From the NCBI GenBank assembly GCA_030429235.1, contig JAUIDB010000023.1, positions 1 to 64,000 on the forward strand: a DNA stretch of 64,000 nt, written 5' to 3'. The notes under the pieces were generated by a model that was not told where the DNA came from, searched no databases, and was given only the letters and a program-made list of their open reading frames with translations. The translations under genes and the position numbers were made by a program. This DNA is from Thermoanaerobaculia bacterium (GTDB lineage: Bacteria; Acidobacteriota; Thermoanaerobaculia; Multivoradales; JAIOJS01). Below, piece after piece: positions 1-64,000 of the stretch (position 1 is the stretch's first letter; each line of letters starts with the position of its first letter).

Positions 1-653
1 CCCCCCTATCGCTGGGCATCGAAACGCATGGCGGCCTCTTCACTCGGTTGATCGAGCGTAACTCGACGATTCCGACCAAGACCAATCAGATCGTGACCAC
101 CGTATCCGACAACCAGGACACGGTGCAGATCCATGTTCTGCAAGGCGAGCGCGAGATCGCCGCCGAGAATCGCTCGTTGGGCGACTTCGAACTGGAGGGA
201 ATACCACCGGCCCCACGCGGCGTTCCTCAGATCGATGTGACCTTCTCGATCGATTCGAACGGGATCGTCAACGTCTCGGCTCGCGACATGGCGACCGACC
301 AATCCCAGAGCATCCAGATCAGCCCGGCCGGTGGGCTCTCCAAGGAGGAGGTCGAGCGGCTCGTCGACGAGGCACGTGAACACGCCTCGGAGGACGCCGA
401 CCGGCGGGAGACGCGACGTCTCAAGAACCGCCTCGAGGGTCTGATCTACAACACCGATCGGGTCTTCGAGCAACTACGAGAGAACCTGGACCCGAAGCAG
501 GAGAAGAAGATCAGTCAGATTCTGCTCAAGGCGCGCATGAGCCTCAGTCAGGACAAGCGGTCCGAGGTCGAGGCGGCGGTCTTCGACCTGAACTCCATCT
601 CGCACACCCTGTCGGAGTTGATGCTGGAACAGACGACGGGCTCCAATACGTGA
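1..653 (+). CDS. dnaK: Chaperone protein DnaK (Hsp70), C-terminal part only
   Basis: The 5' end lies outside the window; the reading frame starts at base 3. The visible 216 codons cover the end of the nucleotide-binding/linker region ([19 protein letters not shown]), the beta-sandwich substrate-binding domain ([10 protein letters not shown]) and the helical lid. DnaK binds hydrophobic segments of unfolded proteins in the cytoplasm in an ATP cycle driven by DnaJ and GrpE. The C-terminal tail after the lid is short and lacks the long acidic Gly-rich tail of Escherichia coli DnaK. The stop overlaps the GTG start of dnaJ (GTGA), so the two are coupled. A divergent Hsp70 paralogue is possible, but dnaJ next door favours DnaK. 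Confidence 0.93.
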
Positions 654-1768
654 CGACCGTTCGCGATTACTACGAGGTTCTCGGGGTCTCGCGCGACGCC
701 GAGAGCCGCGAGATCAAAAAGGCCTATCGACGCCTGGCGGTCGAATACCATCCCGATCGCAACCCGAACAATCCGGAAGCGGAAGAGAAGTTCAAGGAGG
801 CCGCCGCGGCCTACGCGGTGCTGTCGGACGACGACAAACGTCGCCAGTACGATCGGTTCGGCCACGCCGGGGTGGGGGGCGGTCCGCAAGGATTCTCTGG
901 CTTCGATCCGAGTACCTTCGGGGACTTCTCCGACATTCTGGGAGACCTGTTCGGCTTCGGAGGAGGACGCCGACGCCGGGGTACGCGGGGGCAGGCGGGG
1001 GCCGACCTGCGCTACAACCTGGGCCTCACGTTCGAGGAAGCCGCCTTCGGAGTCTCACGCACCTTGCGGATTCCGCGCCTCGAACGCTGTGACGGCTGCG
1101 ATGGTTCCGGTGCCGCACCGGGTACCCAGCCCACTCCCTGTGGCACCTGCCAGGGGGTCGGGCAGGTGCGCTTCAACCAGGGTTTCCTGACCGTCGCTCG
1201 CCCCTGTCCTCAATGTCGGGGCGAAGGAAGTCTGATCGAGGATCCCTGCTCGGAGTGTCGTGGCATGAAGCGCGTCGAGCGGGAGCGCAAGATCGAAGTC
1301 AAGATCCCGCCGGGCGTCGACACGGGGGCTCGTCTCCGTCTGACCGGCGAGGGCGAGCATGGCTTGCACGGCGGCCCGTCGGGCGATCTCTATGTGGTCA
1401 TGCAGGTCGAGCCCCACGAGCACTTCGAGCGCGACGGGGCCGATGTCTACTCGCTGCTCGACGCGTCGTACCCGCAGCTGGTGTTCGGGACTGCGCTGGA
1501 GGTCGAGACGCTCCACGGTACGACTCCGCTCGAGGTGCCGTCGGGGACCCAGCCCGGCGAGAACTTCCGGCTGGCGGGCCAGGGCATCCCACGTCTGGGA
1601 GGCCGCGGCCGCGGTGACCACATCGTCCAGATTCGGCTCGCGGTGCCCTCGGTAGGAGACCTGGGCGACGAAGAGCAGGATCTCCTCAAGAGTCTGGCGG
1701 AGGTAGCGGGAGATCCGGTCCGCGAGAAGCGCAGCGTCAAGGATCGCGTACGCGATCTCTTCGGATAG
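650..1768 (+). CDS. dnaJ: Chaperone protein DnaJ
   Basis: Co-chaperone that delivers substrates to DnaK and stimulates its ATPase. The 372 residues show the full type I layout: J domain with HPD at 34-36, a Gly/Phe-rich stretch at about 74-110, four zinc-binding CxxC pairs (147/150, 164/167, 186/189, 200/203) and the two C-terminal substrate-binding subdomains. The last zinc repeat reads CSECRGMK and lacks the usual final GxG, which is common. The GTG start overlaps the dnaK stop by 4 bases. The family identity is secure. Confidence 0.96.
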
Positions 1769-1792
1769 CCAGCCGGACCCAGGACGGCCCAG

Positions 1793-2674
1793 ATGGCCAG
1801 CAGGTACTTCAGTCGCACCTACCGGACGGAGGCAGCGTGGGAGGATCTGTGCACGCAACGACTCGTCGAGGTCGGCACCCGTGGTATCGAGGTTTCGGTG
1901 GCAGGCTCCGATGCGGTGCAGTTGTTGGCCTACTTCTCGACGCCCCCACCTCCCCACCAAGGCCTACCGGAGCGGGTCGGGGAGCAGCGAGGTCACGTCG
2001 AACTCCTGGCCGAGGGCTGGCTCGAGGAACGAGACTGGCAAGAGGAGTTTCGACGCCACGTGGTACCGATTCAGATCGGCGACCGATTCCTCGTCGATCC
2101 GGGTGAGCTCGATCGGCCACCGCCCGTGGCCGATGGCCGAATCGTCTTGCGACTTCCGACCCGTACTGCCTTCGGGACCGGCAGTCACGAGACCACGCAG
2201 CTCACGCTGGAGTGGTTGGAGCAGGTCGAGGTGGAGAACCGGACGATCCTGGACGTGGGTTCGGGGAGTGGCGTCCTCAGTCTGGCGGCCCAGCGGCTGG
2301 GAGCGCGCTGCGTGATCGGATTCGATCTCGACCTGCCGTCGGCCCTGATGTCGGGGCAGTACGAACGCCTGAACCGCGAGCCGTCGGTACCGCGAGGCCG
2401 GATCGGGCTGTACGCCGGCACCTCGGGAGCGATCTGCCCCAAGGCTCGGTTCGATCTGCTGATGGTCAACGTCCTGCCCCATCGCATCGCGTCGGAGCTC
2501 GGCTGGCTCGCCGGCCGAGTCCGATCGGGGGGACTCGCTCTCGTGTCGGGAGTGCTCGACGCGGAAGAGAACTCGGTCCTGGCGGCCTGGCGCGCACTGG
2601 GTCTAGATCCGGTAGGACGGAGGCAACGCGGCGAGTGGGTGGCCTGGAAGCTGACCAAAGGAGGTTCCCAGTGA
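1793..2674 (+). CDS. prmA: Ribosomal protein L11 methyltransferase
   Basis: SAM-dependent methyltransferase expected to trimethylate ribosomal protein L11. It has the PrmA signature FGTGSHETT at 127-135 and the SAM loop DVGSGSGV near 154-161. The usual catalytic-site NxL segment reads VNVLPH. Length of 293 residues is normal for the family. It follows dnaJ after 24 bases and overlaps rsmE by 3 bases, the common prmA-rsmE pairing. The ATG at 1793 is the first in frame after the dnaJ stop. Confidence 0.9.
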   Translation: MASRYFSRTYRTEAAWEDLCTQRLVEVGTRGIEVSVAGSDAVQLLAYFSTPPPPHQGLPERVGEQRGHVELLAEGWLEERDWQEEFRRHVVPIQIGDRFLVDPGELDRPPPVADGRIVLRLPTRTAFGTGSHETTQLTLEWLEQVEVENRTILDVGSGSGVLSLAAQRLGARCVIGFDLDLPSALMSGQYERLNREPSVPRGRIGLYAGTSGAICPKARFDLLMVNVLPHRIASELGWLAGRVRSGGLALVSGVLDAEENSVLAAWRALGLDPVGRRQRGEWVAWKLTKGGSQ

Positions 2675-3357
2675 AGGCGAACCTCCTGGTCTCGCCGCAA
2701 GCGTTCGCAACGGGCGAAGTCCTGGTCGAAGGGGACAGCTACCGTCATCTCTTCCGGGCTCGACGCCTGGCGAGTGGCGACACACTGCGCTGTGTCGATG
2801 GTCAGGGGGAGGCGCGCTGGGGCACCATCGAGTCGGTCGACCGCAGCTCCGCCCGCGTGCGATTTGGCGATCGCCTTCCCTCGTTCGAGTCCGAATGCCG
2901 CGTCACGTTGTGGGTGGCACAGCCGAAAGGAGACCGCGCTTCCTGGCTGGTGGAGAAGGCCACGGAGCTGGGCGTGGCGAGGATCGTGTTCCTGACCTTC
3001 GCGCGTTCGGATCGGTACCCGTCACCGAGGCAGATCGAACGTTTGGAACGAGTCGCACGAGCCGCCGTCGAACAGTGCGGTCGCTCCTTTCTGCCCCGGG
3101 TCGAATTCGGTGGGGCCCTGCCGGACCAGCTGGGCCGGTTGGGGGCGTCGAGCTGGTTGCTCGATCCGACTGCCGATGCCGACGGGGTCGACCACCGAGC
3201 CGAATCGACCAGTCTGGTCATCGGTCCGGAGGGGGGGCTTAGCGGCGAGGAGACCGAGGCTTTGCTGCAGCGGGGGGCTCGACCGATCGGTCTCGGCCCT
3301 CGGATTCTCCGCACGGAGACGGCAGCCGTGATCGCGGCGGGACGGTTTCTTACCTGA
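2671..3357 (+). CDS. rsmE: 16S rRNA (uracil-1498-N3) methyltransferase
   Basis: SPOUT-class (trefoil-knot) methyltransferase that makes m3U1498 in 16S rRNA. The 228 residues carry the knot motifs IGPEGG at 184-189 and LGPRILRTETA at 208-218, which bind SAM, and an N-terminal PUA-like region. The GTG start is chosen because a strong Shine-Dalgarno AAAGGAGGT sits at 2657-2665 and the gene overlaps the prmA stop (GTGA). The same frame is open much further upstream, but that stretch lies within prmA and carries no family sequence. Confidence 0.93.
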   Translation: MKANLLVSPQAFATGEVLVEGDSYRHLFRARRLASGDTLRCVDGQGEARWGTIESVDRSSARVRFGDRLPSFESECRVTLWVAQPKGDRASWLVEKATELGVARIVFLTFARSDRYPSPRQIERLERVARAAVEQCGRSFLPRVEFGGALPDQLGRLGASSWLLDPTADADGVDHRAESTSLVIGPEGGLSGEETEALLQRGARPIGLGPRILRTETAAVIAAGRFLT

Positions 3358-3415
3358 GGCCCAGCGCGCGGCTTGTTCCTGCCTCGAGGGCGAAGGATTC
3401 GGCGCTCTGACTTCG

Positions 3416-3444
3416 TTGACACCTCCCATGGCGGGGGCTAGCAT
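3416..3444 (+). promoter_or_regulatory. Sigma70-type promoter for pilT
   Basis: A perfect -35 TTGACA (3416-3421) is followed after 17 bases by TAGCAT (3439-3444, 4 of 6 matches). It lies about 23 bases from the expected transcription start and 30 bases before the pilT ATG, in the 116-base gap after rsmE. The pilT ATG has a GGAGG ribosome binding site, so this is a classical leadered promoter. Confidence 0.6.
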
Positions 3445-3473
3445 GTCCGAAAAGCACTGGAGGGCTCCCCGGA

Positions 3474-4643
3474 ATGAACATCAACGACCTGCTGAAGATC
3501 GCGGTCGAGAGCAAAGCATCCGATCTCCACCTGAAGGTCGGAAGCCATCCGGTCATCCGGGTCGATGGCGATCTGATCCCCCAGGTCGAGTTGAAGCGAC
3601 TGATGCAGGAGGACACCATCGCGATGGCCTTCTCCATCATGAACGCGCGGCAGAAGCAGCGCTTCAAGGAAGAGTACGAGATCGACATCGCGTACTCGGT
3701 TCCGGGACTGGGCCGGTTCCGTTGCAACATCTTTCAGCAACGCGGCACCGTCGGGCTGGTTCTGCGTGTCATCCCCGCCCGCATCATGTCGATTCGAGAG
3801 CTGATGCTGCCGCCGGTGCTCGAGAAGATCGCCTCTGAGCGGCGCGGCCTCGTGCTCTGTACGGGGACCACCGGTTCGGGTAAGTCGACGACGCTGGCGG
3901 CGATGATCGATCACATCAACGCCAATCGCACCGAGCACATCATCACCATCGAGGACCCGATCGAGTTTCTGCATCGGGACAAGAAGGCGATGGTCAACCA
4001 GCGCGAGATCGAGTCCGATACTCGGGACTTCGCGACAGCTCTGCGCTCGGCCTTGCGTCAGGACCCCGACGTGGTTCTGGTCGGTGAAATGCGGGACTAC
4101 GAGACGATCGAAACGGCGATCCTGGCGGCGGAGACGGGGCATCTGGTGTTCTCGACCCTGCACACCCTGGACGCCACCGAGACCATCAACCGAATCATCG
4201 CCGTGTTCCCGCCGCACCACCAGAAACAGATCCGGATCCAACTCGGCCAGGTCCTCCGTGCCGTCATCTCGCTGCGGCTGGTACCCCGTGCCGACGGGAT
4301 GGGGCGAGTCCCGGGCGCCGAGGTCATGCGAGTGACGCCCTACATCCGCGAGTGCATCGAGAACAAGGACAAGACCAAGTACATTCGGGAGCAGATCGCA
4401 CTCGGGACGAGCCAGTACGGCATGCAGACCTTCGACCAGAGCTTGTATCAGCTCTACAAGTCGGGGTTGATCACGCTGGAAGAAGCGCTGCGCCGTGCGA
4501 CCAACCCCGACGAGTTCAAGCTCAAGATCCAGGGCGTTCAGTTCACGGCCGACATCGCGCGAGAAGAGATGGAGGGTTCCCTGCAACTCGGCCAGGAAGA
4601 CGATCTGATGAACGAGGAGAGCCCCTTCGAGATCGAGCGGTAG
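3474..4643 (+). CDS. pilT: Type IV pilus retraction ATPase PilT
   Basis: Hexameric cytoplasmic AAA-like ATPase that powers pilus retraction, and so twitching motility and DNA uptake. Walker A GTTGSGKST is at 131-139. The Asp-box and Walker B region reads RQDPDVVLVGEMRD, and the His-box follows (ETGHLVFSTLHTLDA). The first 100 residues form the PAS-like N-terminal domain starting MNINDLLK, typical of PilT. The C-terminus is acidic and lacks a clear AIRNLI-type motif, so a PilU or PilT paralogue is possible. No other pilus genes are in the window. A GGAGG site precedes the ATG. Confidence 0.93.
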   Translation: MNINDLLKIAVESKASDLHLKVGSHPVIRVDGDLIPQVELKRLMQEDTIAMAFSIMNARQKQRFKEEYEIDIAYSVPGLGRFRCNIFQQRGTVGLVLRVIPARIMSIRELMLPPVLEKIASERRGLVLCTGTTGSGKSTTLAAMIDHINANRTEHIITIEDPIEFLHRDKKAMVNQREIESDTRDFATALRSALRQDPDVVLVGEMRDYETIETAILAAETGHLVFSTLHTLDATETINRIIAVFPPHHQKQIRIQLGQVLRAVISLRLVPRADGMGRVPGAEVMRVTPYIRECIENKDKTKYIREQIALGTSQYGMQTFDQSLYQLYKSGLITLEEALRRATNPDEFKLKIQGVQFTADIAREEMEGSLQLGQEDDLMNEESPFEIER

Positions 4644-4724
4644 GTCGCCGTTCGTCAACGGTCCACCGGACCTCGCGGCGGTGGTTCCAGCCACGGGTCT
4701 GGTGACTCGCACGAGTTCGAACCA

Positions 4725-5192
4725 GTGAAGAACGACTCCGACTCCCCTCGGCGCAGCTGTTCCGACGCGGCGGCCCGGCTGCTGGCCGATCGGCCACACT
4801 TCCGGCGACAGCTGCGGGACAAGCTGATCCATCGGAAGTACGACCACAGCGAGGTCGAGGCGACCCTGCGCCGTTTCGCCGAGCTGGGGTACCTCGACGA
4901 AGAGGCTGCGGTCCGGTCGTTCGTGGAGCAGAAACGGCGTCGTCAGGGCTGGGCCGTCACCCGGCTGCGAGCCGAGTTGCAGCGTCGTGGGGCCGCGTCG
5001 GAGTCCGTCGACCTCGTCCTGTCCGAGTTGAGCGAGGAGGACGACGAGCGGCTGGCTCGCCGCGAGCTCGAGGCGTATCTGCGGCAGTCAGGTGGTGACC
5101 CCGAGCGGTTGGCACGGCGACTGGCTCGAATGGGATTCTCCTCCCGTGTTATCGTGCGGCTCCTCGACGAGGCGCGCGCGGCCGATCTGTAA
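4725..5192 (+). CDS. recX: Regulatory protein RecX
   Basis: Three-helix-repeat protein that binds and modulates RecA filaments. The 155 residues contain RecX-type repeats: a region around RKYDHSEVEATLRRFAELGYLDE, then FVEQKRRRQGWAVTRLRAELQRRG. It starts with GTG; no ATG is in frame before the conserved region. It sits directly before alaS, the usual recA-recX-alaS order, although recA is not here; pilT is upstream instead. The C-terminal half is divergent, so confidence in the name is good but not complete. Confidence 0.85.
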   Translation: MKNDSDSPRRSCSDAAARLLADRPHFRRQLRDKLIHRKYDHSEVEATLRRFAELGYLDEEAAVRSFVEQKRRRQGWAVTRLRAELQRRGAASESVDLVLSELSEEDDERLARRELEAYLRQSGGDPERLARRLARMGFSSRVIVRLLDEARAADL

Positions 5193-5286
5193 GGCTCCGC
5201 ACCTTGCTACGACGGTCCTGCGGCCGTGTCCCCCAACGCTACCCTCGAACGCCGAGCGGCTCTCTGCTCTCGGCTCGGAGCTGGTT

Positions 5287-7938
5287 ATGAAGAGTTCAGA
5301 GATTCGCACTTCGTTCATCGACTATTTCGTCGAACGAGGCCATATCCATCGGGAGAGTTCTCCGCTGGTCCCGCACGGTGACGCGACCCTGCTGTTCGCC
5401 AACGCCGGCATGGTCCAGTTCAAGGACTACTTCGTGGGCCTCGAGACTCCACCGGCACCTCGAGCGGTGACCGTACAGAAGTGTCTGAGAGTGTCGGGAA
5501 AGCACAACGATCTGGAGAACGTTGGTCCGAGTCCGCGCCACCACACGTTCTTCGAGATGCTGGGGAACTTCTCGTTCGGCGACTACTTCAAGGCCGAGGC
5601 GATCGAGATGGCCTGGGAGTTGGTGACCGACGTCTGGGGTTTGGATCCCGCGCACCTGCAGGCGACGGTTTTCGAGGAGGACGACGAAGCCGAGAGGTTG
5701 TGGCGTGAACTCTCTACCCTGCCCGCCGACCGCATTCACCGGTGCGGCGCCAAGGACAACTTCTGGGCGATGGGAGACACCGGGCCCTGCGGTCCCTGCA
5801 GTGAGATCTTCATCGATCGGTTTCCCGATCAGCCGGCCGTCGACTTTGCGGTCGGCTCGGAGAACGGTCGGTATCTCGAGATCTGGAATCTGGTGTTCAT
5901 GCAGTTCGAACGCTCGGCCGACGGGTCGATGACGCCCCTGCCGAACCCCTCGATCGACACGGGCGCTGGCCTGGAACGGGTGGCCGCCACGCTGCAGGGC
6001 GTCGCCTCCAACTACGATACGGACCTCTTCCAGCCGATTCTCGCCGCTACGGCTGAGATCAGCTCGATCGCCTACGAGGGAGGGGACGGCGAGTCCGACG
6101 TCGCGATGCGAGTGATCGCCGACCACTTGAGGTCGGTGGGCTTTCTCCTCGCCGACGGCGTCATCCCGTCGAACGAAGGACGGGGATACGTTCTCCGGCG
6201 GATCTTGCGCCGGGCCCTGCGGCACGGGATGCGCTTGGGCTTCGAGGAGCCCTTCCTGCATCGGCTCATTCCGGTGCTGGGTGAGGTGATGGGCTCGGCC
6301 TATCCCGAACTGGGGGCCACCGAACGAGCGACGAGCCAGACGGTGCAGGCGGAAGAGGAAAAGTTCCTGTCGACCATTGCCGCCGGGGCTCGCCAGGTCC
6401 AGATCGCGGTCGAGGCAGGTCGAGCGGCCCAGAGCTCGCAGCTCGATGGCGAGACTGTGTTTCGTCTCTACGACACCTTTGGCTTGCCGCTCGAAGTGAT
6501 CGAGGAGATCGCGGAAGAGGAGCGGATGGAGGTCGATCGAGCCGGTTTCGCCGAGGCCCTGGAGGAGCAGCGGCAGCGCTCGCGGCAGGCGACCGGGGAC
6601 GGTCAGAAGCAGTTGGTGGCGGTCCAGGAACTGCTGCGCAAGGCGGAGGAGTCTCCGCGCACGGAGTTCGATGAGGATGAGGATCGGCTGACGGGAGTCC
6701 GGCCGCTACGCTTCATTCGCCAGGGGGCGCATGGTCCGGAGATCACCGATCACCTGGCCGTCGGCGACGAGGGTATCGTGTTCTTCGAACGGACGGTGTT
6801 CTACGCCGAGGGTGGAGGTCAGGTTGGCGACGTCGGAGAGATCTCCTGGCCGGGAGGCCGGGCGGAAGTCATTGATACCCAGAAGGATGGTGCCGGGAAC
6901 TTCTATCACTCGGTGCGGATCCTCGCGGGAGCAGTGAACCGCGGAACCGAGGTCGAGTTGGCGATCGATGTGAATCGTCGCCGCGACATCGAGCGCAACC
7001 ACACCGCCACCCACCTGTTGCACGCGGCCCTGCGTGAGGTCCTCGGCGAGACCGTACGTCAGGCCGGTTCCCTGGTCGAAGCCGACCGCCTCCGTTTCGA
7101 CTTCACGTTCTCGCGGCCGCTGACCGAAGAGGAGCGAGAGCGCGTGGAGGATCGGGTCAATCATTGGGTTCGTCGGGCGTCTCCGGTCGCGATCCAGTTG
7201 CAGTCGCAGGAGGAGGCGCTGGCTCGCGGCGCGATGGCCCTGTTCGGGGAGAAGTACGGCGAGACTGTTCGAACCGTCGAGATCCCTGGGTTTTCGCTGG
7301 AGCTGTGCGGTGGGTGCCACGTCGGCAACACCGGTCAGATCGGCCTCTTCGCCCTGGTCACCGAGCGTGGGGTGGCGTCTGGGGTACGGCGAATCGAGGC
7401 GATCACCGGCCGCGAGGCCGCCGAAGCCTGGCGCCGACAACAGCACCGCGAGCAGGCTCTGGTCGAGATAGCGGGGGTTCCCGCCGAACGACTGGAGGAG
7501 GAGTTCACGGGCCTGAGGCAGCGTCTGCGCGACGCCGAGAAGGAACTCGCCGCCGTGCGTCGCCAACTGGTGGCGGGGGAGAGCTTGCAGGCCGACGACG
7601 GACCGGTCGACGTCGAGGGGATCCGACTCCTGGTGCGGGAAGTTCCACCGGCCCCGGCCGAAGAGCTTCGCGACATGGCAGACATTCTGCGCCAGCGTCT
7701 GGAGTCGGGCGTGGTGGTGATCGGAAGCCGGGGTGAGGACAAGGTGGGTCTGGTGGTGGCGGTGACCCAGGATCTGGTGCCCCGAGTTCATGCCGGACGT
7801 CTGGTCAAGGCGCTGGCGTCTCGAGTCGGTGGTGGGGGCGGTGGTCGGCCCGATTTCGCCCAGGCGGGAGGACGTGATCCGGAGGCCCTGTCGGCGGCAC
7901 TCGCCGCCGCTCCGGAGGATCTGCGGAGCCTTCTCTGA
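5287..7938 (+). CDS. alaS: Alanyl-tRNA synthetase
   Basis: Class II synthetase that charges tRNA-Ala and edits mischarged Ser and Gly. The chosen ATG gives 883 residues and the family N-terminus (MKSSEIRTSFIDYFVERGH), with GGAG upstream; the frame is open further 5' but that part overlaps recX. The N-terminal aminoacylation core contains RVSGKHNDLENVG. The editing domain has the zinc ligands H572, H576, C674 and H678 (HTATH, CGGCH). The C-terminal DHHA1 domain ends with a Gly-rich GGGGGGRPDFAQAGG segment. Confidence 0.97.
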   Translation: MKSSEIRTSFIDYFVERGHIHRESSPLVPHGDATLLFANAGMVQFKDYFVGLETPPAPRAVTVQKCLRVSGKHNDLENVGPSPRHHTFFEMLGNFSFGDYFKAEAIEMAWELVTDVWGLDPAHLQATVFEEDDEAERLWRELSTLPADRIHRCGAKDNFWAMGDTGPCGPCSEIFIDRFPDQPAVDFAVGSENGRYLEIWNLVFMQFERSADGSMTPLPNPSIDTGAGLERVAATLQGVASNYDTDLFQPILAATAEISSIAYEGGDGESDVAMRVIADHLRSVGFLLADGVIPSNEGRGYVLRRILRRALRHGMRLGFEEPFLHRLIPVLGEVMGSAYPELGATERATSQTVQAEEEKFLSTIAAGARQVQIAVEAGRAAQSSQLDGETVFRLYDTFGLPLEVIEEIAEEERMEVDRAGFAEALEEQRQRSRQATGDGQKQLVAVQELLRKAEESPRTEFDEDEDRLTGVRPLRFIRQGAHGPEITDHLAVGDEGIVFFERTVFYAEGGGQVGDVGEISWPGGRAEVIDTQKDGAGNFYHSVRILAGAVNRGTEVELAIDVNRRRDIERNHTATHLLHAALREVLGETVRQAGSLVEADRLRFDFTFSRPLTEEERERVEDRVNHWVRRASPVAIQLQSQEEALARGAMALFGEKYGETVRTVEIPGFSLELCGGCHVGNTGQIGLFALVTERGVASGVRRIEAITGREAAEAWRRQQHREQALVEIAGVPAERLEEEFTGLRQRLRDAEKELAAVRRQLVAGESLQADDGPVDVEGIRLLVREVPPAPAEELRDMADILRQRLESGVVVIGSRGEDKVGLVVAVTQDLVPRVHAGRLVKALASRVGGGGGGRPDFAQAGGRDPEALSAALAAAPEDLRSLL

Positions 7939-8077
7939 AGTCGAGCCGACGGCGGATCGACGCGGCCAGGGCGCGATCGACTGCTACAATGCCGCCAACA
8001 GGCAGCCCGCTCGGTCCGAGAGCAAGCCTCGCTGCGACGCGGGTCTGCTCTCGGGTACGAGCTCCTGGTACTCTGTC

Positions 8078-8764
8078 ATGAAGCGTTCTTCCCTCGCGTT
8101 CACGCCGCCCGTTCGCAGCGCCGTTACCTGCTTTCTGTGGGCCTGTGGTCTGGTCGCGCTCGGGGCGCCGGCCAGCGCCGAGGTGAAGACTCGGGTCCGC
8201 CCCGACGGGACGATCGAGATCTACAACGTCGGAGGCAGTCGGCCGCAACGCGCCGCAGCTCCCGTTCGGCGCACGTCCCAGAGTCGCTGGGACTCGGCCA
8301 TTCAGCGCAATTGCGACCTCCATTCCCTGGATCCCGAGTTGGTCAAGGCCGTGATCCAGATCGAGTCTGGATTCGATCCGCGGGCCGTGTCGAGCAAGGG
8401 GGCGCAGGGCCTGATGCAGCTGATGCCGGCGACGGCGACCGAGGTACGCGTCGAGGATCCCTTCGACCCCCTGCAGAGCATTCGGGGCGGCACCTTGTAT
8501 CTCAAGCGGATGTTGGATCAATTCGGGAGGATCGAGTTGGCATTGGCGGCCTACAACGCCGGACCGACCGCGGTGAAGCGCTACGGCGGGATCCCACCGT
8601 ACGCCGAGACCCGTGACTATGTGCGCAAGGTACTCACGCTCTACCGTGGGGTGGCGCCCGTCTTGCCGGAAGCGGTACGATCGGAGCCCCCTGGGCGGAA
8701 GGTCTACCTACGTCGAGGACCTGATAATCAGCTCATCATGACGACCTCCCCTTCGGGCCGCTGA
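8078..8764 (+). CDS. Secreted lytic transglycosylase (SLT domain)
   Basis: Periplasmic murein-cleaving enzyme. The 228 residues begin with a signal peptide (hydrophobic core at about 12-30, cleavage near ASA-EV at 34). A short segment reading RPDGTIEIYNVGG follows, DUF4124-like. The SLT domain shows the catalytic Glu in IESGFDP (E96), then GLMQLMPATA, GTLYLKRMLDQFG and ALAAYNAGP, all family hallmarks. The C-terminus is basic. The ATG at 8078 is chosen because it opens the signal peptide; the frame extends upstream without homology. A lone TACAAT box at 7985-7990 may belong to its promoter. Confidence 0.9.
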   Translation: MKRSSLAFTPPVRSAVTCFLWACGLVALGAPASAEVKTRVRPDGTIEIYNVGGSRPQRAAAPVRRTSQSRWDSAIQRNCDLHSLDPELVKAVIQIESGFDPRAVSSKGAQGLMQLMPATATEVRVEDPFDPLQSIRGGTLYLKRMLDQFGRIELALAAYNAGPTAVKRYGGIPPYAETRDYVRKVLTLYRGVAPVLPEAVRSEPPGRKVYLRRGPDNQLIMTTSPSGR

Positions 8765-8833
8765 CGGTGGTTCCTCGGTACCACCCGAGGGTTCAGGAGT
8801 CGAGGTGACGCTTCCCGTACCCCAGAACCCGGC

Positions 8834-9409
8834 ATGACCGTACCTCGCAACCTGCCCAACCTGCTGTCGATCTTCCGGATCCTCCTGGTTCCGCTCCTGG
8901 TCGTCGCGCTCCTGACCAAGTTCGAAGGCAAGGAGTTCGTCGCTCTGGGCCTCTTCCTGCTCGCGGCCTTCACGGATCTGCTCGACGGTTGGGTCGCGCG
9001 CCGTTTTCGCCTCGAGACCCGTCTGGGGAAACTGCTGGATCCGGCAGCCGACAAGATCCTCACCGGAGCAGCCTTTATCTCTCTGGTCGAATTGGGAGTG
9101 GCCCCCGCTTGGATGGTCGTGGTGATCGTGTCGCGCGAGCTCGCGGTTTCGACGCTGCGGAGCTTCGCCGCCGCGGACAACGTGGTGATCGGGGCGAGCG
9201 TGTCGGGCAAGGTGAAGACCGTGGTCCAGGTGATCACCATCGCTCTCCTCATCCTGTACGAAAGGCTCGGTGAGTTCAGGACGTTGGCCGCCGTGGCTCT
9301 GTGGGCGTCGCTGCTGGTGACCTTGTACTCGGGGGTCGAGTACTACGCCCGCTACGGACGGAGAATCCTCGGTCTTCCCCCCGCCGAGACCACGAGCCCC
9401 GAGGAGTAG
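8834..9409 (+). CDS. pgsA: CDP-diacylglycerol-glycerol-3-phosphate 3-phosphatidyltransferase
   Basis: Membrane enzyme for the first committed step to phosphatidylglycerol. The 191 residues carry the complete CDP-alcohol phosphotransferase motif, with Asp48, Asp51-Gly52, Ala55-Arg56, Gly65, Asp69 and Asp73. They also carry the N-terminal NLPNLLSIFRI of PgsA and about five membrane segments. The RND-type exporter starts 2 bases after its stop, so the two are probably co-transcribed. The distinction from other CDP-alcohol transferases rests on the PgsA-like N-terminus. Confidence 0.92.
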   Translation: MTVPRNLPNLLSIFRILLVPLLVVALLTKFEGKEFVALGLFLLAAFTDLLDGWVARRFRLETRLGKLLDPAADKILTGAAFISLVELGVAPAWMVVVIVSRELAVSTLRSFAAADNVVIGASVSGKVKTVVQVITIALLILYERLGEFRTLAAVALWASLLVTLYSGVEYYARYGRRILGLPPAETTSPEE

Positions 9410-9411
9410 CC

Positions 9412-11967
9412 GTGACCAGTTTCCTGCAACGGATCGCCCTGATGGTAGGGCGACATCCCTATCGAGTCTTCGGAGTGTTCCTGACGTTGGCGCTGGCCTC
9501 GTTGGCAGCGACCCGCACTCTCAGTTTCGACACCGACGTCACCAACCTCCTGCCGAGCGACGACCCCACCGTCGAGGTCTTCCGGCGCTCGATGGAGGAG
9601 TTCGGGAGCATCGATCTGCTGTTGGTCGCAGTGCGAATCCCCGCCGATGTTCCGATCGGTCCCTACGAGACGTTCGTAGGGACTCTGGCCGCCGAACTCG
9701 AACCGCTCGAAGAGATCGAGTACGTCGACTACAAGCTCGGGTCTCCCGAGGAACTGATCGAGGCCTTCCTGCCGCGGTTCTTTCTCTTCCTGGACGCCGA
9801 GGGGCGGGAGCAGGTGGCCGAGCGCCTCAGCGACGAGGGGATCATCGACCGGGCGGAGGAACTCAAACGCCTGATCGCCACCCCGCAAGCGATGGCCTTG
9901 AAGTCTCTCCTCCTGATGGATCCCGTGGGGGTCTCGGAGATCTTCCTCGAGAGCGTCGGGGTATCGTCCGGTGCGATTGCGGTCGACCTTTCGAGCGGCT
10001 ACTACCTGTCGCGGGATCAGCGCATGATGTTGATCCTGGCCAAACCGATTCGACCGGCCCAGGACATCGACTTCGACATGGAACTGGTCGCTGCGTGCGA
10101 CGGCGCGACCTCTCGTGCGCTGGCCCAGTGGGATCGAATCGCCGGAGTGGAACCGCCTCCGCCACCCGAAGTCGCCCTCGGGGGCGGGTACTTAACGGCC
10201 CTCGACGACGCGTCCCTGATTCGCGGGGACATCATCGGCAACGCCGTGACTTCGATGGGGGTGGTGTTGGCCCTTTTCCTTTGGGCCTTCCGCCGTATCA
10301 GTCCGCTCTTCTACGCCTTCGTTCCCTTGACCTGTGGCATCGTCTTGACCTTCGGCTTCGCGGCCCTCGCCATGGGCAGTCTCAGCTCGGCGACCAGCGG
10401 CGTCGCCGCGCTGTTGATCGGTCTCGCGATCGACTTCGTGATCGTCTCCTACGGTCGCTACGTCGAGGAGCGCCGACAGGGAGCCACCGTCGAGCAGGCG
10501 ATCGCCAGCATGAACGGCTCTTCCGGGCGGGCGGTCGTGGTCGGCGGCATCACCAGCGCCGCGACCTTCTACGCCTTCCTGGTCACCGACTTCACCGGCC
10601 TCGAACAGATGGGGCTGTTGGCCGGTACCGGCATCCTGCTCTGCATGGCGTCGGTTCTCTTCCTCCTCCCTGCCATGTTGGTATGGGGTGAACGTCGCCA
10701 CGCCCGGCAGAGCAGCACTCCGAAGCTGTACTTGCACGCGTTTGGAACCGCACGCCTCATGCGCTTCTGCTACCAGCGGCCGGCGGCGGCGCTGATCGTG
10801 GGAGCTCTGGTGACTGCACTCCTCGGCTGGCAGGCGAGCCAGCTGCGCTTCGAACACAACATGAAGGACATGCGCTCACCCGAGAATCGGGGGATTCAGG
10901 TGCTCGAGGAGGTCAGTGAGCACTTCGGGTCCGGCTTCGAGTTCATGAGTCTGATGATCGAAGGCGAGGATCTGGATCAGGTGCTGGAGAAGGTCGACGA
11001 AGCCGCCATGGGAGCTCGTCGGCTGGTCGAGGAGGACGTCCTCGACGGCTACGAAGCGTTGACCTCGATCGTTCCGCCGAAGTCGCAACAGCTGGCATCG
11101 ATCGAGTGGCTGCAGGGTCTCGAGGCTCAGGGTCTGGGGCCGGCCGAGGTGCGGGGTCGTATCGAGGCGGCGATGACCAGCGTGGGGCTGCGACCCCAGC
11201 CGTTCGGGCATGGGCTCGACCTCCTGCAAGAGGCGATGGAGCTTCGTCAGCCCCTGACGGTTCGAGATCTCGAGCAGGGACCGCAGTCCGAGCGGCTGGT
11301 CGCCCGGTACATCCGGCATAGCGAGGCGGGCTGGGTCAGCGTGGTCAAACTCTTTCCGCCCCCGAAACGCTGGAAGCGTCAGCCGCCGCCCCAGGTCGTC
11401 GAACTCGCCGAATCGTTGGGGCCGAGCGTGCAACTCACCGGAGTCAACGTCTTGAGTGAGCACCTGCGCGGCAAGGTTCGATGGCAGGCTGTACTGGCGG
11501 CCGTGCTGGGATTGATCCTGGTCGCGATCCTACTGGCTCTGGACTTCGGGAGAGTCGGGGACGCGCTGCTGTCGCTGGCCCCCCTGACGGTAGGCGTGAT
11601 CTGGATGCTGGGTCTAATGCATCTCTTTGGCCTCGTGGTCAATCTATTCAACATCTTTGTGACCACGATGATCATCGGTATCGGGGTCGACTATGGAATC
11701 CATGCCCTCCACCGCTACCGGGAGTGTCACGAGCGTGGCGATGCCGCGCTCCTCGACGGGCTGCTGGAGACGGGCAAGGCGATCGTCCTGGCGGCGCTCT
11801 CCACCGTCGTCGGTTTCGGCTCGATGTCCCTGTCGAACTATCCGGGGCTTCGTTCGGTGGGCTGGGTGGCTATTCTTGGAGCTTTGTCGACCGCTTTTGT
11901 CTCGATTACGCTCCTTCCTGCCTATTTCGGTTGGAAGATGCGGGGGGCGGGTCGTAGCAAAACTTGA
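9412..11967 (+). CDS. RND superfamily (MMPL-type) exporter
   Basis: Large inner-membrane transporter of 851 residues with two repeats. Each repeat is one membrane helix, a periplasmic loop, then five helices (SSD/MMPL fold); the second half contains IIGIGVDYGIHALHRYRE. The conserved FDTDVTNLLPSDDP after helix 1 and the ATSGVAALLIGLAIDFVIVS segment resemble the hopanoid or lipid exporter branch (HpnN-like). The substrate cannot be read from sequence; lipid is a guess supported by pgsA next door. It begins with GTG; the frame is open upstream inside pgsA but without family sequence. A promoter for the next gene overlaps its stop codon. Confidence 0.87.
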   Translation: MTSFLQRIALMVGRHPYRVFGVFLTLALASLAATRTLSFDTDVTNLLPSDDPTVEVFRRSMEEFGSIDLLLVAVRIPADVPIGPYETFVGTLAAELEPLEEIEYVDYKLGSPEELIEAFLPRFFLFLDAEGREQVAERLSDEGIIDRAEELKRLIATPQAMALKSLLLMDPVGVSEIFLESVGVSSGAIAVDLSSGYYLSRDQRMMLILAKPIRPAQDIDFDMELVAACDGATSRALAQWDRIAGVEPPPPPEVALGGGYLTALDDASLIRGDIIGNAVTSMGVVLALFLWAFRRISPLFYAFVPLTCGIVLTFGFAALAMGSLSSATSGVAALLIGLAIDFVIVSYGRYVEERRQGATVEQAIASMNGSSGRAVVVGGITSAATFYAFLVTDFTGLEQMGLLAGTGILLCMASVLFLLPAMLVWGERRHARQSSTPKLYLHAFGTARLMRFCYQRPAAALIVGALVTALLGWQASQLRFEHNMKDMRSPENRGIQVLEEVSEHFGSGFEFMSLMIEGEDLDQVLEKVDEAAMGARRLVEEDVLDGYEALTSIVPPKSQQLASIEWLQGLEAQGLGPAEVRGRIEAAMTSVGLRPQPFGHGLDLLQEAMELRQPLTVRDLEQGPQSERLVARYIRHSEAGWVSVVKLFPPPKRWKRQPPPQVVELAESLGPSVQLTGVNVLSEHLRGKVRWQAVLAAVLGLILVAILLALDFGRVGDALLSLAPLTVGVIWMLGLMHLFGLVVNLFNIFVTTMIIGIGVDYGIHALHRYRECHERGDAALLDGLLETGKAIVLAALSTVVGFGSMSLSNYPGLRSVGWVAILGALSTAFVSITLLPAYFGWKMRGAGRSKT

Positions 11968-11991
11968 CAGTGTCTGCGTTTCGGTTAGGAT
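11964..11991 (+). promoter_or_regulatory. Sigma70-type promoter for the acidic lipoprotein gene
   Basis: TTGACA (11964-11969) and TAGGAT (11986-11991) are separated by 16 bases. The -35 overlaps the end of the exporter gene. The predicted start near 11998 gives a leader of about 100 bases before the strong GAGGAGGT ribosome site at 12087-12094. Together with the downstream terminator this predicts a short, independently transcribed, well-expressed mRNA. Confidence 0.55.
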
Positions 11992-12099
11992 CCTCGTTCG
12001 GTCTATTTCGTAGCGCTCGTGCCTAGCCCGACTCGGCTCTTCCGGTCGGAGCGTGCAAGCCGAGTGTCGGGAAGAAGGAAACACCTGAGGAGGTCTAAG

Positions 12100-12453
12100 A
12101 TGAAGAAGTTCGGAACTCTGTTCGCCGCCGTCCTGCTGCTCGCTGGATTTGCCACGCTCACCGGCTGCAAGAAGGCCGAGGATGCTGGACACGACGCCGC
12201 GGATGCCACCCATGAGGCGATGGACGAGGCCAAGGACGCGATGGATGACGCCGCGGACACCGCCGAAGAAATGATGGACGATGCGGCCGAGGCCGTCGAC
12301 GAGGCCATGGACGACATGGGCGACAAGGCTGAGGAGATGATGGACGACGCCGGCGAGGCCATGGACGAGATGGGCGACAAGGCCGACGAGATGGTCGACG
12401 AAGCCAAGGACGCGATGGACGACGCTGGCGATTCGGACGACGGCGACCACTGA
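12100..12453 (+). CDS. Small acidic, Met-rich repetitive lipoprotein
   Basis: The 117 residues start with a lipoprotein signal peptide (KK, hydrophobic core, lipobox LTGC with Cys23), so the product should be lipid-anchored in the envelope. The mature 95 residues are almost only Ala, Asp, Glu, Met, Lys and Gly, with 12 Met. They repeat short units such as EEMMDDA, DEAKDAMDDA and DKADEM, which predicts a long amphipathic or coiled-coil helix with strong negative charge. I do not recognise a family. A spacer, Lpp-like or cation-binding role is possible. ATG 12100 is fixed by the GAGGAGGT site; an in-frame ATG at 12019 would place basic residues before the signal peptide. Confidence 0.85.
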   Translation: MKKFGTLFAAVLLLAGFATLTGCKKAEDAGHDAADATHEAMDEAKDAMDDAADTAEEMMDDAAEAVDEAMDDMGDKAEEMMDDAGEAMDEMGDKADEMVDEAKDAMDDAGDSDDGDH

Positions 12454-12480
12454 GTCGCAGTCGAGCAATCGACGACGAGG

Positions 12481-12504
12481 AGGGGACCTACGGGTCCCCT
12501 TTTT
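12481..12504 (+). terminator. Rho-independent terminator with UACG tetraloop
   Basis: AGGGGACC (12481-12488) and GGTCCCCT (12493-12500) form a perfect 8-bp stem. The loop is TACG closed by C-G, the extra-stable UNCG type, and a T run follows to 12504. It lies 28 bases after the lipoprotein stop and is the clearest intrinsic terminator in the window. Confidence 0.9.
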
Positions 12505-12540
12505 CGTGTCTGGAGATGCCGCTCCACCGCGGGGCTCGGA

Positions 12541-12546
12541 TAGGAT
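12541..12546 (+). promoter_or_regulatory. -10 box of a predicted leaderless promoter
   Basis: TAGGAT ends 6 bases before the ATG at 12553, and no Shine-Dalgarno sequence is present. Transcription would start on or next to the start codon. No clear -35 is visible. See the finding on leaderless genes. Confidence 0.45.
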
Positions 12547-12552
12547 CGCGGC

Positions 12553-13314
12553 ATGAGTGAGGTGGGCAGGAACGAGCCGGCACGAGCCAGGAGCGCCTGG
12601 CCCTGGGTCGTCTTGGCCCTGGGCGCTTCGACCCTCCTTCTCGTCGCCTGGGTGGTCTGGATCCTGCTGCGAGTTCCGTCCGAAGTCGTGGCCGCGGGGG
12701 GCGACGTGGTGGCCGAACTCCAGAGTCTGGCCGCGGCCTTCTCGCAAGGTACCGTGACGCAGCGGTTCCTGTCTCACTCGACCGAGATTTCGGGCGGCAC
12801 CCGCCTGCAGGTAGCGACCCTGGACCAGGTCGAAGTCCTGGTACTCGAAGACGCTGCCACCACGCTCTGGGGCGTTGTCGACCTCCCCACCGTCGAGGTG
12901 CGAGCAACGGCGCCGGTGTCGTATACCTACTATCTCAACCTCGATGGCCCCTGGGAGCTGTCGCTGCGCGACGGGCGAGTCCTGGTGTCGGCTCCCAATC
13001 TGCTGTGGAACAAGCCGGCGGTCGATGTGTCGTCGTTGGAGTACGAAGTGCGTCAGGGCAGCCTGCTCCGGGACGAGGAGGAGGTGCTCGAGACCCTGAC
13101 CGGCGAGATCACGGGTCGGATGGCGATTCGAGCCCGGGAGAACATCGAACTGGTTCGCGAGACGGCACGCCGACAGACCGCACACTTCGTGGCCAACTGG
13201 CTCCTGCAGCACTTTCCGGGCGATCGGCCCGAAGTGGAGGTCCTCTTTGCGGACGAGATCGGTCCCGAGGTCGAACTCGTCCCTCCGGTCGCCGGGCCTC
13301 GAGAACTAGACTGA
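12553..13314 (+). CDS. Single-pass membrane protein, possibly DUF4230-like
   Basis: The 253 residues have a short cytoplasmic N-terminus, one membrane helix at about 15-40 (WVVLALGASTLLLVAWVVWI) and an extracytoplasmic domain. The domain has beta-rich segments (GVVDLPTVEVR, VSYTYYLNLD) and a helical tail. The general pattern of a TM anchor, a beta region with a V-D-L-x-x-V motif and a C-terminal helix resembles DUF4230 proteins, whose function is unknown. That assignment is tentative. The gene stands alone between a terminator and an independently promoted gene. It has no ribosome binding site and a TAGGAT box just upstream. Confidence 0.7.
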   Translation: MSEVGRNEPARARSAWPWVVLALGASTLLLVAWVVWILLRVPSEVVAAGGDVVAELQSLAAAFSQGTVTQRFLSHSTEISGGTRLQVATLDQVEVLVLEDAATTLWGVVDLPTVEVRATAPVSYTYYLNLDGPWELSLRDGRVLVSAPNLLWNKPAVDVSSLEYEVRQGSLLRDEEEVLETLTGEITGRMAIRARENIELVRETARRQTAHFVANWLLQHFPGDRPEVEVLFADEIGPEVELVPPVAGPRELD

Positions 13315-13350
13315 GTCGATGGGGCCGGTCGTCCGACCGCATCGGCGAGG

Positions 13351-13356
13351 TATCAT
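13351..13356 (+). promoter_or_regulatory. -10 box upstream of the aldehyde dehydrogenase leader ORF
   Basis: TATCAT lies 10 bases before a tiny ORF (ATG 13367) whose stop overlaps the aldehyde dehydrogenase start. The predicted transcript would begin about 4 bases before that ATG. Prediction only. Confidence 0.35.
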
Positions 13357-13366
13357 CCGCAGCGCA

Positions 13367-13390
13367 ATGACTCGAGAACCCGTAGCATGA
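13367..13390 (+). CDS. Seven-residue leader peptide ORF (candidate)
   Basis: ATG, six codons (peptide MTREPVA) and TGA. The stop overlaps the ATG of the aldehyde dehydrogenase gene (ATGA). If the TATCAT box upstream is a promoter, this would be the first start codon on the message and the enzyme would be made by re-initiation. No conserved regulatory residues such as runs of one amino acid are present. It could equally be chance. Confidence 0.3.
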   Translation: MTREPVA

Positions 13391-15135
13391 CCGAGAGCGC
13401 GTCGGGAACTGGGGGTGCCCTGGCCGGGACACTCTACGAGGGTACCTTTCCGGCGTCTTCGAGAACGACGCTCGATGCTGCCCTCGACACCTTGCAGCAC
13501 AACAGAACCACTTGGGCTGGACTCCCGCTCCTCGAACGGATCGACCTGATTCGACGGTTGCGGCGCTCCTTCGCCGAGGTCGCCGAAGAGTGGGTCGAAG
13601 CTTGCATCGCCGCCGAACGGCAGCCCACCGATCCACGCCTGGGGGAGGAGTGGATCGTCGGCCCGTACTTCATCCAGCGGAACCTGAGACTGCTCCAGGT
13701 GGTGTTGCGGAACCTGTCGGTGGCCGGGTTCCCTCGGATCCCCGGGCCCGTACGGAGCCTCTCGAACGGACGAGTCGCGGCCCAGGTCTTCCCGTTCGAT
13801 CTCTACGACCGCCTCTTCTATCCGGGGGTCAGCGGCGAGGTCTGGATGCAGGAGGGGGTCACGACCGCGAATCTCCGGCAGCACCAGGCGGCCGCCTACC
13901 GCGAAGACCACCCCGGACGGGTAGCGCTCGTCCTGTCGGCGGGCAACGTCTCGTCGATCGGCCCGATGGATGCTCTCTACAAGCTCTTCGTCGACCGCCA
14001 GGTCGTGATCTACAAGATCCACGAGGTCAACGAGTACCTGGGGCCACTGCTCGAGCGTGGGTTCCGTCCCCTGATCGAAGCGGGGTTCCTCCGTCTGGTT
14101 TACGGAGGCGTCGATGTCGGTTCGTACCTTTGTCAGCACGAGGCGGTCGACACTCTGCACATTACGGGGTCCGACAAGACCTACGAGGCGATCGTTTTCG
14201 GGACCGGAACCGAGGGCGCTCGGCGCAAGGCGGAGCGCCGCCCCCAACTCGACAAACCGGTGACCGCCGAGCTCGGCAACGTCAGCCCGGTCCTGGTGGT
14301 ACCCGGCGTTTGGTCCCGGGAAGAGCTGTGCTACCAGGCCGAGAACGTGGCCACCATGTTGGCGAACAACGGTGGTTTCAACTGCAATGCGCTGCGGGTC
14401 TTGATCACCTGGGAGGACTGGCCACAGCGCGCGGAGTTCCTCGAAGCGCTCCGTACGTGCCTCGGGGAGATCGAGCCTCGCTACGCCTACTATCCCGGGG
14501 CGGAGCAGCGCTTCGCCCGCTTCATCGAGGCGCATCCCGAGGCCGAGAGGCTGGGGGAGTCTCCCCCGGGTACGCTGCCTTGGACGATGGTTCCAGACCT
14601 CGATGCGGATTCGGCCGACGAGATCTGCTTCCGTACCGAGTCGTTTTGCGCGCTGTTTGGAGAGCTACCGCTGGGGGCGGCGTCGGCGGCCGACTACGTC
14701 GAGGCCGCGGTCGCGTTTTGCAACGATCGGCTGTGGGGAACGTTGAACGCCACGATTCTGGTCCACCCCAGTAGTCTCGAGGAAGCGGCCCTCGGTGCGG
14801 CGGTCGAGCGAGCGGTAGCGGATCTACGCTACGGATCGGTGGCCATCAACCACTGGGCCGCGATTTCGTACGGCGTGGTGGTGACTCCCTGGGGGGCGTT
14901 TCCGGGGCATCCGCCGCACGACATTCAGTCGGGCTGCGGCGTAGTGCACAACGTGCTCATGTTCGACCGCGTGGAGAAATCGGTGTTTCGAGCCCCGTTC
15001 CAAGCGCGCCCCAAGCCCCCCTGGTTTCTCTCCCATGCCCGCTCCTTCGAACTCGGACGACGCCTGACCGAGTTCGAGACCCAGCCCTCGCCCTGGAAAC
15101 TGCCCGGGATCTTCCGGCTCGCTCTCGGCGGTTGA
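13387..15135 (+). CDS. Aldehyde dehydrogenase superfamily protein
   Basis: The 582 residues are longer than the usual 480-500. The catalytic region shows the general-base Glu segment TAELGNVSP and the thiol in GGFNCNALRV (Cys333), so the NAD(P)-dependent thiol mechanism is intact. The overall sequence is distant from standard ALDHs and could be an acyl-CoA or acyl-ACP reductase type. The substrate is unknown. There is no ribosome binding site; the start overlaps the stop of a 7-residue leader ORF. Its own stop overlaps the next ATG (TGATG), coupling it to a small membrane protein that may be a partner. Confidence 0.82.
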   Translation: MTESASGTGGALAGTLYEGTFPASSRTTLDAALDTLQHNRTTWAGLPLLERIDLIRRLRRSFAEVAEEWVEACIAAERQPTDPRLGEEWIVGPYFIQRNLRLLQVVLRNLSVAGFPRIPGPVRSLSNGRVAAQVFPFDLYDRLFYPGVSGEVWMQEGVTTANLRQHQAAAYREDHPGRVALVLSAGNVSSIGPMDALYKLFVDRQVVIYKIHEVNEYLGPLLERGFRPLIEAGFLRLVYGGVDVGSYLCQHEAVDTLHITGSDKTYEAIVFGTGTEGARRKAERRPQLDKPVTAELGNVSPVLVVPGVWSREELCYQAENVATMLANNGGFNCNALRVLITWEDWPQRAEFLEALRTCLGEIEPRYAYYPGAEQRFARFIEAHPEAERLGESPPGTLPWTMVPDLDADSADEICFRTESFCALFGELPLGAASAADYVEAAVAFCNDRLWGTLNATILVHPSSLEEAALGAAVERAVADLRYGSVAINHWAAISYGVVVTPWGAFPGHPPHDIQSGCGVVHNVLMFDRVEKSVFRAPFQARPKPPWFLSHARSFELGRRLTEFETQPSPWKLPGIFRLALGG

Positions 15136-15755
15136 TGACCGAGCTGCGCTCGCTCCAGCTGCAAGGAGCCTTGCTATTTCTACCGATTCCGGTGGTCCTC
15201 GTCCTCTTCGTGGTCCATCCAGAACCGGTCGGGGCGAGCCTGGTCGTCGGTGTCGTGTTGATGCTAGGTCATCGGTTCCTGGCCAGGCCGTACATGCACC
15301 GCTCCCTCAGCGGTAAGTGCCTGTGGTGCAACGGGGCACTGCCCGACGATGCCGTGGCGATTCCACTCGATACGGCGGGTGGCCGGATCGAAGGCCGCTC
15401 CTGTCCCCCTCATGCTCTTCCGCTACAGAAGTATCTGGCCGCCCTGGAGCGGCTGCGCGGGCCCCTGCGCGGGGGGATCTTCGGGCCGTTGTTCCTTCTC
15501 CTCGGTTGCCTGCTGCTGGTGGCGTGGGGCCAGCCGGCGCCGGTCGAGACGGCCACCGCGATCTTCCGCCTGATCGTAGGAGTCACCGTGAATCTCGCTG
15601 CCATCGGGTACCTCTGGGTAGCGCCTGCCTCGCCGACCCTGGTTCCCTTCCCGGCCCACAACTTCACGCTCCTCGGAGTGCGGAACCTGGTCTGGATCTT
15701 CCGCCTGGTCGGCATCTGGTGGATCCTGGCGGGCGCTCGTGCTCTACTGGGGTAA
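15135..15755 (+). CDS. Membrane protein with a CxxC loop, unknown function
   Basis: The 206 residues contain about five hydrophobic segments: two at 8-50 and three in the second half. Between them is a soluble loop starting KCLWCNGALPDD, whose CxxC could bind metal or act as a thiol pair. An HxxP-containing segment (PPHALPLQKYL) follows. No family is recognised. It is coupled to the aldehyde dehydrogenase by a TGATG overlap, so both are probably made together. The frame also reads one codon upstream from a TTG, but ATG 15135 is the natural start. Confidence 0.7.
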   Translation: MTELRSLQLQGALLFLPIPVVLVLFVVHPEPVGASLVVGVVLMLGHRFLARPYMHRSLSGKCLWCNGALPDDAVAIPLDTAGGRIEGRSCPPHALPLQKYLAALERLRGPLRGGIFGPLFLLLGCLLLVAWGQPAPVETATAIFRLIVGVTVNLAAIGYLWVAPASPTLVPFPAHNFTLLGVRNLVWIFRLVGIWWILAGARALLG

Positions 15756-15781
15756 GGTCCCTGCCGTCAGCGTCCGCCGGT

Positions 15782-15799
15782 GAACCCCGCGCGGGGTTC
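15782..15799. terminator. Stem-loop between converging genes
   Basis: GAACCCCGC and GCGGGGTTC form a perfect 18-base palindrome, folding as a 7-bp stem with a GCGC loop. It sits in the 62-base gap between converging genes, where a bidirectional terminator is expected. No T run follows on either strand, so termination here is only an inference. Confidence 0.4.
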
Positions 15800-15817
15800 C
15801 AGACGGGAGGGCGGGGA

Positions 15818-16258
15818 CTAGTTGGCGTGTCTGGGCTTCGCCAGGCCCGCCAGGGCCAGGCCGATCATGGCCACCGGAGGACCCTCGAGGGCCGTCCACC
15901 ACCAAGGCATCCCGACCGACCAGTCGATACCGAGGAGCACCGCGCCGAGGACTGTGGTGCCGATTCCCAGAATCCGGATGGCCGGCCGGTAGCGTTCCAC
16001 ATCCTGAGCCAACGCCAGCAGGAGCAGGCCGTGGATGGCGTACATGGCGGAGACCGAACGGGCCAGGTAGAGCGTGATCGGAGCCCGGGGGAAGTCGCCC
16101 AGGCCAAGCCAATGGTGAGTCCTGACCATCCAGTCGGCCGGGAGAAACACGGCAAAGAAGGCGCAGAGTGTGGTGACTCCTCCGAGGCGCAGCAGCCAGA
16201 CCAGCACGCGGTCGGCTGGTCGCTCCGGGGGCGAGTTCGTTCTAGCGGCGGTAGACAT
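15818..16258 (-). CDS. Small integral membrane protein, unknown function
   Basis: The 146 residues have about four membrane helices after a cytoplasmic N-terminus. One loop reads PADWMVRTHHWLGLGDFPRAPIT, and the C-terminal region contains GIDWSVGMPWWW. No catalytic motif or known family is recognised. Its ATG lies 17 bases inside the end of the cysteine-synthase-like gene, so it is translationally coupled to that gene and on the same message. Confidence 0.7.
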   Translation of the reverse strand: MSTAARTNSPPERPADRVLVWLLRLGGVTTLCAFFAVFLPADWMVRTHHWLGLGDFPRAPITLYLARSVSAMYAIHGLLLLALAQDVERYRPAIRILGIGTTVLGAVLLGIDWSVGMPWWWTALEGPPVAMIGLALAGLAKPRHAN

Positions 16259-17165
16259 CGGTGCTGGTGTACTTCAATCCAGAGTCGACCATCAGCGTAG
16301 CGATCGTAGCCTTCGGTCCGAGGCGCTGCCCGAGTTCGATGGCGGCCAGGACGTTGGCGCCCGAGGAGGTGCCGGCGAACAGCCCCTCCTCGCGAGTCAG
16401 GCGACGGGCCATCTCCTGAGCTTCGGCCGTATCGATAGCGATCAGTTCGTCGATCAGTTCGGGCTTCCAGAGCGGGGGGCGGTATCCGATCCCCACCCCT
16501 TCGATTTTGTGCGGGCCGGCTGGGCCCCCGGCGAGAACCGCCGACTCCCCGGGCTCGACCGCGACGATGGTGAGTTGGGGGTTGTGCCGACGCAAGGTCT
16601 CTCCAACTCCCCGAATGGAGGCAGCGGTCCCCACGGTCTGCACGAAGGCATCGACCCCGGCGCCGGTCTGGTCCCAGATCTCCTCTCCCAGGCCGTGGTA
16701 CCCGGCGATGCTGTCCTCGTTGTGCAGTTGGTCCGTCCAGTAGGTGCGAGGCTGATGGCTGAGTTCGCGGGCCCGCTCGATCATCGCCAGGATGAGACCC
16801 TTGGTGGTGCGGCCCGCTTCCGAGGGCACTAGAACGAGTTCGGCTCCGAAGGCGGCCATCTGGACGAGTTTCTCTTCGCTGAAGGCCTCGGAGGTGACGA
16901 TCACCAGGCGATAGCCTCGGGCGGCACAGACGAGGGCCAGCGAGACCCCGGTGCTGCCTCCCGTGTACTCGACCACGGTATCTCCTGGGCGTAGACGGCC
17001 GTCCTCTTCGGCGCGGCTGAGCATGGCCTGGGCGGCCCGGTCCTTCATGCTGCCGGTGGGATTCTCCCACTCGAGCTTGACCACGATGCGAGCGCTTCCC
17101 GGGGGTACGACTCGCTCGAGCTCCACCAGGGAGGTGCCACCGATCGCATCGAGGACCGTCGCCAT
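16242..17165 (-). CDS. PLP-dependent cysteine-synthase family enzyme
   Basis: Fold-type II PLP enzyme of 307 residues. The Schiff-base Lys is K41 in ENPTGSMKDRA. The phosphate-binding loop reads TVGTAASIRG, a Gly-rich variant of the usual GTGGT, and YTGGSTGVSLA precedes it. It probably forms cysteine from O-acetyl- or O-phosphoserine, or a related beta-replacement product. There is no C-terminal CBS domain. The start is placed at MATVLDAIGG because of the GCGGAGGC site upstream; the longer frame adds non-homologous residues antisense to nothing but overlapping the next gene's end. Confidence 0.85.
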   Translation of the reverse strand: MATVLDAIGGTSLVELERVVPPGSARIVVKLEWENPTGSMKDRAAQAMLSRAEEDGRLRPGDTVVEYTGGSTGVSLALVCAARGYRLVIVTSEAFSEEKLVQMAAFGAELVLVPSEAGRTTKGLILAMIERARELSHQPRTYWTDQLHNEDSIAGYHGLGEEIWDQTGAGVDAFVQTVGTAASIRGVGETLRRHNPQLTIVAVEPGESAVLAGGPAGPHKIEGVGIGYRPPLWKPELIDELIAIDTAEAQEMARRLTREEGLFAGTSSGANVLAAIELGQRLGPKATIATLMVDSGLKYTSTDVYRR

Positions 17166-17181
17166 GGCGAGGGCCTCCGCT

Positions 17182-17682
17182 TCAGGAGGGAGGAGTGGAT
17201 TCGTTCTGCTCGTGCCGTTCCTGCCGACGCCGGCGCCCGCCGGTGTCGCGGATTCGTTGCAGGGCGGTCTGGCCGCCGTACTTGGCGACGATCCGGTCGT
17301 CGTACTCGTCCGACACGTTGGCCACGGCGGCAATGGTCCCGAGCAGGTTGGACCGTTCGAGCGTTCGTCCGAAGATCGAGTGCGAGAAGAAGATGTCGCT
17401 GCCGACGAGGGAGAAGGCCCCGAAAGGCCGGTGGTGGTTGAGCTCCAGCAGCCCCAGCAGCAGGTTCTCTTCGAGCGAGACTCCCTGAACGCAGTACGCC
17501 ATGACCGAGACGAGTGCTTCCTCGGGGCCGTAGGCGTCCACCGAAATCTCCAGCACGGTGCTACCGTAGCGGACGTAGAAGTGTCCGTTCTCGGGATCGA
17601 AGAGCGGATCTTCGAACAGTTCGGTGAGGTATTCGCTCACCTCGTCGTGTGCATTGCGGTGGATCTCGTGCTCGAACTCCAT
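17182..17682 (-). CDS. YbjN / secretion-chaperone-like fold protein
   Basis: The 166 residues have an alpha/beta pattern typical of the YbjN or type III chaperone-like fold: FYVRYGSTVLEISVDAYG, VMAYCVQGV, ENLLLGLLELNHHRPFGAFSL and DIFFSHSIFG. Such proteins are often small regulators or chaperones; the partner is unknown. The C-terminus is a charged Arg-rich tail. ATG 17682 has a strong GGAGGGAAG site; the longer frame overlaps uvrA. Its 145-base upstream gap is shared with divergent uvrA, and a TACGAT box (about 17699-17704 on the minus strand) may be its -10. It lies 16 bases before the cysteine-synthase-like gene. Confidence 0.75.
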   Translation of the reverse strand: MEFEHEIHRNAHDEVSEYLTELFEDPLFDPENGHFYVRYGSTVLEISVDAYGPEEALVSVMAYCVQGVSLEENLLLGLLELNHHRPFGAFSLVGSDIFFSHSIFGRTLERSNLLGTIAAVANVSDEYDDRIVAKYGGQTALQRIRDTGGRRRRQERHEQNESTPPS

Positions 17683-17827
17683 AACTTCCCTCCGGGCCGA
17701 ATCGTAGCAGATGGTAGGTCGCGGCCGAGCGCCGCGCTGCCCGTCGAGTCGATGGTAGATTAGTCGCCCGCCCTCGTCGCCCTCGCGGGGTGACCGGGGG
17801 AACGATCGTGTCCGGACTGGAGCCCCG

Positions 17828-20658
<2,831 letters not shown>

Positions 20659-20659
<1 letters not shown>

Positions 20660-22134
20660 TGGCAGTGCGCTCCACCCTGGCCGAGAAGCGGCGGATCCTG
20701 CAGCTGGAGACGCTGTACGATCTCGCCCTCGCGCTTCAGGAACACCGATCGGAGGAAGAACTGGTCGAGGAGCTGCTGCAGCGAGCCTGCGCGGTGCTCG
20801 ACCCTCAGGCCGCAGTCGTGGCCACCCGATCGCCCGAAGGTGGTCTACGAGCCTTCTCCCAGGTCGGCTGGCCAGGGGGCGAGCCCGACCCCGCGGTTCT
20901 CCTCGGCTCGCCCATGTGGCCCGAGATCGAGGTCCGAGAGGGGCCGCTAGGACGCCGTGAGGGATCGTTTGCGGGGCGGGACTTCCGGGAGTTGCTGGCG
21001 ACGGGGGTCCGGTACCGGGGGCGCCTCTTCGGACTCCTGGCGGTGATCGACAAGGAATCGAGGCGCGACGAGGATCCCTCGTTCTCGGAGGAGGATGCCC
21101 GCTTCCTCGAATCGGTGGCGGCGCTGGCGGGGGTGGCCTTCGATAGCGCTCGCCAGATGGAAGAGCTCGAGCGTGAGAGAGAGACCCTGGTGGAGGAGAA
21201 TCGGGCCCTCAAGGAGCAGCTTTCGGCCGAGGTCGACGGGCGGCGGATCGTGGCGTACGCCCCGGCCATGCGTGAAGCGCTGGAACGAACGCGCCGAGTG
21301 GCTCCACGTGGCGTCAGTGTCCTGATTCGAGGCGAGAGTGGAACCGGCAAAGAGCTCATCTCGAGGTTGCTCCACGTCGAATCGGGTCGGGATGGGCCTC
21401 TGATCGCGCTGAACTGCGCGGCGCTGCCCGAGTCGCTGCTCGAAAGTGAGCTCTTCGGGATCGAGGGTGGGGTCGCCACGGGCGTCAAGGAGCGGCGAGG
21501 CAAGTTCGAGCTGGCACAGGGTGGCACGCTCTTCCTCGACGAGATCGGCGACATGGCTCTCGGGCTGCAGGTCAAGCTGCTCCGCACCCTCCAGGAACGC
21601 GAGGTGGTTCGGGTAGGAGGCCAGAAGGCGGTGCGAGTGGATGTGAGGGTCGTGGCCGCGACCCACCGGCAGGTCGAGGAGATGGTTCGGGCCGGCGAGT
21701 TTCGAGAGGATCTCTACTATCGGCTGCGAGGGGTCGAGATCGAGTTGCCCCCGCTTCGAGAGCGCCGCGAGGACATCGCTCATCTCGTCCGCCACTTCGC
21801 CGGTGAGTTCTGCCGCCGCGAGTCGATACCAGAACCGCGATTCAGTCGCTCGGCGCTCACCCTGTTGCTGGCCCATGAATATCCCGGCAACGTACGAGAG
21901 CTCCAGAATCTGGTCGAGGGTGCCATCTCTCTCTCCGACGGCGAGATCGACGACGAGCTGGTGCGCTCTCTCCTGGAGGTCGATCCGTCGAGCGAGAGCG
22001 CGGGTGCCCTCGACCTCGAAAGTGTCGAGCAGCGGCATATCGCACGGGTGCTGCGGTTGACCGGCGGAAACAAGAGTGCGGCAGCTCGCATCCTCGGGGT
22101 GACTCGGCGGACTCTTCTACGTAGGGGCTTCTAA
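20659..22134 (+). CDS. Sigma54-type transcriptional activator (GAF-AAA+-Fis HTH)
   Basis: Enhancer-binding regulator of 491 residues: N-terminal GAF sensor (about 14-165), coiled linker, AAA+ domain and C-terminal Fis-type HTH (about 455-490, GGNKSAAARILGVTRRTL). Walker A is GESGTGK (225-231) and Walker B LFLDEIGD (291-298). The sigma54-contact loop, normally GAFTGA, reads GVATGV at 271-276 and lacks the usual Phe. The protein ends soon after the recognition helix. It is coupled to uvrA by a TGATG overlap. Directly downstream are three inverted repeats and a sigma54 promoter, its likely targets. The GAF ligand is unknown. Confidence 0.9.
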
Positions 22135-22147
22135 GTCCGTCACGATT

Positions 22148-22162
22148 GAGACACTTTGTCTC
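22148..22162. promoter_or_regulatory. Upstream activator site 1 (inverted repeat)
   Basis: GAGACACTTTGTCTC has perfect 6-bp arms (GAGACA / TGTCTC) around CTT. Its centre lies 162 bases before the -24 GG of the sigma54 promoter, a usual enhancer distance. Two related GAC-N5-GTC repeats follow, so this is a likely binding site for the activator encoded just upstream. Confidence 0.65.
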
Positions 22163-22166
22163 GACC

Positions 22167-22181
22167 GAGACATTCTGTCCA
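22167..22181. promoter_or_regulatory. Upstream activator site 2 (inverted repeat)
   Basis: GAGACATTCTGTCCA shares the GACA-N3-TGTC core with site 1 and lies 19 bases from it centre to centre, close to two helical turns. Tandem spacing like this suits cooperative binding by a hexameric activator. Confidence 0.55.
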
Positions 22182-22242
22182 GGCGTCTTCTGCGTTGCAG
22201 AACATGGCCTCAACGGCACGATCTCCTTTCGAGGGTCAGGGG

Positions 22243-22259
22243 TGTGACTTTTTGTCCCA
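22243..22259. promoter_or_regulatory. Possible third activator site
   Basis: The stretch contains GAC-TTTTT-GTC with outer TG/CA matches, the same GAC-N5-GTC layout as sites 1 and 2 but weaker. It lies about 66 bases before the -24 element. It may be a lower-affinity site or chance. Confidence 0.4.
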
Positions 22260-22314
22260 TTTGCTTCTTGGCTTTTCCGGAAGGAAGTGCAGGTTTTTCG
22301 GGGGTTTCGCGGGG

Positions 22315-22331
22315 TTGGCACGATCTCTGCT
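22315..22331 (+). promoter_or_regulatory. Sigma54 (-24/-12) promoter
   Basis: TTGGCACGATCTCTGCT matches the consensus TGGCACG-N4-TTGCW at all positions but one. The invariant GG (22317-22318) and GC (22329-22330) have exactly the required spacing. Transcription should start near 22342, about 20 bases before the ATG of the 51-residue ORF, leaving room for its AAGGAG ribosome site. Confidence 0.85.
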
Positions 22332-22361
22332 CAAGCAAGGGTCAAGAAGGAGATCCGAGAG

Positions 22362-22517
22362 ATGCTCGAGCTAGTACGCAACAGAGTCCAACTATCCGAA
22401 ACCGCCTTGCAGCTCTCGCTGTCGACCGTCAGTGTCGGGAGTCTGTTCTGGTTACTGCTCGGTGATCAGATCCACCCCTTGATCGTTTATCTTCTGCAGG
22501 TCTATCTCACGTTCTGA
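22362..22517 (+). CDS. 51-residue membrane peptide under a sigma54 promoter
   Basis: The frame has ATG at 22362 with AAGGAG 9 bases upstream. The peptide has a polar N-terminal third (MLELVRNRVQLSETALQ) and a mostly hydrophobic remainder long enough to cross the membrane. Asp and His sit in the middle (LLLGDQIHPLIVY), and it ends directly after the hydrophobic part (VYLTF). It belongs to no family I know. The promoter and tandem activator sites upstream make it the first product of the sigma54 transcript. It could be a small signalling or envelope-stress peptide, or a toxin; the sequence does not decide. Confidence 0.75.
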   Translation: MLELVRNRVQLSETALQLSLSTVSVGSLFWLLLGDQIHPLIVYLLQVYLTF

Positions 22518-22539
22518 TTGTGGGAGCCTGCTAAGATCC

Positions 22540-22553
22540 GCCGCGAACGCGGC
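22540..22553 (+). other. Short GC hairpin between the small ORF and the kinase gene
   Basis: GCCGCGAACGCGGC can fold as a 5-bp stem with a GAAC loop. Only two T follow, so it is at most a partial attenuator. It would set the ratio of small-peptide message to downstream message if both come from the sigma54 promoter. Confidence 0.3.
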
Positions 22554-22588
22554 TTGTGCCAGCCGCTATCACTGACAGTGGAGTACCG

Positions 22589-23047
22589 ATGGTAGAGAAG
22601 GCCTTCCGGGAGGTGCGTCTCGTTCTCCCGATGGAACCGAACCGGGAAGTGGAGGCGTCTGAGACCGCGTCCGCTCTGGCGGCTTCCGTCGAGATGCATC
22701 CCGATCGCGTCGACGAGCTCCGCATGGCGGTGCTCGAGGCGTGCATCAACGCCTTCGAACACAGCCAGGCGGACGACGGGAAGGTCTATGTGACACTGGC
22801 TCTCGTCGGCCGACGCCAACCCGAGCGGATCCGCATCACGGTGCAGGACCACGGGATCGGCTTTTCCGAGGAGAAGGTTGGGGGTACGATTCCCCGGCAG
22901 GCGAAGGCGCCGCGAAAGCGGGGCTGGGGGCTTACCATCATCCACCGGCTCATGGACGACGTGAAGATTGAATCGAACGAGGCGGGTACCATGGTGGTGA
23001 TGAGCAAGCAGATCGACGACGCGGACGTCGGGGAGAACGGACTATGA
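22589..23047 (+). CDS. RsbW/SpoIIAB-type serine kinase (anti-sigma or switch kinase)
   Basis: GHKL ATPase of 152 residues. The N-box is EACINAFEHSQ (E50, N54), the G1 box DHGIGF (D87-F92) and the G2 box RGWGLTIIHRLMDD. Proteins of this kind bind and inhibit a sigma factor or another target and phosphorylate a STAS antagonist. The STAS gene overlaps its end by 4 bases and a PP2C phosphatase gene follows, so the full switch is present but no sigma factor is next to it. ATG 22589 is preceded by GGAG at 22580-22583; a GTG frame 33 bases upstream is less likely. Confidence 0.85.
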   Translation: MVEKAFREVRLVLPMEPNREVEASETASALAASVEMHPDRVDELRMAVLEACINAFEHSQADDGKVYVTLALVGRRQPERIRITVQDHGIGFSEEKVGGTIPRQAKAPRKRGWGLTIIHRLMDDVKIESNEAGTMVVMSKQIDDADVGENGL

Positions 23048-23412
23048 CGGAGAGCTTGAAGGTGCGAGTGGAACGCCGCGGTAGCGTTGCCGTCATCTAT
23101 TCCGAGGGGTACATCAACAACCAGGGTGGCGAGGAGATCGCGCGCGCGGCGACGGCACTGCTCGACGAGGGAAGTCGGATCCTGTTGCTGAATCTCGCCG
23201 GTAGCAAGATCGTCAACTCGATCGGAATCTCGATTCTCATCGAGGTTCTCGAGAAGATGTTGGAGTTGGAAGGGACCTTGGCCTTCTGTTGCTTGACGCC
23301 GACCATCCAGAAGACCTTCCACATCATGGGACTCACGCAGTACGCCAAGGTTTACGAAGACGAAGCAGCGGCACTGCAGGAACTGCAGGGCGAGGGGTCG
23401 CCCGAGGGGTGA
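23044..23412 (+). CDS. STAS-domain antagonist (RsbV/SpoIIAA-like)
   Basis: The 122 residues match the single-domain antagonists that release a target when unphosphorylated. The phosphoacceptor region reads KIVNSIGISIL, with Ser59 in the position of the usual D-S-S-G motif; the preceding Asp is Asn58. It overlaps the kinase gene (ATGA) and the phosphatase gene (GTGA), so the three are made in one coupled unit. The C-terminus ends in a short acidic tail. Confidence 0.87.
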   Translation: MTESLKVRVERRGSVAVIYSEGYINNQGGEEIARAATALLDEGSRILLLNLAGSKIVNSIGISILIEVLEKMLELEGTLAFCCLTPTIQKTFHIMGLTQYAKVYEDEAAALQELQGEGSPEG

Positions 23413-24971
23413 ACGACGCGCGGCTCTCGGCGCCGTTGGCGGACGAGAGACTCGAACAGCTCTCTTCGCTCTTGCAACGGAAGGGCGCCGATGCCGCCTT
23501 TCTCGACGGCGTCCTCGACCTGACGATCGAGCGCCTGCAGGCCGACTCCCTGGCGCTGTACGAACTGGTCGGGTGCGAACTGGCTCGCATCGGTCGGCGG
23601 GGTGGTGACGAGTGGCCCGCTTCGCTGACGCTCGATCGGGACCAGGAGGATGCTGCCGTCTCCCGGTGTCTCATCCAGGGTGGAGAGCTCCACTGGCGAG
23701 GGGGTCGGAGCGACCTCGATGCCCCGTCTCGCTTGCTCCTCGAGGTCGCGAGCCGATTGTGCCAGTATCAGCGACGCCTCAAACAGCGCGAGTTCGACGT
23801 CAAGTTTCGAGGTGTCGAACTCGAAGCCTTCTACGACGTGGGGCTGGCAATCGCTCAGACCCTCGACCTCGACGCCCTCGGCGAGGAGATTCTGCTCCGG
23901 GCCCTGGCACTGCTCGATGCCAGGAGAGGGGCGCTCTACACGCTGGACGGCGAGCTTTTCCGACTGGGGGCTCGGGTTGGAGGCTCGGCTCGGGAGCAGT
24001 TCTCAGCCGATGTCGACGCCGAGGACGCTGCCTCCGAGACTCTGCCTCAGGCTCGTCATCTGCTGGCAGTACCGGTGCGGATCGAGACCGAGATCAAAGG
24101 ACTCCTGGTGGTGGGGGACAAGGAGAGCCGGACCGGTGTCGGCCCCTTCTCGGAGGACGACCGCCGTCGTCTCGAGCATCTGGCGAACCAGGCCGCCTTG
24201 GCCCTCGAACAGGCCCGCCTGCACCGCGAGGCCCTCGAAAAGGAGCGCCTCGAGCGGGAGATGGAACTCGCGTCGCAGATTCAACGCGGCATCATCCCGC
24301 GTGATCTGCCCGACCTTACCTCCTACGACCTCGCGGGGTGGACCCGGCCGGCGCGTCACGTCGGTGGTGACTTCTACGACGTCATCCCCCTGTCGTCAGG
24401 GCGCTTCGCCATCGTTCTGGCCGACGTCTCGGGCAAGGGAGTTCCTGCGGCGCTCCTGGTCTCGACCATCCACTCCTTGCTGCGCTCGTTGCTGGACCGT
24501 GTCCAGGATCTCGATGAAGTTTGTCGCCACCTCGATCGGCATCTCCTCGAGTTCTCGGCCGCCAGCAAGTACGCGACCCTGTTTCTGGTCGACCTGGACC
24601 CGCAGGCGGGGGAGATCGGCTACGTCAATGCCGGCCACAATCCGGCACTCGTCCTGCGAGCCGACGGTTCCTCAGAGGCTCTCTCCTCGAGCAGTTTTCC
24701 CGTCGGTCTGGTGGGGGGTGGCAGCTACCATCCACGTCAGGTGGTTCTGGAGCCGGGAGACGTTCTCTGTATCTACAGCGACGGCCTCACCGAAGCCGAG
24801 AGTCCTCGAGGAGAGGAGTACGGCCTCGCTCGCCTGACCGCCGATCTCGTGGAGCTCCGCTCCGCCCCCCTCGAGGAGATTCGCACCGAGGTCGAACGAC
24901 GGATCAGTCGCTACACGGCTGGACAGCCCCAGGGTGACGATCAGACTGTGCTGTTGCTGCGCCGCCGCTGA
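23409..24971 (+). CDS. GAF-domain PP2C (RsbU/SpoIIE-type) serine phosphatase
   Basis: The 520-residue protein should dephosphorylate the STAS antagonist. It has an N-terminal region of unclear fold (1-160), a GAF domain (about 165-305), a helical linker (EKERLEREMELASQIQRG) and the SpoIIE catalytic domain. The metal-binding Asp residues are all there: GGDFYD, ADVSGKG, YSDGLTE and GDDQT, so it should be active. The GAF domain would be the input to the switch. GTG is chosen because it overlaps the STAS stop; the longer upstream frame lies inside that gene. Confidence 0.87.
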   Translation: MNDARLSAPLADERLEQLSSLLQRKGADAAFLDGVLDLTIERLQADSLALYELVGCELARIGRRGGDEWPASLTLDRDQEDAAVSRCLIQGGELHWRGGRSDLDAPSRLLLEVASRLCQYQRRLKQREFDVKFRGVELEAFYDVGLAIAQTLDLDALGEEILLRALALLDARRGALYTLDGELFRLGARVGGSAREQFSADVDAEDAASETLPQARHLLAVPVRIETEIKGLLVVGDKESRTGVGPFSEDDRRRLEHLANQAALALEQARLHREALEKERLEREMELASQIQRGIIPRDLPDLTSYDLAGWTRPARHVGGDFYDVIPLSSGRFAIVLADVSGKGVPAALLVSTIHSLLRSLLDRVQDLDEVCRHLDRHLLEFSAASKYATLFLVDLDPQAGEIGYVNAGHNPALVLRADGSSEALSSSSFPVGLVGGGSYHPRQVVLEPGDVLCIYSDGLTEAESPRGEEYGLARLTADLVELRSAPLEEIRTEVERRISRYTAGQPQGDDQTVLLLRRR

Positions 24972-24981
24972 CCGATCGGCG

Positions 24982-25548
24982 TCAGTCAGCCTCGAAGAAC
25001 CAGTCGCTGGGGTCCCGGCAGGGAAGCTCGGAGCTCCTGGGGATCGAACGACCGTTTCGTAGGGGCAGGTCGAAGGAGCAGCGGTAGCCGCCGGTGAACG
25101 AGCCGAGCGGGTCGAGCATCAGCCCGACGCGGTGTCCTCGGATGGAGAGGCGAAGGTAGGGCGCGAGCGTCGGGTCGATCGGTGCAGAGCCGACCAGAGA
25201 GAGGTCGTGGACCGTACGGATCTCGACCGCCAGGAAGCTGACGATCGTGTCGGCCTCCCCGTAGAGGGCGTGCAACCGATGGCTGAGGACGAGGGGCAGG
25301 CTGCCGATCAGGGTCCAGCAGATCCAGCCGATCACCAAGGCCCGGTGGGAGCGCCCGAAAACCACGAGGAGGACCACGGGTACCGCCGCGAGCATGAGGC
25401 CCAGAGCGAAGATGCCCGACGGGACCTCTCCCATGGTCTGGTAGGCGAGTCGGTGGATCCAGAGGCCGACCGGAATCAGCGCTGCGAGCGCCACGGGGAC
25501 GAGGGGAACGGGCCGACGGGGCCGCGCGGTTTGCGTCATCGGCTCCAC
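24982..25548 (-). CDS. Membrane protein, unknown function
   Basis: The 188 residues have three hydrophobic helices in the first 110 residues, one containing GWICWTLIGSLPLVL. An extracytoplasmic C-terminal part has two Cys (GGYRCSFDLPLR, ELPCRD). No motif identifies a family. It converges on the phosphatase gene with a 10-base gap. GGAG lies before the ATG. Confidence 0.65.
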   Translation of the reverse strand: MEPMTQTARPRRPVPLVPVALAALIPVGLWIHRLAYQTMGEVPSGIFALGLMLAAVPVVLLVVFGRSHRALVIGWICWTLIGSLPLVLSHRLHALYGEADTIVSFLAVEIRTVHDLSLVGSAPIDPTLAPYLRLSIRGHRVGLMLDPLGSFTGGYRCSFDLPLRNGRSIPRSSELPCRDPSDWFFEAD

Positions 25549-25602
25549 TCTGAGGAAGCGTCGTGGCCCAGGCGTGGCGGGGCAGTGGCTACGAAGAGGC
25601 GC

Positions 25603-26949
25603 TCAGGGGTTGAGCGTGCTGCCCTTGCGAAGCAGAATGGCCGGAGCCGTGATGGCGCCCAGTTCGCCGGACGGGTCCGCCAGGACCTGGGTCTCCGATC
25701 CGACCGCTTCGACCTGTCCCAGGGCACTCAGCAGCGATCCTTCCCAGGTGAGGTCGGGGAGTGGACGACCGAGTCGACCGTTCTCGATACGACGCACTCC
25801 TCGGGCCAGGGCGCGAATGCGCAGTCGTCGACGATCGAAGCACTCGAGGTGACCGATCGCTCCCACCCAGACTCCGCCGTCGCCGCGTTGCTGAAGCTCC
25901 TCCCAGTCGCAGGAACCGGGACGTAGGAAGAGATGTTCGGCCCGAGCGTCGTCTCCCGCAAACGCGTGAGGGGTGGGAGGCAGTCCTAGCAGGCCGGCGT
26001 GGAGCTGGTCCAGGGCTGGGGTGCGGGGAACTCCCGATTCGACCAGCGGCACCGGTCGCTTGATGGTGCCCTCCAGATCGCAAGGAAACGGCAAACCCGC
26101 GGGATCGAGGCCGTTGTCGACCAGGTCGAGGGTGCGATCGAAGACCTGCTGTCCCAGATAGTCCCGCAGAAAGGAGTCTCCCAGCTGGTAGGCCTGGGAA
26201 GTGAACGCCATCCGGTTGAGCAGGTCGAGTAGCGAGACCGTGGCCTCCGGAGAGAGGAGGATCATGGTCGGCCCGTCGGGGACGGTTCCGGGGTCACCAT
26301 CTCCGCGCCGTGAGTGGGCCCGATCGAACAGCTCCTCGAGTCGCAGGTCGGAGAGGTTGCGGCGCGCTTCGACGGAAAAACCCGCTCCGATTCCCCGGCC
26401 CGCTCGCACCGTGAGTTCGGCAGAGGTCGCACGCACGGCACGCCGTAGGGTGCGGCTGGTCGACACGATCAATCGGGTCTCGGACCACACCAGCCGAGCG
26501 ATGTCTCCCTCGCGGGCGACCGACTCCAACCTCTCGCGCAGGTCGGTCGGGTCCGCATCGATCAGTTCGGGATCCCAGAGCCCGTCGATGCTCGGTAGGG
26601 GGTCGGGCTCGTGGGCCAGATGGGGGAAGCCGGGTACCGGATCACTGGCTCGGGCGTGGGCCATGGCGTGCCGGACGGCCGAGTGGATCTCGGAAAGCGA
26701 TTCGGCGGCCGTACGGTACATTCCGAGGCGACCTCCTTCGATGACCCGAACCAGAACGTTGCGGTGCAGGACCGGGGGTTGCTTGCGGTCCTTGGCCCCG
26801 ACCCCGGTCCGCCGGCTGCGCGACTCGAGCCAGGTGATCGCCGTTTCGTCAGCGGGAGACTCGCGGACGACCCGGTTGAGACGTCCCTGGACGGCCTCGA
26901 GAGCGATCAGTTTCGAGTCTGCGGCGGAAAGGGCGATCTTCGTCTCCAG
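25603..26949 (-). CDS. TldE/PmbA-like protein (TldD family), start uncertain
   Basis: The sequence matches the TldD/PmbA family, where TldE is the non-catalytic partner of the TldD metalloprotease: GIGAGFSVEARRNLSDL, GDSFLRDYLGQQVFD and TLDLVDNGLDPAGLPFPCDLEG are visible. Homology runs upstream of the first ATG (26721). The frame back to a TAG at 26983-26985 encodes family-like sequence (NVLVRVIEGGRLG, LIALEAVQGRLNRV) without any ATG, GTG or TTG. I place the start at a CTG (26949), giving 448 residues, the normal family length; CTG 26979 is the alternative. No TldD partner is in the window. Confidence 0.72.
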   Translation of the reverse strand: METKIALSAADSKLIALEAVQGRLNRVVRESPADETAITWLESRSRRTGVGAKDRKQPPVLHRNVLVRVIEGGRLGMYRTAAESLSEIHSAVRHAMAHARASDPVPGFPHLAHEPDPLPSIDGLWDPELIDADPTDLRERLESVAREGDIARLVWSETRLIVSTSRTLRRAVRATSAELTVRAGRGIGAGFSVEARRNLSDLRLEELFDRAHSRRGDGDPGTVPDGPTMILLSPEATVSLLDLLNRMAFTSQAYQLGDSFLRDYLGQQVFDRTLDLVDNGLDPAGLPFPCDLEGTIKRPVPLVESGVPRTPALDQLHAGLLGLPPTPHAFAGDDARAEHLFLRPGSCDWEELQQRGDGGVWVGAIGHLECFDRRRLRIRALARGVRRIENGRLGRPLPDLTWEGSLLSALGQVEAVGSETQVLADPSGELGAITAPAILLRKGSTLNP

Positions 26950-27096
26950 GGTAGGGAATCGATGGGGCTCCGGGGGCAGAGTCTACCCGGTTCCACCCTA
27001 AGAGGGATTGGCGGGTGCGAACCTGGCTTGCCGCTTGCACGGGACTACGGCACAATGGGCTTTGTGCGAACCAAGCGTCCCCACCAAAGGACGGCG

Positions 27097-27834
27097 ATGA
27101 CGACAACCAGAGAGATCCGAGGACGGGTGCGTGGTTGTGGCTGGGTCTATTGGCTCGGGCTCGTCGTCCTGACCATCGTGCCGTCCTCGGCACAGCAGGA
27201 TGCCTTCCAGCTCGAGCGTGAAGCGATGATCGAGAGCCAGCTGGTCGAACGCGGAATCGCCGAGGACCGGGTCCTCGAGGCCATGCGTCGCGTACCCCGG
27301 CATCTCTTCGTGCCCTCGGATGTTCAGGCCCAGGCCTACGCCGATCGACCCGTGCAGATCGGCTTCGGCCAGACGATCTCTCAGCCCTACATCGTGGGTT
27401 TGATGGCGGAGCTGCTCGACCTGCAACCCGGTGATCGGGTCCTCGAAATCGGAACGGGGTCGGGCTACCTGGCGGCGGTGCTATCGCTGCTGGCGGCCGA
27501 GGTCTACACCATCGAGATCATCGACAGTCTCGGGGAGAGAGCTCGTGACCATCTGCAGCGTCTGCGCTTCGACAATGTGCACGTGCGCATCGGGGATGGC
27601 TACCAGGGATGGCCCGAGGCGGCACCGTTCGATGCCATCGTCCTCACGGCGGCACCGGAGAAGATCCCCCAGCCACTGATCGACCAACTCGCGGTCGGGG
27701 GACGGATGGTCGTGCCCGTCGGCTCCTACTTCCAGGATCTGGAGCTGATCTCCAAGACCGAGGAGGGACTGGAGCGCCGCAAGGTCGCTCCGGTGCGGTT
27801 CGAACAGATGCAGGGAGAGGTCCTCGACCCCTGA
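27097..27834 (+). CDS. pcm: Protein-L-isoaspartate O-methyltransferase, exported
   Basis: SAM-dependent repair enzyme acting on isoaspartyl residues. The 245 residues begin with a signal peptide (membrane core about 16-33, then SSAQQ), so this copy should act in the periplasm. The enzyme part follows: RVPRHLFVP, GFGQTISQPYIVGLM and the SAM loop VLEIGTGSGYLAAVL. ATG 27097 has an AAAGGA site; an in-frame ATG at 27055 lies just after a CACAAT box and is the alternative. It is divergent from the TldE-like gene. Confidence 0.88.
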   Translation: MTTTREIRGRVRGCGWVYWLGLVVLTIVPSSAQQDAFQLEREAMIESQLVERGIAEDRVLEAMRRVPRHLFVPSDVQAQAYADRPVQIGFGQTISQPYIVGLMAELLDLQPGDRVLEIGTGSGYLAAVLSLLAAEVYTIEIIDSLGERARDHLQRLRFDNVHVRIGDGYQGWPEAAPFDAIVLTAAPEKIPQPLIDQLAVGGRMVVPVGSYFQDLELISKTEEGLERRKVAPVRFEQMQGEVLDP

Positions 27835-27901
27835 AGTCGACCTTCGAGTAGGGAACTTTTCTTCGACCCTCTCGTAGTCTCTCTCCAAGGAGGTTGAGAC
27901 G

Positions 27902-28183
27902 ATGTTCGAACTGATGGGTTTGCTGCTGCTCGCCGGGGTCGCCGGGGTCGTGCTCCTGGGGTTTCTCTGCGTACTCTGGGTGATCAAGCTGGCCTTCAAG
28001 ATCGCGTTGATTCCGCTGGCTCTGTTCGGTGGCCTGCTCAAGCTGGTAGTCGGAGTGGTAGCCGTGGTTCTGCTCTTCACTCTCGGCCTGCCGGTTCTGG
28101 CCTTCCTCTTGCTGCTCGCCCCGCTCCTCCTGCTCGGACTGCTGTTCTGGGGTGGTGTTTGCGCGCTGGGAGCGTTCGCCTAG
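27902..28183 (+). CDS. Small all-hydrophobic membrane protein
   Basis: The 93 residues are almost entirely hydrophobic, forming about three membrane helices with one short charged break (VIKLAFKIAL) and Cys at two positions. No family is recognised. The ribosome site AAGGAGGT (27887-27894), 7 bases before the ATG, is one of the strongest in the window, so the gene is probably real and well translated. It is isolated between pcm and the YihY gene. A 6-bp stem AGCCCC/GGGGCT at 28194-28212 without T run follows it. Confidence 0.75.
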   Translation: MFELMGLLLLAGVAGVVLLGFLCVLWVIKLAFKIALIPLALFGGLLKLVVGVVAVVLLFTLGLPVLAFLLLLAPLLLLGLLFWGGVCALGAFA

Positions 28184-28234
28184 AGGGCAGCACAGCCCCA
28201 GAGAACGGGGCTCGAGAGGGTCGAATCCGGGTGC

Positions 28235-28240
28235 TACGAT
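28235..28240 (+). promoter_or_regulatory. -10 box of a predicted leaderless promoter
   Basis: TACGAT ends 7 bases before the GTG at 28248, with no Shine-Dalgarno sequence between. The transcript would begin at or next to the start codon. Confidence 0.4.
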
Positions 28241-28247
28241 CCGAAGC

Positions 28248-29570
28248 GTGCCGGGTTCAGTAGCAGATCGGATCGATCCCGCCCGATGGCGTCGTCACTG
28301 GAGCCGGACCAGGGACTTCGCGTCGCTGGTCTGGGAGCGCTCTCGCGAGGATGCAATTACCCTCAAGGCGGCCGCCTTGGCCTTCGCGACGATCCTCGGA
28401 TTGGTTCCGCTGCTCGCTGCCTTCGGTTTCATAGGAACCCGGCTCGTCGACCGCTACCAGGATCGGTTGCTGGAGATCCTGATGAACGCCTTGCCGTACA
28501 GTGAGGTGGCGATCGCGGACCGCCTGGAGCTCTACATGCACCAAGCCGAATCGCTGCAGGGTTTCGGCCTCCTGGCGTTTCTGTTCATCGGCGTCGGAAC
28601 CCTCCATACCATCGAGGAGACGATCAACAAGATCTGGCGAGTCGGCGAACGAGCCACCCTACGCGGGAAGGTCGTCTCGCTCGCCCTGATCCTGTTCTGG
28701 GTGCCGCTCCTGGTCGGCGGCGTTCTGTCGCTTTCCGTGATGGCCCGCCGGCATGCGACATTCGGGGTCTTGCTCGAAGAGTCCTTGCTGGTCGGAGCGC
28801 TTCCTTTTGTCGTGACCTCGATCGGTCTGACCATGCTCTACTGGCAGATTCCCCGGGCGCCGGTGCACTTTCGGTGGGCGCTGGTGGGGGGAGTGATGGT
28901 GGCGCTGTCGCTCGAAGTCCTCCGCCGTCCGTTCGCCTACTACGTAGCGAACATCAACCAACTGAGTCTGGTCTACGGGAGCTTTGCCATCACCCTGCTC
29001 TTCATGATCTCGATTCAGATCGCCTGGTGGCTGGTGTTGGTGGGGACCGAGGTGGCCTACGTCGGACAGCATCTCGAGGCCTTGGAACGAGGCCGTCGGG
29101 TCGATGCCAGCGTCCGCGGCCCCTGGGTCGGTCTCGCCGCGATGCTGGTGCTCGCCCGCGGACTTCGGCAGGGCACCCCCTTGCGGGAACCTGGCAGTCT
29201 CGCCGCCGAACTCGCGTTGCCGCCGGGGGTGGTCGAAGACTCGTTGCTGCCGCTGCTCGACCGTGGCCTCGTGGTGCAGACCGAAACCGACGGGTTGATC
29301 CTGGCTCGAGATCCCAACCATCTGACGGTGGAAGAGATCCTACGCTCGCACGACGGTCCGGTCGATCGACTGATGGCAGAGAGCGGGACAGAGGTCTGGG
29401 GAAGGCTGCTGGATCTGCGCGGCTCTCTGCGGGACCTTCGGGCGCCGAAGCTGCAGGGTTTGCTGCTGGCCGATCTCCTCGAGACCGAAGGGGCCGAGTC
29501 GACGGCTCCCGACGGCGCACCGACTGGGCAGTCGGACGCAGGAAACCGGTCCGATCAGGTGAGCCGGTAG
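28248..29570 (+). CDS. YihY/UPF0761 family membrane protein
   Basis: The 440 residues contain six or seven membrane helices of the YihY (formerly called RNase BN) family: ITLKAAALAFATILGLVPLLA, IGVGTLHTIEETINKIWRV and IPRAPVHFRWALVGG. After the membrane part comes a soluble tail of about 150 residues with a winged-helix-like region (LREPGSLAAELALPP to GLVVQTETDGLILA). The cellular role of the family is unclear. GTG 28248 is chosen from the leaderless-type TACGAT box; the frame is open upstream. Its end overlaps the convergent molybdoenzyme gene by 16 bases. Confidence 0.85.
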   Translation: MPGSVADRIDPARWRRHWSRTRDFASLVWERSREDAITLKAAALAFATILGLVPLLAAFGFIGTRLVDRYQDRLLEILMNALPYSEVAIADRLELYMHQAESLQGFGLLAFLFIGVGTLHTIEETINKIWRVGERATLRGKVVSLALILFWVPLLVGGVLSLSVMARRHATFGVLLEESLLVGALPFVVTSIGLTMLYWQIPRAPVHFRWALVGGVMVALSLEVLRRPFAYYVANINQLSLVYGSFAITLLFMISIQIAWWLVLVGTEVAYVGQHLEALERGRRVDASVRGPWVGLAAMLVLARGLRQGTPLREPGSLAAELALPPGVVEDSLLPLLDRGLVVQTETDGLILARDPNHLTVEEILRSHDGPVDRLMAESGTEVWGRLLDLRGSLRDLRAPKLQGLLLADLLETEGAESTAPDGAPTGQSDAGNRSDQVSR

Positions 29571-32182
29571 GCCGCTTCGGTGGGCCGCATCGACCGGGGC
29601 AGCCAGAGCGGACGGCGCAGCTCCCCGGGGGGAAGCCGGGTCTTGGCTCGCCACTGCTCATAGATGGCTCGGGCTCGGCTGCGGTCGACCTCGATATCCC
29701 CGAACTGGTCGCCCGGTTCGGCTCGCGACACGGTCACTCGCTGGTGCCAACAGTGCATCCCGCTCATCGGGTCGGGGTGGACCGGGAAGGTGATGTTCTG
29801 GTGAACACCACTCTCGCGCCACCAGCCCGGGCCGGGTGACTCCGAAGTCAGGCGCCGCCAGCGCGTCACCTCACCTTCGGTCGTCATCTCCACCGGAGCG
29901 CTGCCCCAGCGGGACGTCTTGTCGCCATCTCGAGCTACGTGCCAGCGCCCGAGGTGGTGGCTGCAGGCGACGAGACCGGGGAGCAATCCCTCGGTGAGGA
30001 AGGGTCGCAGCACGAAATGGCCGATACCGGTGGTCACCCGAACCAGGGTTTTCTCGTCGATGCCGAGGCGCTCCCCATCCGTGGGGTGCATCCAGAGTGG
30101 GTTGTTGTGGCTGATCTCGTAGAGCCACTCGGAGTTCGCAGAGCGAGAGTGGATCAGGGTGGCGAGTCGGAAGGTCGGTACCAGGACCATCTCGCCCGGA
30201 CCGAGTTCGGTGCGGGCGACGTGGCTCGTAATCGATCCGGGCATCGAGTGCTCGGGCCAACCCCAGTCCCGAAGGGTCTTCGAGAAGATCTCGATGGTGC
30301 CGCTGGGGGTCGCGAAACCCTTGCTTTCGTGCACCTTGTAGACATCCTTGCTGACCTCGAACGCACCGTAGCGCCGCATGTACTCCAGTGGTGACAGACC
30401 TTCGTTCGCGGCAGCTTCCGGCAGGCCGGGAACGGAGTTCTCGAAGATCCACTGGTACCGCTCGTCGAGGGTAGACTTCTCGCCCGGTCGGTACGGCGAC
30501 TCGAAGTACTGCCGGATCCCGAGGGCGCCGTCAGGATCGATACGCCACGACAGCTCGAGGAAGAACTCCTCCTCCTCCCAGACCTCGCCGGGATTGACCT
30601 CCCAGGTATGGGTGAACTCTCGGCCTTCACGCTGGGCCAGGACCCGCTGGACCGGCTGCCGGAATCCGATCCACGTTCCAGCGTGGGTTTCGGTACTGAC
30701 GATGTCGTGTCGTTCGGCGGAGTGACCCATCGGCAAGACGAAATCGGCGTAGCGGGCGGTCTCGTTCCAGGTCGGGGTCAGTGCGACGTGGCACCCCATC
30801 CGGTCCTCGTCGCACAGCAGGTCGATCCAAGCGGTGCCGTCAGGATAGGTCCAGACGGGATTGAAGACGCGTGTGAAGTAGGTGTCGATGCGGCGGCCCT
30901 CGTCCACGAGGTAGGGCAGCAGAATGCTCATTTCGTGGAACGAGAGAGGGTAGTCCCGCGGGTAGAGCAGTTCATTCCAGCGGTCCTGCGGAGGGGGCGG
31001 AGTCGGGGCGGCTGGCACGAATTTGTTCCAACCGGCCAGGGAGGTTCCTCCCTGGGTCCCGACGGAGCCGGTGACGACATTGAGCAGTTGCAGCGCGCGC
31101 GCGATCTGCCAGCCGCCCAGGTTGCCGGTGGCGGGACCCCGCCAAACGTGGCTGGCAAACGCACTCCCAGCGTCGGCGATCCAGTCAGCTGCCCGTTGGA
31201 GCCGGTCGACGCCGACGCCGCTCTCCGTGGCGGCGCGCTCGAAGGTGTAGGGAGCGTAGTGATCGAGCAGGCGATCGACGAAGGTATCGAAGTCGGCTGG
31301 GGTTTGCTCTCCCCCCTGGAGATGGGCGAGGGTGTCTCGCCAGTTGGTGAACTCGGCCAGGAAATCACGATCGAAGCGGCGGCGGGCCAGCAGGTGACGG
31401 ACGATCGCCAGCAGCACCGTGGCTTCGGACCCCGGCCAGGTTGGTAGCCAGAGGTCCGATTTGGCGGCCGTGTTCGAAAGGCGGGGGTCCATCACGATCA
31501 GTTTGCCGCCCTTGGCCTGGGCTTCGATGATCCTCTGAGCATGGGGGTTGAAGTAGTGACCCGATTCGAGATGAGCCGATAGGAGCAGGGTGGTGCGAGC
31601 GTTTGCGTAGTCGGGCGAGGGACGATCGCCGCCGCACATCACGGTGTAGCCGAGGCGAGCGGCGCTCGAACAGACGTTGGTGTGCGAGTTGTGACCGTCG
31701 ATGCCCCAGGCGGCGAGAACGTGGTGCATCATCTTGTCGTGGCCCGGGCGTCCCACGTGGTACATGACCTCGTCGTGCCGTCGTTCGACGAGCGCCTGGC
31801 GAATGCGCCGCGCCAGGGTGTCGAGGACCTCTTCCCAACTGCATCGCTCGAAGCGCGCAGCGTCGCGGGGACCGACTCGTTTCAGCGGGTAGAGAATGCG
31901 ATCGGGGTCGTTGATCTGGTTGAGCGTGGCGGGTCCCTTGGCGCAGACGCGACCGCGACTTCCCGGGTGCCTGGGGTTGCCTTCGAAGCGTCGAATCTCC
32001 CCGCTCTCCCGATCGACGTAGGCCAGCAGACCACAACCCGACTCGCAGTTGAAGCAGATCGTCGGGATCAAGCTGAGGTGCCGCTCGGAGCGTCGTGGCC
32101 AGGCCGCGGGATCCAACTCGACCCAGTCGTCCCAGGATTCGCTGGGTGGCGTTGCCTGGAGGTGATCCGGAAGGTACTTCAT
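29555..32182 (-). CDS. Molybdopterin oxidoreductase, catalytic subunit
   Basis: Mo/W-bisPGD enzyme of the DMSO-reductase family, 875 residues. The N-terminal 4Fe-4S ligands are C43, C46, C50 and C80 (CFNCESGC, GRVCAKG). A Cys in NSHTNVCSSAA (C171) is in place to bind the metal. The C-terminal MopB_CT-like domain is present. There is no twin-arginine signal, so the subunit should stay in the cytoplasm. The ATG overlaps the FeS/NrfD gene (ATGA), its membrane partner. It could be a thiosulfate/polysulfide reductase relative or a formate dehydrogenase-like oxidase; the substrate cannot be read. Confidence 0.88.
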   Translation of the reverse strand: MKYLPDHLQATPPSESWDDWVELDPAAWPRRSERHLSLIPTICFNCESGCGLLAYVDRESGEIRRFEGNPRHPGSRGRVCAKGPATLNQINDPDRILYPLKRVGPRDAARFERCSWEEVLDTLARRIRQALVERRHDEVMYHVGRPGHDKMMHHVLAAWGIDGHNSHTNVCSSAARLGYTVMCGGDRPSPDYANARTTLLLSAHLESGHYFNPHAQRIIEAQAKGGKLIVMDPRLSNTAAKSDLWLPTWPGSEATVLLAIVRHLLARRRFDRDFLAEFTNWRDTLAHLQGGEQTPADFDTFVDRLLDHYAPYTFERAATESGVGVDRLQRAADWIADAGSAFASHVWRGPATGNLGGWQIARALQLLNVVTGSVGTQGGTSLAGWNKFVPAAPTPPPPQDRWNELLYPRDYPLSFHEMSILLPYLVDEGRRIDTYFTRVFNPVWTYPDGTAWIDLLCDEDRMGCHVALTPTWNETARYADFVLPMGHSAERHDIVSTETHAGTWIGFRQPVQRVLAQREGREFTHTWEVNPGEVWEEEEFFLELSWRIDPDGALGIRQYFESPYRPGEKSTLDERYQWIFENSVPGLPEAAANEGLSPLEYMRRYGAFEVSKDVYKVHESKGFATPSGTIEIFSKTLRDWGWPEHSMPGSITSHVARTELGPGEMVLVPTFRLATLIHSRSANSEWLYEISHNNPLWMHPTDGERLGIDEKTLVRVTTGIGHFVLRPFLTEGLLPGLVACSHHLGRWHVARDGDKTSRWGSAPVEMTTEGEVTRWRRLTSESPGPGWWRESGVHQNITFPVHPDPMSGMHCWHQRVTVSRAEPGDQFGDIEVDRSRARAIYEQWRAKTRLPPGELRRPLWLPRSMRPTEAAYRLT

Positions 32183-33549
32183 GAAAGTGCGACCTCCTGG
32201 CCGGCGTAGACGAACGCCCAGTCGAGCAGGGCAAAGGCCGCCACCAGCAGGGGAGGCCACGCGAGGCTCGCCGCCGCCAGCAGGAGCCCCGCTCGGAAGC
32301 TAGGATGTCGCACCATCAGTTGATGGGCTTGCCGACCCTGCGCGGTTTTCGGTCCGACGACCAGGGCGGCCGCGGCCAGCGCGCAGTAGATCCCCAGACC
32401 CAAGAGCAGGATTCTCGGTTCGATCTCGTACCACCACCCGAAGAGGGCGGCGGCGGCCAGGGCCTGGGCGGTCAGCGTCCAGGGGAGTAGCGGGTCCTCG
32501 GACCACAGTTCCCGCCCTCGCGCCTGCCGGAAGAGGAAGGCGGTGTACACCGAGGTGGCGAGACCGATGGGCAGCGAGCACCAGGCGAGGAGGTCGGATT
32601 CGAGGCCCACTGCCCACAGCGCGCTGAGGAGACCGTGGACCCCGAGGATCCATCCGCCTCGGACCAGCCACGACCGTGGATTGGGGCGCGTGAGGAGGTA
32701 GTAGAACCTCGAGGGTTGGTGCAGATCACTGACGAGCAGGACGCAGGTGACCAGGGTCCAGAAGAGGCTGACCCCTCCGAGAACCTGTCCGTCGAGTTGG
32801 GACATCCAGAGCGAGAGTCCGGCGGCGATCAGGGATCCTGCGGCCAGGGCCTTCGTGGCCATGTACGCCGCGATCTTGCTGCCCCAGGGGCGAGCCTTGG
32901 GCACGTCGTAGACGGCGCGCGCTTCGGCCGTTCCCGGCGCCGGCAGGGGATCAGGGACCTGAGCGTGCGAGAGAGTCCGAGTGCCATCGACGGCCAGCGG
33001 GTTCAACGCGGCCGGGTCGGCTCCCAGATAGAAGGTCTGGGGTTTGGTGCCCCGTTCCGGTTTCCGCACGACGGCTTGGCGCTGCCCGAGCTCTTGCCGG
33101 GTTTCGGGGCGGTCGAGATCTACGACCCAGATCGCTTGTTCGGGGCAGACGGCGACGCAAGCGGGTGCGAGTTGGGCCTCGATGCGGTGCGCACAGAAGT
33201 GGCACTTGGCGGCGGTACCACTGCGGTCGTCGATGTGGATCGCGTCGTACGGACACGCCTGTAGACAGGAGGCGCAGCCGATGCAGCGGTCGCGGTCGAG
33301 GTCGACGATCCCGTCGTCGCGCTTGAAGAGTGCGACGGTCGGGCAGATCTCGATGCAGGGGGCGTCCGCGCAGTGGTTGCAGCGCAGCACCGCCGCCGAT
33401 CTCGAGATCTCGGGGAAGGTGCCGTGTTCGACCCACTTGACCCAGGTCCGGAAGCTGCCCAGGACGACGTCGTTCTCGGCCTTGCACGCCACCGTACAGG
33501 CGTGACAGCCGATACAGGAGTCCTGATCGAGGACGAAACCGTAGCGCAT
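32179..33549 (-). CDS. Fused 4-cluster ferredoxin / NrfD-type membrane subunit
   Basis: The first 180 residues are a PsrB/HybA-type electron-transfer subunit with four Cys clusters (CIGCHACTVAC; CNHCADAPCIEIC; CIGCASCLQAC; CHFC...ACVAVC), 16 Cys in all. After a linker come eight or so membrane helices of the NrfD/PsrC type (about 225-455), which exchange electrons with quinone. In most complexes these are separate subunits; here they are one chain of 456 residues. With the catalytic gene it forms a complete two-gene quinone-linked complex facing the cytoplasm. No ribosome site is obvious. Confidence 0.87.
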   Translation of the reverse strand: MRYGFVLDQDSCIGCHACTVACKAENDVVLGSFRTWVKWVEHGTFPEISRSAAVLRCNHCADAPCIEICPTVALFKRDDGIVDLDRDRCIGCASCLQACPYDAIHIDDRSGTAAKCHFCAHRIEAQLAPACVAVCPEQAIWVVDLDRPETRQELGQRQAVVRKPERGTKPQTFYLGADPAALNPLAVDGTRTLSHAQVPDPLPAPGTAEARAVYDVPKARPWGSKIAAYMATKALAAGSLIAAGLSLWMSQLDGQVLGGVSLFWTLVTCVLLVSDLHQPSRFYYLLTRPNPRSWLVRGGWILGVHGLLSALWAVGLESDLLAWCSLPIGLATSVYTAFLFRQARGRELWSEDPLLPWTLTAQALAAAALFGWWYEIEPRILLLGLGIYCALAAAALVVGPKTAQGRQAHQLMVRHPSFRAGLLLAAASLAWPPLLVAAFALLDWAFVYAGQEVALS

Positions 33550-33603
33550 GAGTCCGCGAAGGTTAGCAGATCAGCTGTACGAAACCGCGGTCGCTGGCAC
33601 GGG

Positions 33604-34215
33604 TCATTCTGCCACCGGCTCGCGGGACTCGAGGCGAGCGCTCTCGATCAGGACCGGGACCCTGGGTTCGTGGAACGCGACCTTGCCGTCGGCGACCCAC
33701 TTCTCGTCGACTTCGACGCCGGCGATCCGTTCGAGGACATCCAATCCCTCGACAATGCGGCCGAAGGTGGCGTAGCGGCCGTCGAGGTGGGGTCTGGGGG
33801 CGACGCAGATGTAGAACTCGGTCGATCCACTGTCTGGATCATCACCCCGCGCCAGACCCACCGCTCCTACTTCGTGGGGCAGGGCACCGAACTCGCCCGG
33901 GACCGTCGGTTGGTCGTTCTCGCCGCCGTCACCGGCTTGGATCACGTGGCCGGCGACGACTCGATAGAAGGGGAGGCCGTCGTAGAAACCCTCGGCGACG
34001 AGACGCTTGAAGTTGGCGGCTGTCTTGGGAGCTCCCGGCACGAACTCGATGACCAGTTGGCCGAGTGAGGTGTCGAGGACCGCCACCTCGCTGGAGTCGG
34101 CAGTGGTCTCCACGGTAGCCGAGGCCGGCGGCTCCGCGATCGCCCCTGCGGGCACCGCAAGGATCCAGAGGGCTGCGATGAGGCAGGCGCGGACGCCAGC
34201 AGTGCTCGAGGGCAT
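33604..34215 (-). CDS. Periplasmic peptidyl-prolyl cis-trans isomerase (cyclophilin)
   Basis: The 203 residues start with a signal peptide ending near AIAEPP. The cyclophilin core follows: KTAANFKRLVAEGFYDGLPFYRV, HVIQAGDG, ARGDDPDSGSTEFYICV and LDGRYATFGRIVEG. It catalyses proline isomerisation during folding of exported proteins. A strong AAAAGGAG site lies before the ATG. Its neighbours in this region are functionally unrelated. Confidence 0.92.
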   Translation of the reverse strand: MPSSTAGVRACLIAALWILAVPAGAIAEPPASATVETTADSSEVAVLDTSLGQLVIEFVPGAPKTAANFKRLVAEGFYDGLPFYRVVAGHVIQAGDGGENDQPTVPGEFGALPHEVGAVGLARGDDPDSGSTEFYICVAPRPHLDGRYATFGRIVEGLDVLERIAGVEVDEKWVADGKVAFHEPRVPVLIESARLESREPVAE

Positions 34216-34276
34216 GGGATCTCCTTTTGGTTCGGTTGCGGTCGGAAGTCTACCCCGCAGCGTTCGCCGATGATGG

Positions 34277-34282
34277 TAGATT
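34277..34282 (+). promoter_or_regulatory. -10 box of a predicted leaderless promoter
   Basis: TAGATT ends 7 bases before the GTG at 34290 and no ribosome site lies between. Confidence 0.4.
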
Positions 34283-34289
34283 CAGAATC

Positions 34290-35849
34290 GTGACCCCACC
34301 CGAAGGCTCCGGCCAACACCGGCTCTCGGGACCTCCAGCCTCGCGGAGACCGGCGGTCTCGAACGACCCGAGGGTCCTCGTCGCCCTCCTCGGTCAGGTG
34401 GGACGCGCCCTGGGTGACAACCTCGATCTGCGGGGCCGCTTGCGAAAGATCTGCGACCTGCTCCAACGAGCGTCCGGGGCCGAGCGAGTCAGTATCTATC
34501 TGGTGGCCAGCGATGGTCACCGGGCCGTGGAGTGCCTCGACGCGGAGGATCCACGGGCGGAGAACGTGGTGGTCCTCGATGACTGGGTAGTGCGTTCCGG
34601 CGCTCCGGATCGCGCTCATCGAGCGTTCGGGCAGCTCGATGAACGGACTGCCGCCTGGTGCCAGCCGGTCAAACGAAACGGCCAACTTCTTGCGGTGCTC
34701 TATCTCGAAGGGGGCGTGGACTGGTCGGACACGGTACCTTCCACGCTGGAGGCCGTGGCCGAGATTCTAGGAACCGCGATCGCCACCCAACACCGATTCG
34801 ATGAACTCCAACGGCACGCTACTCTGGCCGAAATCGTCGGTCAGGTTTCCCGAGTCGCTCTGGAAGGGGGCTCTCTCGACGAATTGCTGCACCGGGTGGT
34901 GTCCTATCTGGAACAACGGCTCGAGGTCACGATCGCCAGTATTCTGCTCCTGAGCGAGGATAAGAAGGTGTTCGAACTGGAGGTCTACTCCGGATCGATT
35001 CCCCTCGAGACTCCGGCCGGCGGCAGTTGGCCGGTCGAGGTGGGGGTGTGTGGGCGAGCCGTTCGGACGGGTAAACCGCAGCTCATCCTCGATGTCCACG
35101 CCGATCCGGACTACGTACCGGGCAATCCGGAGGTGCAGTCGGAGTACATCGTTCCCATCCGCCACCACGACGAGATTCTCGGCGTCCTCAACCTCGAGAG
35201 CACCCGGCGGGATCTCTTCTCGCCCCAGGCCCTGACCGTCTTCGACCACATCGCAGACCAAGTCGCGGGGGCGATCCATCTCGCCAACCTGAATCGCAGC
35301 TTGGAGGCCGTCAACCGCGAACTCGCCCGTCTTTCGGCCCTCGACGGCCTCACTGGGCTGTCGAACCGTCGGCGCTTCGACGAGGCGCTGGCGGCGGCCT
35401 GGGGGAGGGCGGGTCGCCGGCGCCGTTGGCTCTCGGTGATCCTGGCCGATCTCGACTGTTTCAAACTGCTCAACGACACCCACGGCCATCAGTACGGCGA
35501 CGACTGCCTACGGCGCGTGGCGCAGGTGTTGTCGGAACTCGGTCGTCGCAGCGGTGACACCGTGGCGCGCTACGGTGGCGAGGAGTTCGCCCTGGTGCTC
35601 GAGGAATCGACGGCGGAGGAGAGCCTGGCCTTGGCCGAGGAGTTGCGGCGCAGGGTCGAGCAACTGGCGATCCCCCACCACGGCTCGACCATCGCCCCGA
35701 ACCTGACCATCAGTGTCGGAGTGGCCGGTACTAGGCCGCGAGAAGGGGTACCGGCTCGGGTCCTGCTAGAAGCCGCCGACGCCGCGCTCTACGAGGCCAA
35801 GGGCCTTGGTCGCAACCGAGTCTGCGAGCGACGGTTGGCTGGCGGTTGA
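34290..35849 (+). CDS. GAF-GAF-GGDEF diguanylate cyclase
   Basis: The 519-residue cytoplasmic protein has two GAF-type sensor regions (about 35-180 and 190-335) and a C-terminal GGDEF domain that makes c-di-GMP. The active-site loop reads RYGGEEFALV, intact, and an RxxD inhibitory site (RSGD) sits five residues before it, so product inhibition is expected. The metal-binding Asp is in LADLDCFKLLND. There is no membrane helix. GTG is taken as the start because it lies directly after a TAGATT box and no homology precedes it. Confidence 0.93.
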   Translation: MTPPEGSGQHRLSGPPASRRPAVSNDPRVLVALLGQVGRALGDNLDLRGRLRKICDLLQRASGAERVSIYLVASDGHRAVECLDAEDPRAENVVVLDDWVVRSGAPDRAHRAFGQLDERTAAWCQPVKRNGQLLAVLYLEGGVDWSDTVPSTLEAVAEILGTAIATQHRFDELQRHATLAEIVGQVSRVALEGGSLDELLHRVVSYLEQRLEVTIASILLLSEDKKVFELEVYSGSIPLETPAGGSWPVEVGVCGRAVRTGKPQLILDVHADPDYVPGNPEVQSEYIVPIRHHDEILGVLNLESTRRDLFSPQALTVFDHIADQVAGAIHLANLNRSLEAVNRELARLSALDGLTGLSNRRRFDEALAAAWGRAGRRRRWLSVILADLDCFKLLNDTHGHQYGDDCLRRVAQVLSELGRRSGDTVARYGGEEFALVLEESTAEESLALAEELRRRVEQLAIPHHGSTIAPNLTISVGVAGTRPREGVPARVLLEAADAALYEAKGLGRNRVCERRLAGG

Positions 35850-35862
35850 CGACCTATCGAAC

Positions 35863-37311
35863 TCAGTCGGAGGTACGCGGCGCGTACCAGAAATACAAGG
35901 TCGCCACCCGATCTTCGGGCGTCGGGGCGAAGCGGTGCGGCTCCTCCGTCTGGTGCGGCTCGAGGTTAGCCTCGACCGCCGGTTCCTCCACCACGATCTG
36001 ATGGCGCCCGGCGGCCAGGCCGCGGGTCGGTAGATAGGCCATCAGGCCGGCCACATGGGAGCCGGCCTCGCGCGTGGGAACCCACTCGAGTTCGCCTAGC
36101 CGTTGCCCATCGAGTTCGACCCGAAAGAGGGAGGCGAGACAGTCCAGGTTGGCCAACACCAACTCGCGGCGGTCGGCGCCGCCGGCCCGCGAAGGCCGGA
36201 ACCGAAGTGGCGAGGGCTCGGCCGCCAGGGTTCCCGGGCAGGCCTGCTCCAGGAGCGGGTGGTGCCGGTGCGGATAGTAGGGGATGAAGAGCTTGACGAA
36301 GGGGCCTTCGATGACGTCCGACTGAATCGACGGGTTCCGCGCGACCACTTGCACCGGGGCATGTTGGTCCCGGTAGTCCACGGGTTCTGCCCCAAAGGCG
36401 TCGAGGTCGTCAGGGAATCGCTCGAGGGTGTCGAAGCGGAGAGCATCGGTACGGACCAGGCTCTGACCGACCAGCCCGAAGGTCAAGAGCAGGATCGTGA
36501 AGAAGATCGCCAGCGTCGTGCGGCGTTCGGAGAACCGGCTCTGGAGGGTCAGTTGAATATGACCGACCATGGGGAGAGGGGAGGTGCGATAGGTCCAACG
36601 GACGAGACGGTGCAGCCACCGCCCGGCGGTGCTGTTGGGATCGATTCGATCGCCCGCGAGTTTGTCGACCCAGGTGACGACCAAGAGCGGTCCGACGGCG
36701 GCCAGCATTGCCGCCACGAAGAGCCAGACGGGATCGATCGAGGGCGACAGTACCCAGGAGGAAGCCAGGCCGAGTGCACCGGCGAGCAGCACGATCACGA
36801 GAGAGTAGAGCCCGCTGTGGGCGATCAAGAAGGCGAAGGAAAAGACCAGACTGCACAGGTCGTCGAGTCGTTCGATGTGGGCCGGCAGCGGTCGGAGGCT
36901 CCGCTTCAGGTTGTTCCGACTGTAGGGACCGAGCGATATCTGGTTCCAGTTGATTCCATCGGGGAACACGCTCTCCAGCCCCACGAGGCCGATCCAGTAG
37001 GCGCGCAGTCCGAGATGGAGCACGAAGAACGCGATCAGCGCGGTGAGCATCAACAGGCCGTACACGTAGCCGTAGATCACCAGGGAGCGCAGCGCGCCGT
37101 GCAGAGTGGCCGTCAGAAGGTCGAGAGCCCGGTGGATGTGTGGCGGGACCTGCAGGAGTGCGAAGACCACCACCCCCGAGATGAGGAGCTCCATCTCGAA
37201 CGTGCGATTGTGCAGGTCGGCGAAGCGACTGGCCGGGCCCTGCGCGGGGTCGTTGCCTGCGCCATCGGCGGCTGAGTCGAGGCTCGGTGCGGAGTCGGCA
37301 GGCGTGCTCAT
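35863..37311 (-). CDS. Large membrane protein, unknown function
   Basis: The 482 residues have about six membrane helices between 35 and 300. They include a loop with GINWNQISLGPYSRNN and a later helix in the region TTLAIFFTILLLTFGLVGQSL. A soluble C-terminal domain of about 180 residues contains FVKLFIPYYPHRH and GRHQIVVEEP and ends FWYAPRTSD. I do not recognise the family. The gene follows the SPFH and Arc-type genes after 10 bases on the same strand and may share their message. Confidence 0.68.
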   Translation of the reverse strand: MSTPADSAPSLDSAADGAGNDPAQGPASRFADLHNRTFEMELLISGVVVFALLQVPPHIHRALDLLTATLHGALRSLVIYGYVYGLLMLTALIAFFVLHLGLRAYWIGLVGLESVFPDGINWNQISLGPYSRNNLKRSLRPLPAHIERLDDLCSLVFSFAFLIAHSGLYSLVIVLLAGALGLASSWVLSPSIDPVWLFVAAMLAAVGPLLVVTWVDKLAGDRIDPNSTAGRWLHRLVRWTYRTSPLPMVGHIQLTLQSRFSERRTTLAIFFTILLLTFGLVGQSLVRTDALRFDTLERFPDDLDAFGAEPVDYRDQHAPVQVVARNPSIQSDVIEGPFVKLFIPYYPHRHHPLLEQACPGTLAAEPSPLRFRPSRAGGADRRELVLANLDCLASLFRVELDGQRLGELEWVPTREAGSHVAGLMAYLPTRGLAAGRHQIVVEEPAVEANLEPHQTEEPHRFAPTPEDRVATLYFWYAPRTSD

Positions 37312-37321
37312 TCCGAGGAGT

Positions 37322-37507
37322 CTACTCGTTCTCCTCGGTCTTGGTCGGGGCCTTCGACGGGCTCAGTCGGCCGGCTCGTCGTACTGCATCCCGCAACAGG
37401 AACTCGATCTGGCCGTTGACACTGCGCAACTCGTCCGCCGCCCAGATCTCCAGGCGGCGGTAGAGTTCGGGGTCGACCCGGAGCAGGAAGCGCTTCTTGG
37501 GCGCCAA
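37322..37507 (-). CDS. Arc-type ribbon-helix-helix DNA-binding protein
   Basis: The 61 residues fit a minimal Arc/MetJ fold: a beta strand ([14 protein letters not shown]), then helix A, then [19 protein letters not shown], which closely parallels the RSVNSEIYQRVMES segment of phage Arc repressor. Such proteins bind as dimers to short half-sites. It probably starts with TTG at 37507, 12 bases after the SPFH stop. A palindromic TGAT/ATCA array upstream of SPFH is a candidate autoregulatory operator. The C-terminal tail is charged. Confidence 0.8.
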
Positions 37508-37519
37508 CGAGCGTGCGAC

Positions 37520-38413
37520 CTACGAGTAGATGGTGCCGGTGTTGAGCACGGGTGCACTCGACTGCTCGCTGGTCAAGACCACGAGGAGGTTGTTCACCAT
37601 CGCGGCTTTTCGCTCCTCGTCGAGCTGTACGATCTGCTTGTCGGACAAACCCTGGAGGGCGTCGTCGACCATGCCTACCGCGGCTTCGACGATCAGTCGG
37701 CGGGCTGCGACGACGGCGGCCGCCTGCTGCCTACGGAGCATCGCCTGAGCAATCTCGGGGGCGTAGGCTAGATGCGTCAGGCGGGCTTCCTGGACCTCGA
37801 CTCCGGCGACCTCGAGGCGTGCCTGCAACTCGACCCGCAACTCCTCGGCGATCCGTTCCTGGTCGCCCCGCAGGGAAGGTTCATTGCCCTCGGCATCGGC
37901 CGGATCGTAGGGATGCCGCGTAGCGAGAGATCGGACCGCGGTCTCTACCTGAATCGAGACGAACTGTTCGTAGCGATCGACATCGAAGAGCGCCTTGGCG
38001 CTGTCCACGACTCGCCACACGACGACGGCAGCGATTTCGATTGGGCTTCCCGATTCGTCGTTCACCTTGATGGTGTCGCTGGTGAGATTGCGGACCCGGA
38101 GAGATACCCGCCGCTTCTGGGCCAGCGGGTTGCCCCAGCGGAATCCCTCGGTCCGGGTCGAGCCGATGTAGCGCCCGAAGAAGATGAGCACCCGTGCTTC
38201 GTTCGGCTGGACGGTGAAGAAGCCACCGAAGCAGACGCAGAGCAGAGTGAAGAACGTGGTGACCGCTACCAGCTGGACGGGGTCCTGCCCTTGGACTCCG
38301 GCGATGAAACGCCAGACACAAAGCCCCAACAGAACGAGAATGCCAGCCAGCGCCGCAAACCCATCGATGGTGGTGGCGCGGTGTTCGCGGACGGTTCGAA
38401 AGTCTTGAGTCAT
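37520..38413 (-). CDS. SPFH / band 7 domain membrane protein
   Basis: The 297 residues have two hydrophobic segments near the N-terminus (about 18-66). A prohibitin-like SPFH domain follows: VQPNEARVLIFFGRYIGS, GLRW-like TEGFRWGNPL, then RRVSLRVRNL. The helical tail (RRQQAAAVVAARRLIVEAAVG) is predicted to oligomerise. SPFH proteins scaffold membrane microdomains or proteases; the client is unknown. GGAG precedes the ATG. It leads a unit with the Arc-type gene 12 bases downstream. Confidence 0.88.
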   Translation of the reverse strand: MTQDFRTVREHRATTIDGFAALAGILVLLGLCVWRFIAGVQGQDPVQLVAVTTFFTLLCVCFGGFFTVQPNEARVLIFFGRYIGSTRTEGFRWGNPLAQKRRVSLRVRNLTSDTIKVNDESGSPIEIAAVVVWRVVDSAKALFDVDRYEQFVSIQVETAVRSLATRHPYDPADAEGNEPSLRGDQERIAEELRVELQARLEVAGVEVQEARLTHLAYAPEIAQAMLRRQQAAAVVAARRLIVEAAVGMVDDALQGLSDKQIVQLDEERKAAMVNNLLVVLTSEQSSAPVLNTGTIYS

Positions 38414-38435
38414 GATCTGTCTCCTTCGGATTGCA

Positions 38436-38455
38436 TGATATCACTATGATAATCA
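38436..38455. promoter_or_regulatory. TGAT/ATCA tandem palindromes, candidate repressor operator
   Basis: TGATATCACTATGATAATCA holds a perfect TGATATCA and a TGAT-A-ATCA palindrome, four alternating half-sites in 20 bases. It lies in an AT-rich stretch unusual for this genome, 23 bases before the SPFH start codon. Repeated 4-bp half-sites are the normal target form of ribbon-helix-helix repressors, and one is encoded two genes away. No clear -35/-10 pair could be fixed around it. Confidence 0.5.
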
Positions 38456-38505
38456 AGTGCTATAAGAAACTACGGCAACCTCGAAAGGTCTATTCCCTGA
38501 GGCTG

Positions 38506-39678
38506 CTAGGCCCGTCCGCAGACGACGCCGGTGCAAAAACGAGGATAGACCTCGCGGATGCGTTGGTGGTCCGGAAGGACTTCGACCTCGGAGAATCCAG
38601 CATCGCGAAGTAGACCTGCCCATTGCTCTGGGGTCAGGAACCCAGGGGTGGGACGACGCGTTGGGTCTAGTTGTACGTCCCAGAAGTCCTCGAGGATCTG
38701 GAAGATCAACTCGGTGGAGAGGGTCCGCCCGGCGAAAGGGCGGATCGACTCGGCCGCGACCAGCCAGCCGCCTGGGGCCAACGCTCGGCGCATCGCGTCC
38801 AGACTCCGGTCGAGATCGCGAGCGACATGGACGACGTTGACGGCGTAGATCAAGTCGCAGGACCCGTCCTCGACTCCCTGGGCCGCGAGGTCCTGGTCGA
38901 TGTCCAGGCCTCCGAATTCGAAGGGGCAATCTGGATGTTCGGAGCGTAGGCGACGTTCGGCGCGGCGCCGGAAGAACGGACTTGGCTCTGTGAAATGGTA
39001 CCGACTGGGTCGGATCGAAGAGGTGGCCATCGCCTCGAGCAGGGCATCGGTACCACTGCCGGCTCCCGCTCCGACCTCGAGGACTCGGCCGGCCTGGACC
39101 GGTAGGTGCTCGCAGGCGACGTGAGCCGCGAGGCGGTTGTTCACGGCGTAGATCGGATTCTCGTTGTGAAAGTAGTCGAGCCAGAGTTGGGTCTGTCCCA
39201 GTCCGAACAACGCCTCCTGTCCCCGGATCTCTCCGCGGGCCACGCGAGGATACACCTGGGACGCCACGTCGAGCAGGGCCAGCGTGGCCTCGTTGTGGGG
39301 GTCGGTGGCGAGGCAGGCTTCGCGAATCGACGCTCGCACCGAAGGGGGTAGCTCTCCGCGCCTCTGGTAGCGCACAGGTTCGTCGTCGAAGCGCACCGCC
39401 AGGCCCACCTCCACGAGTCCGCGCACCAGCCAGTCCAGGGCGTGTCGGAACGACTCGACGAAACCGAGTTCGTGTCGCAACTCGGGGAGGGAACGGGGCT
39501 CGCGGAGCGCCTCGAACACGCCCAGCTCGTCGACGAGTTCCAGCATCCAGGCCCGACCGTAACGATCGACCAGCTCCCAGGAGCGATAGAAGGAGTCCGA
39601 GAACAGGTCTTCGGGAAAGTGGGACAGTAGCTCGGTGACCCGCGGGTCGACGGGGAGTACTTCGGTAGGGGATGGCAT
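38506..39678 (-). CDS. SAM-dependent methyltransferase
   Basis: The 390-residue class I methyltransferase has an N-terminal helical dimerisation-like region (residues 1-170) and a Rossmann domain with the SAM loop LEVGAGAGSGTDAL. IYAVNVVHVARDLDRSLDAMRRALAPGGWL follows as motifs IV-V. It resembles C- and O-methyltransferases of natural-product pathways, but no such cluster is present and the substrate is unknown. ATG 39678 is chosen because TACAAT lies 9 bases before it. It is divergent from folE with only 25 bases between start codons. Confidence 0.83.
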   Translation of the reverse strand: MPSPTEVLPVDPRVTELLSHFPEDLFSDSFYRSWELVDRYGRAWMLELVDELGVFEALREPRSLPELRHELGFVESFRHALDWLVRGLVEVGLAVRFDDEPVRYQRRGELPPSVRASIREACLATDPHNEATLALLDVASQVYPRVARGEIRGQEALFGLGQTQLWLDYFHNENPIYAVNNRLAAHVACEHLPVQAGRVLEVGAGAGSGTDALLEAMATSSIRPSRYHFTEPSPFFRRRAERRLRSEHPDCPFEFGGLDIDQDLAAQGVEDGSCDLIYAVNVVHVARDLDRSLDAMRRALAPGGWLVAAESIRPFAGRTLSTELIFQILEDFWDVQLDPTRRPTPGFLTPEQWAGLLRDAGFSEVEVLPDHQRIREVYPRFCTGVVCGRA

Positions 39679-39687
39679 CACCGGACC

Positions 39688-39693
39688 ATTGTA
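39688..39693 (-). promoter_or_regulatory. -10 box for the methyltransferase gene, overlapping that of folE
   Basis: TACAAT on the minus strand ends 9 bases before the ATG at 39678. It shares two bases with the folE -10 box on the other strand, so the two polymerases must compete for this spot. Confidence 0.5.
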
Positions 39694-39697
39694 GGAT
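39692..39697 (+). promoter_or_regulatory. -10 box for folE, predicted leaderless
   Basis: TAGGAT ends 6 bases before the folE GTG at 39704, so transcription should begin on the start codon. No ribosome site would fit. Confidence 0.5.
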
Positions 39698-39703
39698 AGT
39701 CCG

Positions 39704-40324
39704 GTGAGCGGAACTACGAGCAACGAAGAGTCCCCACCCGAGGATCACGAGTCCGGCTTTGCTGCGGCTCAACTCGACCGGATCGCCGGCCATGTGCGGG
39801 GGATCATCGAGGAGTTGGGCCTCGATCCCGGAGACCCAAACCTGGCCGAAACGGACCAGCGAGTCGCCCGCCTCTACGCCGAGATGTTCAGTGGCATCAA
39901 GGCCGGCACGCGGCCCAAGGTGACGACCTTTCCCAACGAGGAAGGGTACAAGGCGATGGTCATCGAAATGAAGATCCCCTTCTTTTCGATGTGCGCCCAC
40001 CATTTCGTCCCATTCCACGGGCATGCGCACATGGCGTACATCCCCAAGGACCGGATTCTCGGGCTGTCGAAGTTCTCGCGCATTCTCGAGTTCTACGCCA
40101 AACGACCCCAGCTTCAAGAACGCTTGACGGAGCAGGTCGTCGGGTTTCTCGAGCGCGAGCTCGATCCTCGGGGGGCCATGGTCGTGATCGAGGCACGCCA
40201 CCTTTGCGTGGAGATGCGGGGTGTCAAGAAGACCGGAGCCGTGACCGTGACCTCGGCGATCCGTGGGTCCTTCTATCAAAAGGAGGTCCGGGAGGAATTC
40301 CTGGACCTGATTCGCGGTCGATGA
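39704..40324 (+). CDS. folE: GTP cyclohydrolase I
   Basis: Converts GTP to dihydroneopterin triphosphate, the first step of folate/pterin synthesis. The 206 residues contain the zinc motif MCAHHFVPFHGHAH, the active-site CVEMRGVKK and GLSKFSRILEFYAKRPQLQE. The zinc ligands are present. It starts with GTG directly after a TAGGAT box. The stop overlaps the next ATG (ATGA). No other folate genes are in the window. Confidence 0.96.
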   Translation: MSGTTSNEESPPEDHESGFAAAQLDRIAGHVRGIIEELGLDPGDPNLAETDQRVARLYAEMFSGIKAGTRPKVTTFPNEEGYKAMVIEMKIPFFSMCAHHFVPFHGHAHMAYIPKDRILGLSKFSRILEFYAKRPQLQERLTEQVVGFLERELDPRGAMVVIEARHLCVEMRGVKKTGAVTVTSAIRGSFYQKEVREEFLDLIRGR

Positions 40325-40983
40325 TGGACGCGAAGAGCGTCGAATCGAGGCTTCGGTCGACCACCCGTGGCGGTCGGTTGGTGATCGCGTTCTTTCTGGT
40401 GGTCAGCCTCGGCACGGCATCGATGGTCGCAGCGGGGAAGGGGAAACTCCGAGATCCCCACGACCTGGTCAACATCTACCTCAGCCCGACCTACTCCCAA
40501 TGGCTCGTCGGTGCCACTGGTGAGTTGGCCAGCGACGCTGAGGTCGAGGAGTTCCTCGCGTTGCGGGACGACGACCGAGCCGAGCGCTTCGTCGAGGCAT
40601 TCTGGGATGCTCGTCGCGACCTCGAGGTCGACGGCGGAGAGGAGTCCTCGATGCGGGCCGCGATGGGGCTGGTTCAGAACCCCTTCAGGGCGCTGTACGA
40701 AACCCGCGCCGAGGAGGCAGACAAGCTCTTCTCCGAGTCTGGGTACCTGGGGCGCCGGACGGCGCGCGGCACGATCTTCGTCCTCTTTGGGGAACCTGAG
40801 GAGACCGACTACGAGGTCAATCCGGATCCGGAAGGTCAGCCCATCGTGGTCTGGACGTACGAGAAGAAGCGCCGCGGACTCGATGGCCGAAAGGCTGAGA
40901 GAATCTACCGGTTCATCCGGCAGGGAGATCTCACCGTTCCCTACGTTCCGGGCCGAGTGCGGCCGGTCCGATCGCGGTTCTGA
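40321..40983 (+). CDS. GWxTD-family secreted/anchored protein, divergent
   Basis: The 220 residues have an N-terminal membrane helix or signal (about 20-37, VIAFFLVVSLGTASM) and the family core: EEFLALRDDDRAERFVEAFWDARRD, then an RGTIFVLFGEPEE segment. The name-giving GWxTD is replaced by GYLGRRTARG, so this is a degenerate member. The family is mostly found in Acidobacteriota and related phyla and its function is unknown. It overlaps folE by 4 bases; the KAS III gene follows after 78 bases. Confidence 0.75.
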   Translation: MMDAKSVESRLRSTTRGGRLVIAFFLVVSLGTASMVAAGKGKLRDPHDLVNIYLSPTYSQWLVGATGELASDAEVEEFLALRDDDRAERFVEAFWDARRDLEVDGGEESSMRAAMGLVQNPFRALYETRAEEADKLFSESGYLGRRTARGTIFVLFGEPEETDYEVNPDPEGQPIVVWTYEKKRRGLDGRKAERIYRFIRQGDLTVPYVPGRVRPVRSRF

Positions 40984-41061
40984 TTGCCACGACGGGAGAG
41001 GGCCAGGCGCCATGTCGAACTGCGCCAAGTCGATAGCGGTTTCACCAGTGGGAGGTTTGGT

Positions 41062-42132
41062 ATGACGACACGGGCACTGCTCCTCGGGACCGGGGTGGAG
41101 CTTCCCCCTCGAGTAATCGACAACCATCGACTGGCACGGGTCATGGAGACCGACGACACCTGGATCCAGGAGCGCAGCGGGATCGTCGAGCGGCGTTACG
41201 TCGAGGCTGGAGTGGGGGCTGCCTCCCTAGGGGCCGGGGCCGCTCGCGCGGCCCTGGCGGATGCGGGTCTGTCGGCCGAGACCGTCGACTACGTCGTGTG
41301 CGCGACGATGACTCCCGACCACTACTTCCCGGGGTCGGGCACCTTGATTCAGCATGAGCTGGGGATCTCTCCCCGTCCAGCTCTCGACATCCGGCAGCAG
41401 TGCGCGGGATTCGCCTACGGCCTGCAGGTCGTCGATGCCTTGATCCGTAGCGGAATCGCTCGCACGGTGCTGCTGGTCGGCACCGAGGTCCACTCCGCCT
41501 TGATGCCCTTCTCGGAGGCGACCTGGAGGGCGATCGAAGATCCCGCAGCACCACCGCCTCCGGCCGAGGAGATCGCCTACAACTCCCAATTCCGACACCT
41601 GTTGGTGCTGTTCGGGGACGGCGCCGGAGCCATGGTCTTCGGAGCTCATGAAGCCGATGACGGTCGGGGCATCCTCACCTCGCGGTTGTACGGCGACGGC
41701 GGTGAGAAGGAGATCCTGTATACCCCTGGCGTCGGTTCGGGACACCGGCCGTACGTCAGTCACGAGGGGATCGATCGTTACGATTCGGTGCCGGTGATGG
41801 AGGGGCGCTCGGTGTTCAAGCACGCCGTCACCATGATGCCGGCCGTGACCAGGGAGGTGCTCGAAGCGGAGGGGCTGAGCATCGACGATCTCGATCTGTT
41901 GATCATGCACCAGGCCAATCTTCGGATCAACGAGGCCGCCCGCAAGCACTTGGGACTGCCCCCCGAGCGAGTGCACAACAACATTCAACGCGTCGGCAAC
42001 ACGACGGCGGGAACGCTACCGATCTGCTTCGACGAGGCGCGACGCGAGGGCAAGGCGCCAGAGGGAGCCCTGGTCGCCTTTACGGCCCTCGGGGCAGGCC
42101 TCCATTGGGGTAGTGTGCTTCTCCGAGTCTAG
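41062..42132 (+). CDS. 3-oxoacyl-ACP synthase III family protein (KAS III / FabH-like)
   Basis: Thiolase-fold condensing enzyme of 356 residues with the full triad: Cys114 (RQQCAGFAYG), His283 (MHQANLRIN) and Asn313 (GNTTAGTLP). It joins an acyl-CoA starter to malonyl-ACP or performs a related condensation. A proline-rich insert at about 160-170 (DPAAPPPPAEE) is not usual in FabH. No other fatty-acid genes are adjacent, so the housekeeping FabH role is not certain. A GGGAGG site precedes ATG 41062; the longer frame has no homology. Confidence 0.87.
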   Translation: MTTRALLLGTGVELPPRVIDNHRLARVMETDDTWIQERSGIVERRYVEAGVGAASLGAGAARAALADAGLSAETVDYVVCATMTPDHYFPGSGTLIQHELGISPRPALDIRQQCAGFAYGLQVVDALIRSGIARTVLLVGTEVHSALMPFSEATWRAIEDPAAPPPPAEEIAYNSQFRHLLVLFGDGAGAMVFGAHEADDGRGILTSRLYGDGGEKEILYTPGVGSGHRPYVSHEGIDRYDSVPVMEGRSVFKHAVTMMPAVTREVLEAEGLSIDDLDLLIMHQANLRINEAARKHLGLPPERVHNNIQRVGNTTAGTLPICFDEARREGKAPEGALVAFTALGAGLHWGSVLLRV

Positions 42133-42160
42133 GGGCACCGCGTCGACTTCCGGGCGGCGG

Positions 42161-43219
42161 CTAGTGGGTCAAGGCCTGCTCGATCTGCTCTGTGTCGAGC
42201 ACTAGGGCGGCACCTGGGACCGACTGGGCCGGATCGAGTTCCCAGCGTCGGATCACTCGACGGAAGACTTCCTTGAGGGCTCGGGCTCCCAGTCGGGGTT
42301 GCCGGGTCGCTTCGGTCGCGATGGCGCGGACCGCCGCCGGTGAGAGTACGAGTTCCTTGCCGTAGGTGGCGAAGTACTCCTTCGACTGCTGAAGGCCCGA
42401 GTCGGGTGATTCGAGGAAGATGCGCACGAGTTCTTCCACCGTGAGATCCTCGAGCAGGACGACAGCATCGAAGCGAGACAGGAACTGCGGGCTCATCCCG
42501 TATTCGAAGAGGTCCTCGTTGCGCAGCCACTCCTGAAGTGAGAACTGCAGTTCCTCTCGAACCTGTCCACCCTCGACGACGGTGACCGCCTGTAGGGCTC
42601 CCTTGTCTCGTCCCACCGTGACCCGATCGAACACAGCATCGTAGAGACCCTCGAAGGCACCGGCGCAGACGAAGAGCAGGCCCGAGGAATCGACGGTCTG
42701 GACCCCGCCCCCGGCCCAGTCGGGACGACGGAGCGGGATGGCTTCGTTCTCGATCAGGGTCAGGAGCGCCTCCTGGGCGCGGATTCCGGCGACGTTGGGG
42801 CGATCGCCGACCCGCGAGCGGATCTTGTCGACCTCATCCACGAAGACCAGACCGCGGCGCGCCCGGTCGAGTACCGCGTCCCAGCTCGCATCGGCACCGA
42901 GTTGCTCGCGGCTTCGCTCGAGTAGTCGATGCAGGACGGCCTCACCCGGCCGACCGCGCTCGGCCTCCTCGCCCAGGACGTTGGCGTGGAGCCGCACCAC
43001 GGTCGAGCGGCTCGCCAGCTTGGGATCGCTGGCCAGGTACTCTTCGACGCCACGCATCAGAGTGGTCTTGCCGGTCCCCGAGGACCCGATCATGAGGATG
43101 TGTCCGGTCCGGACGCCTTCCAGCTTCTTGGCCAGTGCGACGGACATCTCCTCGATGGCGTCCCGCTGACCGATGACTCGCTTGCCGAGAACCTCGGCGA
43201 TCTCGAACGGTGTAGGCAT
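42161..43219 (-). CDS. ClpX-like AAA+ ATPase lacking zinc domain, IGF loop and pore Tyr
   Basis: The 352 residues align with the AAA+ core of ClpX: Walker A GSSGTGKTT (45-53), Walker B LVFVDEVDK (124-132), LLFVCAGAFEGL and the SPQFLSRFD sensor region. The N-terminal Cys4 zinc domain is absent. The ClpP-docking IGF loop is replaced by GRDKGALQA (193-201), and the pore GYVG by ANVLGEE (79-85). ClpP docking and normal threading are therefore unlikely, and a remodelling role is more plausible. I use the Met at 43219 because TAGAAT lies 7 bases before it; Met at 43228 falls inside that box. Confidence 0.82.
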   Translation of the reverse strand: MPTPFEIAEVLGKRVIGQRDAIEEMSVALAKKLEGVRTGHILMIGSSGTGKTTLMRGVEEYLASDPKLASRSTVVRLHANVLGEEAERGRPGEAVLHRLLERSREQLGADASWDAVLDRARRGLVFVDEVDKIRSRVGDRPNVAGIRAQEALLTLIENEAIPLRRPDWAGGGVQTVDSSGLLFVCAGAFEGLYDAVFDRVTVGRDKGALQAVTVVEGGQVREELQFSLQEWLRNEDLFEYGMSPQFLSRFDAVVLLEDLTVEELVRIFLESPDSGLQQSKEYFATYGKELVLSPAAVRAIATEATRQPRLGARALKEVFRRVIRRWELDPAQSVPGAALVLDTEQIEQALTH

Positions 43220-43226
43220 GCGGGGC

Positions 43227-43232
43227 ATTCTA
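43227..43232 (-). promoter_or_regulatory. -10 box of a predicted leaderless promoter (ClpX-like gene)
   Basis: TAGAAT on the minus strand ends 7 bases before ATG 43219. It decides the start choice, because the alternative ATG at 43228 overlaps this box. Confidence 0.45.
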
Positions 43233-43272
43233 CCGCCCGCTGCTTGCGTCGGACCGAAGAGGTCGGCTCGGC

Positions 43273-43278
43273 TAGAAT
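43273..43278 (+). promoter_or_regulatory. -10 box of a predicted leaderless promoter (TPR gene)
   Basis: TAGAAT ends 8 bases before ATG 43287 with no ribosome site. It is divergent from the box of the ClpX-like gene 40 bases away. Confidence 0.45.
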
Positions 43279-43286
43279 CCTCCACT

Positions 43287-44270
43287 ATGTCGCGAACCTC
43301 CTCCCCCCGCACTGCCGTCCTCCCCCTCCTTGCGATGCTCCTGCTGAGCTCGGGATTGGCGGTCGCGCAGCCAGTTTCGGTCGCTGCCGCCCAGCGAGCC
43401 GTCGATGCTGGCGATCCCGTCTCGGCGCTCGAGATCACCAAGGTCCTGTTGTCGACACAGCCGGAGAACGCAGCAGCCCTTCTGATTCAGAGTACGGCCC
43501 ACCTCATGCTGGGCGATCTCGAGGTAGGCGAGCAGGAACTCGATCGCGCCCTGCAACTCGATCCTGCGCTTCGTCAAGGGTGGCTGAACCGCGCGGCCTT
43601 GTCGATGGCTGCTTCTGACTATCCAGCGGCGCTGGCGGCCTTCGAGCAGGCCCGGCAGCTCGATCCCGGGGCGGATGACAATCATCTGAATCTCGGTGCC
43701 ACCCGCCTCTTGATGGGCGACCTCGATGCCGCGGCCCAGGACTTCGAGCGCTATCTCCAGCGGTCTGCGGGGAACTCGGAGGCCTTCTATCTGGTGGCCA
43801 CGAACTACGCGATGGGAGGGTACGCTGCCTTCGCTCTCCGCCACCTGCACCAGGCGATCAAGCTCGACGAGAGGTCCCGACGTCGGGCGCGACGAGATCC
43901 CAACTTCGTGTCCCTGGAAGACCATCCCCGATTCCAGGATCTCATGAACACCGACATCTACGTCCTGTCCTCGGACTCCCACCGGGCGGCTCGTGTCTTC
44001 AAAGGCGCCTACGACGGTGGGAGAGGGGTCCTGCTCCAGAGTGTGCTCGACGCTCTCTACGGCTTGCGGGAGCCCTTCGATCCCAATGTCGAGGTCACCG
44101 AGAACTGGGCACTGATCTGGGGGAGATACCGCATCAAACTGCGGCAGGATCTCGAGGGTGGCGTGGTGGAACTGACTGCGCCTCAGAGTGCCTTTACGGC
44201 AACCGAATGGGAGCAGGAGACGAAGCGACTGTTCGATTCGGTCTTCGTGCAGATTCCCAAACGCCTCTAG
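43287..44270 (+). CDS. Secreted TPR-repeat protein
   Basis: The 327 residues have a signal peptide ending near LAVAQP and about four TPR motifs (NAAALLIQSTAHLMLGDLE, LRQGWLNRAALSMAASDYP, DDNHLNLGATRLLMGDLD, NSEAFYLVATNYAMGGYA). A C-terminal domain without a known fold follows (VTENWALIWGRYRIKLRQ). TPRs bind protein partners; this one should act in the periplasm. It stands alone and converges on the VTT gene. Confidence 0.8.
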   Translation: MSRTSSPRTAVLPLLAMLLLSSGLAVAQPVSVAAAQRAVDAGDPVSALEITKVLLSTQPENAAALLIQSTAHLMLGDLEVGEQELDRALQLDPALRQGWLNRAALSMAASDYPAALAAFEQARQLDPGADDNHLNLGATRLLMGDLDAAAQDFERYLQRSAGNSEAFYLVATNYAMGGYAAFALRHLHQAIKLDERSRRRARRDPNFVSLEDHPRFQDLMNTDIYVLSSDSHRAARVFKGAYDGGRGVLLQSVLDALYGLREPFDPNVEVTENWALIWGRYRIKLRQDLEGGVVELTAPQSAFTATEWEQETKRLFDSVFVQIPKRL

Positions 44271-44287
44271 CCAGACGGCGCGATGCC

Positions 44288-45343
44288 TCAGTCTCCGCGG
44301 CGTTGGTCGCGGCTGGCTCGTTGCTGTCGGAGAGTCCTGTACCGCAGTTTTCGTTTGCGCTGTTGCCACAGGGTTGGGCTGAGCCCGACCACGGCGAAGC
44401 AGATCAGCGCGATCACGATCTCCAGCGTCTTGCCCTGGCCCGTGCCCTCGGCGGCGGAGGTCAACAGCGTCGCCAGATAGGTGTACATGGCGATCCCGGG
44501 AATCAAGCCCAGGGCGGTCGAGAGGAGGAAGAGGGGGAAACTCACCCCGGCTAGAGCCAACCCGAAGTTGGCCAGTGGGTAGGGAATGGGCATCAAGCGA
44601 AGCCCAGCGAGCGACCAGAACCCGTGTCGCGAGATCGCCGCCTCGACCCTCCGCAGCTTTCCCCCGGCGATTCCAGCCACGAAGTCCCGCCCCAGGAGGC
44701 GTGCCAACTGGAATCCGAGCGAGCCTCCGAGCAGGGCGCCGATATGGTTCAGGACGATGCCCTTGCCGAACCCGAACACGGCTCCGCCGGCCAAGATCAT
44801 GGGGGAGAGGGGGGCGCCGAGGGGGGCGAGCACCACGAAGGCCGCGAGCAGAACGATCGGGGCCCAGATCGAACCCCGGATGGCGACCAGCATCTCGACG
44901 GCCACCTCGCGATCGAGGTAGTGATTCAGGGGGGTGAACCGCAGCACGAGCGCGGCCGCGATCAGCAGAGCCACGAAGAGGAGGAACCGTCCAGTTCCCG
45001 GCGGGTAGCGTCGGGCGACGAGCACCGGAGGTGGGGTAGCGAGCAACCGGTCGAGTTGGTGGTCGCAGCCAGCGCGAAGCACCACGATGTCGACTCCGAG
45101 GACGCGGTTGGGCAGATCCGCCAGTCGGTCGCGGCACTGGTCGAAGAGGGGCTGGGAAGATGCCTCGCTCTGTGCTGCCAGTAGGCCCCTGGTCAGGTAC
45201 GTCAGAGCGTCGATCAGAGCGAGTCCGTCTTCCTCCTCGGGGGACAACTGCGTCTTGACGTCCTCCCACGCCGTGGTAGCGGAGACCAGGTCGCCTCGAA
45301 GGTAGGCTTCGAGGCCGGCCTGGAGCCTAGTGTCGATGGCCAT
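44288..45343 (-). CDS. VTT-domain (TVP38/TMEM64, DedA-like) membrane protein with soluble N-terminal domain
   Basis: The C-terminal two thirds match the VTT family: APLSPMILAGGAVFGFGKG, GASLG-like GALLGGSLGFQLARLLG, RLMPIPYPLANFGLALAGV and a re-entrant pattern of about six hydrophobic segments. Members are lipid scramblases or transporters. The first 100 residues are soluble and helical (LQAGLEAYLRGDLVSATTAWE, GLALIDALTYLTRGLLAA), similar in pattern to DUF309. The role of the fusion is unknown. A GGGGAG site lies 13 bases before the ATG. Confidence 0.82.
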   Translation of the reverse strand: MAIDTRLQAGLEAYLRGDLVSATTAWEDVKTQLSPEEEDGLALIDALTYLTRGLLAAQSEASSQPLFDQCRDRLADLPNRVLGVDIVVLRAGCDHQLDRLLATPPPVLVARRYPPGTGRFLLFVALLIAAALVLRFTPLNHYLDREVAVEMLVAIRGSIWAPIVLLAAFVVLAPLGAPLSPMILAGGAVFGFGKGIVLNHIGALLGGSLGFQLARLLGRDFVAGIAGGKLRRVEAAISRHGFWSLAGLRLMPIPYPLANFGLALAGVSFPLFLLSTALGLIPGIAMYTYLATLLTSAAEGTGQGKTLEIVIALICFAVVGLSPTLWQQRKRKLRYRTLRQQRASRDQRRGD

Positions 45344-45408
45344 GGAAGCTGAATCTCCCCAGGGTCATCGGGCCCTGCGGAAAACCGACACGGCACGGCA
45401 CGATGGGC

Positions 45409-45657
45409 CTACGAGTCCACCGCTTCGGAGAGACCCAGAAACTCCCGCATCTGGCGGGTCAGAGTCTCTTGCGCACTGGGTTCCATAAAATTGAGCCGCA
45501 GTTCGTTGATGACCATCACTTCCATCTTCTCCCACTCTTGCCAGCAGTCACCGCAGGTCGAGGCGAGGATTTCGGTTCCGGTCGCGCCCGGGAGCGGAGG
45601 CGCGGGCATGGGGGGCTGTTCGCGACCACAGCGGCGACAGGTCAGCAACTCGCTCAT
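45409..45657 (-). CDS. YggX-like Fe(II)-trafficking protein with zinc ribbon
   Basis: The last 45 residues match YggX ([29 protein letters not shown]), a small protein that protects Fe-S clusters from oxidation. Unlike Escherichia coli YggX, the 82-residue protein has two CxxC pairs (C7/C10 and C35/C38), a likely zinc ribbon. It overlaps the UDP-xylose synthase stop by ATGA and so is translated with it. Its function alongside sugar genes is unclear. Confidence 0.8.
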
Positions 45658-46622
45658 CGACTCTCCTCCAAGGCGGGCACCGCGTCACGCTGGTGGCGGA
45701 AGTAGTGGATGGTCTCGCGCAGGCCGTGATCGAGCTCGACGGTGGGTTCCCAGCCAAGTTCGCGCCGCGCCTTGGTGATGTCGGGCTGACGGATTTTCGG
45801 GTCGTCCACCGGCAGTTCGCGGTGCGAGATCTCACTCGAACTCCCGGTGAGTTCGAGGATCTTCTGAGCAAACTCGAGCACGGTCATTTCGCGGGGGTTC
45901 CCAATGTTGACCGGCGTCGTGACCGAACTGCAGAGGAGACGATAGATGCCGTCGACCAGGTCGCTGACGTAGCAGAAGGAGCGGGTCTGGGAACCGTCGC
46001 CGAACACAGTGAGGGGCTCTCCGGCCAGTGCCTGCTGAATGAAGCTCGGAACCACCCGACCATCGTGACCCCGCATCCGCGGTCCGTAGGTGTTGAAGAT
46101 TCGAACGATGCGGGTCTCCAGCCCGTGGTACCGGTGGTAGGCCATGGTCATCGCTTCGGCGAAACGCTTGGCCTCGTCGTAGACGCCTCGGGGACCGACC
46201 GGGTTGACGTTGCCCCAGTAGGTCTCGGGTTGGGGATGCACCAACGGGTCACCGTAGGTCTCGGAGGTCGAGGCCAGGAGGAACCGAGCCCCTTTGGCCT
46301 TGGCTAGACCCAAGCTGTTGTGGGTCCCGAGCGAGCCGACCTTGAGGGTCTGGATCGGGAGTTCCAGGTAGTCCCGGGGGCTGGCCGGAGAGGCGAAGTG
46401 GAGCACACAGTCGATCGGGCCATCCAGGTGGAGCGGGCGTGTGATGTCGTGGCGAATGAACTCGAAATGCTCTTCGCCTTCGAGGTGTGCGATATTGGCG
46501 CGCCGGCCGGTGATGAGGTTGTCGACACAGAGAACCCGGTAGCCCTCGGACAGCAGCCGGTCGCAGAGGTGGGAGCCGAGGAACCCCGCACCTCCGGTGA
46601 TGACTGCGATGGGTCGTGTCAT
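45654..46622 (-). CDS. UDP-glucuronate decarboxylase (UDP-xylose synthase)
   Basis: Extended SDR enzyme of 322 residues that converts UDP-glucuronate to UDP-xylose. NAD loop is GGAGFLGSH; catalytic residues lie in [11 protein letters not shown] and [12 protein letters not shown]. The UXS fingerprint [11 protein letters not shown] and [16 protein letters not shown] is present. UDP-glucuronate is also the substrate of the epimerase coded just upstream (ATGA overlap), so the pair splits UDP-glucuronate into two sugars for glycans. The ATG chosen opens at MTRPIAV; the longer frame is not conserved. Confidence 0.9.
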
Positions 46623-47587
46623 GAGGAAACTCCTGGATTCTGTTGTCGGTACCAAGCGACGAACTGTCGGATGCCCTCGCGGATCGGTACCTTGGGTTGA
46701 TAGCCGAGCATGGCGCCCGCCTTGGTCACGTCGGCGTAGGTAATCGGGACGTCACCGGGTTGCATGGGCAAGCGGTCGACCCTGAGCTCGACCCCGAGAT
46801 CCTCGGCGATCCAGGTGATCAGGTCTCCGAGTCGAGTCGTTTCGGCCCCGCCGAGATTGAAGATCTCGAAGTCGGGCGCCAGGTCCATGGCCGCGATGAT
46901 CCCGTCGACGATGTCGTCGACGTAGGTGTAGTCCCGTCGACTGTCTCCGTCGCCGTAGACAGGGATCGCCTGGCCTCGCGCCAGGAGGTCAGTGAACTTG
47001 TGGATGGCCATCTCCGGTCGCTGGGCGGGTCCGTAGACCGTGAAGAAGCGGAGGCAAGAGATCTTGAGATCGTAGAGGTGGTGGTAGTTGTAGGCCAGCA
47101 ATTCTCCGGCGCGTTTGGTCGTCGCGTAGGGGCTGATCGGTTGATTGACCTCGTCGGTCTCGGAAAACGGCACCTTCTCGTTGATGCCGTACACGGAGGA
47201 CGAGGAGCCGAAGACGAAGTTCTGCGGTCCGTGGGCGCGAGCTGCTTCCAGGAGCCTGAGGGTACCGATGCAGTTGACCTCTTCGTAGAGGATCGGCTGC
47301 TGCAGGCTCGGCCGAACGCCGGCCCGGGCGGCAAGGTGGACCACCACATCGAACTGATGGGTGGCGAAGAGCTGGTCCACCAGCGCGGCGTCTCGAATGT
47401 CTCCCTCGACCAGAGTGTAGTCCTCCCGCTCGAGCCAGGAAGCGACGTTCCGACGCTTGATGACGGGATCGTAGTAGTCGTTGAAGTTGTCCAGTGCCGT
47501 GATGCGATCGCCGCGTTGAAGAAGCGCTCGCGTCAGATGTGAGCCGATGAAACCGGCTCCACCAGTGATCAATACGTGTTGGCCCAT
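46619..47587 (-). CDS. UDP-glucuronate 4-epimerase family SDR
   Basis: NAD-dependent epimerase of 322 residues; [12 protein letters not shown] loop and catalytic S-x(n)-Y-x3-K ([17 protein letters not shown]). [15 protein letters not shown] and [20 protein letters not shown] are typical of UDP-glucuronate 4-epimerases giving UDP-galacturonate. A plain UDP-glucose 4-epimerase is less likely. GAGGAGA precedes ATG 47587. It leads a unit with the xylose synthase and the YggX-like gene. A TAGGGT at about 47651 may be its -10. Confidence 0.88.
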
Positions 47588-47687
47588 ACTCTCCTCAGGT
47601 CGCTCGTGAAAGGTCCGCGTGGGCTCGCAGACAGCGCCTACCCTAGCCGGAAGGCCAGCCCCACGCAACGGGGCCAGAGCGGAGCGT

Positions 47688-48848
47688 TCACTGCGTCGCC
47701 GGGGGGGAGAGTTGGTCGGTTTCGGGGCTGGTCTGGGCATCCTCGTACCGCACCTCGATGCCCTTCTTCTGGCGATTCCGAATGAGCCATCGCAGGAGCC
47801 GGGACTCGTCGATGCCCACCAGGATGTCGTCCACGGCCTCGAAGACGGTCGGGTCGTTCAGCAACCGGGCCGCGGTGCCATCCCCTCGGTTGAGCTTCTC
47901 GGCCGCTTCGGAAAGGTTGTCGAGGGTACGGCGAAGGTTGGCGGCGGTTTCTGCCGCGAACTCCTCGTCGTTGATCAGCTTGCCCGCCAGTCCTTCGGTG
48001 GACTCCAACTGGGCCGAAAGCGCGCGGATGCTCCTGGAGGTTTCCTGGAGATGGGCCAAGGTCTCCTCCGTCTCGGCCTTGAGATCGGCATCGCTCAGCA
48101 GCGCCGGCAGGATCCCTTGACCGCTCTCGAAGTCGTCGAGGACCTGGTCGATGCGGTCGATCGACGAGGCGAGACTCCGACCCATCTCTTCATCGTTGAT
48201 GAGCCGCGCCAGCGGACCGCGGCCGCCCTCCAGAGTCGAAGCCATCGTCTGGATCGAGTCCAGGGTTTCGTAGATCGCGTCCGAGAGTTTTCGTTCGCCG
48301 GCCTGGGCGGTGGTCAACTCGCCGACCACTCCTTCGCCTCGATCGACCCGCTCGAGGACGTTGCGAAGCGAGTGGGAGATCGCCGATACGTTGTCGACCA
48401 CGTCCTCGCCGGAGGCGATCAGCTTGTCGACATCCGTGGCCTCCGCGACGGTGATCTGGCCGTCGGGTTCGATCTTCGGTAGATCGGCCGAACCGGAGGT
48501 GACGTCGATGTATTTGTCTCCCAGCAGTCCCAGGGTGCGGATCCGGGCGCGCGAGTCCTCTCGGATCCGTTCGCTGTACCGTCGTTCGATGCTGAATTCG
48601 ATCGTGAGCCGGGTCTGATCGGCTTCGTTCGGCAACAGAATCCTCTCGACCACGCCCACCGTGACGCCGTTGAGCCGGACTGGGTTCCCTTCGTTGAGTC
48701 CCTGCGCCGAGAGAACCGTCATCGAGTAGTGGTTCTTACTGGAGAAGAGTCGATTCTGGTCACCGATCAGGAAGATCCCGGCGGCCAAGACCCCAAGGGC
48801 GGCGAGCACCAGGATCCCTACTCGAGCTGTACTGTGACTTGATCCCAT
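47688..48848 (-). CDS. mlaD: MlaD/Mce-type phospholipid transport protein
   Basis: Periplasmic substrate-binding subunit anchored by one N-terminal helix (about 10-28). The 386 residues have an Mce domain (about 35-120, ending GLLGDKYIDV) and a long helical tail. In the tail a G-x-G plus L-x-N/S-D unit recurs about every 35-48 residues, with centres near 172, 200, 244, 285 and 333. Such tails form a tube or needle across the periplasm in related systems. The gene follows mlaF by direct abutment and mlaE before that; no mlaB or mlaC is here. Confidence 0.88.
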   Translation of the reverse strand: MGSSHSTARVGILVLAALGVLAAGIFLIGDQNRLFSSKNHYSMTVLSAQGLNEGNPVRLNGVTVGVVERILLPNEADQTRLTIEFSIERRYSERIREDSRARIRTLGLLGDKYIDVTSGSADLPKIEPDGQITVAEATDVDKLIASGEDVVDNVSAISHSLRNVLERVDRGEGVVGELTTAQAGERKLSDAIYETLDSIQTMASTLEGGRGPLARLINDEEMGRSLASSIDRIDQVLDDFESGQGILPALLSDADLKAETEETLAHLQETSRSIRALSAQLESTEGLAGKLINDEEFAAETAANLRRTLDNLSEAAEKLNRGDGTAARLLNDPTVFEAVDDILVGIDESRLLRWLIRNRQKKGIEVRYEDAQTSPETDQLSPPATQ

Positions 48849-49594
48849 CAGGCGTCCTCGCGTCTACCAGTGAGAAAGCGGTGCAGTAGGTCGTCCTTCC
48901 CGGACTCGGCCTCCTCCCAGGTGCCGAGAAACCGGAAACGACCCTCGTGGAGGAAGGCGATACGAGTTGCGATCTTGCGCGTCAACATGAGGTCGTGAGT
49001 CACGACGACGGCTGTGGTACCCAGTCGCTCGCGCGCGCCCTGGATCAGGTCGCCGATCGCGTCCGAGGTCATCGGGTCGAGGCCGGTCGTCGGTTCGTCG
49101 AACAGTATCACCTCCGGGTCGAGAGCCAGCGAGCGGGCGAGCGCGACCCGCTTGCGCATTCCGCCAGAGAGCGCGCTGGGTACCTTCTCTTCGATCCCGG
49201 GGAGCTCGACCAACTCGAGCTTCTCGGCCACGCGCTGCCGAATGGCTTCCTCGTCCAGTTCGGTGTGCTGCCGCATCGGGAAGGCGATGTTCTCGAACAC
49301 GGTCATCGAATCAAAGAGCGCCCCCGACTGAAACAGCATCGCCACGCGATGGCGCACGGCGTACAACGCTGCTTCGGAGAGCGTCGTGATCTCCTCGCCG
49401 TCGAAGACCACCGATCCCGCGGTGGGTTTTTCCAGGCCGTTCAACTGCCGCAGCGTAACGCTCTTTCCCGTGCCGGACCGGCCGAGGATTACCAGGGCTT
49501 CCCCGCGGTCGATCTCGAAGTCGAGACCGGACAGGATCTCGCGCTCGCCGTAGCGTTTGACGAGGCCGCGGATGGTGAAGAGTGGTGAGGTCAT
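48848..49594 (-). CDS. mlaF: MlaF ABC transporter ATPase
   Basis: ATPase of the Mla lipid transporter, 248 residues. Walker A GRSGTGKSV; signature LSGGMRKRVALAR; Walker B VILFDEPTTGLDP. The LSGGM signature is typical of MlaF rather than other ABCs. It supplies energy for moving phospholipids between inner and outer membranes. It is 18 bases after mlaE and abuts mlaD, so all three are one operon. Confidence 0.93.
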   Translation of the reverse strand: MTSPLFTIRGLVKRYGEREILSGLDFEIDRGEALVILGRSGTGKSVTLRQLNGLEKPTAGSVVFDGEEITTLSEAALYAVRHRVAMLFQSGALFDSMTVFENIAFPMRQHTELDEEAIRQRVAEKLELVELPGIEEKVPSALSGGMRKRVALARSLALDPEVILFDEPTTGLDPMTSDAIGDLIQGARERLGTTAVVVTHDLMLTRKIATRIAFLHEGRFRFLGTWEEAESGKDDLLHRFLTGRREDA

Positions 49595-49612
49595 CGAAGC
49601 GCGAGGGGGTGG

Positions 49613-50371
49613 TCAGAAGAAGAGAAAGAACGCCTTGGTCAAGAAGAAGTCCGAGATCAAGACGAGGATCGAAGCCAGGACCACGGTCTGGGTGGTCGCG
49701 CGACCGACGCCGTCGGCTCCTCCCCGCACGGTGAGCCCCTTGTAGCAGCCGATGGTGCAGATGAAGTATGCGAAGAAGACGGACTTGCCGACGCCGCTGG
49801 CGACATCCTGCAGGGTCAACGCCGAGAGTACGTCGTTGACATAAAACCCGGGGGACAGGTCCAACTGCCAGACGGCGATCAGCAGTCCCCCCAGGATTCC
49901 GAATAGATCGCCGAGGATCGTCAGGGCCGGGAGCATGACGAGGCACGCCACCAGCTTGGGGACGACGAGCCGTTTCACGGGGTCTACGGCCATCGAGCGC
50001 AGGGCATCGATCTGTTCGGTCACCTTCATCGTGCCGATCTCGGCGGTCATGCCGGCACCGATGCGCCCGCCGACCACCAGCGCGACCAGAATCGGCCCCA
50101 GTTCGCGTACCAGAGACTTGGAGACCACGGTTCCGATGTAGTACTTCACCCCCAGCGACGGCAGGCTGTAGGCAGTCTGGAGAGCCAGGACCATGCCCGT
50201 GACCAGAGTCGTGATGAAGGCGACGCCGAGTGAGCGCACGCCGATTTGCTCCATCTGATCGAACCAGAGTCGAACCTGGAAGGGTCGAGTGACCATGGCC
50301 CGAAACGACTGCACCGTCAGGAGAGCGAGTTGTCCCGCCGTCTGGCCGAACGGAGGACGCTCGGAACTCAT
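49613..50371 (-). CDS. mlaE: MlaE ABC transporter permease
   Basis: The 252 residues form the MlaE/YrbE membrane subunit: five to six helices, VVGGRIGAGMTAEIGTMKV (coupling helix region), DALRSMAVDPVKRLVVPK and FFAYFICTIGCYKG. ATG 50371 overlaps the stop of the upstream membrane-protein gene by ATGA. The longer frame adds a non-homologous start. A TAG stretch before it belongs to the upstream gene. Confidence 0.92.
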   Translation of the reverse strand: MSSERPPFGQTAGQLALLTVQSFRAMVTRPFQVRLWFDQMEQIGVRSLGVAFITTLVTGMVLALQTAYSLPSLGVKYYIGTVVSKSLVRELGPILVALVVGGRIGAGMTAEIGTMKVTEQIDALRSMAVDPVKRLVVPKLVACLVMLPALTILGDLFGILGGLLIAVWQLDLSPGFYVNDVLSALTLQDVASGVGKSVFFAYFICTIGCYKGLTVRGGADGVGRATTQTVVLASILVLISDFFLTKAFFLFF

Positions 50372-50757
50372 CGGCGCATGGGCCACCAAGTGGCGGCGTG
50401 GGCCAGGGCAAAGAAGAGATCGCATCCGGCCAGGATCCAGAGACCCCCGAGGGCCGGATCGCGGAGGGCGGCAAGGCCGAAGACGATCGCCCCCAGAGTG
50501 CGTCCGACGATGGCCACCACGATCACGGCGCTGTAGCGCCGCGGATCTCTGGCTGCGACCAGGTAGAGCGTCGCCAGCATGCAGAGAAAGGTCGCCATCA
50601 ACCAGAGGTAGAACGCCTCGCCGGGCAGCGGAAGATCGAAACGACGGGCCGGTACCTGCGGAAACGCGACCATGGCCAGGGCATAGCCAAGATCGTAGAG
50701 GGCGCCGAGAATCAGCGAGGCACGCAGCAAGCGAAGGTAGAGGTGTCGGTGCGGCAT
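50368..50757 (-). CDS. Small four-helix membrane protein
   Basis: The 129 residues have four hydrophobic helices (SLILGALYDLGYALAMVAF, FYLWLMATFLCMLATLYLVAA, AVIVVAIVGRTLGAIVFGL, GLWILAGCDLFFALAHAATWW). No family is recognised. It lies between plsC and mlaE, overlapping mlaE by 4 bases, and is therefore likely part of the lipid transport unit. Confidence 0.7.
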   Translation of the reverse strand: MPHRHLYLRLLRASLILGALYDLGYALAMVAFPQVPARRFDLPLPGEAFYLWLMATFLCMLATLYLVAARDPRRYSAVIVVAIVGRTLGAIVFGLAALRDPALGGLWILAGCDLFFALAHAATWWPMRR

Positions 50758-50773
50758 CTGGGATCGATCTTAG

Positions 50774-51511
50774 CTAAGTGGCGTCGGCGCCGGGGTCGGG
50801 CGCCCGGGCCGGGATCGAGGCCAGTCGTTCGATCTCGTGGCGCACTTCGGCGGCGAGGTCGGGAGCATCAGCGGATCTGGGGTGCCCGTAGCGGACCGTC
50901 ACCAGGCCTCCCCGGATGAGATAACTGGAGCGTTCCTGGACCCCCAGGGTGCCCTCGATTCCGACGGGGAGGATCGCCGCCTCGGCTTTGCGAGCGAGGA
51001 GGAACCCGCCCCGTTTGAAGGGCAGCAGCTGTCCGTCGACGGAGCGGGTCTCCTCGGGAAAGAGGAGAACCGCGCCCCCCTGACCGAGACGGGCGACGGC
51101 CTGGCGAAAGGACTCTCGGGCACGCTTCTGGTTGCGGCGGTCGACCGGAATGAAACCACCGGCTCGCAAGGCCCATCCGAACAGCGGGATCTGGAACAGC
51201 TCGCGTTTGGCCATGAACAGCGCCGGCACCGGCAGGCTGGCGATCAGGACCGGAATGTCGAAGAGGCTCTGGTGGTTGGCCATCACGACCAGCTTCTCAG
51301 GGAGCGGGGTGCGGCTCTCCGACTCGACCTCGACCCGAACGCCCGCGCACCAGAGGAGTTCCCGTGCCCACCGCCGAGCCCAGAATTGGACGGCACGACC
51401 CCGTGGCGGAATCCAGAAGGTGAGGAGGGCGAGAACAGAGTAGACGGCAGTGCCGACGATGAGAAAACCATTGCCGACCAGGGTAGTAAGCCAGGGGGAC
51501 CGCGACGCCAT
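50774..51511 (-). CDS. plsC: 1-acyl-sn-glycerol-3-phosphate acyltransferase
   Basis: Makes phosphatidic acid from lysophosphatidic acid. The 245 residues have two N-terminal hydrophobic segments, the catalytic H-x4-D (NHQSLFD, His80 and Asp85) and the FPEETRS glycerol-phosphate-binding motif; GGFIPVDR is also present. It heads the plsC-membrane protein-mlaE-mlaF-mlaD unit, linking phospholipid synthesis with transport. A GATAAT box 8 bases before the ATG is a near-consensus -10 without ribosome site. Confidence 0.9.
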   Translation of the reverse strand: MASRSPWLTTLVGNGFLIVGTAVYSVLALLTFWIPPRGRAVQFWARRWARELLWCAGVRVEVESESRTPLPEKLVVMANHQSLFDIPVLIASLPVPALFMAKRELFQIPLFGWALRAGGFIPVDRRNQKRARESFRQAVARLGQGGAVLLFPEETRSVDGQLLPFKRGGFLLARKAEAAILPVGIEGTLGVQERSSYLIRGGLVTVRYGHPRSADAPDLAAEVRHEIERLASIPARAPDPGADAT

Positions 51512-51519
51512 GGTGCCCG

Positions 51520-51525
51520 ATTATC
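51520..51525 (-). promoter_or_regulatory. -10 box before plsC, predicted leaderless
   Basis: GATAAT (5 of 6 matches to TATAAT) ends 8 bases before ATG 51511 and overlaps the last codons of the upstream oxidoreductase gene. There is no Shine-Dalgarno sequence in the gap. Confidence 0.45.
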
Positions 51526-52666
51526 GCGCATCCCCGTGGCCGCGGGCGGGCGAGGCGAAGCGCTGTGGTTCGACGGCCGAGAGGTACGGTTCGATGTCGG
51601 AACCGGGATCCTCGAGCAGGATCCGCGCGGCCCACCGACCGAGCTCCCAGCTGGCGCTCATGCCGCCTCCCCCCAGGCCGGCAACCCAGAAGAGACCGGG
51701 GCACTGAGGGTCCCAGCCGAGGACCGGATGACCGTCGGGGGTCTTGGTGCGGTAGCACGCCCAGGCCCGCGTTTCGCGAGCCGAAACGAGCCGCGGGACT
51801 TCGCGCTGCCGCCGCTCCCGTGAGCGTTCTCGGATGGCGGGAGCCAGAGCGTGATCGAGAGCGGTGGTCGGCTCTTCGTCGCAAAGGCAGTACATCCATT
51901 GGCCGTCCGCGAGGGGCCGAAGGTAGAAGTCCCGGGATTGGTCCCAGACGTACGGTTGGTGCGGTGTGCCTGGATTCGAGGGGCAGTCGTAGGAGAACAG
52001 GTGGCGTCGCAAGGGTCGGAGGGGCAGGTCCATCCCACCGGCCTGTAGGCCCAGATTCCGAGCCCAGGCACCGGCAGCGTTGACGACGACGTCGGCTCTC
52101 ACCTCCGACGATGGCGTCACGACCACCAGACGCTCGGAGCGGTCCCTTCGGATCTCCGTAGCGGGTTGGCCGAGTCGGATGTCGGCTCCCTGGCTCGTCA
52201 CCTGGTCCGCATAGTGAGCGAGGAGGTCGAGAGGGTCCACCACACCGTCCGAAGGAGTCCAGAGGGCGTGGTCGAGGTCGGAACCCTGCAGGATCGGAAG
52301 GTCGCGAACGCACTCCGCTCCGGACCGCAACGAGGTCGCCACGTGGGCGTCCTGAAGTTCTTCGAGCAGGGTCCGGGAGCCGAGTTGCCAGGACCCGGTG
52401 GCCCGGAACGAGGTCGTCGGGTGGTTCTCGAAGTAGCGTCGGGTGACGGAGAAGAACCGCCGCCAAACCCGCGTTCCGGAGCACTGTAGGAGCAGGCCGG
52501 CGTTGCGACCCGAGGCGTAGGCGCCCAACGACGAGGCACCTTCCAGTAGGGTGATCGAGCCGGCTCCCAGTCGGCCGAGATGAAGAGCCGTGGCGAGGCC
52601 GGCGAAGCCGGCGCCGACGATGACGATGCGACGAGTGGACGCAGGATTCGACGGAGGACGAGTCAT
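51521..52666 (-). CDS. FAD-dependent oxidoreductase (DAO family)
   Basis: The 381 residues begin with the FAD-binding loop IVIVGAGFAGLATALHLG and end with the second FAD motif GLFWVAGLGGGGMSASWELG. VVNAAGAWARNLG is a hallmark of the DadA/glycine-oxidase/sarcosine-oxidase family. It should oxidise an amine or amino acid, but the substrate is unknown. TACAAT lies 8 bases before the ATG. It is divergent from the Ser/Thr kinase gene. Confidence 0.87.
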   Translation of the reverse strand: MTRPPSNPASTRRIVIVGAGFAGLATALHLGRLGAGSITLLEGASSLGAYASGRNAGLLLQCSGTRVWRRFFSVTRRYFENHPTTSFRATGSWQLGSRTLLEELQDAHVATSLRSGAECVRDLPILQGSDLDHALWTPSDGVVDPLDLLAHYADQVTSQGADIRLGQPATEIRRDRSERLVVVTPSSEVRADVVVNAAGAWARNLGLQAGGMDLPLRPLRRHLFSYDCPSNPGTPHQPYVWDQSRDFYLRPLADGQWMYCLCDEEPTTALDHALAPAIRERSRERRQREVPRLVSARETRAWACYRTKTPDGHPVLGWDPQCPGLFWVAGLGGGGMSASWELGRWAARILLEDPGSDIEPYLSAVEPQRFASPARGHGDAR

Positions 52667-52674
52667 CGGCGCGA

Positions 52675-52680
52675 ATTGTA
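52675..52680 (-). promoter_or_regulatory. -10 box of a predicted leaderless promoter (oxidoreductase)
   Basis: TACAAT on the minus strand ends 8 bases before ATG 52666, with no ribosome site between. Confidence 0.45.
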
Positions 52681-52789
52681 GCTGCGGTAGGGACCCGCCG
52701 CGTTGTGGGGATTGGCACTCTTCGGACGAGAAGTTGACTACAATGGCACCCGAGATCGTTCAGTCGAGAGCAGAGGAGCAGTTCGCAGC

Positions 52790-55700
52790 GTGACTCAGGA
52801 GAAGCAGGTGGTTCAGTGCCCCAGTTGCCATACCCGCCTGCGTTTGGCAACGACCGCCGAGACCCCACTCCGTTTCAAGGTCCGGTGCTCTTCGTGCAAG
52901 ACGCCCTTCGTCGTGCGGCGGAAGGATTCGGATCGGGGAACGCAGCCGCTAGCGCTGACCCCATCGGCTCCGCTTGCCGACCAGAAGACGATCGCTACGG
53001 CTCCGACCGGATCGCTGGGCACCGGTGCGAGACCACCGGCTGCGAGCTCGCCGTCACCCCCTGATCCCGGCCCAACGACCCAGGATACCCTCCAGACGAG
53101 CCGTCCGTCCGGTCTGTCGCCGGATCGGCGGACCTTCGAGACGGGAGAGATGGTCGCCGGTCGCTACAAGATCGTGAGGTTCATCGACCAGGGAGGGATG
53201 GGAGAAGTCTACGAGGCCGATGATTCAGCGTTGGGCCAGCGCGTTGCTCTCAAGACGATCCGTCCTACCGTCGCTTCGGACCAGGAGGCACTGGCCCGGT
53301 TCAAGCGCGAGATCCACGTCGCTCGGCAGGTCACGCATCACAACGTCTGCCGGATCTACGACCTCGGAGCCCACCGCTCCGACTCGCCCCTGGCGTCCCT
53401 CTATCCCGGCGGTGAGATCCTCTTCGTGACCATGGAACTTCTGCAGGGAGAAACCCTGGCGGACCGTCTGACCCGGCAGGGACCGATTCCGGTGGCGGAG
53501 GGCGTCGTGTTGGCACGACAGATGGCGGAGGCCCTCGATGCTGCCCACGCGGCGGGAGTGGTACACCGCGACTTCAAGTCGGCCAACGTCTTTCTCGAGT
53601 CCCCCTCTCCGGGACGCACGCGAGCCGTGGTGACGGACTTCGGCTTGGCTCGGACCGAGGATGGCGAGGGTCTCGGCGGTTCGTTGACCATCGCCGGGTC
53701 GGTCCTCGGGTCTCCGGCCTACATGGCTCCCGAACAGGTCGAGGGTGGCAAGGTGACCGGCGCTGCCGACCGCTATGCCTTTGGCGTGGTGCTGTACGAG
53801 ATGTGCACCGGGCAGGTGCCCTTCCGGGGCGAGACGCCCCTGGCAACGGCGGTGAAGCGACTCACCGAGAACCCGCCATCGCCACGTGAGATCGCGCCTG
53901 GTCTCGATCGCCACTGGGAACGGACCATTCTCAAGTGCCTCGAACGGCACCCGGAGAACCGCTTCGCTTCCGGGGCGGCGATCGTCGAGGCTCTGACGGG
54001 GGCCGACCTCGTCCGCGAGGCTCGCGAGAAGAAGCCGCCGCTGACCCTGCACAAGGTGTTGATGGTGATTCTTGCCCTGGTGCTGGTGCTGGCGGCGGTG
54101 GTGGTCAACGTGCGGGTGTGGCGGGGATCAGAGACGGCCGTCGACACCGCGAGCCTGCTGGTCGCTCCCACCGTAGCGCGACCCGCCATCGCCGTGATGG
54201 GTTTCCACAACGTGACCGGCAACCAGGAGCACGCCTGGCTGGCGGACGGGTTGGCGCAGATGTTGAGTTCCGAACTCTCGACCGGCGGCGCGGTCCGACT
54301 GATACCCGGGGAGAACGTGGATCGGGCTCGGCGCGAGCTCGGCCTCGAGACCGGAGATGGATTCGCACCCGATACGCTCGAGTCCCTGCGGCAGAATCTG
54401 GGAAGCGACTTCGTCGTGAGCGGCGCTTTCACCCTGGTCGGCGAGGTCGAAGCCGGGCAGTTGCGAGTGGATCTGCGCCTTCAGGACACCGTGGCCGACG
54501 AGAACTCGAGCGCGATGGCCGTGACCGGCACGGCCGATCAGATCTTCGCCCTGGTGGCCGACGCCGGGGAGCAGCTGCGGGATGCGTTGGGATTGCGGGG
54601 CGATGCGGACACCGCCGGCGCCTTCCGGGCTGCGAGCCAGGAGTCGGCGCGGCTCTACACCTCGGCTCTGGCTCGCCTCAACGCGCAGCAAGCTGCCGAC
54701 GCCGTCGACCTGCTGGAGCAAGCGGTCGAGATCGACCCGCGGAATCCCCGGGTCCGGGCCGCTCTGGGACGAGCCCTGCACCAGCTGGGATACGAGGCGC
54801 GGGCCATCGAGGAGGGACGGCTCGCCATGGAGCTGTCGACTCCATTGCCTACCGCCGAGCGACTGGGGATCGAGGGAGAGTACCGGTCGATGGTCGGAGA
54901 CTGGCCGGCCGCCGTGGCGATCTACGAACAGCTCTGGCGGGCCTCCCCCGATGATCTCGAATTGGGCCTGGAGATGGCAGAGGCGCTCCTGCAGTCGGGC
55001 AACGCCTCCCGGGCTCGCGAGGTCGCGGCGGTGCTCGAGCAGCTGCCGTCGGCGGCCGCGGGCGATGTCAGGATCCAACTGATCGACGCGCGCGCTGCCG
55101 GGTCGCAGGGAGACTTCCGCCGCCAGGCCGAGCGGGCCGCCGCCGCCGCCGATTTGGCGGGTCAGCGCGGTGAGAGGCTCCGACGGGCGCAGGCACTCCT
55201 GCTCGAGGGGTGGGCGCTTCGGAACCTCGGTGAGGGGCAACACGCTCTGGGGGTGACGACCGAGGCGGAGGGACTCTTCCAGCAGTTGAGTGATCAACCC
55301 GGAGTGGGCCGAGCCCGCCTGCAGCGGGGCAGCCTGCTCTACGACACCGGAGATCTGGACGGGGCGCGACGGGTCTTCGAACAGGGCGTGCAGACCTTCC
55401 GTGGACTGGAGAACCAGGGCGGGCTCTCCCAGGCCCTCAACAACCTCGCGGTGGTCAGCAAACGGCAGGGTGAACTCGACGAGGCCGAGCGGATGTACAG
55501 CGAGTCCCTCGAGATCTCGACCGAGACGAAGAACCGAGTGGGTATGGCCAACGCATTGGTGAACCTGGGGGGGATCGATCTCCGCCGCGGCGCGCTGTCG
55601 AGAGGGCAGGAGCGTTTCGACACGGCCCTGGAACTCGCTCGTGAGGTAGGGGACCGGCACCAGGAAGCCTACGCTCTGTACTACCTGGCGGTGGCATCTC

Positions 55701-56548
55701 GTCGGCAGGGAGAACTCCCGAGGGCCTTCGATCTCCAGGAGCAAGCTCTCGACCTGCGGCGATCGATGGGCGTACGACTCGGAGAGGCGGCCTCCCTCAT
55801 CGATCTCGGCAACCTGGCGATCGAGCGGGCCAATCCGGTACAGGCGGCCGAACACTACGAAGCGGCCGTGGCGATCGCCGAAGAGGTCGGGCACCAGTCC
55901 CTCCTGGCGTACGCCCAGGAGGGGCTGGGTCGGGTGCGCTACGAAGAGGACCGGCTGACGACCGCCCAGGAACTCCTTACCACAGCGCTGGTGCGGCGGC
56001 AGGAACTGGGGGAGGTGGGTACCGAACCCGAGAACCGGATTGCTCTGGCGCGCGTGGCGGTCGAAGAGGGCGATTTCGAAACCGCGTTGCAGCAAGCGCA
56101 GATGGCCGCTGAGGTCGCGAACCGTCTCGAAGCTCCGGACCTCCGAGCCCTGGCCGAGGGGTACCAGGCTCGAGCCCTGATCTTTCTCGGGCGCCAGGAC
56201 GAGGGGCGGGCTGTCGTAGCCCGGGCGGTGCAGCGCGCCGAGCGCACGGAGAACCTCGCCCTCGGGTTGGAGATCCGACTGTGTGCTGCGCGGGTCCATG
56301 CGGCGGCCGACCGAGTTGGCGAGGCGAGAGTGCACCTGCAACAGGTGCTGGCCGATGCGAGCTTGGCCGAACTCGAGCTGTTGCGGCTCGAGGCGCTGCT
56401 CCTGGACTCCCGCCTTCTGGCCAGCGAGGGTCGGATCCGGACGGCGGAGGAAGGCCTGGTCGAGGTCAACGATTCGGCCGAGCGGCTGGGACTCCTACGG
56501 CTTCTCGAGAACGCCAGGGAGGCTTCGGCTCGCCTGGGAACCAACTAG
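52790..56548 (+). CDS. Zinc-ribbon/Ser-Thr protein kinase/TPR sensor protein
   Basis: Membrane-spanning kinase of 1252 residues. It has an N-terminal zinc ribbon (CPSCHTR...CSSCKTPF, Cys10 to Cys36), a Pro/Ser linker and a kinase domain (about 126-400). Kinase residues are complete: Lys155, Glu174, HRD 259-261 with Lys263, DFG 283-285 and GSPAYMAPEQ. One membrane helix (421-443) follows, then a TolB-like domain (about 460-600) and about a dozen TPRs. The TPR half would lie in the periplasm and the kinase in the cytoplasm. GTG start with AGAGGAG upstream and a TACAAT box at 52739. Confidence 0.92.
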   Translation: MTQEKQVVQCPSCHTRLRLATTAETPLRFKVRCSSCKTPFVVRRKDSDRGTQPLALTPSAPLADQKTIATAPTGSLGTGARPPAASSPSPPDPGPTTQDTLQTSRPSGLSPDRRTFETGEMVAGRYKIVRFIDQGGMGEVYEADDSALGQRVALKTIRPTVASDQEALARFKREIHVARQVTHHNVCRIYDLGAHRSDSPLASLYPGGEILFVTMELLQGETLADRLTRQGPIPVAEGVVLARQMAEALDAAHAAGVVHRDFKSANVFLESPSPGRTRAVVTDFGLARTEDGEGLGGSLTIAGSVLGSPAYMAPEQVEGGKVTGAADRYAFGVVLYEMCTGQVPFRGETPLATAVKRLTENPPSPREIAPGLDRHWERTILKCLERHPENRFASGAAIVEALTGADLVREAREKKPPLTLHKVLMVILALVLVLAAVVVNVRVWRGSETAVDTASLLVAPTVARPAIAVMGFHNVTGNQEHAWLADGLAQMLSSELSTGGAVRLIPGENVDRARRELGLETGDGFAPDTLESLRQNLGSDFVVSGAFTLVGEVEAGQLRVDLRLQDTVADENSSAMAVTGTADQIFALVADAGEQLRDALGLRGDADTAGAFRAASQESARLYTSALARLNAQQAADAVDLLEQAVEIDPRNPRVRAALGRALHQLGYEARAIEEGRLAMELSTPLPTAERLGIEGEYRSMVGDWPAAVAIYEQLWRASPDDLELGLEMAEALLQSGNASRAREVAAVLEQLPSAAAGDVRIQLIDARAAGSQGDFRRQAERAAAAADLAGQRGERLRRAQALLLEGWALRNLGEGQHALGVTTEAEGLFQQLSDQPGVGRARLQRGSLLYDTGDLDGARRVFEQGVQTFRGLENQGGLSQALNNLAVVSKRQGELDEAERMYSESLEISTETKNRVGMANALVNLGGIDLRRGALSRGQERFDTALELAREVGDRHQEAYALYYLAVASRRQGELPRAFDLQEQALDLRRSMGVRLGEAASLIDLGNLAIERANPVQAAEHYEAAVAIAEEVGHQSLLAYAQEGLGRVRYEEDRLTTAQELLTTALVRRQELGEVGTEPENRIALARVAVEEGDFETALQQAQMAAEVANRLEAPDLRALAEGYQARALIFLGRQDEGRAVVARAVQRAERTENLALGLEIRLCAARVHAAADRVGEARVHLQQVLADASLAELELLRLEALLLDSRLLASEGRIRTAEEGLVEVNDSAERLGLLRLLENAREASARLGTN

Positions 56549-56609
56549 CGTCCACCGGCGGGCCTGTGAGCCGCACCGGTTTTGGACTGACCCCTGAGGA
56601 AACGGACTC

Positions 56610-57626
56610 ATGAGCGATACGACTTTGCGAATCGGAATCAACGGCTTCGGCCGCATCGGACGCTGTGCCTTCAAGCAGCTTCTCCAGCGCGACGGGTTGG
56701 AGGTCGTCGGCATCAACGACCTGGCCGATCTCGGCGACCTGGCCTACCTGCTCAAGTACGACTCGGTGCACGGCTGGTACTCGAAGAAGGTCGAGCGCGA
56801 CGAGAAGACACTGTTCGTGGGAAACCGTACGATTCCGTTCTTCTCGCACCGCGACCCGGCCGACATTCCCTGGGGCGACCTGGGTGCCGACCTGGTGATC
56901 GAGTCGACCGGTGCTTTCCGCCAGCGGGAGAGGGCGGCCCAGCATCTGGCGGGCGGCGCCAAGCGGGTCGTCATCTCAGCCCCGTCTCCCGATGCCGACG
57001 GCACGTTCGTGCTGGGCGTCAATGCCGACCAGCTCGACCCCGATCGCCACGTCGTGGTGTCGATGGCCTCCTGTACGACGAACTGCTTGGCGCCGGTGGC
57101 GAAGGTGTTGCACCGCGACTTCGGAATCGAGCACCTGATGATGACGACGGTCCACGCCTACACGTCGAGTCAGTCGCTGACCGATGTCCCCGTGCGCAAG
57201 CGGCGTCGAGGGCGTGCGGCCGCGCTGTCGATCGTGCCGACGACCACCGGAGCGGCTCGGGCCACGGAGCTGGTTTTGCCAGAATTGGAGGGGCGGATGG
57301 ACGGCATGGCCTTTCGGGTACCAGTCCCCGACGGCTCGGTGGTCGACCTCGTCGCCACCCTCCAACGGGACGTGACGGTCGAGTCGGTCAATCAGGCGCT
57401 GGCGGCCGCGGCGGAGGAACCGGAACTCCGTGGCATCTTGCGAGTTACGGACGAGGCACTGGTTTCCCGCGACATCCTCGGAGACCCCCACTCCTCCATC
57501 GTGGATGCCGAGAGCACCATGGTGCTGCGACAGCGCGTCGCCAAGATCGTCTCGTGGTACGACAACGAATGGGGATACTCGGCTCGGCTCGTCGACTTCG
57601 CCGCGAGGTTGGCCGCGATGGGGTAA
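56610..57626 (+). CDS. gap: Glyceraldehyde-3-phosphate dehydrogenase
   Basis: Glycolytic/gluconeogenic enzyme of 338 residues. NAD loop GINGFGRIGR; active-site SCTTNCLAP with Cys155 and His182 (VHAYTSSQSLTD). The C-terminus ends SWYDNEWGYSARLVDF, the class I GAPDH signature. N36-D37 after the second strand suggests NAD rather than NADP. GAGGAAA precedes the ATG. The following histidine kinase gene starts inside its last 58 bases. Confidence 0.95.
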   Translation: MSDTTLRIGINGFGRIGRCAFKQLLQRDGLEVVGINDLADLGDLAYLLKYDSVHGWYSKKVERDEKTLFVGNRTIPFFSHRDPADIPWGDLGADLVIESTGAFRQRERAAQHLAGGAKRVVISAPSPDADGTFVLGVNADQLDPDRHVVVSMASCTTNCLAPVAKVLHRDFGIEHLMMTTVHAYTSSQSLTDVPVRKRRRGRAAALSIVPTTTGAARATELVLPELEGRMDGMAFRVPVPDGSVVDLVATLQRDVTVESVNQALAAAAEEPELRGILRVTDEALVSRDILGDPHSSIVDAESTMVLRQRVAKIVSWYDNEWGYSARLVDFAARLAAMG

Positions 57627-59950
57627 CCGCCTCCTCGCACGACGACTGGCCCACGCTCCACAGTCGGCGGGGGTCCAGCCTCCGACGGCGTTTCGTCGTG
57701 GCGATCACGGCGCTCGTGGGGGTGGTGCTCGTCGTGCTGGCGCTGGCCCTCGGGTTGTCGAGTCGCCAGCGCCTCCAGTCCGAGATCGAGGCCCATGCGC
57801 GCAGCTACGCTCGCCTGGCGGTGGGTCCGTTCTGTAGGGCCTACGAGACCTACTTCGACAGCGGCCACAGCAAGTTCCTGCAACTCGTCGACGACCTGGC
57901 CGAACTCAGCTCGGATCTGGTAGCGGTCGAGATCTACGACACCACGGGCCGGGTGCTGTATTCGACCGGCAGCCTTCGCGAGTCTACGAGCCTCGTTCCG
58001 GTGGCCCGTCCCGACGTCGTGTCCGAGGATCCCAGAGTACGGGCGGCGGCACGGGGTCTCGACAGCGTGGCCTGGCGGACTCCGCGGCCGGTCCGGTACT
58101 ACACGGTCATGGAGCCGCACGTCGAAGAGTGGGGGCGTCATCGGTACTCGGTGGCTTTCCACTTTACCTACGACAGTCTCGGAGCAGTCACGCAGGCGTT
58201 TCTGGTGAGTCTCGTGGTGCCCACGACGCTCTCGCTGGGGATCGGACTGCTCATCGCGATCCTGTTGGCGCGGCAGAGTCTGAGCCCTTTGGAGAAGCTC
58301 ATCGCCGGCGCCCGCGACATTGGGAGTGGAAGGCTCGATCGTCGCATCGAGCTGACCTCCGATGACGAGTTCGAGGACCTGGCGTCGACGCTCAATCGGA
58401 TGGCGGCTCGACTGGCGGGCAGCATCGTGGAGTTGGAGGAGAGCAATCTCGCGTTGCAGCAGTCCAACGTCGAGCTCAAGGAGTTGGACCGACTGAAGAG
58501 CGATCTGCTGGCCAACGTGAGCCACGAACTGCGGACTCCGTTGACATCGATGCAGGGGTACACCGAGGCGATGGCCGAGGGGCTGCTCGGTCCGGTCAAT
58601 CGCGGCCAGGAGGAGGCCTTGGAGGTCTGCCAGCGCAATCTCGATCGGTTGTTGACGATGATCGGCGAGCTCCTTACCTTCTCGCGGCTGGAGTCAGACC
58701 GCCTGGCGATGCAACGGCGGGCCGTCGATCTGACCGAAGTGGCCCGCTCGACGGTGGAGGCGGTGCGCAGTGCCCGGGGCGTCGGTCGGGAACTGGTCGA
58801 GTCTTTCGGCGAGGGTCCCTTCGTGGTCGACATCGATCCCGAGCGGATCGGTCAGGTGATCGAGAACCTGCTGACCAACGCTGTCAAGTTCACGCCCGAG
58901 GGTGGACGCATCGAGTTGCGACTCGTCGGCGAGGCCGAGACAGTCTGCGTCGAAGTCGCGGACCAGGGCATCGGCATCGAACCGCTGGAACAGAGTCGGG
59001 TTTTCGACCGCTTCTATCAGGTGGAGTCCTCGTCGACTCGGCGCTACGGTGGCATCGGTCTGGGGCTCTCGATCGTCAAGCAGATTCTCGATGCCCACGG
59101 CTGCGGCATCGAGTTGGAGAGTCAGGTGGGCGTCGGAACCACCTTCCGCTTCCGGCTGCCGCGCGCGGTGGAGGAGTCCGATCGTGACCTGCCGTTGGTG
59201 CGGGTGCTGGTCGTCGATCCCGACGCCGCCTTCGCTCGGCAGCTGACGGCCGAGATCGAACGCTGCGGTTGGGGCTGGCGGGTGGTTCCCTCGGCGCAGG
59301 CGGCCAAACTGACGGTGCAGGAAGGCGAGGTCGATGCCGTGATTCTCGACCGCCTGCTGCCCGATGGTGATGCCTTCGATCTGGTGCGAGAGTGGCGGTC
59401 CCAGGACGCGACGCGTGGCCTGCCGGTGGTCGTCGTGTCGGAACGGTCTGATCAACCGGTGGCCGAGGGACTCGGCGCCATCGCGTTTCTCGCCAAACCG
59501 GTTCCCGCTGGGGTCGTTGCGAAGAAGCTCCGTCGTCAGCTCGAGCCGTCCTCGGCCCGTTGCATCCTCTTGGTGGCCGATCAGGTCGACCGGGAACTCC
59601 GCGAGACGTCCCGCAGCTTGCGGCCCTTGGGATTCTGGTGGCGGCGCTGGCGCGATAACGACTCGACCAAGCTGCTGGTCGACGGCGACCTGCGGGCGGT
59701 GGTCCTGTTCGATCGCCGCCGCAGCCCACTGACCCCCTGGGGCTCGGTAGTGCCGCTGGTCCTGGCCGCTTCGCTGCCCGTCATCGTCTGGGCCGACGCC
59801 GAGCACGCGGCAGAGGTCCGGGCGTCTCTGGCCGACGCCGGGATCGACTGGGGTGAGGTCGTATCGAGTCGCCGGGAACTGCGGCAGAGGGTCGAGCAGT
59901 TGCGCCGAACCCGGGATGGCGTTACTGTTTGGAAGGACTCTTCTACATGA
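57569..59950 (+). CDS. Hybrid sensor histidine kinase with two C-terminal receiver-like domains
   Basis: The 793-residue membrane kinase has one helix at 41-63, a periplasmic sensor, a second helix near 205-225, HAMP, a dimerisation/phosphoacceptor helix with His319 (SHELRTP) and a complete HATPase domain. A receiver-like domain with Asp594 (VILDRLLPDG) follows. A second, degenerate receiver-like domain (about 665-785) has no recognisable acceptor Asp. ATG 57569 lies 58 bases inside gap; a GTG 15 bases upstream is possible. It overlaps the response regulator gene by 4 bases (ATGA). Confidence 0.88.
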   Translation: MGILGSARRLRREVGRDGVTASSHDDWPTLHSRRGSSLRRRFVVAITALVGVVLVVLALALGLSSRQRLQSEIEAHARSYARLAVGPFCRAYETYFDSGHSKFLQLVDDLAELSSDLVAVEIYDTTGRVLYSTGSLRESTSLVPVARPDVVSEDPRVRAAARGLDSVAWRTPRPVRYYTVMEPHVEEWGRHRYSVAFHFTYDSLGAVTQAFLVSLVVPTTLSLGIGLLIAILLARQSLSPLEKLIAGARDIGSGRLDRRIELTSDDEFEDLASTLNRMAARLAGSIVELEESNLALQQSNVELKELDRLKSDLLANVSHELRTPLTSMQGYTEAMAEGLLGPVNRGQEEALEVCQRNLDRLLTMIGELLTFSRLESDRLAMQRRAVDLTEVARSTVEAVRSARGVGRELVESFGEGPFVVDIDPERIGQVIENLLTNAVKFTPEGGRIELRLVGEAETVCVEVADQGIGIEPLEQSRVFDRFYQVESSSTRRYGGIGLGLSIVKQILDAHGCGIELESQVGVGTTFRFRLPRAVEESDRDLPLVRVLVVDPDAAFARQLTAEIERCGWGWRVVPSAQAAKLTVQEGEVDAVILDRLLPDGDAFDLVREWRSQDATRGLPVVVVSERSDQPVAEGLGAIAFLAKPVPAGVVAKKLRRQLEPSSARCILLVADQVDRELRETSRSLRPLGFWWRRWRDNDSTKLLVDGDLRAVVLFDRRRSPLTPWGSVVPLVLAASLPVIVWADAEHAAEVRASLADAGIDWGEVVSSRRELRQRVEQLRRTRDGVTVWKDSST

Positions 59951-60327
59951 GTGAAGCCAGTATCCTTGTTGTCGATGACGAACCGGACGTCCGACGGATG
60001 TTGCAGGTGATTCTCGACAAGAACGGCTACGGGGTTCAGGGGGTGTCGTCGGGGCTGGAGGCGTTGGTTGCCGTCAACGAGCGCGAGCCGGATCTGATCC
60101 TCTTGGATATCATGATGGAGGGTATGGATGGTTGGGAGGTCTTGAAGCTCCTCAAGATGGAGGAACGAACTCGGGACATTCCGGTCGTGATTCTGTCGGC
60201 CCGCGTCGAGCCTCGTGACAAGATCCGGGGGCTGCAGGAAGGGGCAGTCGACTACATCACCAAGCCCTTTTCCGTGAAGGGTGTTCTGAACAGCATCGAT
60301 TTGATTCTCAATCCCACTGTGAGCTAG
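59947..60327 (+). CDS. Stand-alone response regulator receiver protein
   Basis: The 126-residue protein is a single receiver domain: acidic pair D10/D11, phosphoacceptor Asp54 (LLDIMMEGMDGWE), Ser84 and Lys106 (ITKPF). It has no output domain, so it acts by protein contact or as a phosphate shuttle. It is coupled to the histidine kinase upstream (ATGA). The EAL gene starts 26 bases after its stop. ATG 59947 is preferred over a TTG 18 bases upstream. Confidence 0.9.
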   Translation: MSEASILVVDDEPDVRRMLQVILDKNGYGVQGVSSGLEALVAVNEREPDLILLDIMMEGMDGWEVLKLLKMEERTRDIPVVILSARVEPRDKIRGLQEGAVDYITKPFSVKGVLNSIDLILNPTVS

Positions 60328-60353
60328 CCATTCCAGAAGGCAACATCATTCCG

Positions 60354-61655
60354 TTGAACGAAGAGGGTCGTGACTATCTAGAGCTGCGCGCCGAGTGGCT
60401 CAAGATGCGGGGCTGTCTGTTTGACGCCAATACCGGTTTGCCGACGCTGCCGGGGGTGGTGGAGGACGTTCGGCGACGGGCTGAGACGGGAGTACGGATC
60501 GGTGTGATCGTCCTCGACTTCAGTAGCGAGGAGCACATCGAGGAGATCTACGGCTGGGAGACCTACGACGGCGTGCTCCGACAGGTCGCACAGTCTCTGG
60601 ACGAGTTGCGAGGCGGTCCTCTCGACGAAGGCGATGTCGTAGCGCTTCAGGGCGTGCGCAGTGATCAGTTCATTCTCTTTCTGGGGCTGAAGAGTACGAC
60701 TCCGGCCGCAGAGATCGAGCACCAACGCGATCAGGTACTGTCCGAGCTCTGCCAGCGATTGCGGATCCGGGTGGGGCGTGAGCAGGAGCGCAGCCTCGGA
60801 ATGTACGCGGCTTCGGGACTGGTTCCCTACGATCCGACCACTCGGATCGAGCGCTCGATCTACCGGGCGGTCGAGGTCGTGCGAGCCAACTGCTGGCAAG
60901 ACCGGGAAGAGCAGCTCAACTCCCGTCTCGTCGAGCTGAAGCGAATCCTGGAGCACCGGGACGTACGGATTCGGTACCAGCCGATCCTCTGGCTCTCCAA
61001 CTCGTCGGTTTTCGGCTACGAGGCGTTGTCGTGTGGGCCACCGGGCAACATCTTCGAGAACCCCGAGATGATGTTTTCGTTTGCCGAGCGCACCGATCAG
61101 ATCCACGGCCTCGAGCGGCTTTGTCGTACGGAATCGGTGCGCGGCGCCGCCCGTCTGCCCGAGCGAAGCAAGCTGTTCTTGAACACCTCGGTGCATGGCT
61201 TCCAGGACTTGGTTCCCCTACCCGAGGAACTGCGTCGAGATCTATCCGCGGTGGGCTACGAGCCCAGCGATCTGGTGCTCGAGATCACCGAACGGGTCGC
61301 AGTGACCGGGTGGAAGGAGTTTCGTCAGCGCCTCGACCGTCTGCGCGCCGAGGGCGTCGCGATCGCGGTCGACGACATGGGGGCTGGCTACTCGTCGTTG
61401 CAGTCCGTGGCCGAGCTGGAGCCGGACTTCCTGAAGTTCGATCTCAATCTGGTGCGCGACATTCACGAGAATCCGATCAAGCGCGGGCTGCTCGAGAGCC
61501 TGCTGCTAATGGCCCAGAAGATCGACGCCCGGGTGATCGCCGAAGGGGTCGAGAAGCAGGAGGAGTTCGAAGCGTTGCGCGAAATGCGCGTGACCTTCGG
61601 GCAGGGCTACCTGTTCTCGCCGCCCGAATCGATGGGCTATCACGTACCCGGCTAG
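60354..61655 (+). CDS. Degenerate-GGDEF/EAL c-di-GMP phosphodiesterase
   Basis: The 433 residues contain a GGDEF-fold domain (about 20-180) whose signature is VRSDQF instead of GGDEF, so it cannot make c-di-GMP and probably senses GTP or dimerises. The EAL domain (about 200-430) is intact: GYEALS (Glu223), FLNTSVH, LEITER, VDDMGAGYSSL, FDLNLV with the Lys before it, AEGVEK and FGQGYLF. It should hydrolyse c-di-GMP. The TTG start is weak; no ATG precedes the conserved part, and an internal ATG 18 codons later is the alternative. It follows the regulator pair and is its likely output. Confidence 0.85.
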   Translation: MNEEGRDYLELRAEWLKMRGCLFDANTGLPTLPGVVEDVRRRAETGVRIGVIVLDFSSEEHIEEIYGWETYDGVLRQVAQSLDELRGGPLDEGDVVALQGVRSDQFILFLGLKSTTPAAEIEHQRDQVLSELCQRLRIRVGREQERSLGMYAASGLVPYDPTTRIERSIYRAVEVVRANCWQDREEQLNSRLVELKRILEHRDVRIRYQPILWLSNSSVFGYEALSCGPPGNIFENPEMMFSFAERTDQIHGLERLCRTESVRGAARLPERSKLFLNTSVHGFQDLVPLPEELRRDLSAVGYEPSDLVLEITERVAVTGWKEFRQRLDRLRAEGVAIAVDDMGAGYSSLQSVAELEPDFLKFDLNLVRDIHENPIKRGLLESLLLMAQKIDARVIAEGVEKQEEFEALREMRVTFGQGYLFSPPESMGYHVPG

Positions 61656-61662
61656 GAGCAAC

Positions 61663-61890
61663 ATGTCTGGCGCCGCTCGGTATCCGGAGGTCGTGGTCGA
61701 CCTGACGGGACAACTCGACAAGCCGGTGGCGTGTGTGGCCATGGTTCGCAGGTCCTTGCAACGGGCTGGCCTGGACGAGGCGGCCCGGAGTTTCACCGAT
61801 CTGGCGTTGGCAACTGCCAACGAGGATTTTCTCGCTCTGGCCCAGAGTTGGGTTACGGTTCGGTTGGACTCCGACCCGCAGGGTCGGTAG
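61663..61890 (+). CDS. 75-residue protein downstream of the EAL gene, unknown function
   Basis: The ATG has a good AGGAG site and lies 7 bases after the EAL stop, so the gene is probably real and coupled. The peptide has a short beta-like start (PEVVVDLTGQ) and two amphipathic helices (VAMVRRSLQRAGLDEAARS, LALATANEDFLALAQSW). No family is recognised. It could be a small partner of the signalling cassette. Confidence 0.6.
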   Translation: MSGAARYPEVVVDLTGQLDKPVACVAMVRRSLQRAGLDEAARSFTDLALATANEDFLALAQSWVTVRLDSDPQGR

Positions 61891-61896
61891 GGCGAC

Positions 61897-62535
61897 GTGC
61901 CGTCGTGTCCTTCTCAGGCCCCCACTGGTGGTCGGTTGCCCACGCTCGAGGCCAGCCGGCTGCGATTGCGGTGGATGACCGCTGAGGACCTGGGAGGACT
62001 CTTCGCGGTCTGGGGGGACGCCGAGACGATGCGCTTCATGGCCGACCCGCCCCTGGCCGACCTCGATGCAGCCCGGGACTTCCTCGAGTCGATCCGGCAG
62101 GGTTTCGAGGACCATTCGCTCTACCAATGGGGCATCGAACTCCGCTCCGCTGAGGTCGGCGCTCCCACCGACACCCCGGGACCGATCGTAGGGACGGTGA
62201 CCCTGGCGGGCATCGACTGGACGCACCGCAGGGCCGAGATCGGGTTCGCCCTGGAACGTGGCCAATGGCGCCGAGGCCTGATGCGCGAAAGCGTAGGAGG
62301 GGTGCTCGACTACGCGTTCGAGGTGCTCGGTCTCCACCGGATCGAGGCCGATGTCGATCCCCGCAACGTGGCTTCGATCGGATTGCTCCGGTCCCTTGGG
62401 TTCACCTGGGAAGGGCGACTGAGGCAGCGTTACTTCGCCCCGGGAGAGATCCAGGATGCGGATTGGTTCGGCCTCCTCGCGCCCGAGTGGAAGGGGCTGC
62501 GCCGAACGATGAGAGGTACAATCACGGGCCCATGA
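61897..62535 (+). CDS. GNAT N-acetyltransferase (RimJ/RimL-like)
   Basis: The 212-residue protein is an acetyl-CoA-dependent transferase: LEASRLRLRWMTAEDL start, then AEIGFALERGQWRRGLMRESVGG (acetyl-CoA loop), LGLHRIEADVDPRNVASIGLLRSLGF and EGRLRQRYFA. Such proteins acetylate ribosomal protein termini or amino-sugars; the target is not readable. GTG start, 6 bases after the previous stop. It overlaps leuB by ATGA. Confidence 0.87.
   Translation: MPSCPSQAPTGGRLPTLEASRLRLRWMTAEDLGGLFAVWGDAETMRFMADPPLADLDAARDFLESIRQGFEDHSLYQWGIELRSAEVGAPTDTPGPIVGTVTLAGIDWTHRRAEIGFALERGQWRRGLMRESVGGVLDYAFEVLGLHRIEADVDPRNVASIGLLRSLGFTWEGRLRQRYFAPGEIQDADWFGLLAPEWKGLRRTMRGTITGP
62517..62522 (+). promoter_or_regulatory. 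Possible internal -10 box before leuB
   Basis: TACAAT ends 9 bases before the leuB ATG and lies within the end of the acetyltransferase gene. It could give a leaderless leuB message separate from the upstream operon. Confidence 0.35.
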
Positions 62536-63659
62536 CGAGTACGACTCCACAGCAGCAGCGACCCCAGCGGATCGCGTTCCTGCCCGGCGACGGCGTAGGT
62601 CGCGACGTCGGCGCCGAGGCGGTGAAGGTCTTGGAAGCCACCGCCGAACGGTTCTCGCTCGATCTCGAGTTGGAGCACTTTCCGTGGAGTGCCGACCACT
62701 ACCTCGAGACCGGCGTCACGCTACCAGACGGAGCCGTCGAGGACTTTCAGGAACGATTCGCCGCCATCTTCGTCGGAGCCTTCGGGGACCCACGGGTCCC
62801 CGATATGAAACATGCCGCCGACATCCTTCTCGGACTGCGGTTTCGGCTCGATCTGTTCATCAACCAGCGCCCGGTGCGGCTTTGGAACGAGAGCCTCTGT
62901 CCGCTACGCGACAAGAAGGCCCGGGACGTCGACTTCGTCGTCTTCCGAGAGAACACCGAGGGTGCCTACGTGGGATCGGGGGGCAACTTCAAGGTCGGGA
63001 CTCCGCACGAGATTGCGACCCAAGAGGAGATCCATACCCGCCTCGGGGTCGAGCGGATCGTGCGGGCGGCCTTCGACTTTGCCGTCGCCCACGGTCGACG
63101 TGAAGTGTGCATGACCGACAAGTCGAACGCGCAGCGGTTCGTGGGTGATCTCTGGCAGCGGACCTTTGTCGAGGTCGCTCGCGACTATCCGCAGATCGAG
63201 ACTCGGCACCTGTACGTCGATGCTCTGGCGATGTTGCTGGTGCGTGAACCCGAGAGCTTCGACGTGATCGTGGCCAACAACATGTTCGGCGACATCATCA
63301 CGGACCTCGGAGCCGCCCTGCAGGGAGGGATGGGAGTGGCGGCTTCCGCCAACCTGCATCCCGGTCGCGTGTCGATGTTCGAGCCGGTCCATGGCTCGGC
63401 GCCGCCTTTGGCCGGAACCGGCCGGGCCAATCCGATCGGGGCCGTGCAGTCGATCGCCATGATGCTCGACTACCTCGGGCACCGAGGCGCCAGCGACGCC
63501 ATCGAGGCGGCGATCGTGGAGAGTCTGACCGCTGGCGCGATGACTCCCGATCTCGGCGGCTCCGCCACCACCTCCGAGGTCGGAGATCGGCTGGCCAGGA
63601 CCGTGTCCGCAACGCCGGTCGACGGCCCCGCAGCTCTGCAATGCGAGGAAACACCATGA
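62532..63659 (+). CDS. leuB: 3-isopropylmalate dehydrogenase (isocitrate/isopropylmalate dehydrogenase family)
   Basis: The 375 residues show the beta-decarboxylating dehydrogenase family: LPGDGVGRDVG, FRENTEGAYVG, TDKSNAQRF, NNMFGDIITDLGAALQGG and EPVHGSAPPLAGTG. The variant with REN/EGTEG and KVGTP resembles actinobacterial LeuB. The next gene is an isopropylmalate-synthase-like enzyme, so leucine synthesis is the best guess; tartrate or homoisocitrate dehydrogenase is possible. ATG 62532 overlaps the preceding stop; the upstream frame lies inside the GNAT gene. Confidence 0.88.
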   Translation: MTSTTPQQQRPQRIAFLPGDGVGRDVGAEAVKVLEATAERFSLDLELEHFPWSADHYLETGVTLPDGAVEDFQERFAAIFVGAFGDPRVPDMKHAADILLGLRFRLDLFINQRPVRLWNESLCPLRDKKARDVDFVVFRENTEGAYVGSGGNFKVGTPHEIATQEEIHTRLGVERIVRAAFDFAVAHGRREVCMTDKSNAQRFVGDLWQRTFVEVARDYPQIETRHLYVDALAMLLVREPESFDVIVANNMFGDIITDLGAALQGGMGVAASANLHPGRVSMFEPVHGSAPPLAGTGRANPIGAVQSIAMMLDYLGHRGASDAIEAAIVESLTAGAMTPDLGGSATTSEVGDRLARTVSATPVDGPAALQCEETP

Positions 63660-64000
63660 CCACCATGAACGAATCGGAACTGATCCACGACTGGAATCTG
63701 GAGGGCGCTGGCGACATGAGGCCCGCGCGTCCCGGGGTTCAACTCAACGACGAGACCTTACGCGACGGCCTCCAGTCGCCTTCTGTCCGCTCCCCCGCGA
63801 TCGAGGACAAGATCCGGATCCTGCACTTACTGGCTGAGCTTGGCATCGACGCTCTCGACCTCGGCCTTCCCGGAGCGGGGCCGCACGTCGTCGCCGACGT
63901 CACGGCGCTGGCCGAGGAGATCGTGCGCCACGATCTGCCGGTGGCGGCCAACTGCGCGGCCCGCACCGTCGCGGCGGATATCTTGCCGATCGTCGAGATC
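63656..64000 (+). CDS. 2-isopropylmalate/homocitrate synthase family protein, N-terminal part
   Basis: The gene runs off the window end; 115 codons are visible. It has a 24-residue N-terminal lead and the DRE-TIM aldolase-fold start: QLNDETLRDGLQSPSV, then IEDKIRILHLLAELGIDALDLGLPG. The usual D-x-T-L-R-D-G metal motif reads NDETLRDG. It could be LeuA, citramalate synthase, homocitrate synthase or an HMG-CoA lyase-type enzyme. Coupled to leuB (ATGA), which favours LeuA. It starts at 63656; a second Met is 3 codons in. Confidence 0.8.
   Translation, partial: MTTMNESELIHDWNLEGAGDMRPARPGVQLNDETLRDGLQSPSVRSPAIEDKIRILHLLAELGIDALDLGLPGAGPHVVADVTALAEEIVRHDLPVAANCAARTVAADILPIVEI

Follow-up and report, generated by a model that had tools for sequence, protein, structure and literature searches.

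A short ClpX-like AAA+ ATPase family in Thermoanaerobaculia keeps the ATPase core and lacks the pore tyrosine and ClpP-docking loop of ClpX

The window analysed here, a 64,000-nucleotide stretch of DNA from a Thermoanaerobaculia bacterium, carries at 42161..43219 on the minus strand a gene for a short ClpX-like AAA+ ATPase (P0002, clade A of the family described below), assigned from its translation, its ClpX homology and an AF2 model. The frame and coordinates given for this gene by an original prediction, which was made from the sequence, were correct, and the translation yielded 352 amino acids plus a stop codon; an alternative in-frame ATG was found 9 bp upstream of the start. A gene for a TPR protein of 327 aa is located at 43287..44270 on the plus strand, divergent from the ATPase gene, and was recognized by a Pfam TPR match, alignment and an AF2 model. 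Its N-terminal segment was judged by eye to resemble a signal peptide. The product of 44288-45343 is a membrane protein of the DedA type, in which a long N-terminal part precedes the VTT domain; its gene was conserved close to the ATPase gene at many loci. When the region 39704-45343 was compared with three loci from other genera (L054, L056 and L060), the ATPase-TPR pair appeared to have been flipped as a unit, while the order of the flanking folE, GWxTD-like and KAS III genes and of the VTT gene was unchanged around it. Neither Rfam families nor tRNA genes were found when the window was scanned for them, and a scan around the ATPase gene found no promoter or terminator.

The homology of the window protein to ClpX extended over nearly its full length (phmmer 3.5e-27 against 6wr2), and ClpX chains were its best sequence relatives among solved structures, with 29.7% identity to the ClpX of its own genome. 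An AlphaFold model built with 42 family sequences had a mean pLDDT of 92.1, and the solved structures closest to it were again ClpX chains (Z 30.9, 308 residues, 2.8 A), with HslU structures at Z about 26. The NCBIfam ClpX models TIGR00382 and NF003745 matched most of the length of the protein, at 132.3 bits against a cut-off of 359 and at 106.6 bits against 370.75, and the hslU model scored 56.1 bits against 362.45; no NCBIfam model takes in the window protein, the ClpX equivalog cut-offs not being reached. Matches to the NCBIfam ClpX models were obtained for all 42 members of A2, the best at E 2.9e-47. The best PHROGs match was phrog_4339, a family of unknown function that we take to be a phage ClpX family (125 bits), and PADLOC gave a DolB match at 26 bits plus lesser ones.

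The ATP-binding motifs had been predicted to be intact, and they are. The P-loop strand and Walker A occupy residues 41-53 (43061..43099, minus strand), with GSSGTGKTT at 45-53, and Walker B, FVDEVDK, occupies residues 126-132 (42824..42844, minus strand). The arginine-finger box GMSPQFLSR was found at residues 241-249 (42473..42499, minus strand). K51 of Walker A, D128 and E129 of Walker B, the arginine finger R249 and the sensor 2 arginine R313 were each kept in 63/63 distinct rows of the short family, and the window protein has a ClpX-type AAA+ fold with all of these elements. Beside the arginine finger there was a family-wide change from Glu to Gln, with Q245 in 70/70 short rows versus Glu in 17/17 ClpX rows.

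In E. coli ClpX, as described in PMC7112951, the substrate is touched by Y153 and V154 of the pore-1 loop, by V202 of pore-2 and by the RKH loop, and most contacts with ClpP are made by the IGF loops. The Cys4 pattern upstream of Walker A was present in 17/17 canonical ClpX rows versus 0/70 short rows, and [ILMV]GF was present in 17/17 ClpX rows versus 0/63 distinct short rows, which bore out the loss of both the zinc domain and the ClpP-docking loop as originally described. By profile alignment, the MGF of the genome's own ClpX fell on D205-K206-G207 of the window protein, within GRDKGALQA, the segment that the original prediction had set against IGF. The stretch that replaces the IGF loop covers about residues 203-225 (42545..42613, minus strand) and contains no [ILMV]GF; it was modelled by AF2, with fair confidence, as a beta-hairpin with strands 211-216 and 219-224, which makes it a candidate docking surface. 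Two further losses go beyond those listed originally, namely the RKH loop, which was seen in 14/17 ClpX rows versus 0/63 distinct short rows and has no counterpart in the window protein, and a pore-2 stretch that is 3 residues shorter in the short family than in ClpX.

The pore-1 loop was placed by a profile-profile alignment (hhalign) of 42 short proteins against 7 canonical ClpX and by an independent MAFFT alignment of 87 rows. In the window protein the loop is replaced by residues 79-91, ANVLGEEAERGRP (42947..42985, minus strand). Both methods put GYVG on A86-E87-R88-G89, so that the pore tyrosine is a glutamate, E87, in the window protein; loop alignments of the short family to ClpX are less certain than the core alignment. 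The claim that the tyrosine is missing therefore stood, whereas the register proposed with it, in which ANVLGEE (A79-E85) was the counterpart of GYVG, was about seven residues too early and was ruled out by the two alignments. GYxG with the pore tyrosine was found in 17/17 ClpX rows versus 0/63 distinct short rows. Because the structural tool reports aligned ranges only, the residue-level placing of the loops comes from the sequence profiles; neither the tyrosine nor the docking loop was restored by the profile alignment or by the structural match. Within residues 80-92, none of the 24 distinct clade-A rows outside the family f13 had an aromatic residue, whereas one was present in 5/5 distinct rows of f13, 23/27 of clade B and 4/7 of clade C. 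In the main B group there is a Phe three residues past the tyrosine site, and in f13 a Tyr near it. Aromatic residues near the pore site are thus missing from the clade of the window protein but present in some sister groups, and the displaced aromatic of clade B, f13 and clade C could still grip substrate.

A canonical clpX was found elsewhere in the genome (4.85 Mb, 92 contigs), on contig C19, where it directly follows clpP and precedes lon, so the window gene is not the only ClpX. The product of this gene has 412 aa and carries Cys4, GYVG, RKH and MGF. With a canonical clpP-clpX-lon cluster present, the view that the window protein is not the housekeeping unfoldase is well supported. The genome also encodes an HslU of 459 aa, whose AAA+ module is related to that of the window protein; it has GYVG and a long insert, both of which the window protein lacks. 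A second short ClpX-like protein, of clade B and 36-38% identical to the window protein, is encoded on contig C45 (L010:4618-6015) and had been overlooked in the original prediction. By eye, this clade B gene lies near chorismate mutase/prephenate dehydratase-like and lytic transglycosylase-like genes.

In a tree of 87 rows, 80 of them different, the 70 short rows were set apart from the 17 ClpX rows on a long branch with support of 100/100, and the short form stands as a family of its own, with the paralogous clades A and B among its branches. Twelve positions, including Q245, E190, F226 and E327, were fixed in at least 95% of the short rows yet matched in at most 10% of the ClpX rows, indicating a distinct constraint on the short family. 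Over 350 codons compared with its counterpart in a congener (G093), the window gene differed at 38 first, 35 second and 181 third codon positions, and this concentration at third positions indicated purifying selection. The short proteins are a family and not a decayed ClpX copy.

Among 147 genomes of the window's class (three fragments included), clade A was found in 63 and a B-type gene in 61; 28 genomes had both, 35 had A only and 33 had B-type only, so pairing of A with B is not obligatory. The distribution was uneven within the class, since genus g2 had A in 0/21 genomes and family f13 had A in 18/18 and no B. Beyond the class, a family member was present in 8/220 genomes of the phylum sample. 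In the family of G367, Desulfovibrionaceae going by its record name, 10/59 sampled genomes had a member, one of them in two pieces. The gene in pieces (G381:C1:79137-80220) consists of two overlapping parts and is possibly broken or a sequencing error. Members were found in 2/198 genomes of the phylum of G367, 1/112 of the phylum of G371, 4/188 of the phylum of G369 (a sample whose genomes overlap with that of G371) and 1/97 of the sampled phylum of G370, thought to be Myxococcota, where the one carrier was G370 itself; the centre genomes G367, G369, G370 and G371 are counted within these outside-class totals. The family is thus common in the window's class, Thermoanaerobaculia of the Acidobacteriota, and rare elsewhere apart from Desulfovibrionaceae. 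Among the matches listed, the named carrier records were mostly Acidobacteria MAGs. One record named Deltaproteobacteria (L091, JAHZIX010000052.1) is the same row as G081 of the window's order, and its name looks wrong. As for mobile elements, four of the six viral loci with relatives were placed in the tree and were canonical ClpX with the pore tyrosine, outside the short family; the plasmid relatives (18 records) were all below 60% identity, and the five listed, at about 31%, were annotated as clpX.

Loci were clustered with a codon-bias gene caller. Among the loci shown, it failed to call the family gene, or called it wrongly, in 4/21 A loci and 3/21 B loci, and the adjacency of the TPR gene was therefore recounted with stop-to-stop frames and whole-genome searches. 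By stop-to-stop frames in 20 fetched A loci, the TPR gene lay just upstream of the ATPase gene in 14 (13 divergent, 1 on the same strand) and was not at this place in the other 6. In whole-genome searches of 72 sampled genomes from the window's order and family f10, with an E-value of 1e-25 or better taken as presence of the TPR protein, A was found in 45 genomes and the TPR protein in 39; both were present in 38, A only in 7 and the TPR protein only in 1. The two genes were within 1 kb of each other in 30 of the 38 genomes, on different contigs in 6 and farther apart on one contig in 2. At the genus level, 24 genera had both, 3 had A only, none had the TPR protein only and 2 had neither (Fisher p 0.025), from which it follows that part of the association reflects shared ancestry. 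At its C-terminus the TPR protein also has a conserved alpha/beta domain of some 100 residues (225-327) with no Pfam match, and a fold search gave no match to this domain among the structures listed, the list being filled by TPR chains.

The partner was not universal. No TPR partner was found in f13, where A was present in 18/18 genomes, or in the main B group, and in the loci clustered no conserved neighbour of the B genes was seen. By eye, the A gene of three f13 loci (L065, L066 and L067) lies just upstream of or near an ftsY-like gene, and an ftsY-like gene is also near a B-type gene in L118. The ftsY-like gene was considered as a partner of A (L065 and L066, nearby in L067) and was set aside, as it did not recur in A loci of the window's order. 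No conserved client gene was found, the TPR partner being absent in f13, in the main B group and in 7/45 A genomes of the order set, and the specialised client that had been proposed for the window ATPase is a guess. The TPR protein is predicted to be exported and would thus be across the membrane, which makes direct contact with the ATPase unlikely, and we infer that it is the best candidate for a partner in a pathway.

MoxR, which we take to belong to an AAA+ clade other than that of the window ATPase, offers a parallel to this arrangement. As described in PMC3557215, the gene for the MoxR AAA+ ATPase in MoxR-Bat systems lies in a cluster with envelope-protein genes, including one for a protein with TPR repeats; the window locus is alike in having an AAA+ gene and a gene for a predicted exported TPR protein, whereas the vWA proteins of the published MoxR-Bat description were not seen among annotated genes here. 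The window protein is like ClpX, the unfoldase of ClpXP, in its nearly full-length AAA+ module, fold, Walker A and B, arginine finger and sensor 2, whereas it differs in lacking the zinc domain, GYVG, RKH and IGF, in its shortened pore-2 and in the Q for E beside the arginine finger. None of the open-licence PMC papers that the literature searches listed describes the short ClpX-like family in its title or in the opening of its abstract. Judged by its published description, on which the comparison is based, the nearest published extra short ClpX is ClpX3 of Myxococcus xanthus (MXAN_2743), an extra isolated clpX copy without the N-terminal domain and the RKH motif (PMC11423568). According to the same source, clpP1-clpX1 are essential in M. 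xanthus, while deletion of ClpX3 is viable with poor growth at 36 C; ClpX3 is reported there to be 43.5% identical to E. coli ClpX, against 29.7% between the window protein and the ClpX of its own genome. Torsins are described in PMC5425593 as Clp/Hsp100 relatives without aromatic pore loops that are thought not to thread. They are eukaryotic, reside in the ER and need the arginine finger of a cofactor, as described there, whereas the window family keeps its own R249, and the likeness is one of analogy.

The loops that contact substrate and ClpP are absent or rebuilt while the ATPase and ring residues are kept, which suggests a ring that would work independently of ClpP and without processive threading. 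We hold with moderate confidence that P0002 is a ring ATPase of the ClpX lineage, independent of ClpP, that probably remodels a bound partner without threading it and is linked to the pathway of the TPR protein in the window's order. The short family would have descended from the ClpX lineage, keeping the residues for ATP binding and ring coupling and losing or replacing the parts for grip and docking. A ClpX-type ring would form and hydrolyse ATP without docking on ClpP; the predicted independence of ClpP was upheld as far as the sequence goes, with no IGF loop and no link to clpP. Polypeptides would probably not be threaded hand over hand, and by analogy with torsins among the Hsp100 relatives the conformational cycle of the ring may remodel a bound partner. 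In the window's order the ATPase would most likely serve a pathway in common with the predicted exported TPR protein, and housekeeping unfolding would stay with the canonical ClpX encoded after clpP.

A rather unlikely alternative is that the protein does thread and unfold, by means of a rebuilt pore grip, and either releases its unfolded clients or uses the hairpin at the IGF site to pass them to some protease that is not ClpP. Such a role would be in keeping with the retention of the ring-coupling residues in all rows, with the Phe of the main B group and the Tyr of f13 close to the tyrosine site, and with a modelled hairpin that could dock another partner. However, all 24 distinct rows of the window's clade are free of aromatics at residues 80-92, RKH is lost and pore-2 is shortened, and among the annotated minority of neighbour gene clusters no protease gene was recognised as a recurrent neighbour of A or B. 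It is very improbable that the protein instead joins canonical ClpX or the B paralogue in mixed rings, as a modulator that poisons or retunes them: the shared fold, the retained arginine finger and the canonical ClpX in the same genome would allow this, but A and B each occur alone in many genomes of the class, and an interface of its own is suggested by the twelve positions fixed specifically in the family, one of which is Q245 next to the arginine finger. Least probable is an ATPase acting on nucleic acid (as a helicase, a clamp loader or a ring used in the manner of RuvB), since the weak secondary matches to RuvB_N, MCM and ORC models that hint at it were confined to the P-loop region, no DNA-binding domain was matched in the window protein, and ClpX was the best match throughout, by sequence and by structure.

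Returning to a ClpP-independent ring that remodels without threading, we put forward, as a plausible proposal that falls short of probable, that these genes form an unnamed bacterial family derived from ClpX which has given up threading and become a non-threading remodeller, a bacterial parallel to the transition in torsins. This family would comprise two or more paralogous clades, A and B among them, standing beside ordinary ClpX across an Acidobacteriota class and sporadically elsewhere, and in one order an exported TPR protein would be its partner in an envelope pathway. How aromatic pore loops pull proteins apart is classically taught on ClpX. A natural and widely inherited relative in which the motor is kept and every grip and docking loop is replaced would reveal what in the ATPase cycle does not require threading, and the short family would lend itself to comparison with loop mutants of E. 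coli ClpX. In databases, many genes of the short family may be labelled 'ClpX', and tallies of ClpXP systems in Acidobacteriota would then be misleading.
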